Part shown: piece after piece, positions 1-64,000 of the stretch
Position numbering within the stretch: the first letter of the stretch is position 1
Layout of the letters: each line of letters opens with the position of its first letter
Assembly: GCF_001543285.1 (NCBI RefSeq)
Contig: NZ_CP014164.1
Coordinates: 1,240,001-1,304,000, forward strand
Reading direction: 5' to 3'
Length of the DNA stretch: 64,000 bases
Source: Aerococcus viridans
Lineage (GTDB): Bacteria > Bacillota > Bacilli > Lactobacillales > Aerococcaceae
The notes under the pieces: model-generated
The model's database searches: none
Told to the model about the DNA's origin: nothing
The model's input: only the letters and a program-made list of their open reading frames with translations
Program-made: the position numbers and the translations under genes

Positions 1-2
1 TG

Positions 3-95
3 TTAATTGTTCGCTTTATTTTTACGGAAATATTTTTCTAATTCTGTCACCAATAAGACAATAATACCTGCACCAATGGCAATCAACCAACCTAC
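3..95 (-). pseudogene. C-terminal remnant of a membrane protein, or tiny membrane peptide
   Basis: Thirty sense codons followed by TAA encode a hydrophobic helix (GWLIAIGAGIIVLLV) and a charged tail ending RKNKANN. The frame has an in-frame TAG immediately upstream (96-98), directly after the T-rich tail of the terminator at 107-149, so no full-length gene can exist here. It looks like the last membrane helix of a transporter whose body was lost when the ABC/TetR locus arrived. The alternative is a 27-residue membrane peptide started by the TTG three codons in, after the weak Shine-Dalgarno-like AGGTAGG. Family not recognised. Confidence 0.3.
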
Positions 96-106
96 CTAAG
101 AATAAA

Positions 107-149
107 CCACCTAAATTTGACGGGTTTTGCGTCCCTACTTTAGGTGGTT
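107..149 (-). terminator. Rho-independent terminator of the ABC transporter gene
   Basis: Perfect 10-bp inverted repeat ACCACCTAAA (107-116) / TTTAGGTGGT (140-149). On the minus strand it is followed by TTTATTCTT, and it lies 77 bp beyond the stop codon of the ABC gene. The loop contains a smaller GACG/CGTC pairing. Confidence 0.6.
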
Positions 150-225
150 CTTGTGATGTATTTATTTTTTTGTAAGATAGTAACCGTAGTTTAGCTAACA
201 ATTACTTAAGTTTAAGCAAACAGCA

Positions 226-2562
226 TTAATCAGCGCGCAAGGCTTCAGCGGCGTCTTTCTTCGCTGCCATCCGTGCTGGAATATGACCACCAATAACTGT
301 TAAAACAGTTGAAATGATCAATAATACAACTGCATGTACTGGGTCTAAAATGGCTACATTTTTAAGGTCTGTTAAGGATTCAATCAGTATATTGATTGGG
401 AATGTCAATAAGTAAGCAGTTCCAACACCAATTAAGCCAGAAAGCACACCTAGGATTAAAGTCTCAGAGTCAAATACACGGGTAATGTCTTTTTTTCGAG
501 CACCTAAGGCTTTAAGAACACCGATTTCTTTAGTACGTTCAAGAACTGATGTATAGGTGATAATCCCAATCATAATCATTGAAGTCACTAACGAGATACC
601 GGCAAAGGCAACTAGCACGTAAGTTGTTGCGTCCATAATACCGCCAGTTAATTCAGTCATGGTACCCGCTAAATCTGTATAAAGGATCTTCTCATCTTCA
701 GATTTGCCTTCGTTGTATGCATCTAAATAAGCAAGAACGTTATCTTTCGTTTCAAAGTTTTTAGGGTAAATCATGATAGATGACGGGATTGCGTTAGCGC
801 CAAGTGCAGTTAAGACTTGTTCTTTACCAGCTTCATCTAAACTTTCGCCTGTAAGAACTGAACTGTCGCTATCATTTTGTGCTTGAACGATAGCTGAATT
901 TTGATTATTTTCAATCACTGTTTCAGTCAAAGCGTTTGAATAGTTGATCCCTTCAGTTAAGATCGCCATAGTGGCATCTTCTTTTGGCCGGATAACAGCT
1001 GATACGCGTAATGTCTGATTGTTCTCGTTATCGTAAACAGCATTTAAATCTTGGTTTGGCATGTATAGACCAGTTGGTAATTCTTGATAGTAAGCGTCAT
1101 TTGAAGCGACCACTACTTGGATACCGACGATGTCTTCAAAGGTAATTTCGTCGCCATTTTCATAGTCGAATCCTAGATTATTCAAGGCATTTAAGTTGAC
1201 CTTGTTGTATTCGTCAACTACTAGAACAATATCCGTTTCTTCAGATGGTAATTCTCCTGCAAGCACGTCGTAGTTTTCCGTTAAAAAGGCATTCTCATCG
1301 CCAGAAGTAGCCTCTGGGAAGGTAGAAGCCCCTATACCTGATGATGTCGCATAGAAACTTTGGATGTCACCGGTAGCTGAATCTTGAGCGTAATTAGAAA
1401 AGGCAACTTGCTCAACTTCCCCATCTACATCGCGTAAAAGGTTCAACTGGGCAGAATAAGTATAGTTTAAAGCCTCAGTCAAGGCTGGGTCGATGTCTTT
1501 CACGTACTCAACTAAATCAGTGGTAATGTCATTCTCATGTTGACGAGCTGAAGCTGGGTCTTCGTTGGCAATTACGGTATTGCCATCTGGGTATTCCGTT
1601 TCTTCTTCAGTTGATAGTGTGAAATTAGAGGCATCTTGTGCCACTTGTGATATGGTTACCGGGAATTGAGCACTTGTTTCCGCCTGGGTTGAATCAATCT
1701 GCTTTTGGAAACCGTTTGATAGAGATAGGACAACCGCAATTGAAATAATCCCAATACTTGAAGCGAAGGATGTGATAAAGGTCCGCCCTTTTTTGGTCAT
1801 GATATTTTTAAAGGAAAGGTTTAAAGCGGTTAGGTAAGACATACCCGTACGGCGCATATCTAAAATTGCATCCGCGTTCTCATTATCGTAAGGATTTGAG
1901 TCATTTAGTACTTCCCCATCTTTAAAATTAATGATACGGTTGGCGTATTGGTGAGCTAATTCCCCATCATGCGTAACCATGATCACCAATTTTTCAGTCG
2001 CTAATTCCTGGATCAAGCCCATAATTTGTTGACCAGTTTCAGAATCCAAAGCACCTGTTGGCTCGTCACATAATAATACATCCGGATCATTGGCTAAAGC
2101 ACGCGCAATCGCCACACGTTGCATTTGTCCACCAGATAATTGGTTGGGTTGCTTGTGCATATGGTCCTCTAAGCCCACACGAATCAAAGCGTTTTTCGCT
2201 TTTTCCCGTTTCTCTTCTTTCGCCACACCAGATAAAGTCATCCCTAATTCAACGTTAGATAAGACATCTAAATGGCTGATAATATTATATGACTGGAAAA
2301 CAAACCCGATTGAATTATTCCGGTAAGCGTCCCAATCGATGTCTTTAAAGTTTTTAGTTGACTGGCCGTTGATCACCATATCACCAGAGTCATACTGGTC
2401 TAAACCACCAATCATATTTAAAAGTGTTGTTTTCCCTGAACCTGAAGGCCCTAAGATGGCAACGAATTCTTGTTTTCTAAAAGCTAACGATACATCATTT
2501 AAAGCATGTGTTACCGTATCGCCCACTTCATACGTTTTCTTGAGGTTTTTTAATTCAAGCAT
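226..2562 (-). CDS. ABC transporter, fused ATPase and FtsX-type permease (MacB-like)
   Basis: The 778-residue protein joins a MacB/LolD-type ATPase to an FtsX-like permease. Residues 1-225 carry Walker [10 protein letters not shown] (38-46), signature LSGGQ (142-146) and Walker B DEPTG (166-170). One membrane helix near 265-285 is followed by about 350 extracytoplasmic residues, then three helices (about 655-775), the topology of type VII ABC systems. These do not import; they use mechanotransmission for export of peptides, lipids or antimicrobials, or for sensing. Substrate unknown. Start ATG follows AAGGAG. The divergent TetR gene and the operator between them suggest repression relieved by a ligand, possibly a toxic compound. 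No separate membrane-fusion protein is adjacent. Confidence 0.9.
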
Positions 2563-2604
2563 TTACATAAGACTCCTTTTATTTTTACTGCTTTCATAGC
2601 TTAT

Positions 2605-2632
2605 AGTATATTCATTCTCATGGCTAGCACAA
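2605..2632 (-). promoter_or_regulatory. Promoter of the ABC transporter gene
   Basis: On the minus strand, -35 TTGTGC (2627-2632) and -10 TATACT (2605-2610) are separated by 16 bp. The -35 box abuts the palindrome at 2632-2654, so a bound regulator would block it. Confidence 0.5.
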
Positions 2633-2654
2633 AATAGGACAAAGTGTCTTATTT
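2632..2654. promoter_or_regulatory. Palindromic operator, probable TetR binding site
   Basis: AAATAGGACA - AAG - TGTCTTATTT: two 10-bp arms with one mismatch around a 3-bp centre, the usual geometry for TetR-family sites. It lies between the divergent ABC and tetR genes, touching the ABC -35 box. Binding is inferred. Confidence 0.6.
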
Positions 2655-2723
2655 GGTAAAAGAATGATAAAATTGCATGAGTATAAGTATATTTTACCCT
2701 AAAAATTGGCAAAGGACGAATAA

Positions 2724-3260
2724 ATGACTATAAGCAATAAATCATTACAAACACGCGAAAACATCAAATCATCCCTTCTAAAATTAATGGAAGCCCAACC
2801 CTTCACCAGCATCACTATTCAAGATATCGTCAAAGAGGCTGATCTAAACCGGTCGTCTTTCTACCGTTATTTTGATGATAAATACGCCGTGGTTGAAGAA
2901 ATCGAAAATGAAATTATCGATAATTTAAAAAACGAGGCTATTGGTCAAGTTGAAGAGTTGTTCGCTCAAACAAGTAAATACGAGGTGCTTTTTTATATTC
3001 TGAACAAATTTTCCAAAGATACTACCCGATCAAGCATCCTTTTAGGCGAAAATGGCGACCCCTCCTTCGTCCATAAAATGACCAAGTCTGTTAAAGTAAA
3101 TTTCCCAACCGATGTGAGACAAATGGAAATTCCTAGTAAATATGATGAATTAGCCAATGATTTGAAGGCCTCTGCCGTCATCAATTTCTTGGCTAAATTT
3201 GAAGCGTACAATAAGAAATATACCATCGAAGAAATTGCCTACTTCTTTTCATTGATCTAG
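2724..3260 (+). CDS. TetR/AcrR family transcriptional regulator
   Basis: 178 residues, a typical length for the family. The N-terminal helix-turn-helix spans about 10-55 with the family pattern TSITIQDIVKEADLNRSSFY followed by RYFDDK. The C-terminal part (60-178) is a helical ligand-binding domain of unrecognised specificity. It is transcribed divergently from the ABC fusion, 161 bp away, with a palindrome between, so it most likely represses the transporter and itself. ATG start follows a weak ribosome site (AAAGGACG) at fitting distance. The ligand cannot be told from sequence. Confidence 0.88.
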   Translation: MTISNKSLQTRENIKSSLLKLMEAQPFTSITIQDIVKEADLNRSSFYRYFDDKYAVVEEIENEIIDNLKNEAIGQVEELFAQTSKYEVLFYILNKFSKDTTRSSILLGENGDPSFVHKMTKSVKVNFPTDVRQMEIPSKYDELANDLKASAVINFLAKFEAYNKKYTIEEIAYFFSLI

Positions 3261-3291
3261 CAATTTAGCAGCTATTGTATAATAAAAAAAA

Positions 3292-3337
3292 TGGACCTTT
3301 TAAAGCCGCATGTTTGGCTAAGAGGTCCAGTTCTTTT
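3292..3337. terminator. Bidirectional terminator between tetR and gcvH-like gene
   Basis: TGGACCTTTT (3292-3301) pairs with AAGAGGTCCA (3320-3329). A-rich sequence precedes and T-rich sequence follows, so it can serve both converging genes. Confidence 0.65.
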
Positions 3338-3345
3338 TTGTTTAT

Positions 3346-3705
3346 TTAGTTTTCAATCGGTTGATCTTCAGATAAGAATTCCGACCACTTGATTGCGTGA
3401 TTGCTTTTTGTGACAACCAACCATTTAAGGCTTTCGTCATCTTCATTCAGCAATTCAGGTTGGTCCGTTAATGATTCATTTTTCGAAACAATATCTGCTG
3501 AGATTGGTGCTAGCATGTCTGTGACAGCTTTAGACCCTTCAACTGAGAAAAATGGCTCACCCGCAACTAACTCACGATCATTGAAGAAGGCGAAGTAAGA
3601 AACCTCACCAACTGCATCTGAACCGTAAGAAGAAAGGCCGATACGAACTGTGCCGTCAGCTTGCTCTTCAAGGTACAAGCCCTCTTTACTATAAACTTTA
3701 TGCAT
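3346..3705 (-). CDS. GcvH-like lipoyl-domain protein
   Basis: A glycine-cleavage H-type lipoyl domain of about 119 residues. The recognisable core is IGLSSYGSDAVGEV, then SVEGSKAVTDMLAPIS, where the lysine in SKA aligns with the lipoylated lysine of GcvH (SVKAASD), then a conserved LLNEDD segment. Lactobacillales often keep a stand-alone GcvH-like protein as a lipoyl relay without the other glycine-cleavage subunits, and no gcvT or gcvP is seen here. Start: a GTG three codons upstream is in frame, but the ATG at 3703-3705 has AGAGGTG 5 bases upstream and is preferred. It follows rodA on the same strand and may be co-transcribed. Confidence 0.75.
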   Translation of the reverse strand: MHKVYSKEGLYLEEQADGTVRIGLSSYGSDAVGEVSYFAFFNDRELVAGEPFFSVEGSKAVTDMLAPISADIVSKNESLTDQPELLNEDDESLKWLVVTKSNHAIKWSEFLSEDQPIEN

Positions 3706-3733
3706 GCAATTCACCTCTAAAATTATTCAAAAA

Positions 3734-5023
3734 TTAGGTTAGTTTATCAATCAAATTTTGTGGGATTAAACGGTTGACCCAGCGAATGGCTTTCACAACC
3801 GGATTCTTGCTTAAGTGCTCATCATCCAAGCCCTCATTGTATTTGATTGACAATATTAAACCAATACTTAGCATACTCGTGAGTAAGGCAGTACCACCCG
3901 CCGAAATTAGCGGTAATGGAATACCTGTCAGCGGTAAAAGCCCGATAGACATCCCAATATTTTCGACGATATGGAAGGTGAACATCATGACTACCCCTGA
4001 AACCATTGACGCATAGAAGGCGTCGTGGGCTCTAAAGGCCACTGAAATCATTTGGAATATTAAGATGAAGTATAATAAGACGACAAAACTTGACCCTAGG
4101 AAACCAAAGTTTTCACCGATAGTAGAGAAAATCATATCCGACTCTCGAACTGGGACGTGAACTTGGAATTGACCAAGCCCTTTTCCAAGAAGGCCTCCCG
4201 AACCTATTGCCTTCAAACTTTGCGCTAACTGGTAAGATTCATTGGCCGAATTACCGAATGGATTTAACCATGAATCGATACGGGCAAATTGGTAGTCTTG
4301 GAAGCCTAATGCATATAGTAAATCCCGTTGATAGACTACCAAGATAATCAATATTAAGGCGATAACTGCAAATGATAGGAATGCAGGTAAAATAATATAC
4401 CAGGTGATTCCTGACACGAATATGACACCGATAAACATCATTAAGAATACCAAGGTTGTCCCCAAGTCATTCTGTGCAATGATTAAAGCAACCGGTGGGA
4501 TAGTCCATAAAGTAATTTTTAATAAGAATCGCGCATCAAATTTAACTCGTTCCATCATGACCATGTCTTCAATACCAAGACGACGGCCTTCATCATTGTA
4601 GCCTTGAACTAAATAAGCCATCATGATGATATAAGCAACCTTCATTAACTCTGAAGGTTGAAGAGATAACGGTCCAATGGTAATCCATGAATGCGCCCCA
4701 TTGGTCACGGCTAATTCACGGTCATAGAAAATCAATACTAATACGAGTAAAACTAGCCCGAACCCGTAAGCTACCGGTGCAAAGTGATACAAGGTTTTCC
4801 GGTCAAGCTGCATCACTATAGCTGCTGCTACAGCCCCAACCGCAAACCAAGCTATTTGCATAATGGTTTGGGAATAGGACCCTGAATCATATTGTAAATA
4901 TGTCGTTGAAAAAATAGTCACGATACTCACCAAAGCTAACAACGTGACGCATATGACGATAGTGATATCGACTCTACTCGTTGGTTTCTTCTTTAATCGC
5001 CGATTTGACGAACGTTTTTCCAA
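3734..5023 (-). CDS. rodA: Rod-shape/elongation SEDS glycosyltransferase RodA
   Basis: 429 residues with about ten membrane helices of the FtsW/RodA/SpoVE (SEDS) family, the peptidoglycan polymerases that work with class B penicillin-binding proteins. Family signatures are visible: GAHSWITIGPLSLQPSELMK near 110-130 and, towards the C-terminus, GIPLPLISAGGTALLTSML. The short basic N-terminus and absence of a long cytoplasmic tail favour RodA over FtsW, but the two are hard to separate by eye. The gene starts 14 bp after the YihY gene, suggesting one transcript (yihY-rodA-gcvH-like). Confidence 0.85.
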   Translation of the reverse strand: MEKRSSNRRLKKKPTSRVDITIVICVTLLALVSIVTIFSTTYLQYDSGSYSQTIMQIAWFAVGAVAAAIVMQLDRKTLYHFAPVAYGFGLVLLVLVLIFYDRELAVTNGAHSWITIGPLSLQPSELMKVAYIIMMAYLVQGYNDEGRRLGIEDMVMMERVKFDARFLLKITLWTIPPVALIIAQNDLGTTLVFLMMFIGVIFVSGITWYIILPAFLSFAVIALILIILVVYQRDLLYALGFQDYQFARIDSWLNPFGNSANESYQLAQSLKAIGSGGLLGKGLGQFQVHVPVRESDMIFSTIGENFGFLGSSFVVLLYFILIFQMISVAFRAHDAFYASMVSGVVMMFTFHIVENIGMSIGLLPLTGIPLPLISAGGTALLTSMLSIGLILSIKYNEGLDDEHLSKNPVVKAIRWVNRLIPQNLIDKLT

Positions 5024-5037
5024 AATAATGCGCCCCT

Positions 5038-6027
5038 TTAATCTCTATTTCCTTGTGGTCGTGCAGGATTATTCGAAATAACGATATCTCCTGGTTGACG
5101 CTTTAATGTACCTATTGCGATTGTCTTTTTATCCATAAAAGGGAAACCCGCAGAGGTTGTTGTATGGTAGTTTGGACTTGAATCGATAAATTCTTCCACA
5201 TTGTTTAAACGGTAGATAATATGGTTAATCATGGCACCTACAATTAACACGATTGATGTTAACCAAAGGTAGATCATTAATACAATGAATACCCCGATAG
5301 TCCCGTTTGAAACTGATGAACCACCAAAATTATTCACATAGAATGAAAATCCACTCGACAGAACAGCTGAAAGCAGTGTCGCTACAACCGCTCCTGGTAC
5401 CGCGAACTTAAGCGGATACTTGTGATGTGGAATAAATTGGTAAATAAAAGTAAATACCAGAATCAAAACAAGCAATAGAATTGGCCATTTTACACTGGTA
5501 AAAATATCAAACAATTGCATTGGCACGTCTATGAATTGGTTTACTGCTTCTAAAAGTGTTTGTCCAAATACGAACAGGACACTTAATGCCACAGCAAATA
5601 TAACTAAAACGAAGGCAATGGCGAAGGAGAATAAGCGCGAAATAATAAAATTCGGTTTATCTGTAATGCCATAGGTCCTGTTTAAAATATTTTGTACGGT
5701 TCCAAAAGCCGTAGATCCAGACCATAGAATCAATATGAAGGAAACAGAAAGCGCACCAGTTGTATCTGATGATAGGTAAGACTCCAATGTAGGCACAATT
5801 ATAGGCTCCACTTGGTCAGGTAATAACGTTTCAAGTAATCCAACAACTGAATCTGGATCAAATGGTAACATCGGTATAATGTTGGCAATCATCATCAATA
5901 GCGGGAACAGAGATAGTAGAAAGTAATAGGACATTTCTGCAGCACTACCAGCAATATTTGCCTGATTAACCGAGGCTAAGGTCATTGGAATAATTCGATC
6001 TTTCAATTTTTCTTTCACTCTTGCCAC
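5038..6027 (-). CDS. YihY/BrkB family inner membrane protein (UPF0761)
   Basis: 329 residues with six predicted membrane helices. The N-terminal AEMSYYFLLSLFPLLMMI and the later ILWSGSTAFGTVQNILNRTYG are hallmarks of the YihY/BrkB family. Early reports of tRNA-processing activity (RNase BN) are regarded as mistaken; transport or envelope roles are proposed but unproven. The C-terminal 35 residues are cytoplasmic, polar and poorly conserved. Immediately upstream of rodA in the same orientation, consistent with an envelope-related operon. Confidence 0.85.
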   Translation of the reverse strand: MARVKEKLKDRIIPMTLASVNQANIAGSAAEMSYYFLLSLFPLLMMIANIIPMLPFDPDSVVGLLETLLPDQVEPIIVPTLESYLSSDTTGALSVSFILILWSGSTAFGTVQNILNRTYGITDKPNFIISRLFSFAIAFVLVIFAVALSVLFVFGQTLLEAVNQFIDVPMQLFDIFTSVKWPILLLVLILVFTFIYQFIPHHKYPLKFAVPGAVVATLLSAVLSSGFSFYVNNFGGSSVSNGTIGVFIVLMIYLWLTSIVLIVGAMINHIIYRLNNVEEFIDSSPNYHTTTSAGFPFMDKKTIAIGTLKRQPGDIVISNNPARPQGNRD

Positions 6028-6104
6028 CTCAATTCTTTACTCTTAATACTACTTAATTTAGGGCTATTTAACAAGTTTTCTTCCTGATTTAAAGCAAATA
6101 AAAA

Positions 6105-6158
6105 CTGGTGGTTGAAATCGAATGCTATATACCCTTAGCACCAATTAAAAATCACCAG
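6105..6158. terminator. Probable terminator downstream of the lipoprotein gene
   Basis: CTGGTG (6105-6110) pairs with CACCAG (6153-6158) with a long, partly structured loop. On the minus strand it is followed by TTTTTATT. The stem is short, so confidence is moderate. Confidence 0.45.
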
Positions 6159-6189
6159 CCTTAAATTTATTTGTATGCACTAAGCGATT

Positions 6190-6918
6190 CTATTGTCCCG
6201 TATTTTGCCAAGTACCACTCACAACATCCATCACCATCAAAGTGCCTGAATAAGCATCATAACGGTAAGTTGCAATCAGGTTTGTATGTCCTTGTCCATC
6301 AGGAGATTGACGATAAACATCTACTTGTGCTAAATCTTCATTCACCAATGTTGGTAAGAAGAAATATTCGTCAGATTGGTATGCACCTTGCGAATCAGCA
6401 GAAATTAAAGGCGCTGCTTCAGCCAACAAGTCACGCGCACGTGTATTGTCGAAAGAGCCTTGGTTACCTTCTGCTTGACTAGAACTTGCATAAGTCCCTT
6501 GATCTTCCACTTCGCTAGATGGTACTACTTCTGAGGATGGTGCAGTTTTTTCAGGTTCTGCTGCAATGATAGAAGATTCAATCTCATCAGTTGTCATGGC
6601 TTGTGCAGTTGCAGCTTCACTCGCTACCGATGAATCCGCCACAACTTCTTCCGATGTTTGTGTTGTTTCATCAATTGACGCTCCAGTATCGTCGCTTGAA
6701 GATTCTGAATCAGCATCAGCAGATGCTTCACTTGAAGAAGAGCTGTCAGCTTCTACAACATTTAAAGAAGCACTCTCAGACGATGTTGAAGAAGAAGCAC
6801 TTTCTTCACTTGATGACGTTTCATCTGAATACATACCCAAAGCAGAATCAACATTGTCACAAGCCGCCAAAGATAAAGCTAATAAAGAAATACCTAATAA
6901 TGAATATACTTTTTTCAT
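6190..6918 (-). CDS. Serine-rich lipoprotein
   Basis: 242 residues. A signal peptide with lipobox LSLAAC puts the lipidated cysteine at residue 20, so the mature protein is anchored to the outer face of the membrane. Residues about 30-150 are a low-complexity Ser/Glu/Ala-rich linker. Residues about 160-242 form a compact C-terminal domain beginning RARDLLAEAAPLIS and ending in a Tyr-rich beta-like segment (IATYRYDAYSGTLMVMDV). This tail resembles small substrate-free lipoprotein domains in Lactobacillales, but I cannot name it. Start ATG follows GGGAGGTAGG. Monocistronic, with its own promoter and terminator. Confidence 0.8.
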   Translation of the reverse strand: MKKVYSLLGISLLALSLAACDNVDSALGMYSDETSSSEESASSSTSSESASLNVVEADSSSSSEASADADSESSSDDTGASIDETTQTSEEVVADSSVASEAATAQAMTTDEIESSIIAAEPEKTAPSSEVVPSSEVEDQGTYASSSQAEGNQGSFDNTRARDLLAEAAPLISADSQGAYQSDEYFFLPTLVNEDLAQVDVYRQSPDGQGHTNLIATYRYDAYSGTLMVMDVVSGTWQNTGQ

Positions 6919-6946
6919 GGTCCTACCTCCCGTTTATCTTATAACT

Positions 6947-6973
6947 ATTTTATCATAACAAATCAAATTGCAA
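6947..6973 (-). promoter_or_regulatory. Probable promoter of the lipoprotein gene
   Basis: Minus strand: extended -10 TGATAAAAT (TAAAAT at 6947-6952) with a TTGCAA box at 6968-6973. The 15-bp spacer is short, but the TGn extension compensates. Confidence 0.35.
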
Positions 6974-7898
6974 GCCTTAAATGTCGTATCTTTACAAAAG
7001 GTTAACTATTTCATGAATACAAGATTACACTCTAGTAAAATTTGCCTGCCTCTACAATTTCATTATAACAAACCACCCTGCATAACCATATTGATGTGAC
7101 AAGGAAAATGAACAAAACAATACAATCTGTAAGAAATGCACGTTGATTCGAATCAATTCCTTACAAATTATTCTATTTTTGAATTTAAATATGGGATTCA
7201 TCTCTGAATATTGTAAGATCATTTAGAGAGAATATATTTTCATGTTTTATTTTCTAATAAAAAAGATTGTTTCTAATTAGGCAAGTCTACAATTTTTTAT
7301 AAAATACAGTGCATCGAATCATACACCACTCTTTACTTGTCTTTTTCTTTGTATAGGCTGTGGGAATGATATCCGCTTTTTGTAAGGTGTGCGCTTCTGT
7401 ACTTTTATTTCTTAAACATCACATAAGTAGTCATACCCACGAGGGTCACGAATCAAAAAAAGATTATCGCTTTAATTAGCTATCAAATTTTTTATCAATT
7501 CCATTCGACAGAAATTATTCTTCGGTCTAATCTAGAGGCAGAACGCTTGTTAGAAGAATGAACTTTAATTGAATGAATTTTCTACATACCTATTATCAGT
7601 TGACTAATAAATAATTGAGAATTTGATTGCTACGAACTTGATAGTAATGTGTTATTGATATCATAATGAGATTATTTACCATTATGGACACTGTGATTAG
7701 CGGAAATAATAAGAGTATCCAAGAGAAAAAAGGCAAAAGTACTAACAAGGTCAAATATCAAAAAATAGAGGAAGCCATTTTCCAAGCTATATTAAATATT
7801 TATGCTCATGTAACTAAAAATGAACATAAATACACCTTTAAAAAAATTTAATTCATGCATTTTTAGCCCCACTAGTTGGTAAAAAAAGTTTTCAACAA
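6974..7898. other. Gene-poor AT-rich gap
   Basis: No convincing complete gene. It holds an imperfect hairpin at 7128-7165 with the 14-bp palindrome TTGATTCGAATCAA at its centre, stop-riddled frames in 7300-7460, and the 61-codon frame at 7666-7851. The stretch looks like eroded genes beside a tRNA gene. Confidence 0.5.
7666..7851 (+). pseudogene. Possible N-terminal remnant of a TetR-type regulator
   Basis: 61 codons. The C-terminal half (KYQKIEEAIFQAILNIY ... TFKKI) resembles the first two helices of TetR DNA-binding domains, but the frame stops before the recognition helix. No good ribosome-binding site precedes either ATG. Either a decayed regulator or a chance frame. Confidence 0.25.
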
Positions 7899-7900
7899 AA

Positions 7901-7940
7901 AACCACTATACACCAACACTTAAATGTTGATATATAGCGG
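7901..7940. terminator. Terminator downstream of tRNA-Arg
   Basis: AACCACTATA (7901-7910) with TATAGCGGTT (7932-7942 region) and an inner CAACACTTAAATGTTG pairing form a long hairpin. Minus-strand transcripts leaving the tRNA meet it and then a TTTTTTG tract. Confidence 0.6.
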
Positions 7941-7952
7941 TTTTCACTTAAT

Positions 7953-8025
7953 GTTAAGAGTGGGATTCGAACCCACGACCTACGGTTTAGAAGACCGTTG
8001 CTCTATCCAGCTGAGCTATCCTAAC
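7953..8025 (-). tRNA. tRNA-Arg (anticodon UCU)
   Basis: 73 nt on the minus strand. Acceptor stem GTTAGGA / TCTTAAC pairs over 7 bp (one G-U). The D arm contains AGCTCAGCTGG, the anticodon loop is CT-TCT-AA between ACGGT and ACCGT, and the T arm contains GTTCGAATC. The anticodon UCU reads AGA/AGG. CCA is not encoded. Confidence 0.95.
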
Positions 8026-8094
8026 AAAAGTCGTCATGTTTAGATGACAACTATTAAATATTATACCAAGATAGCAATATCTGTCAAGTGCATT

Positions 8095-9327
8095 TTACTC
8101 AGACTTAGGCAATTGTAAATATTTGGGTTTAAATAAATGCAATTCGTATTGCTGAGACACTTCGTCAAATTCCATCTTTTCAAAATAAATATGATCTTGC
8201 AGTCCCAACCAATTACCGATTTGACTCGGTGAAACAGCAATTTCAACTTCATCATATTGGTCTTTCAATTCATTGACGATGGCTGCTAACAGTTCTTCAA
8301 TGCTTTCTTCAGACTTGGCACTAATCTGCACGTTTGGCTGATTAAAGGCCAAGATCGCCTGGTTGGTATTTGCCACTTTATCCATCTTGTTATAAACAAA
8401 TAAATGTGGGATATCCAGCATGTCTAATTGCTTCAAGGTATCTAGGACGACCGCTTCCTGTTCGCTTGCATACGGTGATGACGCGTCGATCACAATCAAC
8501 ATCAAATCCACCTGACGACTTTCTTCCAAGGTTGAATGGAATGAATCGATAATTTGTGGTGGTAAATCTTGTATAAATCCTACCGTATCCGTAATGGACA
8601 TTTGGAAATGATTGTTGAGTGAAAATACCCGTGTTAGGGGTGTTAAGGTGGCGAATAATTGGTTTTCTTCCAAGGTATCCGCTTGGGACAAGGCGTTTGT
8701 AATTGTTGACTTGCCTGCATTGGTATAGCCAATTAAGCCCAATTGGAAAATGGCGCCCTTTTCCCGGTTCTCACGAGTCCGACTACGGTGCTTCTCTACT
8801 TCTTTCAACTCACCCTTGATGCGTTGAATCTCGTTACGAAGAACCCGACGGTCTTGCTCAATTTTCGTTTCACCAGGACCTCTCGTCCCAATCCCCCCAC
8901 CAAGTCTAGATAGGGCATTATAATTACCTGCTAAACGCGGTAATAGGTATTCGTTCTGTGCTAAGGCAACCTGTAATTTACCTTCTTTTGATGTTGCCCG
9001 CATAGCGAAAATATCCAAAATTAATTGAATTCGGTCAATCACTGGAAAATCTACTGCTTGTTGTAGGTTGTTATTTTGTGATGGCGTTAATTGCTGATAG
9101 AAAATAATTAAATCAGCTTCATTTGCATCTGCATGCATGGCCAATTCTTCTACTTTCCCCTTACCAATTAGGGTTCTGGCGTCAAATCTTTCCCGTTTTT
9201 GTGAAACGAGCCCAACCACTTCTCCCCCTGCCGTATTCACTAACTCCTCTAACTCTTCAATTTGCATATCAAATTGTCGGTCACTGGTGTCAGGTGTCTG
9301 AACTGCTGCTAATAAAACTTTTTGCAT
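8095..9327 (-). CDS. hflX: GTPase HflX
   Basis: 410 residues. The N-terminal HflX domain (1-190) ends in the glycine-rich linker starting GGGIGTRGPGETKIEQD (143-159). The G domain follows with G1 GYTNAGKST (200-208), G3 DTVGF and G4 NKMD. HflX binds the large ribosomal subunit and splits stalled or hibernating ribosomes under stress. It is the last gene of the long efp-to-hflX cluster, 29 bp after miaA; the miaA-hflX pairing is conserved in many bacteria. Confidence 0.95.
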   Translation of the reverse strand: MQKVLLAAVQTPDTSDRQFDMQIEELEELVNTAGGEVVGLVSQKRERFDARTLIGKGKVEELAMHADANEADLIIFYQQLTPSQNNNLQQAVDFPVIDRIQLILDIFAMRATSKEGKLQVALAQNEYLLPRLAGNYNALSRLGGGIGTRGPGETKIEQDRRVLRNEIQRIKGELKEVEKHRSRTRENREKGAIFQLGLIGYTNAGKSTITNALSQADTLEENQLFATLTPLTRVFSLNNHFQMSITDTVGFIQDLPPQIIDSFHSTLEESRQVDLMLIVIDASSPYASEQEAVVLDTLKQLDMLDIPHLFVYNKMDKVANTNQAILAFNQPNVQISAKSEESIEELLAAIVNELKDQYDEVEIAVSPSQIGNWLGLQDHIYFEKMEFDEVSQQYELHLFKPKYLQLPKSE

Positions 9328-9356
9328 ACTTCCTCCTTCTGAACCGAAAATCTAAA

Positions 9357-10307
9357 TTAAGGCAAACTAGTCGCTTTCAAAAAATCTTCTGCTAGCTTTA
9401 ATACCTGCTGCAAATTCTCAGGATGCGTCACTAAATCTAGCCAATGCGCATCTGTTAATCGATTTCTGATCCATGTTATTTGTCGTTTGGCATACCGTCT
9501 TGAATTTTGCTTTAAATCTTCTAGCGCTAATTCAAGTGGCATTTCACCTCGAATATAAGGGAATAATTCCTTATAGCCGATAGCTTTCATTGATTGTTGA
9601 TCCTCAGCTAATTTTTGTGCCAACAACCATTTCGTTTCTTCAATAAGCCCTTGGTTGACCATATCATCGACCCGCATATTGATTCTTTCGTATAAGACTT
9701 GTCGGTCCGTATTTAAAGCGATAATCAACAAATCATAAGGCGACACATGATTTGCATGCGTTTCCGATTGGTCTGAAAACAGCCGGTCCGAAAAAGTCCC
9801 AACTTCTAAAGCCCGAATGACTCTACGTAAATTATTGGGGTGAATTTGGTCTGCTGCTTTAGGGTCTAAGTCAACCAATTTCCGGTAGACTGCTTCATTT
9901 CCTTCCATTTGCGCCAACATTTCCATTTGCGCACGAAATTCAGGATGTTCCAAATCTTTACCACCTAAGGTTAAGTCATATATAAAGGATTCTAGGTATA
10001 AACCCGTTCCCCCAACTAATATAGGGACTTTTCCTTTTGCCAAAATCGCCTCCATAGCCGACGTAGCGTCCTCTTTAAAGCGGGAAACTGAATATTCTTC
10101 GTCCACTCTAACATAGGAAACTAAATGATGCACTGCCACAGCTTGCTCACTTTCAGTCGGGGTCGCCGTTCCAATATTTAAATTTTGGTAGATTTGCATG
10201 GAATCACCGTTAATAATTTCACCATTAAATGCTGTGGCTAATTTTAAAGATAAACTGGTCTTACCTACACCCGTAGGCCCAGCTATTACTATCATCTTAG
10301 GCTTCAT
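9357..10307 (-). CDS. miaA: tRNA dimethylallyltransferase MiaA
   Basis: 316 residues from the preferred start. Transfers a dimethylallyl group to N6 of A37 in tRNAs reading UNN codons. P-loop GPTGVGKT at 10-17, followed by NGDSMQIYQNLNIGTATPTE, a family signature that binds the tRNA and isoprenoid substrate. The frame is open 28 codons further upstream into recN, but ATG 10305-10307 has AGGAGG 9-10 bases before it and begins the protein exactly at MKPKMIVIAGPTG. Its DMAPP substrate links it to isoprenoid metabolism encoded three genes upstream. Confidence 0.95.
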   Translation of the reverse strand: MKPKMIVIAGPTGVGKTSLSLKLATAFNGEIINGDSMQIYQNLNIGTATPTESEQAVAVHHLVSYVRVDEEYSVSRFKEDATSAMEAILAKGKVPILVGGTGLYLESFIYDLTLGGKDLEHPEFRAQMEMLAQMEGNEAVYRKLVDLDPKAADQIHPNNLRRVIRALEVGTFSDRLFSDQSETHANHVSPYDLLIIALNTDRQVLYERINMRVDDMVNQGLIEETKWLLAQKLAEDQQSMKAIGYKELFPYIRGEMPLELALEDLKQNSRRYAKRQITWIRNRLTDAHWLDLVTHPENLQQVLKLAEDFLKATSLP

Positions 10308-10326
10308 CCACCCACTCCTCCTGTTA

Positions 10327-12021
10327 TTAGCGAAGGTTCGCTTTAAATTGTCGGTCCTCTTCAATTTGTTCAGCCGCTGCTTGCTTTGCAACTGTCGTAA
10401 TATTAGACCCCGTCAGCATTCTTGCGACTTCGTCTATCCGCTCTTCATTTGTTAGTAATCGTACATTTGTGTAGGTACGGTTGCTGTTTTCATCTTTAGA
10501 GATGAACAATTGGTGGTCTGCCATCGAGGCTACTTGCGGTAAATGCGTAATACATAATACCTGAGCCTTAAGGGCAATTTCAAACATTTTGGTTGCAATA
10601 GCCTGAGCCACACGTCCAGATACCCCCGTATCCACCTCATCAAAGATAATTGCTGTCACCCCTGATGCATTTTGGAAAATAGTTTTCATTGCTAACATCA
10701 ACCGAGATAACTCCCCGCCTGATGCGACCTTAACAAGCGGCTTAAATGGCTCACCAAGGTTAGTGGCGATCATAAAGGCGACATCATCAATCCCATATGG
10801 TCCTAATTCATCCAGGGTTAACATATCCACGCGGAATTTGGCTTTCTCCATATAGAGCGCCTGCATCTGTCCTTCAATGGACGTCACTAAACCTGCTGTT
10901 GCAGATTTTCTACTTTTAGATAAATCTTCTGCTAATGCTAATGCATTTGCTTGCGCTTTTTTCACTGCATCCTTTAATTTTTGTTGATTCGACTCACGGT
11001 TTTCAATTTGCTTCAACTCTTCTTTCGCCTTATCCAGATAGATTAGCACGGCTTCAGTATCGTCCCCATATTTACGAGTCAGATTTTTATATACCGCTAA
11101 TCGTTCAATAATGTCATCCAAACGATTCGGATCATAATGCAGTTGCTCTACCTGGTCTGAAATACTTGAGGCTAAATCCTGTAAGGCATAATAAGTTCCC
11201 GTTGTTTGTTCGTAAAATTCACTATAGGTCGTGTCAAAGGCACGTATGGTCTCAAGTTCACCAATAACCTGACCGACTAAATCGATAATATTCAAATCAG
11301 CATTAGACAGCAAATTATTGCTGGCACCTAAGGCATCAGCAATTTTTTGAAAGTTTTGTAATTGATCACGTTCACTAATTAAAGCTTGGTATTCACCCAC
11401 TTGTAAATTCGCCGATTCAATTTCATTGATTTGGAATTTTAATAAATCAACGCGTTGGGCAGCTTCCTGCTCGTTTAGATTTTGACTATCCAATTGCTTT
11501 TTCGCAGTTTGATAAGTTACATAAGCTTCTTGGTAGCTAGCTAGTTTAGGAGCAATTTCATGCTTAGCAAAATGGTCTAGCAAATGAATATGATTGCTTG
11601 TGTTCATTAAAGACTGGTGCTCATTTTGCCCATGGATATCTACAATGTGCGTACCTAAAGCTTTGAGCATGCTAACAGTCATGGATACACCATTAACTTT
11701 GATTGTATTTTTCCCATTGATATCTAACTGACGGACAATCATTAATTGGGCATCATCGAAAGGAATATCATTATCGGCCAACATATTGCGGCCTTCTTCG
11801 GATAAATCAGGCATGTAAAAGATCCCTCGAAGGTCAAATTTCTCGCTACCATAGCGAATGAAATCTGTTGACCCACGACCACCAACTAACAAGCCCACAG
11901 CATCAATAATAATGGACTTCCCGGCACCTGTTTCACCCGTTAGGACAGTCATGCCTGAATCAAAATCGATTGTTAAATCTTCTATAATTGCAAAATTTTT
12001 AATTGTAAGATGCTGAAGCAT
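10327..12021 (-). CDS. recN: DNA repair protein RecN
   Basis: 564 residues, SMC-like. Walker A GETGAGKS (29-36), long coiled coil (about 160-380), ABC signature VASGGELSRL and Walker B FDEVDTGVSG in the C-terminal half. RecN acts early at double-strand breaks, tethering ends. Overall length matches the family. In many Firmicutes argR/ahrC lies between tlyA and recN; here the two are separated by only 39 bp and no arginine repressor gene is present. Confidence 0.96.
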   Translation of the reverse strand: MLQHLTIKNFAIIEDLTIDFDSGMTVLTGETGAGKSIIIDAVGLLVGGRGSTDFIRYGSEKFDLRGIFYMPDLSEEGRNMLADNDIPFDDAQLMIVRQLDINGKNTIKVNGVSMTVSMLKALGTHIVDIHGQNEHQSLMNTSNHIHLLDHFAKHEIAPKLASYQEAYVTYQTAKKQLDSQNLNEQEAAQRVDLLKFQINEIESANLQVGEYQALISERDQLQNFQKIADALGASNNLLSNADLNIIDLVGQVIGELETIRAFDTTYSEFYEQTTGTYYALQDLASSISDQVEQLHYDPNRLDDIIERLAVYKNLTRKYGDDTEAVLIYLDKAKEELKQIENRESNQQKLKDAVKKAQANALALAEDLSKSRKSATAGLVTSIEGQMQALYMEKAKFRVDMLTLDELGPYGIDDVAFMIATNLGEPFKPLVKVASGGELSRLMLAMKTIFQNASGVTAIIFDEVDTGVSGRVAQAIATKMFEIALKAQVLCITHLPQVASMADHQLFISKDENSNRTYTNVRLLTNEERIDEVARMLTGSNITTVAKQAAAEQIEEDRQFKANLR

Positions 12022-12060
12022 TTACATCTCTCCCCTTGTCTAACCCTATAGATACCCTCG

Positions 12061-12876
12061 TTAATGAAACACTGAATGTGCCTCTTCGATGACCGCATCA
12101 ATATCAATCGCGGTATCAATTTGGCCAGGCTCACCTTCTGTATTCGTTAATAGCATTAAAAACTCAATATTCCCAGTACCACCAGTAATCGGTGAATAAG
12201 TTAAATCTGTAACATCGTAACCAAGACCGATGGCTGTTTGCATGGTATGTTCAATCACATCTCTATGGACTTTCTTATCCCGAACGATTCCTTTTTTACC
12301 GACTTTGTCTTTACCAGCTTCAAACTGTGGTTTCACTAATGCAGCCACTTGCCCACCGATTTTAAGAATTGGACGTAAAGGTGGTAAAATCAAATCTAAA
12401 GAGATGAAGGATACGTCAATTGTTGCGATATCTGGTTGACCGGCTACAAAGTCTTCAGGCTTCGAATAGCGGAAATTTGTTTGCTCCATCACCACAACCC
12501 TGTCATCAGAACGTAATTTCCAGTCTAGCTGATTGGTCCCCACATCCAGTGCGTAGGACATACTAGCACCATTTTGCAAGGCAACATCTGTAAATCCACC
12601 AGTTGAAGAGCCAATGTCTAGCACTTTCTTCCCGGTAAAGTCGATGTCAAAAGACTCCATGGCTTTAACTAATTTGAAACCACCACGAGATACAAAAGGC
12701 ACATCTTCCCCTTTTAAAGTCAATTGCGTCGTTACCGGTAACTTTTCACCTGGTTTATCTACCCGTAAGGCTTTTTCAGTATAAATTTGTCCAGCCATAA
12801 TAAAACGTTTGGCCTTTTCACGCGAATCCGCTAATCCCTGGCGAACGACTAAAATATCCGCTCTTTCTTTCTCCAT
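12061..12876 (-). CDS. TlyA-family rRNA 2'-O-methyltransferase
   Basis: 271 residues. An S4 RNA-binding domain (about 3-60, RADILVVRQGLADSREKAKR) is followed by a FtsJ-type methyltransferase fold with the SAM motif VLDIGSSTGGFTD and the later DVSFISLDLILPPL. TlyA enzymes methylate ribose of rRNA; Bacillus YqxC is the Firmicute relative. Sits between the polyprenyl synthase and recN in the usual order. Confidence 0.92.
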   Translation of the reverse strand: MEKERADILVVRQGLADSREKAKRFIMAGQIYTEKALRVDKPGEKLPVTTQLTLKGEDVPFVSRGGFKLVKAMESFDIDFTGKKVLDIGSSTGGFTDVALQNGASMSYALDVGTNQLDWKLRSDDRVVVMEQTNFRYSKPEDFVAGQPDIATIDVSFISLDLILPPLRPILKIGGQVAALVKPQFEAGKDKVGKKGIVRDKKVHRDVIEHTMQTAIGLGYDVTDLTYSPITGGTGNIEFLMLLTNTEGEPGQIDTAIDIDAVIEEAHSVFH

Positions 12877-12896
12877 TAATTCACCCCTTTTTTCAA

Positions 12897-13790
12897 TTAA
12901 ATTTTTAAGTATTTCAAGAAGCCAGCTAATAATTCCACGTCAAATGCTGGTTGAATTGTTTGAATTTGATCTAATAAACTTTTACATGAATCTATTTTAT
13001 CAGACAAAGCGCTTAAGGCACCATTAGTACCCATTATTGACGGGTAAGTATTTTTATCAAGCTCTGCATCTGAATGGTTCAATTTACCTCGTGCTTCATC
13101 CGTCCACATCACTTCTTGTAAGTCATTTTGGATTTGGTAAGCAATCCCGTATGCCCAAGCGAAGTCATCTAATAAGGTAGCAACTTCACTAGAAGCTTGC
13201 GCAATTTGTCCTCCTGCAAAAACAGCATAGCGGATTAATTCACCAGTTTTGTGTTTGTGGATGTCTTGTAGTGTTCGCAAATTGATTTGCTTGCCTTCTG
13301 AATCAACATCCAGTATTTGCCCGGCAATCATACCGTTAGATCCGGCTGCTTTTGACAATTCCGCAATTAAATTTACTTTCGTTTGCATATTTTGGATTTT
13401 AGAGTCATTTGCAATTAAAGCAAATGAATCTGTTAGCAATGAGTCACCAGCAAGGATAGCTGTCGCTTCATCAAAGGCTTTATGGTTAGTCAGCTTACCC
13501 CGGCGGTAATCATCATTGTCCATTGCTGGTAGATCATCGTGAATTAAAGAATATGTATGGATATACTCTAAGGCAACAGCAGTATTCAAGCCAATTTGAA
13601 TGTCAACGTTCAGCGCTTTTAAAGTAGCCAATAATAACATTGGTCGGATGCGTTTGCCACCCGTATTTAATGAATAAACCATTGACTCTTTTAATTGACC
13701 AGGTTGGGCGTGACCGAATTGGTCAACAGACTTCAGAATAGCTTCGTCTAAGACTGGTAATTGGTTTTCCATAAAAATAGTTGCATCCAT
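12897..13790 (-). CDS. Polyprenyl diphosphate synthase (IspA-like, farnesyl diphosphate synthase)
   Basis: 297 residues, usual length for bacterial farnesyl/geranylgeranyl diphosphate synthases that elongate DMAPP with IPP. Visible motifs: GGKRIRP (44-50), first Asp-rich motif DDLPAMDND (85-93), KTG (181-183) and a C-terminal NTYPS segment. The second Asp-rich motif, normally like QDDILD, reads QNDLQE (221-226): the first Asp is Asn and the last is Glu. Only one of three Mg-binding acidic groups is unchanged, so activity or metal use may differ. The start overlaps the stop of xseB by 1 bp, so translation is coupled. Confidence 0.88.
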   Translation of the reverse strand: MDATIFMENQLPVLDEAILKSVDQFGHAQPGQLKESMVYSLNTGGKRIRPMLLLATLKALNVDIQIGLNTAVALEYIHTYSLIHDDLPAMDNDDYRRGKLTNHKAFDEATAILAGDSLLTDSFALIANDSKIQNMQTKVNLIAELSKAAGSNGMIAGQILDVDSEGKQINLRTLQDIHKHKTGELIRYAVFAGGQIAQASSEVATLLDDFAWAYGIAYQIQNDLQEVMWTDEARGKLNHSDAELDKNTYPSIMGTNGALSALSDKIDSCKSLLDQIQTIQPAFDVELLAGFLKYLKI

Positions 13791-14035
13791 TACTGGTCAC
13801 CTTGACTCAATGGTTCTTCAAATACTTCTAATTGACCATTTTCTGTCATCAATTTTGTCATTGTTTCTTCAGCGTTTTCTAAAGTTTGGCTGCAATATTT
13901 GCTTAAAATCATGCCGTCTTGAAAAGCATCCATTGATTCTTCTAATTTGATATCGCCAGATTGTAATTGATTGACAATTGCTTCTAATTTTTCTAACGCC
14001 TCTTCAAACGATAGTTTTGAGGTATCGATAGCCAT
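13790..14035 (-). CDS. xseB: Exodeoxyribonuclease VII small subunit
   Basis: 81 residues, all-helical, with the family pattern SFEEALEKLEAIVNQLQSGD and LEESMDAFQDGM. It binds the long helical tail of XseA in the multi-subunit nuclease that degrades single-stranded DNA. Starts one base after the xseA stop. Confidence 0.95.
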   Translation of the reverse strand: MAIDTSKLSFEEALEKLEAIVNQLQSGDIKLEESMDAFQDGMILSKYCSQTLENAEETMTKLMTENGQLEVFEEPLSQGDQ

Positions 14036-15397
14036 TTATGATTCTCCTTTTATTTTAGAAAATTGTTTCTTGTCTGTTCCAGTAATTTGTGCGGTAATAC
14101 GGCCATCAGCTAATTGAATGGCTAATGGATCACCAATATCCACTTTTGTGATGGAATCTACCGGTTCTTGTTTACTTGTCACATAAGCAAAACCTTTACT
14201 CATCCGTTTTAGGGGTGATAAAAGATCCAGTTGGGACATCGCTTTTTGCAATTGATATTCCTTAGACCTTACCTGTTGGCTCTGGCTATTAATTAATTGG
14301 TGTTGCATATACTGTAATTTTGTCTGGTAATTGACTAATGTAATTGCAGGTGATGCTTGGTTTAGCCTTTGGTCTAAGTGCTGTACACCAACTTTTTGTG
14401 CTTTTAAGTAGCTTTCTTGCGACTGAATCAATCGTGCCTGTAGGTTTTTTAATTTTAATTGGTGCCCTTCATATAGTCGCAACGGTTGGCGGAAAATATA
14501 GGCGTTTTGATATTCTAATAATCGCTGTTTTAAATATTGTATACGATTAACCTGCGCTCGATATAGTCGTGCCTGCAATTCTTGAATGCGAATCAACTCT
14601 TCTGACAAGACAGGTGTAGCAATTTCTGCAGCAGCTGTTGGCGTCGCTGCTCTTTGATCGCTGACAAAGTCAACGAGGGTGGTATCTGTTTCATGACCGA
14701 CTGAGGAAATAATAGGGATATCCATTTTCCGGACGGCACGAACGACCTTCTCCTCGTTGAATGGCCACAAGTCTTCAATAGATCCACCACCGCGGCCGAT
14801 AATCACTGTATCATAATCACCGTGTGCGGACACTCGTTCTAAATTCTTCACCAATTCGTCGGCAGCGTACTTGCCTTGTACTGCGGTTGGGTACAAGGTC
14901 AATTGCACAACTGGGTACCGACGCTTAACAGTTGTAATGATATCTCTAATTACAGCGCCTGATGGCGAAGTAATGACTGCAATATTTTTGGGAAATCTTG
15001 GAACCGGCTTCGGATCAAACTGAAAAAGGCCTTCTTCAGTTAACTGTTTCTTTAATTGCTCATAGCGCTGGTAAAGAGCACCTACACCATCTGGCTCAAG
15101 GTGGTCAATATACAACTGATAACGACCAGTCGCATTAAAAACACCGATACGGCCAATTGCTAAGACTTTCATCCCATCTTCTAAATCAAATTTCAGCTGG
15201 TTAAAAGCATTGGCAAACATAACCCCAGATAATACCGCATGGTCATCTTTCAAGGAAAAGTATTGATGTTTAGCGCGTTTTCTATAATTTGATACTTCAC
15301 CCGTTACATAGACTTGGTGTAAATAAGGGTCCTTTTCAAATTTGGTGGCAATATATTGCGTCAACTGGCTAACAGTTAAATAATTCTTATCAGACAA
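14036..15397 (-). CDS. xseA: Exodeoxyribonuclease VII large subunit
   Basis: 453 residues. N-terminal OB fold (about 1-105), catalytic core containing ITSPSGAVIRDI and IIGRGGGSIEDLW, then SSVGHETDTTLVDFVSDQRA with catalytic His/Asp residues, then a long Gln/Leu-rich helix (about 275-400) that holds XseB copies. Overlaps the folD stop region by 8 bp, indicating coupled translation. Confidence 0.96.
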   Translation of the reverse strand: MSDKNYLTVSQLTQYIATKFEKDPYLHQVYVTGEVSNYRKRAKHQYFSLKDDHAVLSGVMFANAFNQLKFDLEDGMKVLAIGRIGVFNATGRYQLYIDHLEPDGVGALYQRYEQLKKQLTEEGLFQFDPKPVPRFPKNIAVITSPSGAVIRDIITTVKRRYPVVQLTLYPTAVQGKYAADELVKNLERVSAHGDYDTVIIGRGGGSIEDLWPFNEEKVVRAVRKMDIPIISSVGHETDTTLVDFVSDQRAATPTAAAEIATPVLSEELIRIQELQARLYRAQVNRIQYLKQRLLEYQNAYIFRQPLRLYEGHQLKLKNLQARLIQSQESYLKAQKVGVQHLDQRLNQASPAITLVNYQTKLQYMQHQLINSQSQQVRSKEYQLQKAMSQLDLLSPLKRMSKGFAYVTSKQEPVDSITKVDIGDPLAIQLADGRITAQITGTDKKQFSKIKGES

Positions 15398-16241
15398 TAC
15401 CTGTCACTTCCTCTAATCTATCAATCATCTGTTTAAATACCATTAATTTGGTGACTGGCCCAACACCACCTGGTACTGGTGTAATGGCATGGGTTTTCTC
15501 TGCGACATTTTCAAAGTCTACGTCACCAGTAACTTTACCATTTTCATCATATGTAGTCCCAATATCAATCACTGTCGTGCCTGGTGAAACCATATCTTCT
15601 GTTAAGAAGTTCGGAATACCAACGGCAACACAGATAATATCAGCAGACCGCGTTAATTCTGCCATATTTTCCGTTTGACTGTGGGCAATCGTTACAGTAG
15701 CCCCACGTTGTAACATCAATTCTGCTAGTGGTTTTCCAACGATTGTAGACCGGCCAATCATCACAGCACGTTTACCTCTAAAAGTCGTATTTACTTCGTC
15801 CATCAAGGTGATTGCTGAAAGTGGTGTATTCGGTACCCGGCTTTGATTACCAGCTAATAGGTTCCCTAAATGTACAGGGTGAATGGCATCTAAATCTTTA
15901 TCCGGATCAATCGCAATATTAATTTTTTGTACGTCAATTTGTTTTGGTAAAGGCATTTCAATCATGATACCTTGTACTGTTTTATCTTCATTATATTGTT
16001 GGATAACCGCCAACAATTCTTCTGTTGTTGTATTACTTGGGCAAGAAATTAATTCGTTTGCCACGCCGATTTTGTCAGCAAATCTAGTTTTAGTTCGTGC
16101 ATATGATGCACTCGCTTCATCATCACCACAAAGAATAATGACTATTTTAGGGTGAATGCCTTTATCTTTTAATTCACTTACTCTTTGTTTCAATAACTCA
16201 GTTTGAACTTTAACATATTCTTTGGAACAAATTTCTATCAT
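15390..16241 (-). CDS. folD: Bifunctional methylene-tetrahydrofolate dehydrogenase/cyclohydrolase FolD
   Basis: 283 residues. Interconverts 5,10-methylene-, methenyl- and 10-formyl-tetrahydrofolate, with NADP. Signature segments: GDDEASASYARTKTR near residue 40-55 (the YxxxK catalytic motif is Y-A-R-T-K), GRSTIVGKPLAELML at the cofactor site, and the C-terminal TPVPGGVGPVTKLMV. A large repeat element (16351-16505) separates it from nusB upstream, so it may be partly uncoupled from the efp promoter. Confidence 0.96.
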   Translation of the reverse strand: MIEICSKEYVKVQTELLKQRVSELKDKGIHPKIVIILCGDDEASASYARTKTRFADKIGVANELISCPSNTTTEELLAVIQQYNEDKTVQGIMIEMPLPKQIDVQKINIAIDPDKDLDAIHPVHLGNLLAGNQSRVPNTPLSAITLMDEVNTTFRGKRAVMIGRSTIVGKPLAELMLQRGATVTIAHSQTENMAELTRSADIICVAVGIPNFLTEDMVSPGTTVIDIGTTYDENGKVTGDVDFENVAEKTHAITPVPGGVGPVTKLMVFKQMIDRLEEVTGIV

Positions 16242-16350
16242 AATTGCCCACCTTATCCATAATGTAATGTAACAAGTATATCGAAAGTTGAGCCATAATA
16301 ACAGTCTTGTAGTGGCAATATCATTAAATTATACCTATGAACATTTAAAA

Positions 16351-16505
16351 AAGAGGCTGGGACAAAACTACTTTTGCGAAAAAAGTAGTCCCACTTTCGT
16401 TTATTTTTATAAAGATATAGAAAAATACACTCCCACTACTGAACAAAAAAGTTCATAGTTTTGGGAGTGTATTTTTTGAGAGACCTTTTGTCCCAGTCTC
16501 CTCTT
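16351..16505. repeat. Nested palindromic intergenic repeat
   Basis: Outer arms AAGAGGCTGGGACAAAA (16351-16367) and its near-complement ending at 16505 (TTTTGTCCCAG then TCTCCTCTT) enclose two further hairpins: ACTACTTTTG / AAAGTAGT (16368-16389) and AATACACTCCCA / TGGGAGTGTATT (16424-16473). The GAGGCTGGGACA start is seen in dispersed intergenic repeats of many Lactobacillales and staphylococci. It lies between nusB and folD and could attenuate or process the transcript. Confidence 0.75.
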
Positions 16506-16518
16506 GCACACAAAACGA

Positions 16519-17172
16519 TTATTCAGCTGACTGTTCACTGTCTAAGTCTGTTTCGCCCTCTTCAATAGTATCAATATCAACAGTTTCTACTGGTTTAACA
16601 TCGCCATTCGCGTTGGCTTTTAATTCAGCTAAGACGTTTGATAAGATCCCGTTAATAAATTTACGCGCACGGTCATCCGAATATAATTTAGCTAATTCAA
16701 TCGCTTCATTAACTGCTACTACACGAGGAACCGTTTCTTCATCGGTAAATAGTAATTCGAACACAGCTACTCGTAGAATTTGTAGATTCACTAATTCTAG
16801 TCGTTGCACTGACCAATTACCATGGATATGGTTATCGATCATTTGGTCAATCTCAAAGCGATTCGCTTTAACACCTTCTACTAATGTACGTAAATAAGCG
16901 GGAACAGTCACATCTTCAGTAACATCCGGTAATTTATCAAAATGATTTTTAGCTGAAAAATTCTCAATACTATCTTTCAACTTGATTGCATGATTTTCAT
17001 ACTCAATAAATTCTTCTTCAGTTAATTCCTCAAAATTTACCTTTTGACCCAATTTCCTGTGGTTTTGTAGGATATGATTGAAAGCACTTTCCAAAGAAAG
17101 TTGTGGATTGAACTCTTGCTCATAAGATATTAATACAGCGAGTTCTCTAATTTGTGATAACCCTAATTTCAT
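16519..17172 (-). CDS. nusB: Transcription antitermination factor NusB
   Basis: 217 residues, longer than the usual 130-160. The core signature near the C-terminus (AVNEAIELAKLYSDDRARKFINGILSNVL, in parts) is clear. The additional length comes from an acidic segment around residues 45-85 and an acidic tail after about 187 (IDTIEEGETDLD). NusB with NusE/S10 binds boxA in rRNA leaders. Follows asp23-family gene by 21 bp, the order seen in Bacillus (yqhY-nusB-folD). Confidence 0.92.
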   Translation of the reverse strand: MKLGLSQIRELAVLISYEQEFNPQLSLESAFNHILQNHRKLGQKVNFEELTEEEFIEYENHAIKLKDSIENFSAKNHFDKLPDVTEDVTVPAYLRTLVEGVKANRFEIDQMIDNHIHGNWSVQRLELVNLQILRVAVFELLFTDEETVPRVVAVNEAIELAKLYSDDRARKFINGILSNVLAELKANANGDVKPVETVDIDTIEEGETDLDSEQSAE

Positions 17173-17193
17173 ACTTGTTCCCCTTAATACGAT

Positions 17194-17568
17194 TTATTTA
17201 CTTGCTTTTTCCATATACAAGTTTGTTACATGAACGTTTACGACATCAATCGTAATATCTGTCATGTACTTGACTTGGTCAATTACCTGTGATTGAATAT
17301 TTTGTGCAACTGCAATTACCGCAGTTCCAAAATATAATTCTACAGACATATCTAATACCATTTCATTTCGATCATTTTGATAAAGAATTACTCCGGCATC
17401 GCGTTGGAAAACATCTTGAATTGTCTTGTTAGCACGTTTAATCGCTCGAACACCTTTGCTTTGCAAGGCAGTCGCTGCAGCAATATTTTCGATTACTTGA
17501 GGAGCAATTTCAATTGCACCGGTAGCTTGCACTTGATTATGCTTATATGCTTCAATTTTATCAGCCAT
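17194..17568 (-). CDS. Asp23/Gls24 family protein (YqhY-like)
   Basis: 124 residues with a single Asp23 domain (APQVIENIAAATALQSKGVRA near 22-42). In Bacillus the YqhY homologue in the same efp-nusB context is linked to control of fatty-acid (acetyl-CoA carboxylase) metabolism; other members are envelope-stress proteins. Start ATG after GGAGTG. Position between efp and nusB is conserved and supports the YqhY type rather than the stress-type Gls24. Confidence 0.88.
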   Translation of the reverse strand: MADKIEAYKHNQVQATGAIEIAPQVIENIAAATALQSKGVRAIKRANKTIQDVFQRDAGVILYQNDRNEMVLDMSVELYFGTAVIAVAQNIQSQVIDQVKYMTDITIDVVNVHVTNLYMEKASK

Positions 17569-17591
17569 TGTCGTTCACTCCTTATCTCAAA

Positions 17592-18152
17592 TTACGCGCG
17601 TGAAATGTACTCTCCACCGTTAGAAGTATTGATTACTAATTTGTCACCAGCGTTAACAAAGAATGGAACGTTAACAACTACACCTGTTTCCATAGTAGCA
17701 GGTTTAGAACCACCTGAAGCAGTATCACCTTTGATACCAGGTTCTGTTTCTTTAACAACTAATTCAACTGTCTTAGGTAATTCAACACCTAATACCTCAG
17801 CACCAAAAGTGATGATTTTAACTTCCATGTTTTCTAACATGAATTTTAATTCGTCTTGGATTTGGTTTGCTGGAATTTCAGTTTGTTCATACGTTTCATT
17901 ATCCATGAAGACGTGAGTATCGCCATCAGCGTATAAGTATTGCATGTCACGGTTTTCGATATGAGCAGTTTCTACTTTTTCACCTGCACGCCAAGTCTTA
18001 TCTAATAATGCACCTGTACGTAAGTTTTTTAATTTCGAACGCACGAAAGCAGACCCTTTACCTGGTTTAACGTGTTGGAATTCTACAACACGGTATAAGT
18101 TACCATTATCTTGAATAGTTAAGCCTGTTTTAAAATCGTTTGTTGTAATCAT
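17592..18152 (-). CDS. efp: Translation elongation factor P
   Basis: 186 residues, three beta-barrel domains. The loop PGKGSAFVR places Lys32 at the tip of domain I, the residue modified (5-aminopentanol in Bacillus) to rescue ribosomes stalled at polyproline. C-terminal KVDIE-like end is replaced by [14 protein letters not shown], still typical. First gene of the efp-hflX cluster with its own promoter just upstream. Confidence 0.97.
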
Positions 18153-18187
18153 ATTTACATCTCCTAAAAAAATTTAATCATACCAAA

Positions 18188-18193
18188 ATTATA
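18188..18193 (-). promoter_or_regulatory. Promoter for the efp cluster (extended -10)
   Basis: Minus strand TGTTATAAT: consensus TATAAT at 18188-18193 with a TGn extension, about 35 bp before the efp start. No well-spaced -35 box is evident. Confidence 0.5.
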
Positions 18194-18202
18194 ACACATT
18201 AA

Positions 18203-18234
18203 AATGCATCCTGGCTCAAAAAGTCGGATGCATT
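18203..18234 (-). terminator. Terminator of pepQ
   Basis: AATGCATCC (18203-18211) pairs perfectly with GGATGCATT (18226-18234); the minus-strand tail is TTTTAATG. It lies between pepQ and the efp promoter. Confidence 0.65.
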
Positions 18235-18251
18235 CAATCATCTACGTAAAA

Positions 18252-19340
18252 TTACACGATAATCAAGTGACGAGGAGCATGTGTCAGAACTTTATTCCCA
18301 TCTTCTGTCAAAATGATGTCATCTTCAATACGAACCCCACCAATACCCTCTAAGTAGATGCCTGGTTCATTTGTAATAACAGTGTACTCTTTTAGTGGTT
18401 GTTTATTATGCATACTTGCATTTGGTGACTCATGAATATCTAAACCAATAGAATGTCCAAGTGAGTGTCCAAAGTCATCCCCATAACCATGGCTAGCAAT
18501 AAAATCACGTGCAATAGCATCCATTTCTTCACCAGTCATGCCAGCTTTCGCTTGCTCATTCACCAGCTGGTTTGCTTGGAAAACAACATCATAGATTTCT
18601 TTCATCTTACTTGATGGTTCTCCAACAGCGATAGTCCTTGTGATGTCAGAAACATACCCCTTATAGTAGCAACCATAGTCCATAGTCACGATATCGCCTG
18701 CTTCAATCACTTTATCAGAGGCCACGCCATGTGGCATAGCAGAACGATAACCTGATGCAACAATTGTTTCAAAAGAAACACCACTTGCCCCTTGGCTTCT
18801 CATAAAGAAATCTAATTCATTTGCAACTTGGATTTCAGTCATACCGACTTGAATAAAGCCTAAGATATGCTCGAAAGCTGCATCTGCAATTTCACATGCT
18901 CGTTGAATTGTCGTAATTTCTTCTTGGTCTTTGGTTTGACGTAAGGCTTCAATCATTCCAGATGCTGGGATTAAGCGAGCAGAAACGATATCTTCTAACT
19001 CATCAAATTTAGCAACTGTCATATATTCTTCTTCATAACCAAGTTGACCTAGATTTTCGTTAACCACTACGGATTGAACGAATCGCAATGGACTAGTATG
19101 CGCTGCAGATCCGCCAGCAATGATAATTTCATAGCCAGCACACTGTGCTTTCGCTTGTTCCCGATATCTAAAATCTGTGATGAAGTACGCATTATTTGCT
19201 GTAATTAATGCTGTACCACTTGTGCCAGTAAAACCAGAAATATATCTTAAATTAAATGGGTCAGTGACATAGTATGCATTAATACCTTCAGCTGCCATGC
19301 TTTCTTGCAAAGCACTTATTCTCTTTTCCAAACTTTTCAC
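18252..19340 (-). CDS. pepQ: Xaa-Pro peptidase (M24B family)
   Basis: 362 residues. Creatinase-type N-domain (1-130) and pita-bread metallopeptidase C-domain. The two-metal ligands are recognisable: MDYGCYYKGYVSDITRT (two Asp), GHSLGHSIGLDIHE (His), TNEPGIYLEG (Glu) and GVRIEDD (Glu). Cleaves the bond next to proline, either as aminopeptidase P (PepP) or prolidase (PepQ); motif reading alone does not decide. Genes of this type often precede efp in Firmicutes, as here. Confidence 0.9.
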   Translation of the reverse strand: MKSLEKRISALQESMAAEGINAYYVTDPFNLRYISGFTGTSGTALITANNAYFITDFRYREQAKAQCAGYEIIIAGGSAAHTSPLRFVQSVVVNENLGQLGYEEEYMTVAKFDELEDIVSARLIPASGMIEALRQTKDQEEITTIQRACEIADAAFEHILGFIQVGMTEIQVANELDFFMRSQGASGVSFETIVASGYRSAMPHGVASDKVIEAGDIVTMDYGCYYKGYVSDITRTIAVGEPSSKMKEIYDVVFQANQLVNEQAKAGMTGEEMDAIARDFIASHGYGDDFGHSLGHSIGLDIHESPNASMHNKQPLKEYTVITNEPGIYLEGIGGVRIEDDIILTEDGNKVLTHAPRHLIIV

Positions 19341-19489
19341 CTCATATTGACTAATCTATCTCTCTAAATAGAGTCACTTTTTATAGCCCAATTAGTATAG
19401 CATATATCAGTTTTCAATGAAACTTAGCTTTATCCATAGTGCTCTTTATCAACATTCTTGCTCACTTTTTACCCATTACCCACAGCTAC

Positions 19490-20113
19490 TTACTCCCGAG
19501 TTCTTTGATCATAAGGGACATTATTATATTTATATTGCCGTCCGTTTTCTACAATGAATACAGTCGTTTTAAAGACCTTATTTTTTAATTCAACTGACAC
19601 ATGTCCCTGGTTAAAGGTCATAGTCCAATTGCCATCTGTCCATGGTATTGACGTTTGAGTGGCAGCCGCTACTTCTTTTACTTGATCTGAAGTTGCTGAA
19701 TTAACAGCTGCTTCTTTATTTTCTATATCCTCTTGATTGCTCGATCCAGCGGTAGCATCTGGCTGAATCTCTGAAACACTAGCTTGATCAGGATTATTTA
19801 TGATTACACTGCTTTCATCCGGCAAAGGTTTTACCTCACTTTCTTCTTTAGAATGGGATGTATCCAATTCTTTACTATCTGACGGCTCTGACGGTTGATC
19901 CTTTGAACTTATTTGGTTAGTCACTACTTTCTTCTTCTCAGCGATCACTTTCTCAACCGCCAGGCGAGACATGATTTGTGCTTGATAGGATATTTTAATT
20001 TCTTCATTCATTTTAACTTGGCTACTGTACATATTTAAGTTAACTAAATAGATGAAGGTTAGAATCGACATATACATTAATGCGGTAAATAAGACAAAAC
20101 CACTTTTCTTCAT
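19490..20113 (-). CDS. comGG: ComGG-like minor pseudopilin or accessory protein
   Basis: 207 residues, last gene of the comG operon. It starts MKKSGFVLFTALMYMS, a class III-like leader with a hydrophobic helix, but lacks the Glu at +5 found in true pseudopilins. Residues about 60-150 are a low-complexity Lys/Ser/Glu/Pro linker, followed by a small C-terminal domain (WTMTFNQGHVSVELKNKVF). Named by position; sequence similarity to Bacillus ComGG is not obvious. Start codon lies 2 bp after the comGF stop. Confidence 0.65.
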   Translation of the reverse strand: MKKSGFVLFTALMYMSILTFIYLVNLNMYSSQVKMNEEIKISYQAQIMSRLAVEKVIAEKKKVVTNQISSKDQPSEPSDSKELDTSHSKEESEVKPLPDESSVIINNPDQASVSEIQPDATAGSSNQEDIENKEAAVNSATSDQVKEVAAATQTSIPWTDGNWTMTFNQGHVSVELKNKVFKTTVFIVENGRQYKYNNVPYDQRTRE

Positions 20114-20115
20114 TA

Positions 20116-20631
20116 TTATTTACCTTTCTTTACTAAAGGTAAAAGGATTTTATAATCCTTACCATCGAATAGCCTCACTTTAAACAGGAAGTTCCCATTA
20201 TCTAATTCTTGAATCGCGAGACCTGTAGCGTTTGGAATTTGTGGCTCGTATCCTCCGTTTAAAGAATATCTAATCCAGGAGTTTCCATTGCTATCTTTAT
20301 AATACCGGTAAATACCGACCTTATTATTTTCTTTGAGAGAAAGGGTATCTGCAGTATATCTAACTAGTTCCGTTTGTGTATGATCTGTCAAAAATTGGTT
20401 GGAGAAGATATCAAAGTCATCGTAGGCCATTACTTCATATCTGTTATATATATTCATCTCTGTTCCCATCACAGCCAAAAAGGTAATTTGAATTAGGGCA
20501 TAGAAAAATAGTCCGTAAATCATTTCCAATAAGGTAAATCCTGATCTTGTATTAATCATATTTGACATAGTTAGATTTAACTTTCGCCTATTTAATTTAT
20601 TCTTGAATCTTAAATTCTGTGAAATGACCAT
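20116..20631 (-). CDS. comGF: ComGF-like pseudopilin
   Basis: 171 residues. Prepilin signature RSGFTLLEMIYGLFFYAL at about 28-45, then a globular domain typical of ComGF ending LLPLVKKGK. The long leader comes from the first ATG, which has a strong GGAGG 9 bases upstream; an internal ATG (residue 22) would give a short leader but has a weak site. The coding region overlaps comGE by 35 bp. Confidence 0.75.
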   Translation of the reverse strand: MVISQNLRFKNKLNRRKLNLTMSNMINTRSGFTLLEMIYGLFFYALIQITFLAVMGTEMNIYNRYEVMAYDDFDIFSNQFLTDHTQTELVRYTADTLSLKENNKVGIYRYYKDSNGNSWIRYSLNGGYEPQIPNATGLAIQELDNGNFLFKVRLFDGKDYKILLPLVKKGK

Positions 20632-20911
20632 CCCGTTGATCCTCCAATTTGCCTTCTTCCAGATTAATTTCTATCCCTTCATGTATGCTTGCCCCAAATT
20701 GAACAGCATTTAATTGATGAAACTGTTCACGGCTTTGACTTAAGGCCCTTTCACTTCGCCTTAGGTTTTCAAGTTGCATCTGCTGGTTTATGACAAGGAG
20801 GTAGACCATAGCCCCTATTAAGGACAGTCCAATAATAGATTCGATGAACATAAACCCTTGTTTCCCCTTTTTACTATTGGAATTATGGATCAATTGGCTT
20901 TTTTTCTTCAA
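20597..20911 (-). CDS. comGE: ComGE-like pseudopilin
   Basis: About 104 residues. Prepilin cleavage region KQGFMFIESIIGLSLIGAM with Glu at +5 after Phe. The open frame extends 13 codons further into comGD, but TTG 20909-20911 has GGGGGG about 10 bases upstream and is the likelier start; the gene overlaps the comGD end by 29 bp. Assigned to ComGE by order and size. Confidence 0.65.
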   Translation of the reverse strand: MKKKSQLIHNSNSKKGKQGFMFIESIIGLSLIGAMVYLLVINQQMQLENLRRSERALSQSREQFHQLNAVQFGASIHEGIEINLEEGKLEDQRDGHFTEFKIQE

Positions 20912-21335
20912 TAACGTAACGCCCCCCAGAAAATTGATAAACAATTGCATAATCCTTCGTTGGTGTTCTTAAGGTTATCGTTTGTGGCCCAACAGTTCCT
21001 GACGTAGAAAATTCAAATCTCTTATAATGGACAAACTTAGATTCTTTTGGAAATACAAACGTCGTATCTACCGGTGAAGGTCGTAATAGATCAGCTCGAA
21101 ATTCTACTGTATTACCTGAAAAAGTCACAAAATGTATTCCTTTCCTAACTATTGTCATTTTATGCACGTATTCAAAGTGTTGCATGACATTACGCATCAT
21201 TACTTTTGATTCATAGCGGATAATAGCATCTTTTGCATATGGGACCGCAAGTATTAATGATAATGACAGCGCAAATAAAACAAGTATCATTTCCAGAAGA
21301 GTAAATCCCGACTTCTTTTTATGTTTTTTCATCAA
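20883..21335 (-). CDS. comGD: ComGD-like pseudopilin
   Basis: 150 residues. Leader MMKKHKKKSG then FTLLEMILVLFALSLSLILA: classical prepilin motif with cleavage after Gly and Glu at +5, processed by the ComC peptidase. The remainder is a short globular domain (Thr/Val-rich strands). Forms part of the transformation pseudopilus. Confidence 0.82.
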   Translation of the reverse strand: MMKKHKKKSGFTLLEMILVLFALSLSLILAVPYAKDAIIRYESKVMMRNVMQHFEYVHKMTIVRKGIHFVTFSGNTVEFRADLLRPSPVDTTFVFPKESKFVHYKRFEFSTSGTVGPQTITLRTPTKDYAIVYQFSGGRYVIEEKKPIDP

Positions 21336-21371
21336 AATCTACTCCTCTTAAAATGATGACGTTAATAATTC

Positions 21372-21689
21372 CTAAGGGGTAACAGTTTGTGTTGGAATAG
21401 CATTATATTTTTTTAATTGATCATTGGTGATATAACCTTCGTTTGCTAGTACTTCCGCCGTGACACTTTCTTCATCATGTTCTAGTAAATATAATTCCAT
21501 CTGCGTTTCAACCGTTTCAACTAAAGCAGCGTTAGTTTTAGACTCTACATTTTTTGTTTGCTCGGACATGTTTGGTATAATTAGCAGTAACAAGGCTGCC
21601 ACAATAAATAAGACCAGAACCATTTCTATAAGCGTAAAACCTTCTTTTCTACGACACTTTTGAATGAACTTAACCAACATTTCTTTCAT
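21372..21689 (-). CDS. comGC: Major competence pseudopilin ComGC
   Basis: 105 residues. Leader with RRKEGFTLIEMVLVLFIVA, long hydrophobic helix, and conserved C-terminal features (NAALVETVETQMELYLLE, EGYITNDQLKKY). Size and the later-helix pattern match ComGC, the main subunit of the DNA-uptake pseudopilus. Confidence 0.9.
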   Translation of the reverse strand: MKEMLVKFIQKCRRKEGFTLIEMVLVLFIVAALLLLIIPNMSEQTKNVESKTNAALVETVETQMELYLLEHDEESVTAEVLANEGYITNDQLKKYNAIPTQTVTP

Positions 21690-21701
21690 GATAATTCCCC
21701 C

Positions 21702-22787
21702 TTAGATTGTTTCTAGCATCGTTAACATTGGTAACATTAAAATTAAGTAGACCATGACCACACAGATTGCGACACTCAAAAACAAAATGGATTGGGCTAT
21801 TTTTATCTGTTGGTCAATCGTTTGATACAAAAGTCTTAGAACCCTCTGACTATATAACCTTGTCTTAATCGCCAATTGATTTAACAATTCTCCCTGAATA
21901 ACTATTGCTGGAAATTCACGGGTGAACACATCGGCAGCTGTTAAACTATCTGCAAATGACACTCCTTGATAATATCTTTCGTCTAAGTACTCACCGAAAG
22001 CTTGTAAGAATGCAACTTCATCTTGTTTAATTAGCGACTCAGTGATTTGCCGTACTGAATAACCTATTTTAAATAGTTGGCTAAATTCGTAAGCAAAAAA
22101 CTGGGTGTAATATAATCTAAATAATTTTCCAACCACTGGTAATTTGACATATAACCTTGCCCTTACTAATGGGTTAGTCCGCTTCTTCCATATAAGATAG
22201 ATGATGAGTATAACTAACAACAAAATTGAGAACCCTATCATTATCCAATGCAGCTTTTGCAAGAAAATCAATAAATAGCTCAGTAATCCCTGTCCCTCAC
22301 CCACTGACATAGAAGCTAATTGTGGCAAAAGAAATATGCGCAAGCCAAATAACATGCCAATCATCAACACAATTAAAGCAATTGGATAAAGCATAACCCC
22401 TTTTAGCTTTCGCATCTGTTGATCACGTTCTTGAATGTACTTGGCAATCGTTTCTAGCCCTAAGCCAAAATTGCCATAAGCTTCTGCCACTTGAATTTGA
22501 TAAGCTACATTACCCTTAATTTTCATTTCATGTATAACTTGATAAAAATACTGACCAGCTGAGAAACCGGTCGCCATTTTGCCAAAAGTCACTTCTTGCT
22601 TAGGAAAAATAGTCTTTAAAAAAGAAAATATTTCAAGCATAGGAAACCCTTCTTGAAGCATTTCTGCGATGTATAAAAGTACAGTCGCCTGTAGTTGCGG
22701 TTGCCAAGTGCTAGTAATTTCAGTTTTCGCTAATTGTTTCCAGTTGATATTCTTCCATGCTGGACTGGGTGATGTAGCCATGATCAT
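21702..22787 (-). CDS. comGB: Pseudopilus assembly membrane protein ComGB
   Basis: 361 residues of the GspF/PilC/ComGB platform family with two related cytoplasmic helical domains and three membrane helices (about 145-165, 190-210, 335-355). It anchors the ComGA ATPase. Its start lies inside the last 68 bp of comGA, a coupling overlap. Confidence 0.9.
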   Translation of the reverse strand: MIMATSPSPAWKNINWKQLAKTEITSTWQPQLQATVLLYIAEMLQEGFPMLEIFSFLKTIFPKQEVTFGKMATGFSAGQYFYQVIHEMKIKGNVAYQIQVAEAYGNFGLGLETIAKYIQERDQQMRKLKGVMLYPIALIVLMIGMLFGLRIFLLPQLASMSVGEGQGLLSYLLIFLQKLHWIMIGFSILLLVILIIYLIWKKRTNPLVRARLYVKLPVVGKLFRLYYTQFFAYEFSQLFKIGYSVRQITESLIKQDEVAFLQAFGEYLDERYYQGVSFADSLTAADVFTREFPAIVIQGELLNQLAIKTRLYSQRVLRLLYQTIDQQIKIAQSILFLSVAICVVMVYLILMLPMLTMLETI

Positions 22788-23748
22788 AAGCCTCCTTTAA
22801 TAGTCGATTTAGTGATTTAAAATCATTTGGATAGCTTTGATTTAAAATGAAACTACTCAGCTGGTCACCCTGTAGTAACTCAAATAAGGCTAATTTCTCA
22901 GTCGCAACAATTTCTGGATCAGTGATACGAGGCACCAACCTTTGGGCAACGACTAATAGCAAGGTCTGGACCAATTGTTCGTTTGTGATGCCTAATTCTT
23001 TCAAGCGTCCAATTACACCAAAAGTATTTTTAGCATGAACGGTGGCTAAAACTAGATGACCAGTCAGTGATGCGCGAATCACCATTTTCGCTGTTTCTTC
23101 ACTTCTGATTTCGCCAATTAGAATGATATCCGGATGGTGACGCAAACTAGCGGTCAGCAAACGGTCATAAGTAATATCCGCCTTTTCATTGACTTCTGTT
23201 TGTAAGAAAGTAGGTTCTTTAATTTCAATGGGCTCTTCTATTGTAATAATTTGACTGGCTTTTTCTTGATAGGTATTCCTTAACAGTTGGTAAATGGTCG
23301 TTGTTTTCCCTGAAGAAACTGGGCCCGAAAATATGATCAAACCACTTTTGCGCTTCATATATTTGTTCAGGGTGTCATAAGCTGCTTGATTCAAGTGATT
23401 GGATTTAAAATCACTGGTCACCTTATCATGGAAAACACGGATGACTAATGATTCATGCATGAGATAATTAGAGATTGACGATAATCGTAATTCGATTTTG
23501 TCGTCTCCCAAGTCATAGACAATAGCACCATCTTGGGGCATACGTTTCTCCCCTACGTCCATATTAGCCATATACTTTAATAACCGAATCAACTGACTCC
23601 CTTTTTCAAATTCAAGAGTTTCCTGCAATATCAATTGGTATCCGTCTCTTAGAAAAACATGATACTGCTGTCCCTCTGGTAGAATGTGGATATCATCGGA
23701 CCGTTTTAATATCGCCATCGAAATCATACTGTCTATCATTTCTTTCAA
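22720..23748 (-). CDS. comGA: Pseudopilus assembly ATPase ComGA
   Basis: About 343 residues from the preferred start. GspE/PilB-type secretion ATPase: Walker A GPVSSGKTT (about 142-150), Asp box IITIEEPIEI, Walker B PDIILIGEIRSEETA and His box ATVHAKN. Powers pseudopilus assembly for DNA uptake. The open frame runs 38 codons upstream, but TTG 23746-23748 has GGAGGTGA 5-6 bases before it; ATG 23737-23739 is an alternative. No CIN/com box in the correct orientation was found upstream. Confidence 0.92.
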   Translation of the reverse strand: MKEMIDSMISMAILKRSDDIHILPEGQQYHVFLRDGYQLILQETLEFEKGSQLIRLLKYMANMDVGEKRMPQDGAIVYDLGDDKIELRLSSISNYLMHESLVIRVFHDKVTSDFKSNHLNQAAYDTLNKYMKRKSGLIIFSGPVSSGKTTTIYQLLRNTYQEKASQIITIEEPIEIKEPTFLQTEVNEKADITYDRLLTASLRHHPDIILIGEIRSEETAKMVIRASLTGHLVLATVHAKNTFGVIGRLKELGITNEQLVQTLLLVVAQRLVPRITDPEIVATEKLALFELLQGDQLSSFILNQSYPNDFKSLNRLLKEAYDHGYITQSSMEEYQLETISEN

Positions 23749-23890
23749 CCTATCACCTCCATTTATTTTCAGGTCATATAATTTATACGAAGAATTCTTA
23801 TAAAATCGCTTACGAAATAAAAATAATATGCAAAAAAAAGCGCATCTCAAAATTTTGCGCACTTTTGCATGATAGGCCCCCGTTTTAATT

Positions 23891-23916
23891 TTGAAAATTT
23901 TCTGAAATGATATACT
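23891..23916 (+). promoter_or_regulatory. Promoter of the V-ATPase operon
   Basis: Extended -10 TGATATACT (TATACT at 23911-23916) with a TTGAAA box at 23891-23896; the 14-bp spacer is short, so the TGn extension probably carries recognition. It is 48 bp before the first gene. Confidence 0.45.
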
Positions 23917-23963
23917 TTAAGCTAGGCCGCTAAATTGGTACTACAAAAAGGGAGGGAACTGCA

Positions 23964-24293
23964 ATGGATGACATCGTAAATCGTTTATATCAAATTGAAA
24001 ATACGGCTAAAGATGCGGAGAATACGGTTCAAGATCAAAAAATGAGCATTAAAAGATCATTTGACGATAAGAAACGTGATTTTTTACAAGCGGCTAATGA
24101 TGCTTATGCTAAAAAAATCGAAACAACAAGAGAATCGTTTAGTTCTGAGGACTATGAAACTTCTCATAATCTTACTGCCAAATTTTCCCGTAAAATGCAA
24201 CGCATTCAAGATATTCTTGACAATGAACACGGTCTTTATGTAGACGAGTTCATGGAAAAAGTAACAAAGCTTGGAGTCGATGAAATTGGATAA
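23964..24293 (+). CDS. V-type ATPase peripheral-stalk subunit (NtpF/G-type coiled coil)
   Basis: 109 residues, almost entirely heptad-like charged helix (QIENTAKDAENTVQDQKMSI onward), matching the small stalk subunit that pairs with subunit E to brace the ring. Position as first gene equals ntpF in Enterococcus hirae. Good ribosome-binding site GGGAGGG 7 bases upstream. Sequence identity is too low to assign by motif alone. Confidence 0.7.
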   Translation: MDDIVNRLYQIENTAKDAENTVQDQKMSIKRSFDDKKRDFLQAANDAYAKKIETTRESFSSEDYETSHNLTAKFSRKMQRIQDILDNEHGLYVDEFMEKVTKLGVDEIG

Positions 24294-25319
24294 CTATACT
24301 GCTATAGACACAAAAATTCATGGTATGCGAAAGCATTTATTGACCAGTGAGAAAATCGAGGCTCATGGGAATATTCGTACATTAAATGAATTGTACGCAT
24401 TAATCACCGAAAATCCTTCTTACAAAAAGGCAGCAGACGTTCTAAAAACTGATGTCTCTTCGCGAGAAGATATTGAGTTGATGCTTAATTACGGCAATTT
24501 CTTTGAGTTTTTAAAATTATATCGTTTTTCCTCTTTGCAACAACGCGCTTTCCTTAAACGATATGCAATGTTTTTTGAGGCTTGGTTTATCAAACACACC
24601 TTAAGAACCGTCGTAAATCGTGGTGAAACAACCGTTATCATGAGCCCAGTCACCCATTATCTCGATGATAATCGCGGATTCAAAACGACAGATTTGATCA
24701 TGGCAACTGATGTAAAAACAGTTGTGGATGCACTTGCTGACACCATTTACGGACCTTTTTTCCAACAATATAGTAACTTATTTAGTCAAAATGACTACGA
24801 GCGCTATGAATTCGAAATTGCCTTTGACCAATTTGTCATTCAACAAATTTGGCAAGGAGGTAAAAAATATCTAACCGGTGAGTCATTAACAGGTTTTAAA
24901 AAACTATTCGGCGCCCGCTTTGATATCTTAAATATTTTTACAATTTATCGTTTGAAATTCCTCTACCAATTAAGCGATAACGAAGTCACATCTGCTTTAG
25001 TAGTCGGGAAGTATCGTTTGAATGACGAGTATATCGATCGATTATTGCAAGCACCTGATATTCGAAACTTCGAAATCACGGTTGCTGAGCTTGGTTATGG
25101 TGACATTTTTGAACATTTATCGACAGATGAATCCCTACAAAAATATGAGGAAGAATTCTTAAGAGCCTTACAACGTCATCTTGCGACTAGAGCACCGAGA
25201 TCAATGTATGCAATTATCAATTATTTAGAGGATAGCCGTCATGCTTTATTGATGTTAGAAGAATTAACCGAACGAATTACATATAAAAACATTTCACCTA
25301 TAGAAAGGAGTTTAAATCA

Positions 25320-25323
<4 letters not shown>
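24280..25323 (+). CDS. ntpC: V-type ATPase subunit C/d (NtpC)
   Basis: About 347 residues of the AC39/V0D family: the funnel-shaped subunit that links the rotor ring to the central stalk. All-helical, three-fold repeated domain; opening DNYTAIDTKIHGMRKHLL and the RLKFLYQLSD region are typical. Starts inside the preceding gene: TTG 24271, ATG 24280 and TTG 24286 are all possible, and the 14-bp or greater overlap means coupled translation. It precedes ntpI, unlike the usual order in which it follows ntpE. Confidence 0.88.
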
Positions 25324-27720
<2,397 letters not shown>

Positions 27721-27721
<1 letters not shown>

Positions 27722-28026
27722 TGAAAGCTTACGTAATCTGTGATAACTTAGACACTTTGACTGGATTGCGATTAGTAGGTATTGAAGGTGAAATTGTAAA
27801 GCCTGCGGAATTTGAACCTGCCTTTAAACGTGCAATAGCAGATAAAGGTATTGGCATTCTTTATCTTTCGCCTTCTCTAATTGAAAGCAATCAAGACCTT
27901 GTAAATGATGTTCGCTTTAACCAAGCAACACCACTTATCACTTCAGTCTTAGGTGCAAATGAATATCAAAATGCGACCAATACCATTGCTGAAACAATTC
28001 AACATGCAATCGGTATCCAATTATAG
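27721..28026 (+). CDS. ntpG: V-type ATPase subunit F (NtpG)
   Basis: 101 residues, Rossmann-like fold of the V-ATPase F subunit: MKAYVICDNLDTLTGLRLVG at the N-terminus and IGILYLSPSLIE in the middle match the family. It binds subunit D in the central stalk and modulates activity. Start overlaps the ntpK stop by one base (TAATG). Confidence 0.88.
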
Positions 28027-28043
28027 AATGGGAGTTTTAAGCA

Positions 28044-28631
28044 ATGGATTTAGAAGATAAATTTGCTTATTTTGAAACGCAAGTCAACCAACAAGCGCAA
28101 GATATTATTGACGAACAAGTCAATCAATACCAAGCAACTTTGCAAAAAGACTATGATGAATTTGTGAAAAATACAAATCAAGAGTTTGATGCAAAATTTG
28201 CCAACGCCAAAAAAAATATGCGTAAAGAGTTGAATAAAAACACTTCTCAAAGTCAAATTCACTTACAACGTGACTTGTACTTACTAGAAGAAAAGTTGAG
28301 AAAAACGCTATTCGCTGAATTCAACAGTGCGATTCAAAATTACATGCAAACAGATGAATACCGCAACCAATTAGTTGTGATGATTAATAACTTAAAAGAC
28401 TATGCAGAAAAAAATCGTGAAGAGTTGGTTGTTTACATCAACCATTCAGATCAAGGTATGATTGAAACTTTATTAGAAGAAACAAATGCAAATATTCAAA
28501 TTTCAGACCGTGAGTTTTTGGGTGGCGTTCGTGGCGTCTTGAAAGACCGTCAAGTATTAATTGACTACTCTTTCTCTACCCTATTAGAAAACGTTGAAGA
28601 TAGCTTTACTATCAAGGAGGTTGATGACTAG
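28044..28631 (+). CDS. ntpE: V-type ATPase subunit E (NtpE)
   Basis: 195 residues. Long N-terminal helix rich in Gln/Asn/Lys (1-115), then the C-terminal globular domain (ISDREFLGGVRGVLKDRQVLIDYSFS split across strands) that grips the A/B ring. Peripheral stalk. Directly upstream of ntpA here, whereas in Enterococcus it precedes ntpC. Confidence 0.9.
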   Translation: MDLEDKFAYFETQVNQQAQDIIDEQVNQYQATLQKDYDEFVKNTNQEFDAKFANAKKNMRKELNKNTSQSQIHLQRDLYLLEEKLRKTLFAEFNSAIQNYMQTDEYRNQLVVMINNLKDYAEKNREELVVYINHSDQGMIETLLEETNANIQISDREFLGGVRGVLKDRQVLIDYSFSTLLENVEDSFTIKEVDD

Positions 28632-28632
28632 A

Positions 28633-30399
28633 ATGGCAAACGAAAATTTAATTTATTCAATTTCGGGCCCAATCGTTAAAATAGCTGGTCCAACCGACTT
28701 ATCCATGCAAGAAATGGTCCACGTTGGGGAAGACAAATTAGTTGGGGAAGTTATTTCTATCAATGAAAAAGAAACCACTATCCAAGTGTACGAAGAAACC
28801 GCGGGTATCCGTCCTGGAGAACGCGTTTACGGTACAACAATGCCGATTAAAGTACAGTTAGGCCCTGGTCTAATCAATAATATATATGATGGTATTGAAC
28901 GTCCTTTAGTTGAAATTGAAAAACAATCCGGATACATGATCAAACGTGGTGTACAAGTAGATTCGCTTGATAAATCAACCTTATGGCATGTGAAACCAGT
29001 TGTTGAAGTCGGTGACCAAGTTTCTGGTGGTGAAATTATTGCCGAAATTCCAGAATCTAACGCCGTTACCCATAAAGTTTTGTTACCACCTACAACTGTT
29101 GGTGAAGTCGTAGAAGTCGTTGCTGAGGGTGACTATACTATCGAAGATATCTTGGTTAAAGTTCGTCGCTTCAACGGTGACATTGATGAAATCAAAGCTT
29201 ATCAAGAATGGCCAATCCGGCAAGCACGACCTGTTGCTTCTCGTTTCGAGTCAACTACACCACTTGTAACTGGTCAACGGATTATCGACTCTGTCTTCCC
29301 TATCGCTAAAGGTGGTACTGCTGCGATTCCTGGTGGTTTTGGTACTGGGAAAACAACTATGCAACATCAGATTGCCAAATATGCTGATGCAGATGTGATT
29401 GTCTACATTGGCTGTGGTGAACGTGGTAACGAAATGACCGAAGTACTTGAAGACTTCTCAAAATTGATTGACCCTCGTTCAAATGCGCCTTTGATGGAAC
29501 GTACAGTTTTAATTGCCAACACTTCCAACATGCCGGTAGCAGCTCGTGAAGCCTCTATTTATACAGGTTTAACAATCGCTGAATACTACCGTGATATGGG
29601 TTATGACGTAGCGATCATGGCCGATTCAACATCTCGTTGGGCGGAAGCTTTACGTGAGTTATCTGGTCGTCTTGAAGAAATGCCAGCTGAAGAAGGTTTC
29701 CCAGCATACCTAGCTAGCCGTATCGCAACTTTCTATGAACGGGCTGGTTACATGCGTAACTTAAACCAATCTGAAGGTTCAGTATCGATCATCGGTGCTG
29801 TGTCTCCTCAAGGTGGGGACTTCTCTGAACCAGTTACCCAAAATACAAAACGTTTCGTACGTTGTTTCTGGGGGCTAGATTCAGAACTTGCCCATAAACG
29901 CCACTACCCTGCTATTAACTGGATGAACTCTTATAGTCAGTACGTGGATGATTTAGGTGCTTGGTATACTGCCAACGTTTCTGAAAAATTCTTAGCTAAC
30001 CGGGCTGAAATGATGGCTCTTTTACATGAAGAAGACCAATTAATGGAAGTTGTAAAACTAATCGGTTCTGATGTACTACCTGACCACCAAAAATTAGTCT
30101 TACAAACTGCTCGTGTTTTCCGTGAAGGTTTCTTACAACAAAATACCTTCCATAAGGTAGACTCAGCGGTGCCAATGGCTAAACAAGAAAAAATGATAGA
30201 AGTTATTTTATACTTACATCACCGTGCGAAGTCATTGGTCCAATGGGGTATGCCGATGTCATATCTAAATAAATCAAACATTTTCACTGATGTAATCAAC
30301 ATGAAGTATACAACCTCAAATGACAACTTAACTGATTTCGATCACTACTTTGAGGATATCGATACATTCTATGAAAATGCTATGCAAGAGAACGGTTAA
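28633..30399 (+). CDS. ntpA: V-type ATPase catalytic subunit A (NtpA)
   Basis: 588 residues from ATG 28633. P-loop GGFGTGKT (234-241), followed by the arginine- and glutamate-containing catalytic regions ([26 protein letters not shown]). The insertion typical of V/A-type A subunits is present between the beta-barrel and the P-loop. Upstream in-frame starts exist (28594, 28624), but AAGGAGG at 28614-28620 is 12 bases from 28633 and only 3 from 28624, so 28633 is preferred, with some doubt. Confidence 0.97.
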
Positions 30400-30411
30400 G
30401 GGGGAATAATA

Positions 30412-31833
30412 ATGGCAATAGAATATCTAGGATTAAATTCCATTAATGGCCCTCTAGTAGTTGTAGACGGTGTTAGAGGTGCTGCATATAACGATATCGT
30501 ACGCTTTCGCGTGAATGGCAACGAAGAAAAATTAGGTCAAATTATTACAATGGAAGGCGAAAAAGCCATCATTCAAGTATTTGACTCAACTACTTCTATG
30601 TCTCTAGACAATACACATATACAATTTACTGGCCACGGTTTAGAAATCGAACTTGCACCTGAAATTCAAGGGCGTGTGTTTGATGGAATCGGTCGACCAA
30701 TTGATAATTTAGGACCAATCCATTCTGGCATTAAGCGTGATGTTAATGGTGCACCACTGAACCCTGTATCTCGTGTTTACCCACGTGACTATATTGAAAC
30801 TGGGTTCTCAGCCATTGACGGATTAATGACGTTAATTCGTGGTCAAAAATTACCTATCTTCTCTGGTGATGGTATGAGTCATAACCAAGTAGCCGCTCAA
30901 ATCGTTAAACAAGCTAAATTGGGTGAAGATTCTGACGAAGAATTCGCTGTTGTATTTGCTGCTATGGGTGTAAAACATGATATTGCCGACTACTTCCGTC
31001 GTTCATTTGAAGAGTCCGGTGCCATGGACCACGTAACCATGTTCGTGAACACCGCTGACGATCCCGTTATGGAACGTCTAATTACCCCTCGTGTGGCCTT
31101 AACTACAGCTGAATACTTGGCTTATGATTTAGGTAAACATGTGTTAGTTATCTTAACAGATATGACTTCTTTTGCTGAGGCCTTACGTGAAGTGTCATCA
31201 GCAAAACAAGAAATCCCTTCTCGTAAAGGTTACCCAGGTTACCTTTACTCTGAATTGGCAACTATTTATGAACGTGCGGGTATCGTTAAAGGTAAGCCAG
31301 GTTCAGTAACGCAAATTCCTATTTTGACCATGCCTAACGATGATATCACGCACCCTATCCCTGACCTTACTGGTTATATAACTGAAGGACAAATCGTATT
31401 GGACCGTGTGATTGAAGGAAAAAACGTTTATCCACCAGTTGGGATTCTACCATCCCTATCTCGTTTGATGAAAGATGGTATTGGTGAAGGGTTTACCCGT
31501 GAAGACCACTCTGACGTAGCTAACCAATTATTCGCTTCTTATTCTGGGGCCAACGAGGCTAAATCTTTAGCTTCTGTTATCGGGGAAGAAGAGTTATCGG
31601 ATATTGATAAACTTTACCTTAAATTTGGTGAATTATTCGAACAAAAATTTGTAGGTCAAAGCCAAGATGAAACAAGAAGCATCCAAGAGACATTGGACTT
31701 AGGTTGGCAATTATTAGGTATTTTCCCGCGTGAGGAATTGACCCGTATGGATACTGAAGTCCTTGATAAATACTACAAAAACACAGCTGATGAGGTATTA
31801 AACCAACAAACAACTGACAAACCCCTAGTATAA
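30412..31833 (+). CDS. ntpB: V-type ATPase subunit B (NtpB)
   Basis: 473 residues. Non-catalytic partner of A: no P-loop, but conserved [34 protein letters not shown] and [18 protein letters not shown]. Alternates with A in the hexameric head. Starts 12 bp after ntpA behind AAGGGGG. Confidence 0.97.
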
Positions 31834-31847
31834 GGTGGTGAAAATTA

Positions 31848-32468
31848 ATGGATATTAATAACACCCCTACCAAGGGGAACTTAATGCAGATTCAAAAGAC
31901 ATTAGATCTTTCGCGAAACGGTTACCTATTGATGGACCGGAAACGGATTATCTTGATGAATGAGTTGATTGATTTGCTGAATAAGGCTTCTGGCTTACAA
32001 GATGACCTTAAAAAGGCTTATGAGTTGGCTTATCATAAATTGACAATTGCTGCTTATGAAAATGGTATTTTAAGTGTACATGATGCATCAACTAACGTAG
32101 ATGTTGAAGACGATATCCAATTAAAAGTACGTAGTGTCATGGGTTCAGAGGTGCCAGAAATTAATTACAAACCCCGACCTATGAAGCCCGCTTACTCATT
32201 CTATGACAATACAGTAGCTATTGATGAAGCAAGGATTGCCTTTCGTCGGGTAAAAGAATTGTTGATTCAAATTGCTGAAGTTGAGAATGCGGCTTATCGT
32301 TTAGCGAACAACATGCAGAAAACGCAAAAACGTGTAAATGCCCTTCAAAACGTGACCATTCCTCAATTGGAGGGTGCACAAAAATCTATTTCTTCAGCCC
32401 TTGAAGAGAAAGAACGTGAAGAATTTACCCGTCTTAAAGTGGTTAAACGTATCTTAAACAGCAAGTAG
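31848..32468 (+). CDS. ntpD: V-type ATPase central-stalk subunit D (NtpD)
   Basis: 206 residues, two long antiparallel helices (about 10-75 and 125-205) with a short beta-turn between, as in the gamma-like D subunit. N-terminal PTKGNLMQIQKTLDLSRNGY and RVNALQNVTIPQLE are typical. Last gene of the operon; followed at once by a strong terminator. No ntpH/ntpJ follow. Confidence 0.94.
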   Translation: MDINNTPTKGNLMQIQKTLDLSRNGYLLMDRKRIILMNELIDLLNKASGLQDDLKKAYELAYHKLTIAAYENGILSVHDASTNVDVEDDIQLKVRSVMGSEVPEINYKPRPMKPAYSFYDNTVAIDEARIAFRRVKELLIQIAEVENAAYRLANNMQKTQKRVNALQNVTIPQLEGAQKSISSALEEKEREEFTRLKVVKRILNSK

Positions 32469-32477
32469 TAAAAAGAT

Positions 32478-32530
32478 AAAGACGACCTATGTAAGCTGGT
32501 TTCGCGCCAGTGTACTTAGGTCGTCTTTTT
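32478..32530 (+). terminator. Terminator of the V-ATPase operon
   Basis: AAAGACGACCTA (32478-32489) pairs with TAGGTCGTCTTT, with a second inner stem CTGG/CCAG around TTTCGCG. T-run follows. Very stable. Confidence 0.88.
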
Positions 32531-32542
32531 GATTATATAAAA

Positions 32543-32581
32543 AGTGTTGGCGGAAGTTTCTTTCGAACCTCTACCAACACT
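32543..32581 (-). terminator. Terminator of yebC
   Basis: AGTGTTGG (32543-32550) pairs with CCAACACT (32574-32581), with an inner GAAG/GTTTC...GAAC structure. Minus-strand tail is TTTTTATAT. Confidence 0.75.
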
Positions 32582-32598
32582 ATTTGTATTGAATAACT

Positions 32599-33330
32599 TT
32601 ATTCAGCTAATTCTGTATTGTAATGTACGTTTTGTACATCATCGTCGTCTTCTAATAAGTCGATCAAGTTTTCAAGTTGGCTGGCTTTATCTTCAGGTAG
32701 TTCTAACATTGTTTTAGCTACCATTGTGATTTCAGCCTGTGCTAATTTGAATCCTTGCGCTTCTAAGGCGTCGCGAACATCAGTGAAGTCAGAAGCTTCT
32801 GTAGAAATTTCAAATACTTCATCTGAAGTTGTCATGTCTTCCCCACCAGCTTCGATTACGTTCATTAACATTTCATCTTCGTCAAGGTCTAAACCTTCAC
32901 GCTCAATCACGATGTAACCTTGACGGTCAAACATGTAAGCAACTGAACCTGATTCACCTAATGAACCACCGTTTTTGTTAAAGATAGTACGTATATTGGT
33001 TAACGTACGGTTGGTATTATCAGTTAAGGTTTCAACTAAAATAGCAATACCGCCTGGTCCATAACCTTCGTACGTGATTTCATCGTAGTCTTCACCAGCA
33101 GTGTTACTTGAACCTTTTTCAATCGCACGGTTTACATTGTCGTTAGGCATGTTCGCTGCTTTTGCTTTATCCATAACCAAACGTAAAGATGGGTTTGATT
33201 CTGGATCAGGTCCACCCGCTTTCGTTGCTACATAAATTTCACGAGAAAGTTTTTGGAATACTTTCGCTCGTTTAGCATCGGTTGCACCTTTTTTGTTTTT
33301 GATTTTACTCCATTTATTATGTCCAGACAC
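32599..33330 (-). CDS. YebC/PmpR family translation or transcription regulator
   Basis: 243 residues, three-domain YebC fold. N-terminus MSGHNKWSKIKNKKGATDAK and NKNGGSLGESGSVAYMF are signatures. Members were described as DNA-binding regulators; more recent work attributes polyproline-stall relief to YebC-type proteins in Firmicutes. Here it stands alone with its own promoter and terminator. Confidence 0.93.
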   Translation of the reverse strand: MSGHNKWSKIKNKKGATDAKRAKVFQKLSREIYVATKAGGPDPESNPSLRLVMDKAKAANMPNDNVNRAIEKGSSNTAGEDYDEITYEGYGPGGIAILVETLTDNTNRTLTNIRTIFNKNGGSLGESGSVAYMFDRQGYIVIEREGLDLDEDEMLMNVIEAGGEDMTTSDEVFEISTEASDFTDVRDALEAQGFKLAQAEITMVAKTMLELPEDKASQLENLIDLLEDDDDVQNVHYNTELAE

Positions 33331-33367
33331 GACATATACCCTCTTTCCTGTAATTTTTCACTAGGTT

Positions 33368-33396
33368 ATTATATCAAAGTATTGACATCATAGCAA
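33368..33396 (-). promoter_or_regulatory. Promoter of yebC
   Basis: Minus strand: -35 TTGCTA (33391-33396), 17-bp spacer, consensus -10 TATAAT (33368-33373), about 38 bp from the ATG. Confidence 0.75.
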
Positions 33397-33402
33397 TGAA
33401 GC

Positions 33403-34308
33403 CTATTTATTAGGTACCATTACTTCCACATGTGATGGTAAGACTTCGATAGCAATTGGTAGCGCTGGACCAACCTCACCGTCAATATTTACTTTCACTT
33501 CATCAGCGTCTTCAGTAACGACAGAGATAGCTACTTTTTTAACGTTATACGTAATCATGTTATTGGCTTCAGAGATATACCCGCCGTTTAATTCTTGTAA
33601 CATACTCGGTAATGCAGCAAATAGATTTTCATCCTTTAAGGTCATGATATGTAATAAGCCATCATCTGGAGTTGCGTTAGCAATCATATTTTCAAATGAT
33701 CCTACACTGTTTGTTAAGGCAACCACTAGTACTTTGGTTGAGATTTCGATTTCTTTATCGTCGTCTAAGACTAAGTTGTAGGTGTATTGGTTATCGTTTA
33801 ATACAGCTCTCATTGAGTCACGCACGTAGGCGAAGAAACCAAATTTTGATTTATCTTCACTTGATGTTTCCATTACGGCTGTTGGAATTGATCCAATAGC
33901 GGCCACGTTGCAGAAGTATTGGTCGTTTATTTTAGCGATATCAATTTTTCGTGTCTTGAAGTTAGCTAAGTCTTTAGCTGCTTCTTGAGGTTTTAGGCTA
34001 ATTCCTAAAGCTCGAGCTAGATCGTTGGCTGTCCCAAGTGGAATAAGACCAAATTTAATGGTTGAATCTGTTTCAGCGATTCCTGAAATCCCTTCGTTAA
34101 CAGTTCCATCACCACCAACGACGACAACAGCTTCATACCCTTCGTCGCTTGCTTCACGAGCCCATTTTTTGGCGTCGCCCTCTCCTTCAGTGAACTTTGT
34201 TTCGACATCGTCGAAGGAAGCAGACAGCGCTTTTTCTAAATCACTTTGAATTTCTTTCCCCGTCCCCTTACCTGATGATGGGTTAATAATCAACCTTACT
34301 TTAGACAT
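33403..34308 (-). CDS. Diacylglycerol/lipid kinase (DagK/YegS family)
   Basis: 301 residues. Soluble lipid kinase with nucleotide-binding pattern IINPSSGKGTGKE at the start and VVVGGDGTVNEGISGI near residue 65, then GLIPLGTANDLARALG. Probably phosphorylates diacylglycerol to phosphatidic acid for recycling lipids from lipoteichoic acid synthesis (DgkB role), though some relatives act on other lipids. The ATG 34306-34308 is chosen because GGAGGT lies 7 bases upstream; an in-frame start five codons earlier overlaps that site. Confidence 0.9.
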   Translation of the reverse strand: MSKVRLIINPSSGKGTGKEIQSDLEKALSASFDDVETKFTEGEGDAKKWAREASDEGYEAVVVVGGDGTVNEGISGIAETDSTIKFGLIPLGTANDLARALGISLKPQEAAKDLANFKTRKIDIAKINDQYFCNVAAIGSIPTAVMETSSEDKSKFGFFAYVRDSMRAVLNDNQYTYNLVLDDDKEIEISTKVLVVALTNSVGSFENMIANATPDDGLLHIMTLKDENLFAALPSMLQELNGGYISEANNMITYNVKKVAISVVTEDADEVKVNIDGEVGPALPIAIEVLPSHVEVMVPNK

Positions 34309-34474
34309 ATTCGCTACCTCCATGTACTTTGTGTTACCTTCATTTTACTAGACCGTTGGCGAATTAGCTATATTTAGCCCTAGATTATTTTGAATACGAA
34401 TGAAAGCGAGCTAGATCAATTTTACATTCATTTTACAGAGTTGAATTCACATAGCATGTATACAATTGTTTTGA

Positions 34475-34480
34475 TATAAT
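34475..34480 (+). promoter_or_regulatory. Promoter of the class A PBP gene (extended -10)
   Basis: TGATATAAT with consensus TATAAT at 34475-34480; no clear -35 box. About 58 bp to the start codon. Confidence 0.5.
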
Positions 34481-34537
34481 TAAGAGCAAATCAGGCTATT
34501 TTTACAATAAAATTTGTTATAGAAAAGTGTGTGTATA

Positions 34538-37069
34538 GTGAAGAAAAACAATGAAGAAAAGAAAAAAATTGGGAATGGGCTGTCTGGGACTGAAAAAGTG
34601 ATGTTCTATGTGAATGTGGCTTTTAAATCCTTGGCTAAAACATTTCTAGTCTTATTACTTATGCTCTTTCTTGGTGGGACATTGGGTCTTGGATTAGGAT
34701 CAGGCTATTTCATTGGTTTGGTGGAAGATATGCCAATCCCCACTGAAGAGGAACTTTCTAATGCGGTGGAGAATGCCGGTGAGATTTCGACCATGACTTA
34801 TAGTGATGATACTGAAATTTCTAGTATTCGCGCTGACTTGGTTCGTGAAAATACTAAACTAGAAAATGTTAGTCCATATATTATTAATGGTTTAGTAGCT
34901 ACAGAAGATGAGAACTTCTTCGAACATGATGGTGTGGTACCGTCAGCCATTATCCGTGCAGGTGCTTCAACCTTCCTTGGTGTGGGAGGGACTTCCGGTG
35001 GTTCAACCATTACCCAACAGTTGATCAAGCAAAAATTATTAACCAATGAAGTGTCTTTTGAACGTAAGGCAAAGGAAATTTTGCTAGCGATGCGGTTAGA
35101 AAACCACTATTCAAAAGAGCAGATTCTGCAAGGTTACTTGAATGAATCGCCATATGGCCGTAATCATAAAGGGGAAAATATTGCAGGGATTGAAACTGCA
35201 GCCCAAGGGATTTTCGGTGTATCAGCGAGTGAAGTTACTTTAGCACAAGCAGCCTTTTTAGTGGGTATTCCGCAAAACCCATATACTTATACCCCCTTCT
35301 TGCAATCCGGTGAATTAAACGATGCTGAATATTTAGAAGATGGCATTATCCGTTCGCATGAAGTCTTACAACGGATGCGGTTAACCAACTATATTACTGA
35401 AGAAGAATATCAACAAGCGATTCATTATGATATTACCCAAGACTTCTTAAGTGCGGGAACTAGCGAAGAAGTACCAGATGAACGTAATTCATACATCTAT
35501 CAAGCGGTTGAACTTGAAACCATTGATATCTTGATGGAACAAAAAGTAGCGGCTGATGGACTGACTATGGCTGATGTTAACGCGAATGATCAGTTATACA
35601 ACCAATATTATGCTGAGGCGGAAAATCAAATGCGTAACGGTGGTTTAACCATTAAAGCAACAGTCGATCCTGATATTTACGAAACAATGAACTCAACCGT
35701 TCAAGAATTTTCTGCTTCATTTGGTACCACCTATTATTCAGAATCAACAGATGAAAATGGTGACCCCATTGAAGTTGTAGAACCTGTTCAAAATGGAACG
35801 GTTTTACTAGATAACGACACGGGCCAAGTCCTTGGTTTTGTTGGGGGGATAGACTTTGATACGAGTCAAGTTGACCACGCCTTTAGATCTCGTCGTTCAC
35901 CTGGTTCATCATTCAAACCGCTCTTGACTTACGGTCCAGCCCTGCAAGAACAAATTGCTGGCGCAAATACCATGCTAGCGGATACTTATACTCGTATCGT
36001 AGAACCAGATGGGGACGTTTATGAACCAACCAACTTTGGGACTACTATTTCAAATGACTTTGTTACTGCTCGCTATGCCCTTTCAACGTCTATGAATAAC
36101 CCGACACTGGCCTTATATAATGAGTTATTAAACCAAGGCGTCGATATTCAATCTTATGCATATAAGATGGGGTTAAAGGATGCGGTTTCAACTGATGAAT
36201 TCAATAACTTAGCCCTATCACTAGGTGGGACAACTACTGGTCCAACTGTATTAGAAAACGCGGCAGCCTTTGCGACTTTTGCAAATGGTGGTGTTTACGT
36301 TGAACCTTACCTAATCGAAACTATTACAGATTCCAATGGTAACGTGGTTTACCAACATCAAACGCAAAAAGAACGCGTCTTTGATGAAGATGTAGCCTAT
36401 GTAATTGCTGATATCTTAAAGGATGCGACAAGTACAGGTGCTATGGCTTCTTATAAAGCGCAAATGGACAGTGATTTAGACTGGTTCATGAAGACTGGTA
36501 CTTCAGAACAATTTAAAGATTTGTGGGCAAACGGGTCGACACCTAATGTAACCCTTACTTCTTGGATTGGTTATGATAACATCACGCAAACTCGTGACCT
36601 ATATAGCCAAGCTGAAAATGCAGTATATGGTACGCCAGCTCAACGGTCATTACGTTACTGGACAACCTTAGGTAACCGACTAAACTACTACTACCCGAAC
36701 ACAATGGGTTCTGGTGAAGTTTTAGAAGAACCTGAAGGCGTTCACGAGGAAACAGTTGTGACGGAAACTGGTACGAAATCTGGTAGCTTTGAAGGACCGT
36801 ATGATACAAGTTATACAATCCCTTCATCAGCAGCAACCAACACTGAATTGTTTACCGCGGCTATGGATCCAGAACAACCAAGCTTTATCTTTGGTATCGG
36901 TGGTTCGATGGATGACTACATGAACAAACTTGAAAGCTTCCGTTCTAAGACAAATGCTACTGTAAACGCTAAGGTTCAAGAAGTATTAGAATCCTTTAAA
37001 CTACGTAGTGCAGAAAATGAACAACGCCGTCAAGAACTTGAAGAAGATAACATTGAACAAGATGGTTAG
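34538..37069 (+). CDS. Class A penicillin-binding protein (GT51 plus transpeptidase)
   Basis: 843 residues. Cytoplasmic basic N-terminus, one membrane helix (about 35-60), glycosyltransferase 51 domain with catalytic Glu in TEDENFFEHDG (E123) and GGSTITQQLIKQ, then transpeptidase with SxxK at S457-K460 (PGSSFKP), SxN (SMN, 518-520) and KTGTS near 652. Makes and crosslinks peptidoglycan at the outer membrane face; similar to PBP2a/Pbp1b types. C-terminal acidic tail, no PASTA or fibronectin domain. Start: GTG 34538 with weak AGAAAAG; GTG 34529 is an alternative. Confidence 0.94.
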   Translation: MKKNNEEKKKIGNGLSGTEKVMFYVNVAFKSLAKTFLVLLLMLFLGGTLGLGLGSGYFIGLVEDMPIPTEEELSNAVENAGEISTMTYSDDTEISSIRADLVRENTKLENVSPYIINGLVATEDENFFEHDGVVPSAIIRAGASTFLGVGGTSGGSTITQQLIKQKLLTNEVSFERKAKEILLAMRLENHYSKEQILQGYLNESPYGRNHKGENIAGIETAAQGIFGVSASEVTLAQAAFLVGIPQNPYTYTPFLQSGELNDAEYLEDGIIRSHEVLQRMRLTNYITEEEYQQAIHYDITQDFLSAGTSEEVPDERNSYIYQAVELETIDILMEQKVAADGLTMADVNANDQLYNQYYAEAENQMRNGGLTIKATVDPDIYETMNSTVQEFSASFGTTYYSESTDENGDPIEVVEPVQNGTVLLDNDTGQVLGFVGGIDFDTSQVDHAFRSRRSPGSSFKPLLTYGPALQEQIAGANTMLADTYTRIVEPDGDVYEPTNFGTTISNDFVTARYALSTSMNNPTLALYNELLNQGVDIQSYAYKMGLKDAVSTDEFNNLALSLGGTTTGPTVLENAAAFATFANGGVYVEPYLIETITDSNGNVVYQHQTQKERVFDEDVAYVIADILKDATSTGAMASYKAQMDSDLDWFMKTGTSEQFKDLWANGSTPNVTLTSWIGYDNITQTRDLYSQAENAVYGTPAQRSLRYWTTLGNRLNYYYPNTMGSGEVLEEPEGVHEETVVTETGTKSGSFEGPYDTSYTIPSSAATNTELFTAAMDPEQPSFIFGIGGSMDDYMNKLESFRSKTNATVNAKVQEVLESFKLRSAENEQRRQELEEDNIEQDG

Positions 37070-37118
37070 AAAAATAAAAAGGATGGCGCTAGGGAACAAA
37101 GCCGTCTCCTAACAAAGG

Positions 37119-37162
37119 AACCCTTCAACTCATTCTAAATTAGAAAGAGTTGAAGGGTTTTT
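37119..37162 (+). terminator. Terminator of the PBP gene
   Basis: AACCCTTCAACTC (37119-37131) pairs with GAGTTGAAGGGTT (37147-37159), inner TTCTAAATTAGAA also pairs; T-run follows. A diverged copy is at 39874-39916. Confidence 0.85.
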
Positions 37163-37398
37163 ATCCTTCTAAAAAACGTTAATATGGCTGTATCTGAATA
37201 AGTTTTTAGAAACATCATAAGGTATTGAAGAAATTATTAATCATTTGGGGGGAAGAACTGATAGAATTTGAAGTTACAATGAAAGTAGAAACGACGATTC
37301 CAAAAGGGCATTTTGTACACAAGCGAAGTCGTCGTACTGTAAAGAAACATCGCATAAATGTCTGAATGATTTCTTATCGCACAAATCCGTTAAAAAAA
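37163..37398. other. Intergenic stretch without a supported gene
   Basis: A frame from about 37259 to 37364 begins after GGGGGGAAG and encodes a short basic peptide (contains MKVETTIPKGHFVHKRSRR). It has no standard start at proper spacing, and may be a mobile-element scrap or chance. Nothing else recognised. Confidence 0.3.
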
Positions 37399-37445
37399 AT
37401 GCGACGAAACAATCACCTTTTATGATTATCTCATCGCATTTTTTA
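37399..37445 (-). terminator. Terminator downstream of the alcohol dehydrogenase
   Basis: AATGCGA (37399-37405) pairs with TCGCATT (37434-37440), with an inner AATCA/TGATT. T-rich on both sides, so it may act in both directions. A weaker relative is found at 40083-40130. Confidence 0.6.
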
Positions 37446-37483
37446 TTTTTAGAGCTAGTTATTTCCTAGCACCAATCATTCTT

Positions 37484-38632
37484 CTAAGACATACCTGGTT
37501 TCAATACTACCTTAATGTTGTTATCAGCTTTTTTGTCAAAAATATCATATGCTTCAGCAGCTCGTTCCAAAGGCATTGTATGTGTAATGATATCCGATGG
37601 GTCAAATTCCCCTTTTTCAATCATGTCATAGATTTTCGGCATCAAGTGGATAACCGGTGCTTGTCCCATTTTAATATTCACATTACGCGTAAAGAAATCT
37701 TGGAACGGGAAATTCGTTGCTGGAGTCATGTAAACCCCAGTTACCATTAATGTACCAAATTTCTTCACAGCTTCACTTGCCGTCTGTATCGGTGAGTAGG
37801 AACCGCTTTGCGGGGTAAGAATTTCTTTAGTTTTTTCTTTTATTGGCGTGACACCATCCATTCCTACACAATCAATTACTACCTCAGCACCGCCCTTAGT
37901 CATTTCATATAATTCACTACCAACTTGGGATACATCTGAAAAATAAACGGTCTCTACGCCGTTCATTTTTTTCGCATGCTGCAAACGATGGTCGACGTTA
38001 TCTACGGCAATTACACGTTTAGCACCTTTCATTTTGGCAAATTTTTGTACAAATAATCCGATAGGGCCAGAACCCAATACGATTACTGTATCTCCTGGTT
38101 TCATACCACTATGTTCTACACTCCAATATGCTGTTGGCAGTACATCTGATAGAAATAATACCTTTTCATCCGGAAGATTATTTTCTGGCACAACAAAAGA
38201 AGTAAAATCTGCAAATGGGACACGTAAGTATTCAGCTTGTCCTCCTGGGTGATTTCCATTCATTTTACCAAAACCGAACAATCCACCTTGGTCAAACATT
38301 GGATTAGGGTTGGAATTGTCACATTGACTTTCCATATGATGAGCACAGAAATGACACTCTCCACAACCAATGTTGAAAGGGATAACTACTCGGTCGCCTT
38401 TTTTCACTTTCGTCACTGCAGAACCAACTTCTTCTACAATGCCCATAGGTTCATGCCCTACTACATAGTCTTCTTCCATAACCGGTTTCCCGTTATGATA
38501 TAAATGCAAGTCAGAACCGCAAATAGCTGTTGCTGTAATGCGAATGATCATATCAGTGGGTTCTTCAATGGTTGGATCCGGAACTGTTTTGACTTCCATT
38601 TTTTCGTTTCCTTGCCATGTTACTGCGCGCAT
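37484..38632 (-). CDS. Zinc-dependent alcohol dehydrogenase
   Basis: 382 residues of the medium-chain dehydrogenase family. Catalytic zinc ligands: Cys in ATAICGSDLHLY, His-Glu in VGHEPMG. Structural zinc cysteines: CGECHFCAHHMESQC. NAD-binding motif VLGSGPIGLF near 185-195. Similar to threonine/formaldehyde-type dehydrogenases of Firmicutes; the substrate cannot be told. Insert around 280 (SGSYSPIQTASEA) is characteristic of glutathione-independent formaldehyde dehydrogenase-like members. A cre-like site and a well-spaced promoter lie upstream, suggesting catabolite control. Confidence 0.9.
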   Translation of the reverse strand: MRAVTWQGNEKMEVKTVPDPTIEEPTDMIIRITATAICGSDLHLYHNGKPVMEEDYVVGHEPMGIVEEVGSAVTKVKKGDRVVIPFNIGCGECHFCAHHMESQCDNSNPNPMFDQGGLFGFGKMNGNHPGGQAEYLRVPFADFTSFVVPENNLPDEKVLFLSDVLPTAYWSVEHSGMKPGDTVIVLGSGPIGLFVQKFAKMKGAKRVIAVDNVDHRLQHAKKMNGVETVYFSDVSQVGSELYEMTKGGAEVVIDCVGMDGVTPIKEKTKEILTPQSGSYSPIQTASEAVKKFGTLMVTGVYMTPATNFPFQDFFTRNVNIKMGQAPVIHLMPKIYDMIEKGEFDPSDIITHTMPLERAAEAYDIFDKKADNNIKVVLKPGMS

Positions 38633-38682
38633 AGAATCTCTCCTTCTTACAAAAGTGATAGTTTCGTTTCAGCTATGGTGTG

Positions 38683-38711
38683 AGTTTATCATCTTGTTTT
38701 ATATAAGTCAA
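38683..38711 (-). promoter_or_regulatory. Promoter of the alcohol dehydrogenase gene
   Basis: Minus strand: -35 TTGACT (38706-38711), 17-bp spacer, -10 TAAACT (38683-38688) with TGA extension. Confidence 0.7.
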
Positions 38712-38717
38712 AAGTTA

Positions 38718-38731
38718 TGTAATCGTTTACG
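38718..38731. promoter_or_regulatory. cre-like CcpA operator upstream of alcohol dehydrogenase
   Basis: TGTAATCGTTTACG matches the cre consensus TGNAANCGNWNNCW in all fixed positions except the last. It lies 6 bp upstream of the -35 box, a position where CcpA sometimes activates rather than represses. Confidence 0.55.
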
Positions 38732-39014
38732 TTTGAAAACTTCTTTATTGTCGTACCACTTTAAGCTTTGTCTTATACCTTTTCTCATAAACAACAAGTG
38801 GTTTCTACTACTAAAACTATCATAAAAAACCTTCTCCCAGAACGTATTTTGTATAGAATATCCCAACCACCCTATTGGATAAAGTCTATCTATTCAACTA
38901 TTAAAAAACAATGCTGTCTTCATTTAGAAAAAGTGATAAACTTATCTAAAATAAACCATCAACACGCTCCTGAATAAATTAAACACCATGATCAAATAAA
39001 AGGGGATGAAAAAT

Positions 39015-39836
39015 ATGGAATATGTTGAACAAAATTTTTACTATCATAATGATAAAATACAATCTACCGACAACCTGCATCCGTTTGAAAAATTAACAGG
39101 AAAAAATGTGTATGAAGTGATTCGCGTTAGAGAGGGCATACCGCTGTTTTTAGAAGATCATTTGCGCCGATTCAGAGCGTTTGCTGGATCTGTAGGTCTT
39201 CCTTTAACAGATTCAGATGATATTTTAATCAATCGTTTATACCAGCTTATTGATAAGAATGGTGCCTTTGATCAAAATATCAAATTGATATGGAATAAAG
39301 ATATGGGTTTACTGGCTTTCTTCACTAAAAGTCCTTATCCGCCTGCGCGCTATTATCAAACTGGCATTAAAACAACTTTGTTGAATTTGGAAAGAGAAGA
39401 TCCGAATATCAAGATCCAACGTGAAGCGTATCAAAAAACTGTACTAGCGGAACGAGAAAAAACGGGTTCATATGAAGTGCTTTTAGTCGACCACGAAGGT
39501 AACGTCACAGAAGGCAGTCGTTCAAATCTATTTATTGTTAAAGGGGAGAAACTCTATACTCCCCCAGCTAAAAATGTTCTTTTAGGTATTGTCCGTTCTA
39601 AAATTGTAGCTATTTGCCAACAGCAGCAAATTGATATCATTGAACAAAATATTCCAGTAACTGAATTAAATACTATCGATGGCGCTTTTATATCAGGAAC
39701 GGGTAATGATGTATTGCCTATAGCTTCCATCGATTCCTTCAAATTAGCGTCGGTAAAAAGTCCGGTCATTTCATCAATTATGCACGAATACGATCGTTTA
39801 GTGAAGGAGTACATTGCCTCTAAAAAAGACATTTAA
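39015..39836 (+). CDS. Class IV (fold IV) PLP aminotransferase
   Basis: 273 residues, the size of branched-chain, D-amino-acid or 4-amino-4-deoxychorismate-type enzymes. VYEVIRVREGIPLFLEDHL is the N-terminal signature; GNVTEGSRSNLFIVK is the phosphate-binding segment. The Schiff-base lysine aligns with the K of NIKIQRE, 21 residues before EVLLVD, as in the family. Substrate unresolved; branched-chain or D-alanine type both possible. ATG 39015 is preferred since AGGGG ends 9 bases before; an ATG at 39006 is too close to it. Followed by a terminator. Confidence 0.85.
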   Translation: MEYVEQNFYYHNDKIQSTDNLHPFEKLTGKNVYEVIRVREGIPLFLEDHLRRFRAFAGSVGLPLTDSDDILINRLYQLIDKNGAFDQNIKLIWNKDMGLLAFFTKSPYPPARYYQTGIKTTLLNLEREDPNIKIQREAYQKTVLAEREKTGSYEVLLVDHEGNVTEGSRSNLFIVKGEKLYTPPAKNVLLGIVRSKIVAICQQQQIDIIEQNIPVTELNTIDGAFISGTGNDVLPIASIDSFKLASVKSPVISSIMHEYDRLVKEYIASKKDI

Positions 39837-39873
39837 AATAAGATTTGCAAAACAAGATAGTCTCCCAACAAAG

Positions 39874-39916
39874 AAACCCTTCAACTCATCCTAAACTAGA
39901 GAGTTAAAGGGTTTTT
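39874..39916 (+). terminator. Terminator of the aminotransferase gene (copy of 37119-37162)
   Basis: AAACCCTTCAACTC (39874-39887) pairs with GAGTTAAAGGGTTT (39901-39914), one mismatch; T-run follows. Confidence 0.8.
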
Positions 39917-40187
39917 ATTCTTTTAAAAAGCCTAATGAGTCAAATATCTTAAACGATAAGTGAAACACAAAAATTTAATAAGTGACCCTCCATCTATCAA
40001 AATTATGACAACATAGAATAGTTATCTACGCTAAAAGCAAAATTAACGTGGAAATAATTTTTGTCCGAAATCAATCAAAACAAAAACCGCAACGAAAAAA
40101 TCATATTTATCATTAATTCATCACCATTTTTATTTCTAGCGCTAGGTATTCCCTGGCTTCATTTTTTTATGAAGGATGACAAGCAGG
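39917..40187. other. Intergenic stretch, no gene seen
   Basis: AT-rich. 40083-40150 is a degenerate relative of 37398-37470 (CGCAACGAAA..ATTTCTAGCGCTAGGTATTCCCTGGC against GCGACGAAA..AGAGCTAGTTATTTCCTAGC, in parts). No coding frame supported. Confidence 0.5.
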
Positions 40188-41018
40188 TTATTCAATAATG
40201 ATTGCATCTAAAGTTGCCATATCAGCTTCAGAAATTTCAAAATCTAATTCAGCATTGGCAAGAATGTATTCTTCGTGAACTGATTTTGGTAGAATGATGT
40301 GACCTTTTTGCAAAGGATAACGGTAGCATAACTGCGGTACGGATACACCGTACTTATCTGCAATCGCCTTAATATCTTCGTTGCCTAATAAGCGACCTGT
40401 ACCTAATGATGAATAAGCTTCAACGATGATGTCGTTAGCTTCACAATAAGATACAATATCGTCTTGCGTATAGCCGATGTGGTACTTGATTTGGTTTACA
40501 ACAGGTTTAATATTTGTGTTTTCAATTAAGTGTTGTAAGTCGTCTGCGTTAAAGTTTGAAACCCCGATTGCACGGACTAAGCCTTTATCATACAATTCCT
40601 CTAAAGCTCGCCATACTTGGATATTTTCTTCATAGAAGCTTGGACGTTTGTCATCAGTTCTTGAGAAAAAGCGCCATGGCGTCGGACAGTGTACTAACAA
40701 TAAATCAATATAATCAGTGTCTAAATCTTTTAATTCTTGGTAGAAGTTGTCCATAGCCGCTTCATAAGTTTTCGATTCCCCGCGAACCTTAGTTGTGATG
40801 AAGATATCTTCACGGTTAACGCCAGAAGATTTAATCCCTTCACCAATCCCTTTAGCGTTTCCGTAAGCATGGGCACCGTCAATGTGTTTGTAGCCATTGT
40901 CTAGAGCAAAACGAACTGAGCTCACTGCCTCAGCGGTCGGTGTTTGCCAAGTCCCTAATGCGATTTGTGGGACTTCTACCCCATTATTTAAGGTTAATGT
41001 TTGATTTAATAAATTCAT
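40188..41018 (-). CDS. Aldo/keto reductase
   Basis: 276 residues, (beta/alpha)8 barrel, prokaryotic AKR5-like. Catalytic tetrad visible: Asp in HIDGAHAYGN with Tyr five residues on, Lys in FITTKVRG, His in LLLVHCPTPW. NADPH site near IILPKSVHEE. Reduces aldehydes/ketones such as 2,5-diketogluconate or methylglyoxal; substrate unknown. Preceded by AAGGGGAA. Confidence 0.92.
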   Translation of the reverse strand: MNLLNQTLTLNNGVEVPQIALGTWQTPTAEAVSSVRFALDNGYKHIDGAHAYGNAKGIGEGIKSSGVNREDIFITTKVRGESKTYEAAMDNFYQELKDLDTDYIDLLLVHCPTPWRFFSRTDDKRPSFYEENIQVWRALEELYDKGLVRAIGVSNFNADDLQHLIENTNIKPVVNQIKYHIGYTQDDIVSYCEANDIIVEAYSSLGTGRLLGNEDIKAIADKYGVSVPQLCYRYPLQKGHIILPKSVHEEYILANAELDFEISEADMATLDAIIIE

Positions 41019-41142
41019 GTAATTTCCCCTTAATACGTATTCAGTTTACACTGTACCTACATTATAATTGGAAAATTTTAGACCACCAAATAAAAGCTCT
41101 TACCTCGTGATAAGATAAGAGCTTTAGCTTTAAAAAATTATT

Positions 41143-42501
41143 TTAGTTTTTAAGTGATTGAATTGGCGCTGGAATACGACCACCACGGTTGATAAAGGTA
41201 TTTGGAGAAGTTCTATTGACTTGCATAACAGAAGCTTCACCAAACAAACCACCAAAGTTCAAGACTTCATCATCACGACGACCGATAGCTGGAATTACTC
41301 GAACAGCTGTTGTTTTAGAATTGATCATCCCAATGGCTGCTTCATCAGCAATAATCGCTGAAATAATTTCAGGCGTTGTATCACCAGGTATGACGATCAT
41401 ATCTAAACCAACTGAACATACTGCCGTCATAGACATTAAAGTTTCAAGATTTAAAGTACCGTTAGCAGCAGCAGCAATCATCCCTGCATCCTCACTAACT
41501 GGAATGAAGGCACCTGATAAACCACCAACATTTGATGATGCCATGATACCACCTTTTTTAACTGCATCATTAAGCATAGCTAGAGTCGCTACTGATCCAT
41601 GGGCACCTACTTGATCTAAACCAATTTCTTCTAGGATATGAGCTACAGAATCACCAACAGCTGGCGTAGGCGCTAATGACAAGTCTACGATACCAAAGGG
41701 TACACCAAGCATGTTAGAGGCTTCTGTACCTACTAATTGGCCCATACGAGTGACTTTGAAAGCTGTTTGTTTAATCGTATCTGCCACTGTTTCAAGAGAT
41801 GCATCTTTTGGCAATTCTGCAAGTGCATTGCGGACAACACCTGGTCCAGAAACCCCAACGTTGATCACAACATCCGGCTCCCCTTGACCGTGGAAGGCAC
41901 CGGCCATAAATGGATTGTCTTCAACTGCATTACAAAAGACGACTATCTTAGAGGCCCCCATGCTTTCGTTTTCTTGGGTTAATTCAGCTGCTTTACGGAC
42001 AACTTCACCCATGATTTTAACAGCATCCATGTTGATTCCTGCACGTGTTGACCCAATATTAACGGATGAACAAACGTGGTCTGTTTCAGCCATGGCTTGG
42101 GGAATTGATTCGATTAAAGCTCGGTCCCCAGCAGAAAATCCTTTATGCACTAAGGCTGTATACCCACCGATATAATTGACACCAACTGCATTGGCTGCCT
42201 TATCTAAGATATGGGCGTATTTTAACGGGTCACCACCTGAAGCCGCTAATAATTGCGAAATTGGCGTTACAGCAATACGCTTATTAACGATTGGTATCCC
42301 GTATTTCTCTTCAATTTCTTCACCAGTTTTTACCAAGTCTTTGGCAACTGTAGTGATTTTATCGTATACCTTTTGGCAGGCACGGTCGATATCTGGATCT
42401 GCACAGTCAATCAGTGAAATCCCCATTGTAATTGTTCGAATATCTAAATTGTTGTCTTTAATCATCGAAACTGTTTCAATGATATTATTCATTTCTAGCA
42501 T
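41143..42501 (-). CDS. PFL family protein (UPF0210/DUF711)
   Basis: 452 residues. Recognised by [25 protein letters not shown] at the N-terminus (shown in part) and the glycine-rich middle [15 protein letters not shown]. Related in fold to glycyl radical pyruvate formate-lyases but without a C-terminal Gly radical motif; function unknown. Always paired with the small ACT-domain gene immediately upstream, as here (21 bp). Start follows GAGGAGA. Confidence 0.92.
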
Positions 42502-42522
42502 GTTTGTTTCTCCTCAACTGAC

Positions 42523-42786
42523 TTAAATTTTATGCATGGCATTAAAAATATCTTCGTGCATTACATAAACTTCCATCGCAGTTAATGCATCTTTAATTTC
42601 TTTTTTAAAGTCCTCAAATTCAACGCTTAAACCATCAATATTGACGATCATCACCATGGTAAAAAGGTCTTGCATGATAGATTGCTCAACATCTACAATA
42701 TTTGCGTTTAATTCAGCACATTTAGTGGCTGCTTTCGCTAAAATACCAACCTTATCCTTACCAATTACTGTAATTACTGCTTGCAT
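42523..42786 (-). CDS. ACT domain protein (UPF0237)
   Basis: 87 residues, one ACT fold: AVITVIGKDKVGILAKAAT, then NIVDVEQSIMQDLFTMVMIV. Binds a small ligand, probably an amino acid, in other ACT proteins; here ligand unknown. Conserved partner of the downstream DUF711 gene, so the two likely function together, with the ACT protein as ligand-responsive regulator (inference). Confidence 0.93.
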   Translation of the reverse strand: MQAVITVIGKDKVGILAKAATKCAELNANIVDVEQSIMQDLFTMVMIVNIDGLSVEFEDFKKEIKDALTAMEVYVMHEDIFNAMHKI

Positions 42787-43075
42787 ATTATCCCATCCTT
42801 CAATTGATTTATCCCCGTATTTAATGCAAATCCAACTGACAACTTAAATAAGTTCCTTGTTTTATCTTTTGCCAAGTACAGTTGTCTCTTGAACAAAATA
42901 AACAAAATCTCATCCTATTATAATCTATGCCATTTGAAAACAAAATCAAAAGATGACATTCTCACAAAAAAGCTGACATTTTAAGAGGAATTCGATACAA
43001 AATCAATCACTTATTGCATTTTACTAAATTCATTCTAGTAAAGGTACAGTCAGGCTCACGCTTATTAGCAATCCT

Positions 43076-44452
43076 CTACCTACTGCTATTATTCGTAATC
43101 AACGCCTCTGTCCAGGCAGTCTCCAAATAATCCTCATAGATAAAATCTTCTGTATAAGTCATCATCCGGTCATGGATAGTCTCAACCCAAGCCGCTTGAT
43201 CATTATCTTGTCCCTTATACACTGCTAGTGGGACACTTTCATATGAAGTCTCATTAGCTGTTCCTGAGAAATAAGTCGGCATGAACTTCCCGGCGCTCAC
43301 TTGAACTTCACCGTTCTCATCACGCTCAAAAGTCACCTCATGAATGCCCCCAAGTTTATTATCATCCGCAACTTGACCAGTCATAAATGAAGCTTGCGAA
43401 TAAATCACATATGTATCCTTGTCATTCAACCAATTCACGGGCTGTAAATCATGTGGGTGTCCACCAATCACCAATTTTACACCAGCATCTGCCAAGGCCT
43501 GGGTTACAGCGATTTGTTCACCATCCGGCAAAGTCCCGTATTCAGTCCCCAAATGTAAGGATACAACAACCGCATCCACTTGGTCATTCAATGCCGCTAC
43601 GTCTTCAAGCATCACTGGTAAATCCGCATAGTTAACCACCCACGGCTCATCTTCAGGCGGAACCATGCCGTTGGTCCCATAAGTATAAGCCAGAAAGCCC
43701 AACTTAATCCCATTTTTCTCGACAATCCTTGCCGTGTCATGGTCTTCTTGACTACGAAAAGCCCCGTAATACATGAGCCCAGCCTCATCCAAATAATCCA
43801 TAGTGATGTAGGCTCCGTCCGCAAAGTGGTCCAGCGTATGGTTGGTCGCAGTTGATACACCGTCAATACCAGCCCGCTTCAAAGACCCCAGAATGGACGA
43901 TGGCATATTAAAATTCGGATAAGTCGCCACCGGCAATTCAGGATAGGCCGCAGGAATCTCCAGGTTGGCCACTGTAAAATCTGCATAAGATGTAAATGGC
44001 GCAATTTTAGCAATCATAGGGTCAAAATTATAGTCCGAAACTCCCAAATCAACTGCCGTTTCCCCACTATTCGAACCATAAGCAATCAAATTGTCTCCAG
44101 TTAGAGCACCCACATCCTGTAGTGAAGCCGTTTGATCCGCAAACACCTCCGCTGCCGTATCCGCAGTTGCCGTCACCTCCGAATGAATCAAAACATCACC
44201 AACCGACCGCAAGACAAACGTTCCATCCTCACCCTGCCACTGGTCCTCAGTTTCCTTAGTCGGCAGATTTGACAAAAAAGACGGCACTTGTATGGCTGGC
44301 GTATCCTTACCCGCTTGTTCATCCCCATTTTCATTGGCGTTATTTGGTGAAACAATCCCATTGTAGGCAAGTGCAATGCCCACTAGACAGGTTAGTCCAA
44401 TAGCTATCATCATCAGTAATATTCGGTTACCCTGGCTTAATTTATTCTTCAT
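43076..44452 (-). CDS. CapA family metallophosphatase-like protein
   Basis: 458 residues with N-terminal signal anchor (about 10-30) and an extracellular domain. CapA/PgsA signatures: FVLRSVGDVLIHSEV (metal Asp), ADFTVANLEIP, TATNHTLDHFADGA (Asn-His), VVVSLHLGTEY and VIGGHPHDLQPV. PgsA-type proteins take part in polyglutamate capsule formation, but no pgsB/pgsC genes are nearby, so here it may act on another cell-surface polymer. Monocistronic. Confidence 0.88.
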   Translation of the reverse strand: MKNKLSQGNRILLMMIAIGLTCLVGIALAYNGIVSPNNANENGDEQAGKDTPAIQVPSFLSNLPTKETEDQWQGEDGTFVLRSVGDVLIHSEVTATADTAAEVFADQTASLQDVGALTGDNLIAYGSNSGETAVDLGVSDYNFDPMIAKIAPFTSYADFTVANLEIPAAYPELPVATYPNFNMPSSILGSLKRAGIDGVSTATNHTLDHFADGAYITMDYLDEAGLMYYGAFRSQEDHDTARIVEKNGIKLGFLAYTYGTNGMVPPEDEPWVVNYADLPVMLEDVAALNDQVDAVVVSLHLGTEYGTLPDGEQIAVTQALADAGVKLVIGGHPHDLQPVNWLNDKDTYVIYSQASFMTGQVADDNKLGGIHEVTFERDENGEVQVSAGKFMPTYFSGTANETSYESVPLAVYKGQDNDQAAWVETIHDRMMTYTEDFIYEDYLETAWTEALITNNSSR

Positions 44453-44529
44453 CTAAATCCAACACCTTCCCAATTCATTATATTAATGATAATGGAAGAG
44501 TTTTTAAACAACAAGGTAAAATGGATTTC

Positions 44530-44620
44530 AGCAAAGCACCTTAGCTCAACGACTAAGGCATCCAGGTCTTGAGCTGGTCTTTCGAGCTCGCCTGAATAGC
44601 GATATCTACTATTATAAAAT
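44530..44620. other. Structured GC-richer intergenic patch
   Basis: Contains consecutive small hairpins CCTTAG-CTCAACGA-CTAAGG and CCAG-GTCTTGAG-CTGG, then GAGCTCG. Distinct in composition from the flanks and lies between ccpA terminator and capA start. Could be a small RNA, a repeat or a mobile-element scar. Confidence 0.3.
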
Positions 44621-44631
44621 GAAAATTTAAA

Positions 44632-44666
44632 AAGGACCTTCAAAGTATTTCGCTTTGGAGGTCCTT
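44632..44666 (-). terminator. Terminator of ccpA
   Basis: AAGGACCTTCAAAG (44632-44645) pairs with CTTTGGAGGTCCTT (44653-44666), one mismatch, tight loop; minus-strand tail TTTTTAAATTTT. Confidence 0.85.
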
Positions 44667-44672
44667 ATCTAT

Positions 44673-45674
44673 TTATGCATCCTTAGTTGAATCACGTAAA
44701 ATAAATTTATGTGGTAAGGTTACATGGTTTTCGATTTCTTCTTCTTTGTTCATCAATTTTGTTAGGATACGCATTGAAACGGCACCAATATCATATAAAG
44801 GTGGTTCAATTGACGTTAAAGTTGGACGAACAACTTCAGTTAAAGCCGTGTTGTTTGATGTCACAATAGCAAATTCTTCTGGTACCTTCACACCATTATC
44901 CACCATATGGTTGGTTACTTTAACAGCTAACTCATCACCGACGACAACGATACCGTCAGCTTTTGAATCAAGGATTTGTTGGGCAATGTCTTCACCGTTT
45001 TTGAAACGAGAGTCTTGCACTTCAAATAATAATGATTCGTCCAATTCTTTACCAGCTTCTTCTAAAGCTTTTAAGTACCCATTGTAACGGTCCAGGTTAT
45101 TGGTAAAGTAGGGTTTAGCCGCTAGGTAACCAATGTTTTTATATCCTTGTGCAAATAAACCTGAAACAGCTTCATAGAAAGCTTGTGTGTAGTCGATATT
45201 TACAGAAGGAATTTCACCTTTATGATCGTTTAAACCAGCTAATACAAACGGTGTGTTTGTACGGTTGATTTCTTCACGAACAGAGTCAGATAATTGGTGA
45301 CCCATGTAGATAACACCATCTACTTGTTTGGCTAAGATATTAGAAAGAACTTGTGATTCTTTTTTATTATCTGCATTGTCTAGGATAATGTTGTATTTAT
45401 ACATTGAGGCAATATCATCAATCCCCAAAGCTAAAGCACTAAAGAAATTGTTTGTGATATCTGGTAATAATACCCCAACTGTTGTCGTTTTTTTACTTGC
45501 TAATCCACGTGCGACCGCATTTGGACGGTAGTCTAGTCGTTTAATTACATCTAATACTTTTGCACGCGTTGAAGGTTTAACATTCGTGTTACCATTTACG
45601 ACACGAGAAACTGTAGCCATAGATACTTGTGCTTCACGTGCAACATCATAGATCGTAACAGTTTGTTTTTCCAT
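44673..45674 (-). CDS. ccpA: Catabolite control protein A
   Basis: 333 residues. LacI/GalR regulator: helix-turn-helix VTIYDVAREAQVSMATVSRV (start region), hinge YRPNAVARGLASKKT, periplasmic-binding-like core, and end LPHKFILRDSTKDA close to other CcpA proteins. With HPr-Ser46-P it binds cre sites to control carbon metabolism in low-GC Gram positives. Start ATG 45672-45674 is 8 bases after AAGGAG; an ATG two codons upstream is too near. Promoter with -35 overlapped by a perfect cre: auto-repression expected. The ytxG-ytxH-ccpA neighbourhood is conserved with Bacillus, here split by an IS. Confidence 0.95.
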   Translation of the reverse strand: MEKQTVTIYDVAREAQVSMATVSRVVNGNTNVKPSTRAKVLDVIKRLDYRPNAVARGLASKKTTTVGVLLPDITNNFFSALALGIDDIASMYKYNIILDNADNKKESQVLSNILAKQVDGVIYMGHQLSDSVREEINRTNTPFVLAGLNDHKGEIPSVNIDYTQAFYEAVSGLFAQGYKNIGYLAAKPYFTNNLDRYNGYLKALEEAGKELDESLLFEVQDSRFKNGEDIAQQILDSKADGIVVVGDELAVKVTNHMVDNGVKVPEEFAIVTSNNTALTEVVRPTLTSIEPPLYDIGAVSMRILTKLMNKEEEIENHVTLPHKFILRDSTKDA

Positions 45675-45726
45675 CTTCATCGCTCCTTTTTAAATTTTTA
45701 AATTGATTTTCATGCTTACAACGCCA

Positions 45727-45755
45727 AATATAGCACTAAAAAGTTATATTTGCAA
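45727..45755 (-). promoter_or_regulatory. Promoter of ccpA
   Basis: Minus strand: -35 TTGCAA (45750-45755), 17-bp spacer, -10 TATATT (45727-45732) with TGC extension. Confidence 0.75.
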
Positions 45756-45764
45756 GCGTTTTCT
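45751..45764. promoter_or_regulatory. cre site (CcpA operator) in the ccpA promoter
   Basis: TGCAAGCGTTTTCT matches the cre consensus TGNAANCGNWNNCW at every fixed position and overlaps the -35 box, implying negative autoregulation. Confidence 0.82.
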
Positions 45765-45964
45765 TTGCGGCAGTGACTGCTTTCATTCACATTTTCATAT
45801 TCTATCAGTATTTGACTTGTTTAACAAGTCATTTTCATAAAAACGTGCAAAATTTGCATGATTTTTACAAATCACCACAAAAATTGCCTACAAGTATTGG
45901 GTCTCCGACTTTTGGTGTGGATGAGAAATCATTCAAACCTATTTTGTATAAAAACACAAAAAGA

Positions 45965-46029
45965 CATATGAATATTTCCTATGCTAAAATTTAAGCGTCT
46001 AAACCAAAATTAGAAAGGAAATTCATATG
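45965..46029 (+). promoter_or_regulatory. Inverted repeat able to mask the transposase start; internal promoter
   Basis: CATATGAATATTTCC (45965-45979) is complementary to GGAAATTCATATG (46017-46029), which contains the ribosome-binding GGA and the ATG. Between the arms lies an extended -10 TGCTAAAAT (TAAAAT 45985-45990); a transcript from it would start near 45997, lacking the left arm. Confidence 0.6.
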
Positions 46030-47352
46030 TTTCAGAACGATAATATCAGACTTTTACTAAACATTAAGGATACTAACATCACATTTAACGAAGAAAATTG
46101 GATTCAAGAGCGTAATATTAAAGGAATAAATGTAAAAGTTTTTACTGGCACGTTAACCTACAAGCCCAAGGCTTGCCCTAAATGTGGTTGTGTAAATGAC
46201 CCTTCTATCGTTAAAGATGGGTTTATGACGTCCAGGATCACGTGGTTACGCCAATCCAATACACCAACCTATCTAGAGCTTAAGAAGCAACGCTTCTGGT
46301 GTCATGAATGCGATGAGCGCTTCATTGCTCATACCAGTGAGGTTGCACGTAATTGTCATATCGCTAAACAAGTGAAGCAATCTGTTTTAGTTGAGGCTGC
46401 AGATACGATTTCAAACAAGGATCTCGCTCGTAGGCACTGTATCTCAGATAATACTAGTAGACGAATTATTAATCGCTTTATGGATGACTATTTTCGTCGC
46501 AATCGCACAAAACTAGCGAAACACATGTGCTTCGTTGAGATCAAATCTACAAAACAAGCTGACAATCAAATGAGTTTTATTTTTAGTAATGAGGAGACTC
46601 ATGAAGTTCTTGGTATACTGCCCACTCGACAACTATACAAATTAAGAGAATACTTCCGCCAATTTAGTTTAAAAGAGCGCTCTGCTGTTGAAACCATTGT
46701 TGTTGATATGAATGCGCCTTATATGACTTTGGTTAGAGAAATGTTTCCAAACGCCAAAGTAATTATTGATCGTTTTCATATCATTCAATTGATTTCACGT
46801 TCTTTAAACAAAACGAGAGTTCAAGTAATGAATACTTTCAATATAAATAGAAATAATGGTGAAGATAAAAAAGAGTATCGCAAGCTGAAAAGTTTTTGGA
46901 AGCTTATCCTAAAGGATTTCAACGAAGTTGATTTTATAAATTATAGAAAACAACGTTTATTTAAAGGGAAAATGGTTTGTGATATGGATATTCTTGATCA
47001 TCTACTTTCTTTAGATGAGGATTTAACGGAAAATTACTGGGTATATCAAGCTTTACTAGAGGCTTCTAAAGAAAATAATATCGAAATGTTTCATGAGACT
47101 ATTACTGCAGAACGTCACCAAAATATCAGTAAATATATGCAAACCTCACTGAACATATTATTGAAGAATATAGCGTTTATCGCAAACACCTTCCATTACA
47201 AGACTAGATCAAACGCTAGTCTAGAAGGAAAAAATAATCGTATCAAAGTCATAAAACGTGTATCCTATGGATATCGAAATTTTTTCAATTTCAGAAATAG
47301 GGTGATGATTAGTTTCATTTTAAAACCGGGCAAGCCCGCTTCCCTTAATTAA
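46027..47352 (+). CDS. ISL3-family transposase
   Basis: 441 residues. N-terminal zinc-ribbon (CPKCGC near 47-52, CHEC near 94-97) followed by a helix-turn-helix, then the DDE domain: catalytic Asp in VVDMNAPYMTLVREMFP, second Asp in VIIDRFHIIQL, and Glu in NASLEGKNNRIKVIKR near the C-terminus. All three acidic residues are present, so the enzyme looks active. Ribosome-binding site AAAGGA overlaps the right arm of the upstream inverted repeat. AT-rich codon use differs slightly from neighbours, as usual for IS genes. Confidence 0.95.
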   Translation: MFQNDNIRLLLNIKDTNITFNEENWIQERNIKGINVKVFTGTLTYKPKACPKCGCVNDPSIVKDGFMTSRITWLRQSNTPTYLELKKQRFWCHECDERFIAHTSEVARNCHIAKQVKQSVLVEAADTISNKDLARRHCISDNTSRRIINRFMDDYFRRNRTKLAKHMCFVEIKSTKQADNQMSFIFSNEETHEVLGILPTRQLYKLREYFRQFSLKERSAVETIVVDMNAPYMTLVREMFPNAKVIIDRFHIIQLISRSLNKTRVQVMNTFNINRNNGEDKKEYRKLKSFWKLILKDFNEVDFINYRKQRLFKGKMVCDMDILDHLLSLDEDLTENYWVYQALLEASKENNIEMFHETITAERHQNISKYMQTSLNILLKNIAFIANTFHYKTRSNASLEGKNNRIKVIKRVSYGYRNFFNFRNRVMISFILKPGKPASLN

Positions 47353-47393
47353 ATAAACATGATACATCCCGCTCGCTATGTTCAAAGAAAAAA

Positions 47394-47513
47394 ACTGCAA
47401 GTGTACGTCCTTAGCCGTGAAAAAGCATGATATCGAGACCTTGGCTCGATATCAAGGCAGAGAGACCTTGGCTCTCGCCGGTGTCACGGCTCTTAAGGAA
47501 CGTACACAGCAGT
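47394..47513. other. Three-way-junction palindrome in the IS 3' region
   Basis: Outer stem: ACTGC + GTGTACGT + CTTA + CCGTGA (47394-47420) pairs with TCACGG + TTAAG + ACGTACAC + GCAGT (47484-47513). Inside are two hairpins with the same loop ACCTTGG: GATATCGAG/CTCGATATC (47429-47453) and GAGAG/CTCTC (47460-47476). Confidence 0.7.
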
Positions 47514-47571
47514 TCAAAGGACAAAAAAGATAGTTCTTCTTTTATCAAATCTCATTTAAAATAAAATAAAA

Positions 47572-47610
47572 AAGAAACTCAAATCCATATAAAATGAATT
47601 TAAGTTTCTT
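47572..47610. terminator. Hairpin near the right IS end
   Basis: AAGAAACTCAAAT (47572-47584) pairs with ATTTAAGTTTCTT (47598-47610), one mismatch. A- and T-rich flanks; it may end transposase transcripts and shield against incoming ones. Confidence 0.5.
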
Positions 47611-47709
47611 GCTTAAATTAAGCTATCCACATTAAATGTCGAAGAGCCCAAGTATTTCAACATCTCAAATACTTGTAGACAATCCTGTTTGATTTGCTTA
47701 AATCAGCAA

Positions 47710-48213
47710 TTATTTTTCTTTCACTTCTTCTACTTGTTGTTTCACTTTTTCAGCATCTTCTTTAAGTGGTTGTTCTTTAGCTGCTGCTTTATCAGTAGCA
47801 GCTTTCACTTCTTCAGTACCTTCCGCGACTTCAGTTTTTGCATCATCTGCTGCTTGGGCAGTCGTATTTTTGGCGTCTGCATAAGCATTTGCCACTTCAT
47901 CACGCGCTACTTGGTATTGTTTAGTGGCTTCAGTAGTTGCTTCGTTTAATTGTGCTTTTAAAACTTCAGCAGATTCTGATAAGTTCACGCGGATATCTTG
48001 CGCAGCGTCGCTAGCAGTTTGATACATTACGTTACCTTTTTCAGTGACGATATCAGCGTAGTCTAAAGCTGTATCACGAAGAACGTTTGCTTGTTGATTT
48101 AAGTCATCACGGAACTCGCGACCTGATTTTGGTGCGAATAATAATGCTGCTACAGCACCTGCAGTACCACCGATGATTGCACCTAATAAGAATGAACCTG
48201 TATTTCTAGACAT
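47710..48213 (-). CDS. YtxH-domain protein
   Basis: 167 residues. N-terminal glycine-rich membrane segment (SFLLGAIIGGTAGAVAALLF) followed by KSGREFRDDL, the YtxH signature, and a long charged, Ala/Glu/Lys-rich coiled coil. General stress type protein of unknown function in Firmicutes. Downstream of the ytxG homologue by 36 bp; ytxGH next to ccpA is a conserved neighbourhood. Confidence 0.85.
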   Translation of the reverse strand: MSRNTGSFLLGAIIGGTAGAVAALLFAPKSGREFRDDLNQQANVLRDTALDYADIVTEKGNVMYQTASDAAQDIRVNLSESAEVLKAQLNEATTEATKQYQVARDEVANAYADAKNTTAQAADDAKTEVAEGTEEVKAATDKAAAKEQPLKEDAEKVKQQVEEVKEK

Positions 48214-48249
48214 ATATATTTCCCTCTTTCTTTCAATTAATAATATTGA

Positions 48250-48792
48250 TTAGTATGGCTTAGATTGTGAACTTTCTTGCGCCTTGCGCACTTGGCGTTT
48301 TTGATATAAAGCTTTAGCTGATTGGCCCACTTTTTGAATACCAGTCACAGTTGGTTGTCCAGGTTTTACAACTTGCTCAGCAGTTACAGTAGTTGAACCA
48401 GTTTCAGTAGCACCTGTTGTTTTATCCTTAATATCATCTACCTTTGTTTGGGCCGTATTAGTAATATTTAGGACTAAGTTACGTGTAGAATCATTCACGT
48501 CTGAAACGGTTACCCCAATGTCCCCGATTGCTTTGAACAGTGGGTCCACTTGAGCTACTTTTCCATTCACATCATCTAATAAAACATTAGACTTATTGAG
48601 TAATCCTTGCACCTCAATTGATAATGCATCCACATCCTTGGTGACTACTTTAACTGTTTCATTCGCTTCATTAACAACACCTGTAACTTCCTTCATGGTT
48701 TTTGTTAGTTCACGTAAGAATAGAATAATGTAGATCACTAATGCCGCAAATGCTATTGCTGCGATTAAGCCCGCAATTTGGCCTCCGGTCAT
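48250..48792 (-). CDS. DUF948 protein (YtxG-like)
   Basis: 180 residues. Single N-terminal membrane helix (GQIAGLIAAIAFAALVIYII) and a coiled coil with DUF948 pattern LTKTMKEVTGVVNEAN. C-terminal 60 residues are polar and disordered. Function unknown; partner of YtxH. Confidence 0.87.
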   Translation of the reverse strand: MTGGQIAGLIAAIAFAALVIYIILFLRELTKTMKEVTGVVNEANETVKVVTKDVDALSIEVQGLLNKSNVLLDDVNGKVAQVDPLFKAIGDIGVTVSDVNDSTRNLVLNITNTAQTKVDDIKDKTTGATETGSTTVTAEQVVKPGQPTVTGIQKVGQSAKALYQKRQVRKAQESSQSKPY

Positions 48793-49024
48793 GTAAAAAT
48801 CACTCCTTCTCCATCTCTCATATCATTAAATATAAGATATTTAATATATAACTATAAGAATATTTTACCACACTATGAGAGGGCTTTACAAAAAATAACG
48901 CACTTATTTTAAGCTAAAAAATCCTACAACTTAAATATTGGTTAACCCTTTTGCAATTGGCTTTACAATAATTTCATCATTCGATACCATGAAGAACAAG
49001 GATTATATTGAAAGGATGATTTAT

Positions 49025-49882
49025 TTGGATCAAATTAGACAATGGTGGCGCACTTATATCGAATCAATTGACTATGCTAGCCTACTCTCAAGCTTAATTT
49101 CTACCGTTTTTGAACTAGTAATCACTGCATTAATCTTTTGGATTGCCAAAAGGACTGTCGACCGGATTGTTGACGTATACTTTGAACGAGACGCTAAACG
49201 AATTGAAAACCGCAATGTCGGGTCTATTCAACGAAACAAAACCCTCCATAAATTAGTGGAAAACATTGTTCAATACACTTACTATTTCCTATTAGGTTAC
49301 TCTATTCTAGCTATTCTAGGTTTACCAGTAGCCACACTAGTAGCCGGTGCTGGGGTTGCTTCCTTAGCCTTAGGTCTCGGTGCACACGGCTTTATCACTG
49401 ACGTTGTGAATGGTTTCTTCATTCTTTTAGAACACCAATTTGCTGTTGGAGACTACGTTACGATCGCTGGTTTATCAGGTACTATTATTTCAACTGGTAT
49501 CCGGACAACTATTCTTTCTGGTGACGACGGTTCAAGACACTTTATCCCTAACCGCAACATCGAAAATGTAACCAACTCTTCTAATACCACTCGTCGTATG
49601 TACGTAGACTTGTACATTGATCCGAACGCTGATTTAGTTTCAATCGAATCTGTTATTAAAGATGGTTTATCACTAGCTTCTTCTGATGACCGGGTTTTAG
49701 GTGAAGCGGAAGTTTGGGGTTACCAACGTGACGCTGTCGGCCGCTTATTCTACCGCGTAGTATTCAATACTAGAGATAGCGATAAGATGGCAGTTCGTTC
49801 AGACTACTATGAACAACTTACAGCCCTGCTTGTACGTAATGGCTACAAACAACCTGTTTATGACTCAGGGGCAGAATTATAG
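49025..49882 (+). CDS. Small-conductance mechanosensitive channel (MscS family)
   Basis: 285 residues from TTG 49025. Three membrane helices; TM3 is VAGAGVASLALGLGAHGFITD, the glycine/alanine-rich pore helix, followed by the beta domain (GDYVTIAGLSGTIISTGIRTT). Releases solutes upon hypo-osmotic shock. The frame is open from 48938, but the only well-spaced ribosome site (AAAGG, 49011-49015) serves TTG 49025; ATG 49016 is too close. Similar to YkuT/YhdY-type proteins of Gram positives. Confidence 0.88.
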   Translation: MDQIRQWWRTYIESIDYASLLSSLISTVFELVITALIFWIAKRTVDRIVDVYFERDAKRIENRNVGSIQRNKTLHKLVENIVQYTYYFLLGYSILAILGLPVATLVAGAGVASLALGLGAHGFITDVVNGFFILLEHQFAVGDYVTIAGLSGTIISTGIRTTILSGDDGSRHFIPNRNIENVTNSSNTTRRMYVDLYIDPNADLVSIESVIKDGLSLASSDDRVLGEAEVWGYQRDAVGRLFYRVVFNTRDSDKMAVRSDYYEQLTALLVRNGYKQPVYDSGAEL

Positions 49883-49901
49883 TCATTACAAACACATATA
49901 T

Positions 49902-49950
49902 AAAAACCGCACGATCAGGCCCTAATTGGGACATAGATCGTGCGGTTTTT
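49902..49950. terminator. Bidirectional terminator
   Basis: AAAAACCGCACGATC (49902-49916) pairs perfectly with GATCGTGCGGTTTTT (49936-49950), serving the convergent mscS and phosphodiesterase genes. Confidence 0.92.
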
Positions 49951-49956
49951 GTATTT

Positions 49957-50451
49957 TTAACCTACTTCTGTAATGACTTCCCAGTCAGCATTGTAGAAAG
50001 TGACTTCTTTCTTGTCATCTTGCCAGTCTAAGATGGCAAATGATGGATAAGGGTATTCACCTTTTGGAATGCGGATTGAACCTGGGTTAATAATTTTTAT
50101 CCCGTCGATTTCTTGGTCATCCATGACATGGGTATGGCCGTACATGATGACATCCGCTTGATTGTCTTTCGCTAAGGCAACCAATTTCTTCAAGTTCTGT
50201 TTTACTCCATATAAATGTCCGTGGGTCACGACAATCTTCCCTTCAGGGGTATTTAAGCTAATGACATCCTTGTAGTTGCCATAGTCAGTGTTTCCTCTTA
50301 CGGTATGGAAAATCCCCCAAATGGTATCATCTTCTGATAACTCGGAGTCCCCACAGTGGATAAATAAATCAATGTCATCTCCTGCTTTTAAGACTAGGTT
50401 GACAAGCGCCTCGTGGTCGCCGTGGTTATCACTCGTGATTAAAATCTTCAT
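49957..50451 (-). CDS. YfcE/MJ0936-family metallophosphodiesterase
   Basis: 164 residues. Metal-binding motifs of calcineurin-like enzymes: DNHGD (9-13), HCGDSE, HTVRGNTDYG, VTHGHLYG, YGHTHV. Similar to Bacillus YsnB. Overlaps the rdgB end by 23 bp, a coupled pair that is common in Firmicutes (rdgB-ysnB). Confidence 0.93.
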   Translation of the reverse strand: MKILITSDNHGDHEALVNLVLKAGDDIDLFIHCGDSELSEDDTIWGIFHTVRGNTDYGNYKDVISLNTPEGKIVVTHGHLYGVKQNLKKLVALAKDNQADVIMYGHTHVMDDQEIDGIKIINPGSIRIPKGEYPYPSFAILDWQDDKKEVTFYNADWEVITEVG

Positions 50452-51055
50452 ATAAGTTCAACTCCCCATTTTCTAAATCTTTGGCTAGTAAACGTAAGGC
50501 ATTTCCTCGGTGACTTAAAGAATCTTTTTTCTCTGCTGACATTTCAGCTGTAGTTAACCCTTCACTTGGTACATAAAAAATCGAGTCATAGCCGAAGCCA
50601 TTTTCCCCGCGTTCTTCACGCAAGATGACCCCAGATAAGGTGCCGTGATAGTGGCTAACTACTTGACCTTGTGCGTCAGAAACGACTAGATAGGTATGGA
50701 AAGTCGCCCCTCTATCTGCATCAGGGACGTTAGCAAGCTCGGTTAAGGCCTTTTTCCGGTTATTGGCATCTGACTTCTCAGGACCTGCGTAACGGGCTGA
50801 ATAAACGCCTGGTGCCCCGTCAAGTGCGTCAATAGCTAGACCGGAATCATCCGCAATAACTGGCATGTGCAAGTCTTTAGCGGCTGTTGTGGCTTTAATC
50901 GTCGCATTTTCAATGAAAGTACTCCCAGTTTCTGGAATATCTGGATAATCTGGGAAATCTAGCAAGGTTTTAACTTCAATCCCGTATTGGTCGAATAATT
51001 GCTTGAATTCCTTGGCTTTACCTTGGTTGGCTGTAGCGATCATTACTTGCTTCAT
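50429..51055 (-). CDS. rdgB: Non-canonical purine NTP pyrophosphatase (RdgB/HAM1)
   Basis: 208 residues. Motifs IATANQGKAKEF (start), IADDSGLAIDALDGAPGVYSARYAG and FGYDSIFYVP are standard. Removes ITP, dITP and XTP from the nucleotide pool. Follows murI by 7 bp in the classical murI-rdgB-ysnB operon. Confidence 0.96.
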   Translation of the reverse strand: MKQVMIATANQGKAKEFKQLFDQYGIEVKTLLDFPDYPDIPETGSTFIENATIKATTAAKDLHMPVIADDSGLAIDALDGAPGVYSARYAGPEKSDANNRKKALTELANVPDADRGATFHTYLVVSDAQGQVVSHYHGTLSGVILREERGENGFGYDSIFYVPSEGLTTAEMSAEKKDSLSHRGNALRLLAKDLENGELNLYEDFNHE

Positions 51056-51062
51056 ATAAATG

Positions 51063-51899
51063 TTAGCCTTCTTTCATCTGTGTTTGAATTGCTTCAAGTG
51101 TTTCGATAGGGACACGGTCTACTTCAATTGGGTCATCCAACCAGTCGTCCGCAATCTCCTTAAATAGTTCTGGTGATCCGGTAGTGTAAAATTCAGTCAT
51201 TCTTGGTGATGGATCATTCGACAATTTGGCAATGTCGTTGTAATCCAAAAGGATGGATACGTCTGAAATAGTTTCCTGGCCAGAATCAATCAGTTTGACC
51301 GTATGTCCCAAGGTTTTTTGTATGGTATCTCTTAGTAAAGGATAGTGGGTACAACCTAGAATGACTGTATCCAACCCCTTATTTTTTATGGGTGCTAAAG
51401 TTTCCGCAATCACCTTTTTGGCTAAAGGTGTAGCATATTGTTGGCTTTCTACTAATGGGACAAAGGCTGGACAAGCTAATGAAGTCGTGTTCAAGTCTTT
51501 ATTTTTTTGTAGTAAGTTTTCAAGATACATGCCACTTTTAATGGTCCCTTCTGTACCTAAAACACCAATTTTGCCATTTTTTGTGTATTTATTGGCTGCT
51601 CTTGCACCCGGCTGAATCACCCCAATAACTGGAATAGACACCCGCTGTTTAATTTCATCTAAGGCAACCGCAGTCGCTGTATTACAGGCAATGACCAATA
51701 ATTTAATATCTTTGGTTAAAAGAAAATCGACCATTTGATTGGTAAAAGCTGCTATTTCTTCTACACTTCTTGGTCCATAAGGACAACGTGCATTGTCGCC
51801 AATATAGATAATCGATTCATTGGGCAATTGTCGCATAGCTTCTTTCACTACTGTCAAGCCACCTACACCAGAATCTAAGAATCCGATAGGTCTGTTCAT
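51063..51899 (-). CDS. murI: Glutamate racemase
   Basis: 278 residues. Supplies D-glutamate for peptidoglycan. The two catalytic cysteines are in IACNTAT and LGCTHYP; GFLDSGVGGLTV is the N-terminal motif. Start ATG 51897-51899 follows GGAGG 5-6 bases upstream; an upstream in-frame start adds nine residues with no ribosome-binding site. Confidence 0.96.
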   Translation of the reverse strand: MNRPIGFLDSGVGGLTVVKEAMRQLPNESIIYIGDNARCPYGPRSVEEIAAFTNQMVDFLLTKDIKLLVIACNTATAVALDEIKQRVSIPVIGVIQPGARAANKYTKNGKIGVLGTEGTIKSGMYLENLLQKNKDLNTTSLACPAFVPLVESQQYATPLAKKVIAETLAPIKNKGLDTVILGCTHYPLLRDTIQKTLGHTVKLIDSGQETISDVSILLDYNDIAKLSNDPSPRMTEFYTTGSPELFKEIADDWLDDPIEVDRVPIETLEAIQTQMKEG

Positions 51900-51957
51900 G
51901 TTAACCTCCTCCGTCAAACAAATCATTCAAAAGTAGCAATGAACAATTTATAATCTA

Positions 51958-51966
51958 TGGTACAAT
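51958..51966 (+). promoter_or_regulatory. Possible mgsA promoter (extended -10)
   Basis: TGGTACAAT: TACAAT 51961-51966 with TGn. No consensus -35. A 119-base leader then precedes mgsA; no known riboswitch recognised in it. Confidence 0.35.
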
Positions 51967-52084
51967 TATAACAGAAGAAGACGATCCACTTCACCAATTC
52001 GCAATTATTAAACGTAATTTAAGGAAAAAGGTAAATGTCTCGTTTGAAAATCAAATTGCCGATACGAACTGGAGGATATGCTAT

Positions 52085-52549
52085 ATGAAAATTGCACTTA
52101 TTGCCCATGATTCAAAAAAAGATATGATGGTGTCCTTTGCAACTGCATACAAATTCATTCTTGAAAAACATGAATTATTTGCTACAGGGACAACTGGTTT
52201 ACGTATTATCGAAGCCACTGGTTTAGACGTTCACCGCTTTAAATCCGGCCCACTTGGGGGCGACCAACAAGTCGGTGCGGCTATCTCACAAAATGAAATG
52301 GACTTAGTCATCTTTCTGCGTGACCCATTAGCAGCTATGCCCCACGAACCAGACGTGACTGCCTTAATCCGTTTATGTGACGTATATAACATCCCATTAG
52401 CAACTAATATCGGTACCGCAGAAGTCCTTATTCGCGGGTTAGACGAAGGCTTTATGGACTGGCGTAAACAATACGAAGATGGTTTCTTAAACCATGATAT
52501 CTTAGAAAATATCGAAAAAGGTAACGAAGGCCGTAAATTGATCGAGTAA
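52085..52549 (+). CDS. mgsA: Methylglyoxal synthase
   Basis: 154 residues. Converts dihydroxyacetone phosphate to methylglyoxal and phosphate. Motifs: [13 protein letters not shown] (N-terminal), [10 protein letters not shown] (phosphate binding), [20 protein letters not shown] with catalytic Asp, [14 protein letters not shown] lies 8 bases upstream. A bypass when phosphate is limiting; its product could feed the reductases elsewhere in the window. Confidence 0.96.
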
Positions 52550-52631
52550 ATTTGAAAAAAATGGCTCTTCGTCAAATAGGACTGATGAGTAATGTTTGCC
52601 CTTTAACAATAGATTTAAGCCAATAAAAAAA

Positions 52632-52653
52632 CGGTCGGGGAATTTCCCGACCG
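52632..52653. terminator. Bidirectional terminator between mgsA and trxA
   Basis: CGGTCGGG (52632-52639) pairs with CCCGACCG (52646-52653), A-run before and T-rich after. Confidence 0.85.
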
Positions 52654-52669
52654 CTTTCTTTATTTTAGA

Positions 52670-52981
52670 TTATAAGTATTTGTTTAATACTTGTTCTAAG
52701 TTGTCTTTAGGTGTGTAACCAATTAATTGTTCCACAACTTGACCATCTTTTTTGATCATTAATGTTGGGATGGACATGATACCAAATTCACGTGCTGTTT
52801 CTGGATTGTCATCTACATCCATTTTAGTGAATTTAACTTGGTCACCCATTTCATCATCTAAAGTTTCAACGATTGGTGATTGCATACGACAAGGACCACA
52901 CCAAGTTGCCCAGAAGTCGATTAATACAACGCCTTCTTCAGTTTCATTTTTAAAATCTGCATCTGTAATAGCTTTAACCAT
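52670..52981 (-). CDS. trxA: Thioredoxin
   Basis: 103 residues. Active site WCGPC, cis-proline SIPTLM and IGYTPKD are typical. General disulfide reductase of the cytoplasm. ATG 52979-52981 is 8 bases after AAAGGGG; an earlier in-frame ATG lies before that site. Located next to mutS2, as in Bacillus and relatives. Confidence 0.96.
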   Translation of the reverse strand: MVKAITDADFKNETEEGVVLIDFWATWCGPCRMQSPIVETLDDEMGDQVKFTKMDVDDNPETAREFGIMSIPTLMIKKDGQVVEQLIGYTPKDNLEQVLNKYL

Positions 52982-53062
52982 TTGTATTACCCCTTTCATT
53001 TTTATTCATCATCATTATAGCATTGTCTGACCAATTTGAACATTTATCTGCTTTTTAGCAAT

Positions 53063-55444
53063 TTAGCCCTTAAATTTAGCGATTGTCGCCCCGTTACCAC
53101 CCATGTTATAAGGTGCGAATTCAAAGGATTCAACCCGTGGATGGTTCTTCAAGGCCATTTGAACACCCTGTCTTAAGGCGCCCGTCCCGTGACCATGAAT
53201 AATGGTGACCTGACCATGTCCTGCTAGTAAAGCTGAATCGATAAAGTTGTTTAGTCGAATCATGGCTTCCTCATACCGTTCACCACGTAAATCTAGGCTG
53301 GTATTGACTGATTTAGCCTTACTTGCTTTGAGTCCAGCCCGATGATTTTTCTCTTTCTTCGGTTTCTCATCAACTAAAGTTAAATCTTTTTCAGCCACTT
53401 CCATCTTCAGCATACCCATCTGAACAACCCAGTCCTTTTCACGTTTCTCGACCAAGGTACCACGTTGCCCGTAGGTTAGCACATTCACTTCATCGCCCAC
53501 TTCAAAGCTGGCTTTTCGCTCTTTATTTTTCTTGGCTTTTTGAAGGATTTTGTTTTTCTCTAGCTGTTCCTCTTGCGTTAAGTTAGACAAGGCGCTTTGA
53601 CGATCAATCATCTCATGTTCTTTGATATTACCAATGGTTGGATGGTTGATTTGCCATTCCCGAATCTCCGCCAGAATGGCATCAGCTTTTGTCTTGGTGT
53701 CTTCTACTAATTGATTGGCTTCTTTGCGGGCCCGGTTCATATAGGTTTGTTTGTCAGCTTCTAGTCTAGCTTGTGCCTTTTTCAAATCATTTAAAAGATT
53801 TTCAGCATCGGCTAAGTCTTTGGCGGCTTCGGCTGATAAGTCTTCGTATTCATGACGTTGGGCTTCAAGATCAAGCAACATTTCGTTCAGATTTTGGCTG
53901 TCTTCTTGGATATAAGAACGCGCTTCTTCCACCATTTCAACTGGTAAACCCAGTCGTTGGGAGATATCAAAGGCGTTAGAGCGACCGGGCACCCCAATCA
54001 GCAATTTATAAGTCGGTTCCAAGGTAATTTCATTAAATTCCATCGAAGCATTGATGGCCCCAGGATGTTCGTAGGCGTAAGTTTTCAGTTCAGGGTAATG
54101 GGTAGTGGCCATTACTCTTGCATTTAGGAAGGCAAAACGGTTCAATACCGCGATGGCGATGGCTGCCCCTTCTTGAGGGTCGGTACCAGAACCCAACTCA
54201 TCGATTAAAACTAACGAATGTTCGTCCGCAGCCTCAACAATACGAATAATATTGGTCATATGGCCCGAGAACGTTGATAAACTTTGTTCAATGGACTGTT
54301 CGTCACCAATATCCGCAAAAATCTCATTGAAGATTTCTACCCGTGAATCTGCCTTGGCTGTGATATACAAGCCTGATTGTGCCATTAATTGCAGTAGACC
54401 GACTGTTTTCAAGGTAATGGTTTTACCACCAGTATTTGGCCCTGTAATAACAATCATATTGTATTCGTGGCTAAAATGAATGTCATTTGCGACTACTGAT
54501 TTGCGGTCTAATAAGGGATGTCTAGCCTCTTTCAAGTCAATACGTTCAGATTCATTTGCTAAAATCGGTCGGTTAGCCCCAATTTCACGGGCAAAGAAGA
54601 ATTTAGCTTGAATCAAGTCCAAATCTCCAAGACGTTGATTATTTTCAGCAATTTCACTAGTGTAAGGGGCTAATTCTGCAGATAGCTCTTGGAAAATACG
54701 TTTAATTTCCTCGTCTTCTTGGACTTGCAGGGACCGTAAGTGGTTATTCGCATCTAAAACTGTTTGCGGTTCAATATAGAGTGTTTGTCCTGATGACGAT
54801 TGGTCATGAACTACCCCACCAAAGGCATTGCGATATTCTTGTTTAACCGGAATAACAAAGCGGTTGTTACGGATAGTAATGATGGCCTCACTTAAATAGG
54901 AGGCTTTATTAGACCGGATGATATGGTCTAGTTTGACACGGATACCTGCTTCTTCACGTTTGATTCCTTGTCTTAAGCCATGTAAAGTTGACGAGGCATT
55001 GTCATAGACTGACCCATCATCTGCGATAGCATTTTGCATTTTACGCATCAAGTCCCGCATATCAATAAAGTCATCCGCTATTGAATATAATTGCATTAAT
55101 TCAACTTTCGCTTCTTTTAGTTTACTAAAGAAGTTAGAAACCTCACCAGATGCCCGTAAGACCCGGCCTACTGCAGCTAATTCTTTCCCGTTTAAGTCAG
55201 CACCAATATCCAATCGTTTTAAGAATGGTTTTACGTTGATTAGTTGGCTGACTGGGATCCGTTTGTCTAATTCAAACAAGCGTTTTACATCGTCAACACT
55301 TTGTAAGGCTTGTTCGATTTCTTCCGCTTCTGCACTTGGTTTTAAATTTAAAGCTTGGATTTTTCCTATTTCAGTTCGGGTTTCTTTTGCTACTTGTTGT
55401 TGTATTTTCTCAAATTCTAAGGTTTGAAATATTTTAGGATTCAA
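53063..55444 (-). CDS. mutS2: MutS2 (ribosome-collision/DNA structure endonuclease)
   Basis: 793 residues. Core and clamp helices, ATPase with Walker A GPNTGGKT, Walker B VLIDELGSGTDP, then a KOW-like segment and a C-terminal Smr domain (SLDLRGERYEEA, IIHGHGTGALR). MutS2 lacks mismatch-binding domain; recent work shows it splits collided ribosomes in Bacillus, while earlier work linked it to suppression of recombination. Follows zapA-like and cvpA, the usual order. Confidence 0.97.
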   Translation of the reverse strand: MNPKIFQTLEFEKIQQQVAKETRTEIGKIQALNLKPSAEAEEIEQALQSVDDVKRLFELDKRIPVSQLINVKPFLKRLDIGADLNGKELAAVGRVLRASGEVSNFFSKLKEAKVELMQLYSIADDFIDMRDLMRKMQNAIADDGSVYDNASSTLHGLRQGIKREEAGIRVKLDHIIRSNKASYLSEAIITIRNNRFVIPVKQEYRNAFGGVVHDQSSSGQTLYIEPQTVLDANNHLRSLQVQEDEEIKRIFQELSAELAPYTSEIAENNQRLGDLDLIQAKFFFAREIGANRPILANESERIDLKEARHPLLDRKSVVANDIHFSHEYNMIVITGPNTGGKTITLKTVGLLQLMAQSGLYITAKADSRVEIFNEIFADIGDEQSIEQSLSTFSGHMTNIIRIVEAADEHSLVLIDELGSGTDPQEGAAIAIAVLNRFAFLNARVMATTHYPELKTYAYEHPGAINASMEFNEITLEPTYKLLIGVPGRSNAFDISQRLGLPVEMVEEARSYIQEDSQNLNEMLLDLEAQRHEYEDLSAEAAKDLADAENLLNDLKKAQARLEADKQTYMNRARKEANQLVEDTKTKADAILAEIREWQINHPTIGNIKEHEMIDRQSALSNLTQEEQLEKNKILQKAKKNKERKASFEVGDEVNVLTYGQRGTLVEKREKDWVVQMGMLKMEVAEKDLTLVDEKPKKEKNHRAGLKASKAKSVNTSLDLRGERYEEAMIRLNNFIDSALLAGHGQVTIIHGHGTGALRQGVQMALKNHPRVESFEFAPYNMGGNGATIAKFKG

Positions 55445-55577
55445 AATTTGTCCTCCTTCTATTGTTATCAGGAACGATTATAAAGTCTTCTTAAGTAGTA
55501 AATAGGCCGTGATCAATTATCACAGCCATATCAATTGCCACGGTGCGCAGTACGCAAAGGCATATATTTTCAAGTTT

Positions 55578-56135
55578 TTAAAATGGTAAGTTGCCTAATC
55601 CTTGTAATAGGATGTTGAATACCTGGCCAGATAAGATTGGGGTATTCAAGATAATAAAGTCGGCAATTGATGAATTGGCTAAGGCTGTTTGCACCCCTTC
55701 AAAGGTTAAAACTGACATAAACATTAAAATAAAGAATGACCAGAACCAAGCTGAGAAGAAACCAAATAAGCCGCCCAAAATACCGTTCCATTGAATATCC
55801 ATTTCTTTAAATTTCAAGTCTCTTAAGCCAAAAGCAATAAATTTAGTAACAATCCAGACAAGCAAGATAATGGCTAACAAAGCAACTAGTCTAAAGTAAA
55901 TAATATCCATATTTTGTAATAAAGCTACTGGATAATAGACAAAGGTATTTTTAATATCTAAACCTACATAAGGTACCCATAAGGACACACGGTCAACTAG
56001 GTTTTGATAGAACAAAACAGCAAACAAATACGCGACCAACAGACCTAGTGAATGAATGCCTTGTAGTATAGCCCCTCGGTAGACACCAACACCTATGCTA
56101 AGTATAAAAAATAATAAAATCAAAAAACTTGTCAT
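55578..56135 (-). CDS. CvpA family membrane protein
   Basis: 185 residues with four to five helices. FLILLFFILSIGVGVYRGAI at the N-terminus and ILGGLFGFFSAWFWSFFI match the family. Required for colicin V production in E. coli; in Firmicutes function unknown. Lies between the ZapA-like gene and mutS2, a conserved order. Confidence 0.88.
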   Translation of the reverse strand: MTSFLILLFFILSIGVGVYRGAILQGIHSLGLLVAYLFAVLFYQNLVDRVSLWVPYVGLDIKNTFVYYPVALLQNMDIIYFRLVALLAIILLVWIVTKFIAFGLRDLKFKEMDIQWNGILGGLFGFFSAWFWSFFILMFMSVLTFEGVQTALANSSIADFIILNTPILSGQVFNILLQGLGNLPF

Positions 56136-56174
56136 GCTTTCCTCCCATTGATACCCATATTTTCTATCAATCGC

Positions 56175-56738
56175 CTAAGATCTCGGTGTTTGACGCAAAC
56201 GACCCAATTGTTTTGAGGCTGTGTTCACACTGGACTTCAAACTAGGTTGGCTAATTTCAGGAATTTCTTTATCTAAGTCAGCCTGTGATGGTGTTTGTTT
56301 TCCACTTGCTTTTGTTTGTGGTGGTCTTTTTACTGACGATTTAGCTTGTCCCTGGTTTTTCTTCCCTTTTGATGGTGTTTGGGATTGCTTCTTTTCTTGT
56401 GCTTCACGCATCTTTTCTTTTTCTATTTCAGCAATTTCTTTCACCAATGTACCCATGGTTTGCTCCATTGATTTGACACGGACCATTAAATCAGCGTTTT
56501 CTTTAGATTTTACAGCCATTTGTGCTTGTAAATCCACATTATCCGATTGGATGTTTAACGCTACTAATAAAGCCATCTCTTCCATTGACATATTGGGATT
56601 CTTTTTACTGATATCAGCAAGTAATTGGTTGATATCACGGCTCACTTGTTGAATATGTTCACTTGTTTTATGACTCTTGATGGTAAATTTGTGATAGCCC
56701 AATTTCGCTATTACTCTGTTTTTTTCTTCATTCGACAT
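56175..56738 (-). CDS. zapA: ZapA-like cell-division protein with long tail
   Basis: 187 residues. Residues 1-100 fit the ZapA pattern (IAKLGYHKFTIKSHKTSEHIQ, then MALLVALNIQSDNVDLQAQ, a dimerising helix). ZapA bundles FtsZ filaments. The usual protein is about 85-100 residues; here a 90-residue Lys/Gln/Pro/Ser-rich tail is added. ATG 56736-56738 follows GGAG by 8 bases; a GTG three codons upstream overlaps that site. Position before cvpA-mutS2 supports the assignment. Confidence 0.8.
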   Translation of the reverse strand: MSNEEKNRVIAKLGYHKFTIKSHKTSEHIQQVSRDINQLLADISKKNPNMSMEEMALLVALNIQSDNVDLQAQMAVKSKENADLMVRVKSMEQTMGTLVKEIAEIEKEKMREAQEKKQSQTPSKGKKNQGQAKSSVKRPPQTKASGKQTPSQADLDKEIPEISQPSLKSSVNTASKQLGRLRQTPRS

Positions 56739-56960
56739 ATTTGTCACTCCAACTTTTTATACTGTGCGTTAAATGTTTGTAGATGCAATAGAAAGGTCGC
56801 GTCTTAACGACTTTCGTTCCACCTAGCTTCCATAATCTAAGATATTTTACCATTTATCCCGAATAATGGCTAGACCTAGCCACTATCTGCTTTTAATGAT
56901 CAAAAAGGTAGAAAAATTGCAATGATTTTAAGCTGTTATAAAAGATTTAATCAGATTTTC

Positions 56961-56989
56961 ATGACAAGTCAATATTCTTCGTGTATGAT
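56961..56989 (+). promoter_or_regulatory. Promoter of the lysine-transporter operon
   Basis: -35 ATGACA (56961-56966), 17-bp spacer, -10 TATGAT (56984-56989) with TG extension; transcription would begin about 10 bases before the aptamer. Confidence 0.72.
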
Positions 56990-57004
56990 GAAATACGATA
57001 TATT

Positions 57005-57245
57005 GAGATAGAGGTGCGGAGCTTATCAGTACATACCCGAGCGGGAGCGTTGAAAGTATGGAAAGGAATATTCGCCGAAATATTTTAACCCCAAGTTAAA
57101 GTATTGGGCATAAACAAAAAATGTTTATGACTGTCACTTAACCAAGTGATGCGCTATCCTAGGAGTAACGACCGTAAGACTAGTCTAGTCTTACTGCGTA
57201 CAAAGGGAAGCCTCTATTGCAATTTATTGCTGTAGAGGCTTTTTA
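57005..57245 (+). promoter_or_regulatory. Lysine riboswitch (L-box) with terminator
   Basis: Aptamer about 57005-57160: P1 GATAG (57007-57011)/CTATC (57154-57158), conserved AGAGGTGC after the 5' P1 strand, TCAGTA (internal loop), GGGAGCG.. GAAAGG.. CGCCGAAATA core and TGTCACTTAACCAAGTGA as P5-like hairpin. It is followed by the perfect hairpin GTAAGACTA/TAGTCTTAC (57174-57194) and the terminator at 57209-57240. Confidence 0.9.
57209..57245 (+). terminator. Riboswitch-controlled terminator
   Basis: AGCCTCTA (57209-57216) pairs with TAGAGGCT (57233-57240), inner GCAA/TTGC; followed by TTTTATTATTTT. It ends 22 bp before the importer gene. Confidence 0.85.
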
Positions 57246-57266
57246 TTATTTTCGGGAGGTATTATT

Positions 57267-58934
57267 ATGAAAAATCATCAAGTAAGTAACACTTGGCAAA
57301 AAGCTTTGATTGCTATTTTGACCATCATATTGGCCATCGTTGGCCCAACATCCGCTTTTGTTGAAGCGAGTGAAGTCGGCACAACAATTGAGGTTGACCA
57401 AGAAGCATTAGCTGAAGGTTTAGACACAGAAGGCGTCCTACGTGTTGGGATGGAAGCCAACTATGCGCCCTTCAACTGGTCGCAAACGTCTGACGCGGAC
57501 GGTGCAGTCCCTATTTCAAACTCTGACGGTGAATATGCAAACGGTTATGACGTACAAATCGCTAAACGTCTAGCTGATTCACTAGGTTTAGAACTTGAAA
57601 TTGTTAAGTTAGAGTGGGACGGTCTACCACCTGCACTTGAATCTGGCATGATTGACGTGATTATTGCCGGTATGTCACCAACACCAGAACGTCTACAACA
57701 AATGGACTTCTCAAATTCTTACTATTCTTCAGATATCGTGCTTGTAACTATGGCTGACAGTGAATACGCAGATGCTACATCGCTAGAAGATTTCGCTGGC
57801 ACAACTGTTACTGGTCAATTAAATACATTCCATTATGATTTAATTCCGCAAATCCCTGACGTAACTCAAGCCACTGCCCTAGATTCATTCCCAACGATGA
57901 TTACTGCTTTAACTGCTGGTTCAGTTGACGCCTATGTATCTGAAAAACCAGGTGCCATGGCTGCTGTAGCTGCTAACCCTGACTTAACATACGTTGAGTT
58001 TGCTGAGGGTCAAGGATTTGACTTAGGTGAAGTCACTTCTGATATTGCTGTTGCAGCCAGAAAAGATTCTCCATTAACCAACATTATGAACCAAGCCTTA
58101 GCAACTATTCCAACCGCTGACCGTGACCAATTAATGGAAGATATGGTGAACTTGAACGAGCGCGGTGAAAGTGCTGGTTTCTGGTCTGAAGTTGCGGGCA
58201 TTTGGGATACTTACGGTTCCCAATTTCTAACTGGTGCTGGTAACACTATGTTTATCGCGTTAAGCTCGACAATTATGGGATTTGTCATTGGTTTATTGAT
58301 TGCTATCTACCGTTCATTAATCGTTCGTCGCGATCAAAAACCAGTTGCCTACTTCTTCTATAAATTATTCGACTTTGTGATTGCGGCCTACATTGAAATT
58401 TTCCGTGGTACACCAATGATGGTACAAGCTATGATGATTTTCTATGGTTCAAGACTATTCTTCAATTTCCAAATGTCTACTATGTTTGCAGCCTTACTAA
58501 TTGTGTCGATTAACACTGGTGCTTATCTTGCCGAAGTGATCCGTGGTGGGATTACCTCAGTGGATAAAGGCCAGACTGAGGCCGCTCGTGCCATTGGTAT
58601 GAACCACTACCAAACAATGACGACAATCGTTTTGCCACAAGCTATTCGGTCAATCTTACCAGCTTTAGGTAACGAATTTGTGATCAATATTAAAGATACG
58701 TCTGTATTGAATGTTATCGCAGTAACTGAGTTATTCTTTGTAACGAAATCAGCTGCTGGTTCAACGTACCTAACCTTCCAAACATTCCTAATTACAGCGA
58801 TTATCTACTTCGTCTTAACTTTTACAACAACTCGTGTTTTGAATTTCATCGAAAATCGTATGGCAGGCAAAAAGACTTACCATGTCTATGAATCTAGCAC
58901 GAATACAGTAATCAACGGTCAAAGAGAACAATAG
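57267..58934 (+). CDS. Lysine ABC importer, substrate-binding protein fused to permease
   Basis: 555 residues. Signal peptide (1-36), family 3 solute-binding domain (about 55-300: VLRVGMEANYAPFNW, DVIIAGMSPTPERLQQMDFS), then a HisM/GlnP-type permease (about 310-535) with the EAA motif EVIRGGITSVDKGQTEAAR. The fused organisation is common in Lactobacillales glutamine/basic amino acid importers. Lysine specificity is inferred from the L-box directly upstream; sequence by itself would suggest polar amino acid. GGGAGG lies 7 bases before ATG. Confidence 0.92.
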   Translation: MKNHQVSNTWQKALIAILTIILAIVGPTSAFVEASEVGTTIEVDQEALAEGLDTEGVLRVGMEANYAPFNWSQTSDADGAVPISNSDGEYANGYDVQIAKRLADSLGLELEIVKLEWDGLPPALESGMIDVIIAGMSPTPERLQQMDFSNSYYSSDIVLVTMADSEYADATSLEDFAGTTVTGQLNTFHYDLIPQIPDVTQATALDSFPTMITALTAGSVDAYVSEKPGAMAAVAANPDLTYVEFAEGQGFDLGEVTSDIAVAARKDSPLTNIMNQALATIPTADRDQLMEDMVNLNERGESAGFWSEVAGIWDTYGSQFLTGAGNTMFIALSSTIMGFVIGLLIAIYRSLIVRRDQKPVAYFFYKLFDFVIAAYIEIFRGTPMMVQAMMIFYGSRLFFNFQMSTMFAALLIVSINTGAYLAEVIRGGITSVDKGQTEAARAIGMNHYQTMTTIVLPQAIRSILPALGNEFVINIKDTSVLNVIAVTELFFVTKSAAGSTYLTFQTFLITAIIYFVLTFTTTRVLNFIENRMAGKKTYHVYESSTNTVINGQREQ

Positions 58935-58946
58935 GAGGAAAATGAC

Positions 58947-59705
58947 ATGCAAAACCAAGATCAATTAATCTTAAATGTACAACATTTAGAAAAACGTTTT
59001 GGGGAAAACTTGGTCCTACGTGATATCGACTTCCAAGTACGCCCAGGACAAGTAACCTCTATTATTGGTTCATCTGGATCAGGTAAATCTACCCTACTAC
59101 GTTGCTTAAACCTACTTGAAGAACCAACTGGCGGCGACATTTTATACCACGGTCAATCGATTTTAAACGGGAAGAAAATGAACATTAATAAATACCGTAC
59201 CCAAGTTGGTATGGTATTCCAATCATTCAACCTATTTAAAAACTGTACAGCCCTAGAAAACTGTACAGTTGGCCAACGTAAAATCTTAGGTCGTAGTCAG
59301 GCTGAAGCAGAAGCAGTTGCCCTTAAGAACCTTGAAAAGGTCGGTATGGCACCTTACCGTGACGCCCGCCCTGAGCAACTATCTGGTGGACAACAACAGC
59401 GTGTCGCGATTGCCCGTGCCCTTTCAATGGACCCAGAAGTATTACTATTCGATGAGCCTACATCTGCCCTTGACCCAGAAATGGTTGGGGAAGTATTGGA
59501 AACAATGACCCAATTAGCAGCAGAAGGTCTAACAATGATCGTTGTAACCCACGAAATGGCCTTCGCCCGTGACGTATCAACCAATATCGTCTTCATGGAC
59601 AAAGGTGTCATCGTCGAACAAGGTCCAGCCAAAGAGGTCATCGATACCCCGAAACAAGAAAGAACAAAAGCCTTCTTGACAAGATACGCAAACGAAAGAT
59701 TTTAA
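58947..59705 (+). CDS. Amino-acid ABC importer ATPase
   Basis: 252 residues. Walker [10 protein letters not shown] near 37-45, signature LSGGQQQR, Walker [14 protein letters not shown] and switch His in VVTHEMAF. Polar amino acid (GlnQ/HisP) type. Starts 12 bp after the permease fusion, behind AGGAGG, so it shares the lysine riboswitch and energises the same importer. Confidence 0.95.
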
Positions 59706-59891
59706 ACTGGATGGTAAAAATGTCGCTTAGACTAGCCGTACTGTAACAAATTCTTCTATATCTGAAAGATATTGAAGGATTTGGTGAAGTGTCAGCGAAG
59801 TCTGACATTTTGAACTCGACTATGTAAGGTGCGAGTCGCTCGATTTTGAATGAGGGTGCAAGGTGCTACATACTTTCAAATAGCAAAAAAT

Positions 59892-59928
59892 CACAAAAAG
59901 CAGTTGGGAAATCCAACTGCTTTTTGTG
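59892..59928. terminator. Bidirectional terminator
   Basis: Perfect 16-bp stem CACAAAAAGCAGTTGG (59892-59907) / CCAACTGCTTTTTGTG (59913-59928) with a 5-base loop, between the convergent importer and CHAD genes. Confidence 0.95.
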
Positions 59929-59947
59929 TATTATCTTATGCTTAAAT

Positions 59948-60721
59948 CTATTCACCGAATTCGATATCATCGCGAATATGAATTAATAAATCACGCACAT
60001 TTTCATCTTTCACTTTATCTGTGTATGCTGTCAGTAGATCATAATTGACATGCGCATCTGTAATTTCACCGAATTCAGATTGAATGGCCTTGGCTTCTTC
60101 TCTGTATTGGTTTAAGTCTTTAGAGACCGTCTCGTCGAAATAAGTGGCTGCATACCGCACCTTCTTGGCGCTCTTTCTAATTTCGTGGACTGCCTCGTAG
60201 TCAGAAATATCCACTGTCTTAAAGGCGTATCGCAATTTTTTATCCTTCTTTTTCAGGCGCTTAAGCGTATACTTTTTCCAGTCTTTCTTATTTTTAAATA
60301 GGTCGAGTTCAAGGATTTCTTTCGCATCCTCAATAGCCTGCTGAATGGTGGCGCTATTGCCCTTATTAAAAGTCCGGTTCATTTCTATCCGCCGTTCTTT
60401 CACGAAGGTGTTAAATAGCTGGTAATAAGCCTCGCTAGTTTCAGGATGATTTACTGCATAATCTTCGCAATATGCATAAAGCACATCCAATTCACGAAGG
60501 GGTCCAAATACGCGTGCTGCTGCACCCAATTGCTGGTTCAACTTGTTATAATGGTCTTTGTCCATACGTTTTTTTATAAAGTTAAGTAGACCACGTAATT
60601 CTCGAATTGAAACACGCAAATCGTGGACTAGTTTATCGGAAAATGGGTTGTTCTGATAATCTAGATATAAGCGCGATATCTTATTTATCTGCTTTCTAAA
60701 TACATCATGCCGTTTATTCAT
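59948..60721 (-). CDS. CHAD domain protein
   Basis: 257 residues, all helical, two four-helix repeats with conserved basic and His residues (DKLVHDLRVSIRELRGLL; VHEIRKSAKKVRYAATYF). CHAD domains bind inorganic polyphosphate and are often fused to or beside CYTH phosphatases. No CYTH gene is adjacent here, so it is an isolated CHAD protein; a polyphosphate-binding role is inferred. Confidence 0.9.
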   Translation of the reverse strand: MNKRHDVFRKQINKISRLYLDYQNNPFSDKLVHDLRVSIRELRGLLNFIKKRMDKDHYNKLNQQLGAAARVFGPLRELDVLYAYCEDYAVNHPETSEAYYQLFNTFVKERRIEMNRTFNKGNSATIQQAIEDAKEILELDLFKNKKDWKKYTLKRLKKKDKKLRYAFKTVDISDYEAVHEIRKSAKKVRYAATYFDETVSKDLNQYREEAKAIQSEFGEITDAHVNYDLLTAYTDKVKDENVRDLLIHIRDDIEFGE

Positions 60722-60797
60722 TCAAAACACTCCCTTCCCTAGGAATTCCTTTTCATATAATTTCATTATACAAAATAAATTATTATCCGTAAAACGA

Positions 60798-60830
60798 AAC
60801 AGGCACTCCCCACAAAAGGAAGTGCCTGTT
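60798..60830. terminator. Terminator of the DUF368 gene
   Basis: AACAGGCACT (60798-60807) pairs perfectly with AGTGCCTGTT (60821-60830), T-rich tails on both strands. Confidence 0.85.
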
Positions 60831-60840
60831 TTTAGATGAT

Positions 60841-61722
60841 TTAGTCATTTGAATATTTTTCTTCAATTTTTGAGAACCATAATGAAAAGATTGTCCCTAA
60901 TACAAAGGCAATCATACACCAAATCAATGTATTCATGAATGATAAACCAGAATTTGCTAAACCTTCAGCTGAGAAACCTGGAAATACTTGTGTTGGGAAT
61001 AAGGCAATCGATGAACCAATTACAGTCCCTAAAATAAGGTGGTACATTTTAGAGTAGTAATGCTTGAAGGCCCATTCAGCAGCCTTCGCTAAACCAATGA
61101 CACATAGTAATCCACCTAATCCTAATGGAATAATGACTGAAAAATCAAGAGCTGCAATACCAGCGGCCATTTTGTCATATAAACCAAAATAAATTAAGAA
61201 ATTTGAGGGACTCATCCCTGGTATAATAACCCCTAAACCAATCAAAGCACCTGATAATACCCAGGCGATAAATGATGGTTGTACTTGTGTAATCCCTTGA
61301 CCACCTAAGAACATGATCAAGAAAATGATGACTGCGGTTACTGCAAGCAAGGTTAAGTCAGATGTACTGCGCCCTTCTTTTCCAGCCGACTTAAATAGTG
61401 ATGGTAAAGTCCCCACTACGAAGCCGATAAATAAGGTAATAAAAATAGCTGCGTAAAGTCCAAAAGCTTTTTCAACGAAAATTGAAAATACCAATATTCC
61501 TAATAAGAAACCAATCCCAACTGGCATAAAGTAACGGACATTTTTCCAGAAGTTTTCCGTAATATTAGCTAAAAAATTAATAATTTGATCGTACAAGCCG
61601 AAAATGACAGCTAGGACTCCACCTGAAAGACCTGGTAGAATTCCTCCTATTCCAACAGCTGCACCCTTCAGAACACGGATAAACCAATCTGCCGAAAAGA
61701 CGGCATCTTTTTTATTATTCAT
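60841..61722 (-). CDS. DUF368 membrane protein (PopT-type undecaprenyl phosphate translocase)
   Basis: 293 residues, about eight helices in two inverted halves: GAAVGIGGILPGLSGGVLAV near 15-35 and IGLGVIIPGMSPSNFLIYFG near 160-180 are equivalent repeats. DUF368 proteins were recently shown to return undecaprenyl phosphate across the membrane for cell-wall recycling (PopT). In the second repeat the usual PGxSGS is PGMSPS, a small deviation. Likely constitutive; AGGAG precedes ATG. Confidence 0.88.
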   Translation of the reverse strand: MNNKKDAVFSADWFIRVLKGAAVGIGGILPGLSGGVLAVIFGLYDQIINFLANITENFWKNVRYFMPVGIGFLLGILVFSIFVEKAFGLYAAIFITLFIGFVVGTLPSLFKSAGKEGRSTSDLTLLAVTAVIIFLIMFLGGQGITQVQPSFIAWVLSGALIGLGVIIPGMSPSNFLIYFGLYDKMAAGIAALDFSVIIPLGLGGLLCVIGLAKAAEWAFKHYYSKMYHLILGTVIGSSIALFPTQVFPGFSAEGLANSGLSFMNTLIWCMIAFVLGTIFSLWFSKIEEKYSND

Positions 61723-61872
61723 TTATTCTCCTCTTTCAATTCCTTTTTTTACTAGACAGTTCAATAAGACGAGTCCAGTATAGTCTTATCTAATACTAAT
61801 TGTATCAATCTTTGGTCTGAGAATCATCGTTTGAGGCTAAAAAAAATGAAAGTTCCAGTTGGAAATAATCAA

Positions 61873-62934
61873 TTAATCAACACCCAACTCGCCTATAGCG
61901 CTCACCATCTGGTTCTTCCCTCGGTGTTTCGCTTGATATAAGGCTTGGTCAGCCCGCAATAAGGTACTTTTCATATCTTCATGCGGATTTCTATGGGCCA
62001 CACCAATTGACACCGTAATCTTTAAAGGCTCGCCCTCTTCACTAAATAGCGGCATTTCAGCAATCCTTTCATGGATAGATTCGGCTAAATCCAGCGTTTT
62101 TTGTCCAGTACAGTCAAAGACTAAACTCACGAATTCTTCCCCACCATACCGGTAACAATCGAATAAATCGGACTTTAAATTATTTAACACGGTGCCTATT
62201 TCTTCCAGTGCCTTATCGCCCACAAGATGACCATAGGTATCATTTAACTTTTTGAAATTATCAATATCAAGAACTAATAGGGAATAGGAATCATTATTTT
62301 CTGAAATTTTCCTAAGGTCTTCTTCTAATTTTCGGGCGTTATAGAGGGCCGTTAGGCTGTCGTGCACTGAGGATTGGTATAGTTTGTCTAGATCGTTGGT
62401 GAATTGGTAGGAAACGTATATGAATAACAATGACAAAACAGCCAACAATAGGTAAGCTGAGAATATTTGGAAGGGATCTTCTAATCGAATAGAGGATAAC
62501 GGCACAGTAATGACAATAGCCATAATCACTAAGAAACATAGTTGGAAGAACTCTGAATGTTTGGCTTTAATACGGTCAAAGACACCTAAACTGAGCAAAA
62601 TATAGGCTAAGGCGATTAAGAGGTTTAAACTGGACAAGGTTAGGTCGCCAAAGAAAAAACGACAAATCGCAACCAAGACTATTGTCGGATGGGCAATTTC
62701 CTTATCCAAATACACCATGGTATAGGCGAATAGCGCCGGCCTGAAGTCAAAACGCACACCTTCAAAGATAAAGGATGACATCATCAAGCAAATACCCGCT
62801 GCCGTTTGTAAGCCAATAAAGAGGTTACGGTTGTTGATTGGATTTCGTCTTTTCTCAATACTATATCGCCAGCGCCAAACAAAATAAATATCCATAAAAA
62901 TAATTGCCATATTTGCTAAGACATTTACAATCAT
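61873..62934 (-). CDS. Membrane-bound diguanylate cyclase (GGDEF)
   Basis: 353 residues. Six membrane helices in 1-180 (5TM-5TMR_LYT-like sensor), short linker HDSLTALYNARKLEEDL, then a GGDEF domain with metal Asp in LVLDIDNFKKLND (223, 225) and active-site GGEEF (264-268). The residues fit an active enzyme making c-di-GMP from GTP. The allosteric RxxD site is absent (DLFD instead), so product inhibition by that route is not expected. No phosphodiesterase or PilZ gene is seen in this window. c-di-GMP signalling is scarce in Lactobacillales. Confidence 0.9.
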   Translation of the reverse strand: MIVNVLANMAIIFMDIYFVWRWRYSIEKRRNPINNRNLFIGLQTAAGICLMMSSFIFEGVRFDFRPALFAYTMVYLDKEIAHPTIVLVAICRFFFGDLTLSSLNLLIALAYILLSLGVFDRIKAKHSEFFQLCFLVIMAIVITVPLSSIRLEDPFQIFSAYLLLAVLSLLFIYVSYQFTNDLDKLYQSSVHDSLTALYNARKLEEDLRKISENNDSYSLLVLDIDNFKKLNDTYGHLVGDKALEEIGTVLNNLKSDLFDCYRYGGEEFVSLVFDCTGQKTLDLAESIHERIAEMPLFSEEGEPLKITVSIGVAHRNPHEDMKSTLLRADQALYQAKHRGKNQMVSAIGELGVD

Positions 62935-63228
62935 GCTATCCTCCTATATTCATTAATGTGTATAATATTCCTAATTCAAAATATTACCTTAAAATTTTTA
63001 TTTAGTCCTGTCTTCACACGAAAACTCATTCCACTAAATATATCACAATTGGTCGGTTGGAAAAAACTAAAATACTTTTCATGAGAGAAAACTCTTGGAA
63101 ATTTATCCATTCCTTAATTATTAGACATTCATTTTTTAATTTGGCTAAACCTTACACTTAATTAAGGATAATAAGTTATATTATTGGAAATCCTGGTATG
63201 AATGTTTGAAATTATTCGTAAATAAAAA
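62935..63228. other. Intergenic stretch, no gene seen
   Basis: AT-rich, presumably holding the diguanylate cyclase promoter; no strong boxes or structures noticed. Confidence 0.5.
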
Positions 63229-63255
63229 AGCCAACTAAAACAAGTCTAGTTGGCT
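63229..63255 (-). terminator. Terminator of the DUF2207 gene
   Basis: AGCCAACTA (63229-63237) pairs with TAGTTGGCT (63247-63255); minus-strand tail TTTTTTATTT. Confidence 0.88.
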
Positions 63256-63290
63256 AATACAATTATTGTTCGCATTTATATTGTGACAGA

Positions 63291-64000
63291 CTAGCGAACA
63301 CCGCCGCCGCCACCTCCACCGAAGGAACCACCACCACCACCAAAGCTGGTACCGCCCCCTCCACCAGATGATGAAGAAGCTGTTGCAGCGCTATGACCGT
63401 CTGAATAAGATCTGTTAAGCATTGAACCATAGTATGCGTAGTAGAAGAATGGTGCATCTGAGTAAGTTGAGATTTCAGCATATTCAGGATAAATCTTACG
63501 GAATTCTTCTTCCACTTCATCAGCAATACCAAAAGCACCCGCATAAATCATTAATTCATCCCATAAGGCAACTTCATTGGTTTGACGCTCATTTAGTAAT
63601 GAGAAGTCTAACAGATAGTTTTTGAATTTCACGATATTATCGCGTAACTCAAAGCCTTTATCTGTATAAGCGACACCTGCCACTTCATGGGCGATATCTA
63701 AGTCGCTTTTTTCACGACGTGATTTGGCTGTTAAGCCGACAAAAGTGTAACCATTTTCTTCCAAATAATCTGATGAATAAGAATCTAAGGCTCGTTCATA
63801 GGCCTCAATTTTCTTGTAATTCTTTTCGATATATTTAGAGAAGGCTTTTTGTTCAACACGGCCGTCTTTTTGAGCAACACGTTGCATCAATTTAAACAAT
63901 CGTGCTGATGGGCCGGTTGGCGCCTTGTCTGATTGAACATAGATAACAGCTTGATCTTTCGATCTTAGGATGCCATCAATTTCTTCTTCACGCACTGTGA
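63291..64000 (-). CDS. DUF2207 membrane protein, C-terminal part (cut by window edge)
   Basis: The frame runs off the window: the codons before the apparent GTG start (63993-63995) are still open, so this is the last 236 codons of a longer gene. Cytoplasmic C-terminal domain with VAQKDGRVEQKAFSKYIEKN, then SFLLNERQTNEVALW-like region and a very Gly/Ser-rich tail ending GGGGGGGVR, characteristic of DUF2207 proteins. The usual full protein is about 600 residues with signal peptide, large extracellular domain and two membrane helices. Function unknown. Confidence 0.82.
   Translation of the reverse strand, partial: TVREEEIDGILRSKDQAVIYVQSDKAPTGPSARLFKLMQRVAQKDGRVEQKAFSKYIEKNYKKIEAYERALDSYSSDYLEENGYTFVGLTAKSRREKSDLDIAHEVAGVAYTDKGFELRDNIVKFKNYLLDFSLLNERQTNEVALWDELMIYAGAFGIADEVEEEFRKIYPEYAEISTYSDAPFFYYAYYGSMLNRSYSDGHSAATASSSSGGGGGTSFGGGGGSFGGGGGGGVR

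What the first reader, a model, noticed from the sequence alone, without database searches (positions are those of the whole stretch)
45965..46029. Hairpin that would silence transposase only in read-through transcripts
CATATGAAT(AT)TTCC at 45965-45979 is complementary to GGAAATTCATATG at 46017-46029, which contains the Shine-Dalgarno GGA and the ATG. The extended -10 TGCTAAAAT (45982-45990) lies between the arms, so the native transcript (start near 45997) lacks the left arm and is translatable, while RNA entering from outside carries both arms and is masked. IS10 and IS50 are known to use this logic; I am not aware of it being described for ISL3 elements.
Basis: partly seen in the sequence, partly recalled or inferred. 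Interest (0 to 1): 0.7.

Follow-up and report, generated by a model that had tools for sequence, protein, structure and literature searches.

The report
Antisense hairpin guarding a transposase gene
A jumping gene's start signal sits in one arm of a mirror-image sequence that would hide it in stray transcripts and probably also encodes a small antisense RNA against it; the trick is known from IS10, and related elements of several families carry it too.

Summary
The hairpin is real: coordinates are right, z = -5.6, 0 of 200 shuffles fold as well. It is not private to this element. Of 60 non-redundant ISL3 elements with a clear Shine-Dalgarno, 49 pair an upstream arm with the ribosome site at z<=-3, against 2 of 165 ordinary genes. 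The arms co-evolve, the best promoter starts between them in 45 of 51, and modelled read-through RNA hides the ribosome site about 10 kcal/mol deeper than native RNA in 51 of 51. So the read-through logic is well supported in silico. But the stem looks kept mainly on the other strand: embedded imperfect pairs are G.U in the antisense RNA 52 times, in the sense RNA 10 times; the antisense fold is stabler in 48 of 51, though not in the window element itself. Rfam's Ref64 sRNA matches the stem on the antisense strand, below cut-off. Best reading: an IS10-like module, an RNA-OUT-type antisense RNA whose inverted repeat also silences read-through. ISL3 precedents exist (IS1181 antisense RNAs; 5' terminators). 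Its spread to IS256, IS30, IS1380 and part of IS1182 was unexpected. No transcript was measured.

The parts
45899..47648 (+). ISL3-family insertion sequence, 1750 bp, with imperfect terminal inverted repeats
   Evidence: ends read (nine copies with different flanks); nine near-complete copies
45891..45898 (.). target duplication CAAGTATT, left copy
   Evidence: read
47649..47656 (.). target duplication CAAGTATT, right copy
   Evidence: read
45914..45939 (+). hairpin just inside the left end, followed by TATTTTG; a weak counterpart of the inward terminators of some relatives
   Evidence: -10.9 kcal/mol, z -2.85; fails the strict terminator test that 13 of 51 ISL3 relatives pass
45961..45990 (+). 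predicted transposase promoter, AAGACA-18-TAAAAT with TG at 45982-45983; predicted start 45997
45962..45980 (+). left arm of the inverted repeat (lies in the promoter's -35/-10 spacer)
   Evidence: folds
46016..46032 (+). right arm, covering Shine-Dalgarno and ATG
   Evidence: folds
45957..46034 (-). predicted antisense hairpin RNA, about 70-80 nt; its ends are inferred
   Evidence: fold -17.3 kcal/mol, z -3.6; Rfam Ref64 at 45964-46025, 29.5 bits against a gathering score of 44.3
46040..46048 (-). antisense extended -10-like site TGATATTAT
   Evidence: position enriched in relatives; the pattern scan lists no minus-strand promoter
45958..45962 (-). U-run of the antisense RNA (AAAAA on the plus strand)
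46027..47352 (+). transposase gene, 441 aa
   Evidence: PF01610 and PF14690; NF033550 ISL3

Best explanation
The inverted repeat is an IS10-like control module of an ISL3 element. (1) The transposase promoter sits between the arms, with the left arm as its -35/-10 spacer, so native mRNA starts near 45997, lacks the left arm and has an open ribosome site. (2) The opposite strand is predicted to make a hairpin antisense RNA of about 70-80 nt that starts just inside the gene (extended -10-like site at 46048-46040, minus strand) and ends at the U-run beyond the left arm; it would pair with the 5' end of the transposase mRNA and block its translation in trans, more strongly as copies accumulate. 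(3) The same inverted repeat makes RNA that enters from outside fold over the ribosome site. Shown here: the stem, the covariation, the promoter position, the strand bias, and the enrichment of the antisense -10 and U-run in the family. Inferred: that the antisense RNA is made, its ends, and that either RNA lowers transposition.
For: Stem z<=-3 in 49 of 60 ISL3 elements, 2 of 165 ordinary genes. Own arms median -20.8 kcal/mol, arms swapped between ISL3 elements -10.4, between families -10.1; both-side changes in 10 of 26 pairs (4.5 in shuffles) and 11 of 14 (7.3). Best promoter starts between the arms in 45 of 51, 0.25 in shuffles. Opening the ribosome site: native 4.3, read-through 14.2 kcal/mol, higher in 51 of 51. 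Embedded sense G.U 10 against A.C (antisense G.U) 52; 3 against 29 elements; swapped-arm null 244 to 380. Antisense fold stabler in 48 of 51 ISL3, in 44 of 168 ordinary genes. Antisense -10 of 5 bits or more at sense +8..+21 in 55% of 51 ISL3, 3% of other windows, 11% of 168 genes; A-run at the left foot in 45 of 51, background 0.20. Ref64 on the antisense strand. Antisense RNAs detected over the 5' and 3' UTRs of IS1181 and shown to lower IS256 transposase.
Against: No RNA was measured. In the window element the sense fold is slightly the stabler (-18.6 against -17.3), against the family trend. No minus-strand promoter is listed for the window, so no -35 was seen. Ref64 is below its gathering score here (29.5 against 44.3), and that family's strand and expression rest on a paper that is not held. 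The embedded A.C cases partly recur at the same positions in related elements (+4: 6, +3: 5, 0: 5), so they are not independent; IS256 shows no such bias (7 to 9) and IS1380 only that of its null. IS1380 shows no antisense -10 in that window (0 of 10) and few A-runs (2 of 10); IS1182 few A-runs (1 of 9).
Confidence: 0.6

Rival explanations
1. Antisense RNA only: the palindrome exists because it encodes a stable antisense hairpin ending in its own terminator. Masking of read-through RNA follows from the geometry but matters little.
For: Strand bias of embedded pairs and of folds; antisense -10 and U-run at the feet of the stem; antisense RNAs reported for IS1181.
Against: Modelled read-through RNA is strongly masked in 51 of 51 ISL3 elements; the window's sense fold is as stable as its antisense fold.
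Confidence: 0.22
2. Read-through masking only: the repeat serves the sense RNA and there is no antisense RNA.
For: Promoter between the arms in 45 of 51; native open, read-through masked in 51 of 51.
Against: Embedded imperfect pairs favour antisense G.U 52 to 10; antisense fold stabler in 48 of 51; antisense -10 and U-run enriched.
Confidence: 0.1
3. A DNA-level palindrome, for example paired binding sites of the transposase or of a host repressor around the promoter.
Against: The strand asymmetry of imperfect pairs and folds is not expected of DNA sites; the arms differ widely in sequence between elements while still pairing.
Confidence: 0.05
4. Chance complementarity in A+T-rich sequence.
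For: Ordinary leaders reach a median duplex energy of -9.3 kcal/mol.
Against: 0 of 200 shuffles; 0 of 165 ordinary genes at z<=-4 against 42 of 60 ISL3 elements; co-evolving arms.
Confidence: 0.01

Closest known systems
IS10/Tn10 RNA-IN and RNA-OUT control (passages of PMC5006887); protection from external promoters (Davis, Simons and Kleckner 1985, title seen only as a reference, mechanism recalled)
   Same: Antisense RNA of about 70 nt opposite the ribosome site, its 3' part overlapping the transposase promoter; read-through RNA predicted to be masked.
   Different: Another IS family and host group; in the window the antisense RNA is predicted, not measured; no Dam-type control looked for.
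IS1181 of Staphylococcus aureus with Teg17/RsaOW (5' UTR) and Teg24as (3' UTR) (passages of PMC3053349, PMC2873960, PMC3861533)
   Same: ISL3-like element; antisense RNA over the 5' UTR including part of the Shine-Dalgarno; resemblance to RNA-OUT noted there.
   Different: Not compared by sequence here; the passages seen do not speak of read-through masking or of a promoter inside the repeat.
IS256 site 1 antisense RNA in Enterococcus faecalis (passages of PMC10266640)
   Same: Antisense RNA at the 5' end of the transposase gene; removing its -10 raised transposase-GFP and transposase RNA.
   Different: IS256 family; its loss lowered circle formation, which is not what simple repression predicts.
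5' terminators of insertion sequences, ISL3 of Firmicutes included (passages of PMC2965389)
   Same: Protection of the transposase gene from outside transcription.
   Different: Acts by ending transcription; passed strictly by 13 of 51 ISL3 relatives and not by the window element.
Rfam RF02847 Ref64, Enterococcus sRNA
   Same: Same stem, same (antisense) strand, same place at the transposase start.
   Different: Window match 29.5 bits, gathering score 44.3; of 30 loci inspected most adjoin IS1380-, IS1182- or IS256-like genes, 4 ISL3.

Membership tests
ISL3 insertion sequence family | ISL3 DDE transposase | tested here: met
   PF01610 156.3 bits against cut-off 23; NF033550 268.4 against 180
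ISL3 insertion sequence family | 8-bp target duplication and terminal inverted repeats (family trait recalled) | tested here: met
   CAAGTATT on both sides; ends GGGTCTCCGACTTTTGGTGTGGAT and, reversed, GGCTCTTCGACATTTAATGTGGAT
IS10-type antisense control (works like) | a short stable antisense RNA opposite the ribosome site is made | not testable with these tools
   only predicted here; reported for IS1181 and IS256
IS10-type antisense control (works like) | antisense promoter just inside the gene and terminator beyond the left arm | tested here: inconclusive
   -10 and U-run enriched in ISL3 and present in the window; no minus-strand promoter listed
IS10-type protection from read-through (works like) | read-through RNA masks the ribosome site, native RNA does not | tested here: met
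   in silico only: window 14.0 against 4.8 kcal/mol; 51 of 51 ISL3
IS10-type antisense control (works like) | multicopy inhibition | not testable with these tools
   needs an experiment
IS4 family (to which IS10 belongs, recalled) | IS4-type transposase | tested here: not met
   transposase is ISL3; no IS4 model at E<=0.001
Rfam RF02847 Ref64 | bit score at or above the gathering score 44.3 | tested here: not met
   29.5 bits
Teg17/RsaOW of IS1181 | sequence relationship | not tested
   no IS1181 sequence was fetched

The most novel reading that the evidence does not exclude
Unrelated IS families in these genomes share one 5' control module: promoter inside an inverted repeat, an antisense hairpin, and a common leader/loop block that by eye reads AAGTNACNACAACC or AAGTGACYAAACC. 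Exact shared stretches of up to 19 nt between ISL3 and IS256 elements (longest 9 in mononucleotide shuffles) would mean that the module is exchanged between families, or that the common loop lets the antisense RNA of one family act on transposase mRNAs of another, a cross-family brake on transposition. Against cross-talk in the own genome: the six leaders compared there share only 6-9 nt.
Probability: 0.12. Interest if true: 0.75.

Novelty: new member of a known kind. Interest (0 to 1): 0.45.

Why it matters
The logic known from IS10 appears, on comparative evidence, to be a common design in several Gram-positive IS families (ISL3, IS256, IS30, IS1380, part of IS1182), and not in a small IS6 sample. 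If so, a freshly inserted element is shielded from the host's own transcription while its copy number limits itself through a small RNA. It would also give a likely meaning to an orphan sRNA family (Ref64). The strand bias of imperfect pairs is a cheap way to tell which strand's RNA a palindrome serves.

Tried and rejected
A first measure, the pairing probability of the ribosome site with upstream positions, separated poorly (mean 0.65 in 68 ISL3 elements, 0.36 in 197 control genes) and was replaced by duplex energy with a shuffle z-score. The control set still held the window transposase and other IS genes; one search removed 3 IS genes.

IS30 was chosen as a negative control and turned out positive (16 of 21 at z<=-3). 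IS6 was used next: 0 of 7 at z<=-3 (lowest -2.7), about three of them with doubtful start codons. I expected Ref64 hits to lie beside ISL3 genes; tblastn found an ISL3 gene in only 4 of 30 loci. The genome-contig scan gave 13 pattern matches and no relative. The search for papers naming Ref64 found none, and two papers asked for by DOI are not held. A strict inward-terminator test failed for the window element.

Rows dropped before counts: 68 non-redundant full-length ISL3 elements, of which 8 had no clear Shine-Dalgarno; IS30 L309 (Ns) gave no value. The set at z<=-3 is 49 of 60 and 51 of 60 (part), because shuffles were redrawn with fewer repeats; likewise IS1182 10 of 22 and 9 later. One search used instead the 52 of 60 ISL3 stems that pass a strand-neutral score. 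Of the more distant ISL3 elements of the phylum search, L129, L134, L135 and L137 have the stem and L127, L128, L133, L136 and L140 do not, mostly with doubtful starts.

Full report
WHAT IS THERE. The window carries a complete ISL3-family insertion sequence at 45899-47648, flanked by the 8-bp duplication CAAGTATT. Its 441-aa transposase (46027-47352) matches DDE_Tnp_ISL3 and the ISL3 zinc ribbon and NCBI's ISL3 model. The own genome holds 9 near-complete copies; as far as printed, their 5' leaders are the same save two single changes in L009. The folded stem is longer, 45962-45980 with 46016-46032, -18.6 kcal/mol, z -5.6, 0 of 200 shuffles as stable; RNA beginning at 45997 has no such fold. 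The left arm fills the spacer of a TG-extended promoter AAGACA-18-TAAAAT.

IS IT SELECTED? Relatives were collected by protein similarity, not by structure. 68 non-redundant full-length ISL3 elements remained, 60 of them with a clear Shine-Dalgarno. The duplex energy between -80..-30 and -22..+9 was compared with shuffled upstream sequence. 49 of 60 ISL3 elements reach z<=-3 and 42 z<=-4; of 165 ordinary genes from 264 kb of the own genome, 2 and 0. In a swap test own arms score a median of -20.8 kcal/mol, arms exchanged between ISL3 elements -10.4, arms of different families -10.1; the own pairing beats at least 95% of swaps in 37 of 60 and all swaps in 13, close relatives sharing arms. Pair counting on a 10-sequence alignment gives 10 of 26 pairs with changes on both sides (4.5 in shuffles), on a 24-sequence alignment 11 of 14 (7.3 in shuffles; there one measure, further pair types, did not exceed shuffles). 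The structures were derived from the same sequences, which favours them over the slid controls.

READ-THROUGH LOGIC. In 51 ISL3 elements at z<=-3 the best sense promoter has its predicted start between the arms in 45, against 0.25 in shuffles. Opening the ribosome site costs a median 4.3 kcal/mol in native RNA and 14.2 in read-through RNA, higher in 51 of 51; ordinary genes cost 5.9. For the window element the values are 4.8 and 14.0. These are model energies with predicted starts, not measurements.

WHICH STRAND? A stem that works in the sense RNA should tolerate sense G.U; one that works in the antisense RNA should tolerate sense A.C, which is antisense G.U. Aligned with a score that treats both alike, 52 ISL3 stems contain 10 embedded sense G.U and 52 embedded sense A.C; 29 elements have more A.C and 3 more G.U; chance alignments of swapped arms give 244 to 380. 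Counting all imperfect pairs, not only embedded ones, the lean is milder: 29 to 73 (p 0.005 against the null share 0.43). IS30 leans the same way (10 to 25; null 290 to 365), as does IS1182 (4 to 12; null 349 to 244); IS1380 (7 to 17) is like its null (278 to 700), and IS256 shows nothing (7 to 9). The antisense strand folds more stably in 48 of 51 ISL3 elements (median 5.9 kcal/mol), whereas in ordinary genes the sense strand does (antisense stabler in 44 of 168). Without the z filter it is 55 of 60 ISL3, 17 of 20 IS30, 11 of 14 IS1380, 9 of 14 IS256 and 10 of 22 IS1182. Elements are related, so these are not independent trials. The window element itself does not follow the trend (-18.6 sense, -17.3 antisense).

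AN ANTISENSE RNA. A -10-like hexamer of at least 5 bits on the antisense strand at sense +8..+21 occurs in 55% of 51 ISL3 elements, against 3% of other windows of the same genes and 11% of 168 ordinary genes; the figures are 64% of 11 IS256, 56% of 9 IS1182, 31% of 16 IS30 and 0 of 10 IS1380. In the window it is TGATATTAT at 46048-46040; the pattern scan lists no minus-strand promoter, so no -35 was seen. A run of four or more A, the antisense U-run, stands at the left foot in 45 of 51 ISL3 (background 0.20), 10 of 11 IS256, 16 of 16 IS30, 2 of 10 IS1380 and 1 of 9 IS1182; by eye the low counts come from my duplex running past the A-run. Rfam Ref64, an Enterococcus sRNA family, matches 45964-46025 on the minus strand with 29.5 bits (gathering score 44.3). 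Over 198 genomes of the order, 66 have Ref64 matches at E<=0.01, 7 of them over the cut-off, and 0 of 14 control genomes. Of 30 such loci inspected, the gene at the stem looks, by its first residues, IS1380-like in 11, IS1182-like in 7, IS256-like in 6 and ISL3 in 4, with 2 unassigned. Profiles were run for four of the non-ISL3 loci: IS1182 for L159, IS1380 for L075, IS256 for L168, and for L172 Pfam only, with the same domain as L075.

BREADTH. The stem test gave z<=-3 in IS256 11 of 14, IS1380 10 of 14, IS30 16 of 21 (meant as a negative control), IS1182 10 of 22 and IS6 0 of 7. A covariance model built from ISL3 leaders alone, run on 67 of the sources held, also finds IS256 leaders (best E 2.7e-6) and IS1182 leaders (best 1e-5); IS30 and IS1380 matches are weak (E 0.03 and above). 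Sense promoter placement between the arms holds for IS1380 (8 of 10) and IS1182 (8 of 9) but is weak for IS256 (5 of 11) and IS30 (3 of 16). The named elements IS1251 (z -4.5), ISEfa11 (z -3.3) and a Jeotgalibaca ISL3 (z -7.4) have the stem; the Gram-negative ISPpu12, ISKpn25 and ISStma11 do not (z 0.8, -0.8, -0.3).

WHAT IS IN PRINT. All from passages. IS1181 has antisense RNAs over its 5' and 3' UTRs, with resemblance to RNA-OUT noted (PMC3053349; PMC2873960; PMC3861533), and is annotated ISL3-like (PMC9660545). IS256 in E. faecalis has an antisense RNA; loss of its -10 raised transposase-GFP and transposase RNA but lowered circles (PMC10266640). ISL3 elements of Firmicutes carry 5' terminators that prevent expression when inserted in a transcribed region (PMC2965389). 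ISPpu9 has a ribosome-masking leader with an activating antisense RNA (PMC8450116). IS10's RNA-OUT is 69 nt and pairs with the ribosome site (PMC5006887). I found no description of the RBS-masking read-through fold in ISL3 (searches); most subscription papers are not held, so this absence is weak.

VERDICT. Observation confirmed and shown to be under selection. A new member of a known kind; the unexpectedly wide spread across IS families is the more interesting part.

Noticed in passing
47393-47514: The 3' non-coding part of the element folds into a strong branched structure (-62.6 kcal/mol, z -7.4, 0 of 200 shuffles). Its DNA is 84-89% identical at 12 other places of the own genome, each just downstream of an ISL3 transposase only 33-35% identical in protein, with a compensated change in one stem by eye (GATATC/GATATC to GAAATC/GATTTC). 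No Rfam family at E<=1 on either strand there. It may be a counterpart of the 3' antisense RNA Teg24as of IS1181.
   Followed up: partly
45914-45946: Hairpin plus TATTTTG just inside the left end. In relatives this place often holds an inward terminator-like hairpin: strict test passed by 13 of 51 ISL3 and 7 of 9 IS1182 elements, shuffles 0.01 and 0.00.
   Followed up: partly
45813-45831 and 45844-45860: Two rightward terminator-like hairpins outside the element, between the divergent left gene and the element (2 found, 0.2 expected in shuffles).
   Followed up: no
L038/L257, L028/L260, L083/L210: Leader blocks between promoter and Shine-Dalgarno are shared exactly over 17-19 nt by elements of different IS families (ISL3 with IS256 or IS1182), longest 9 in shuffles. 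Exchange or convergence is open.
   Followed up: partly
L007 and L008 (own genome): Two of the nine copies carry stop codons in the transposase frame; their palindrome arms look unchanged as far as printed.
   Followed up: no
L177 (G111): A Ref64-like hairpin, present in many copies in that genome (15 matches), with no transposase-like ORF at the stem; possibly a short non-autonomous element.
   Followed up: no
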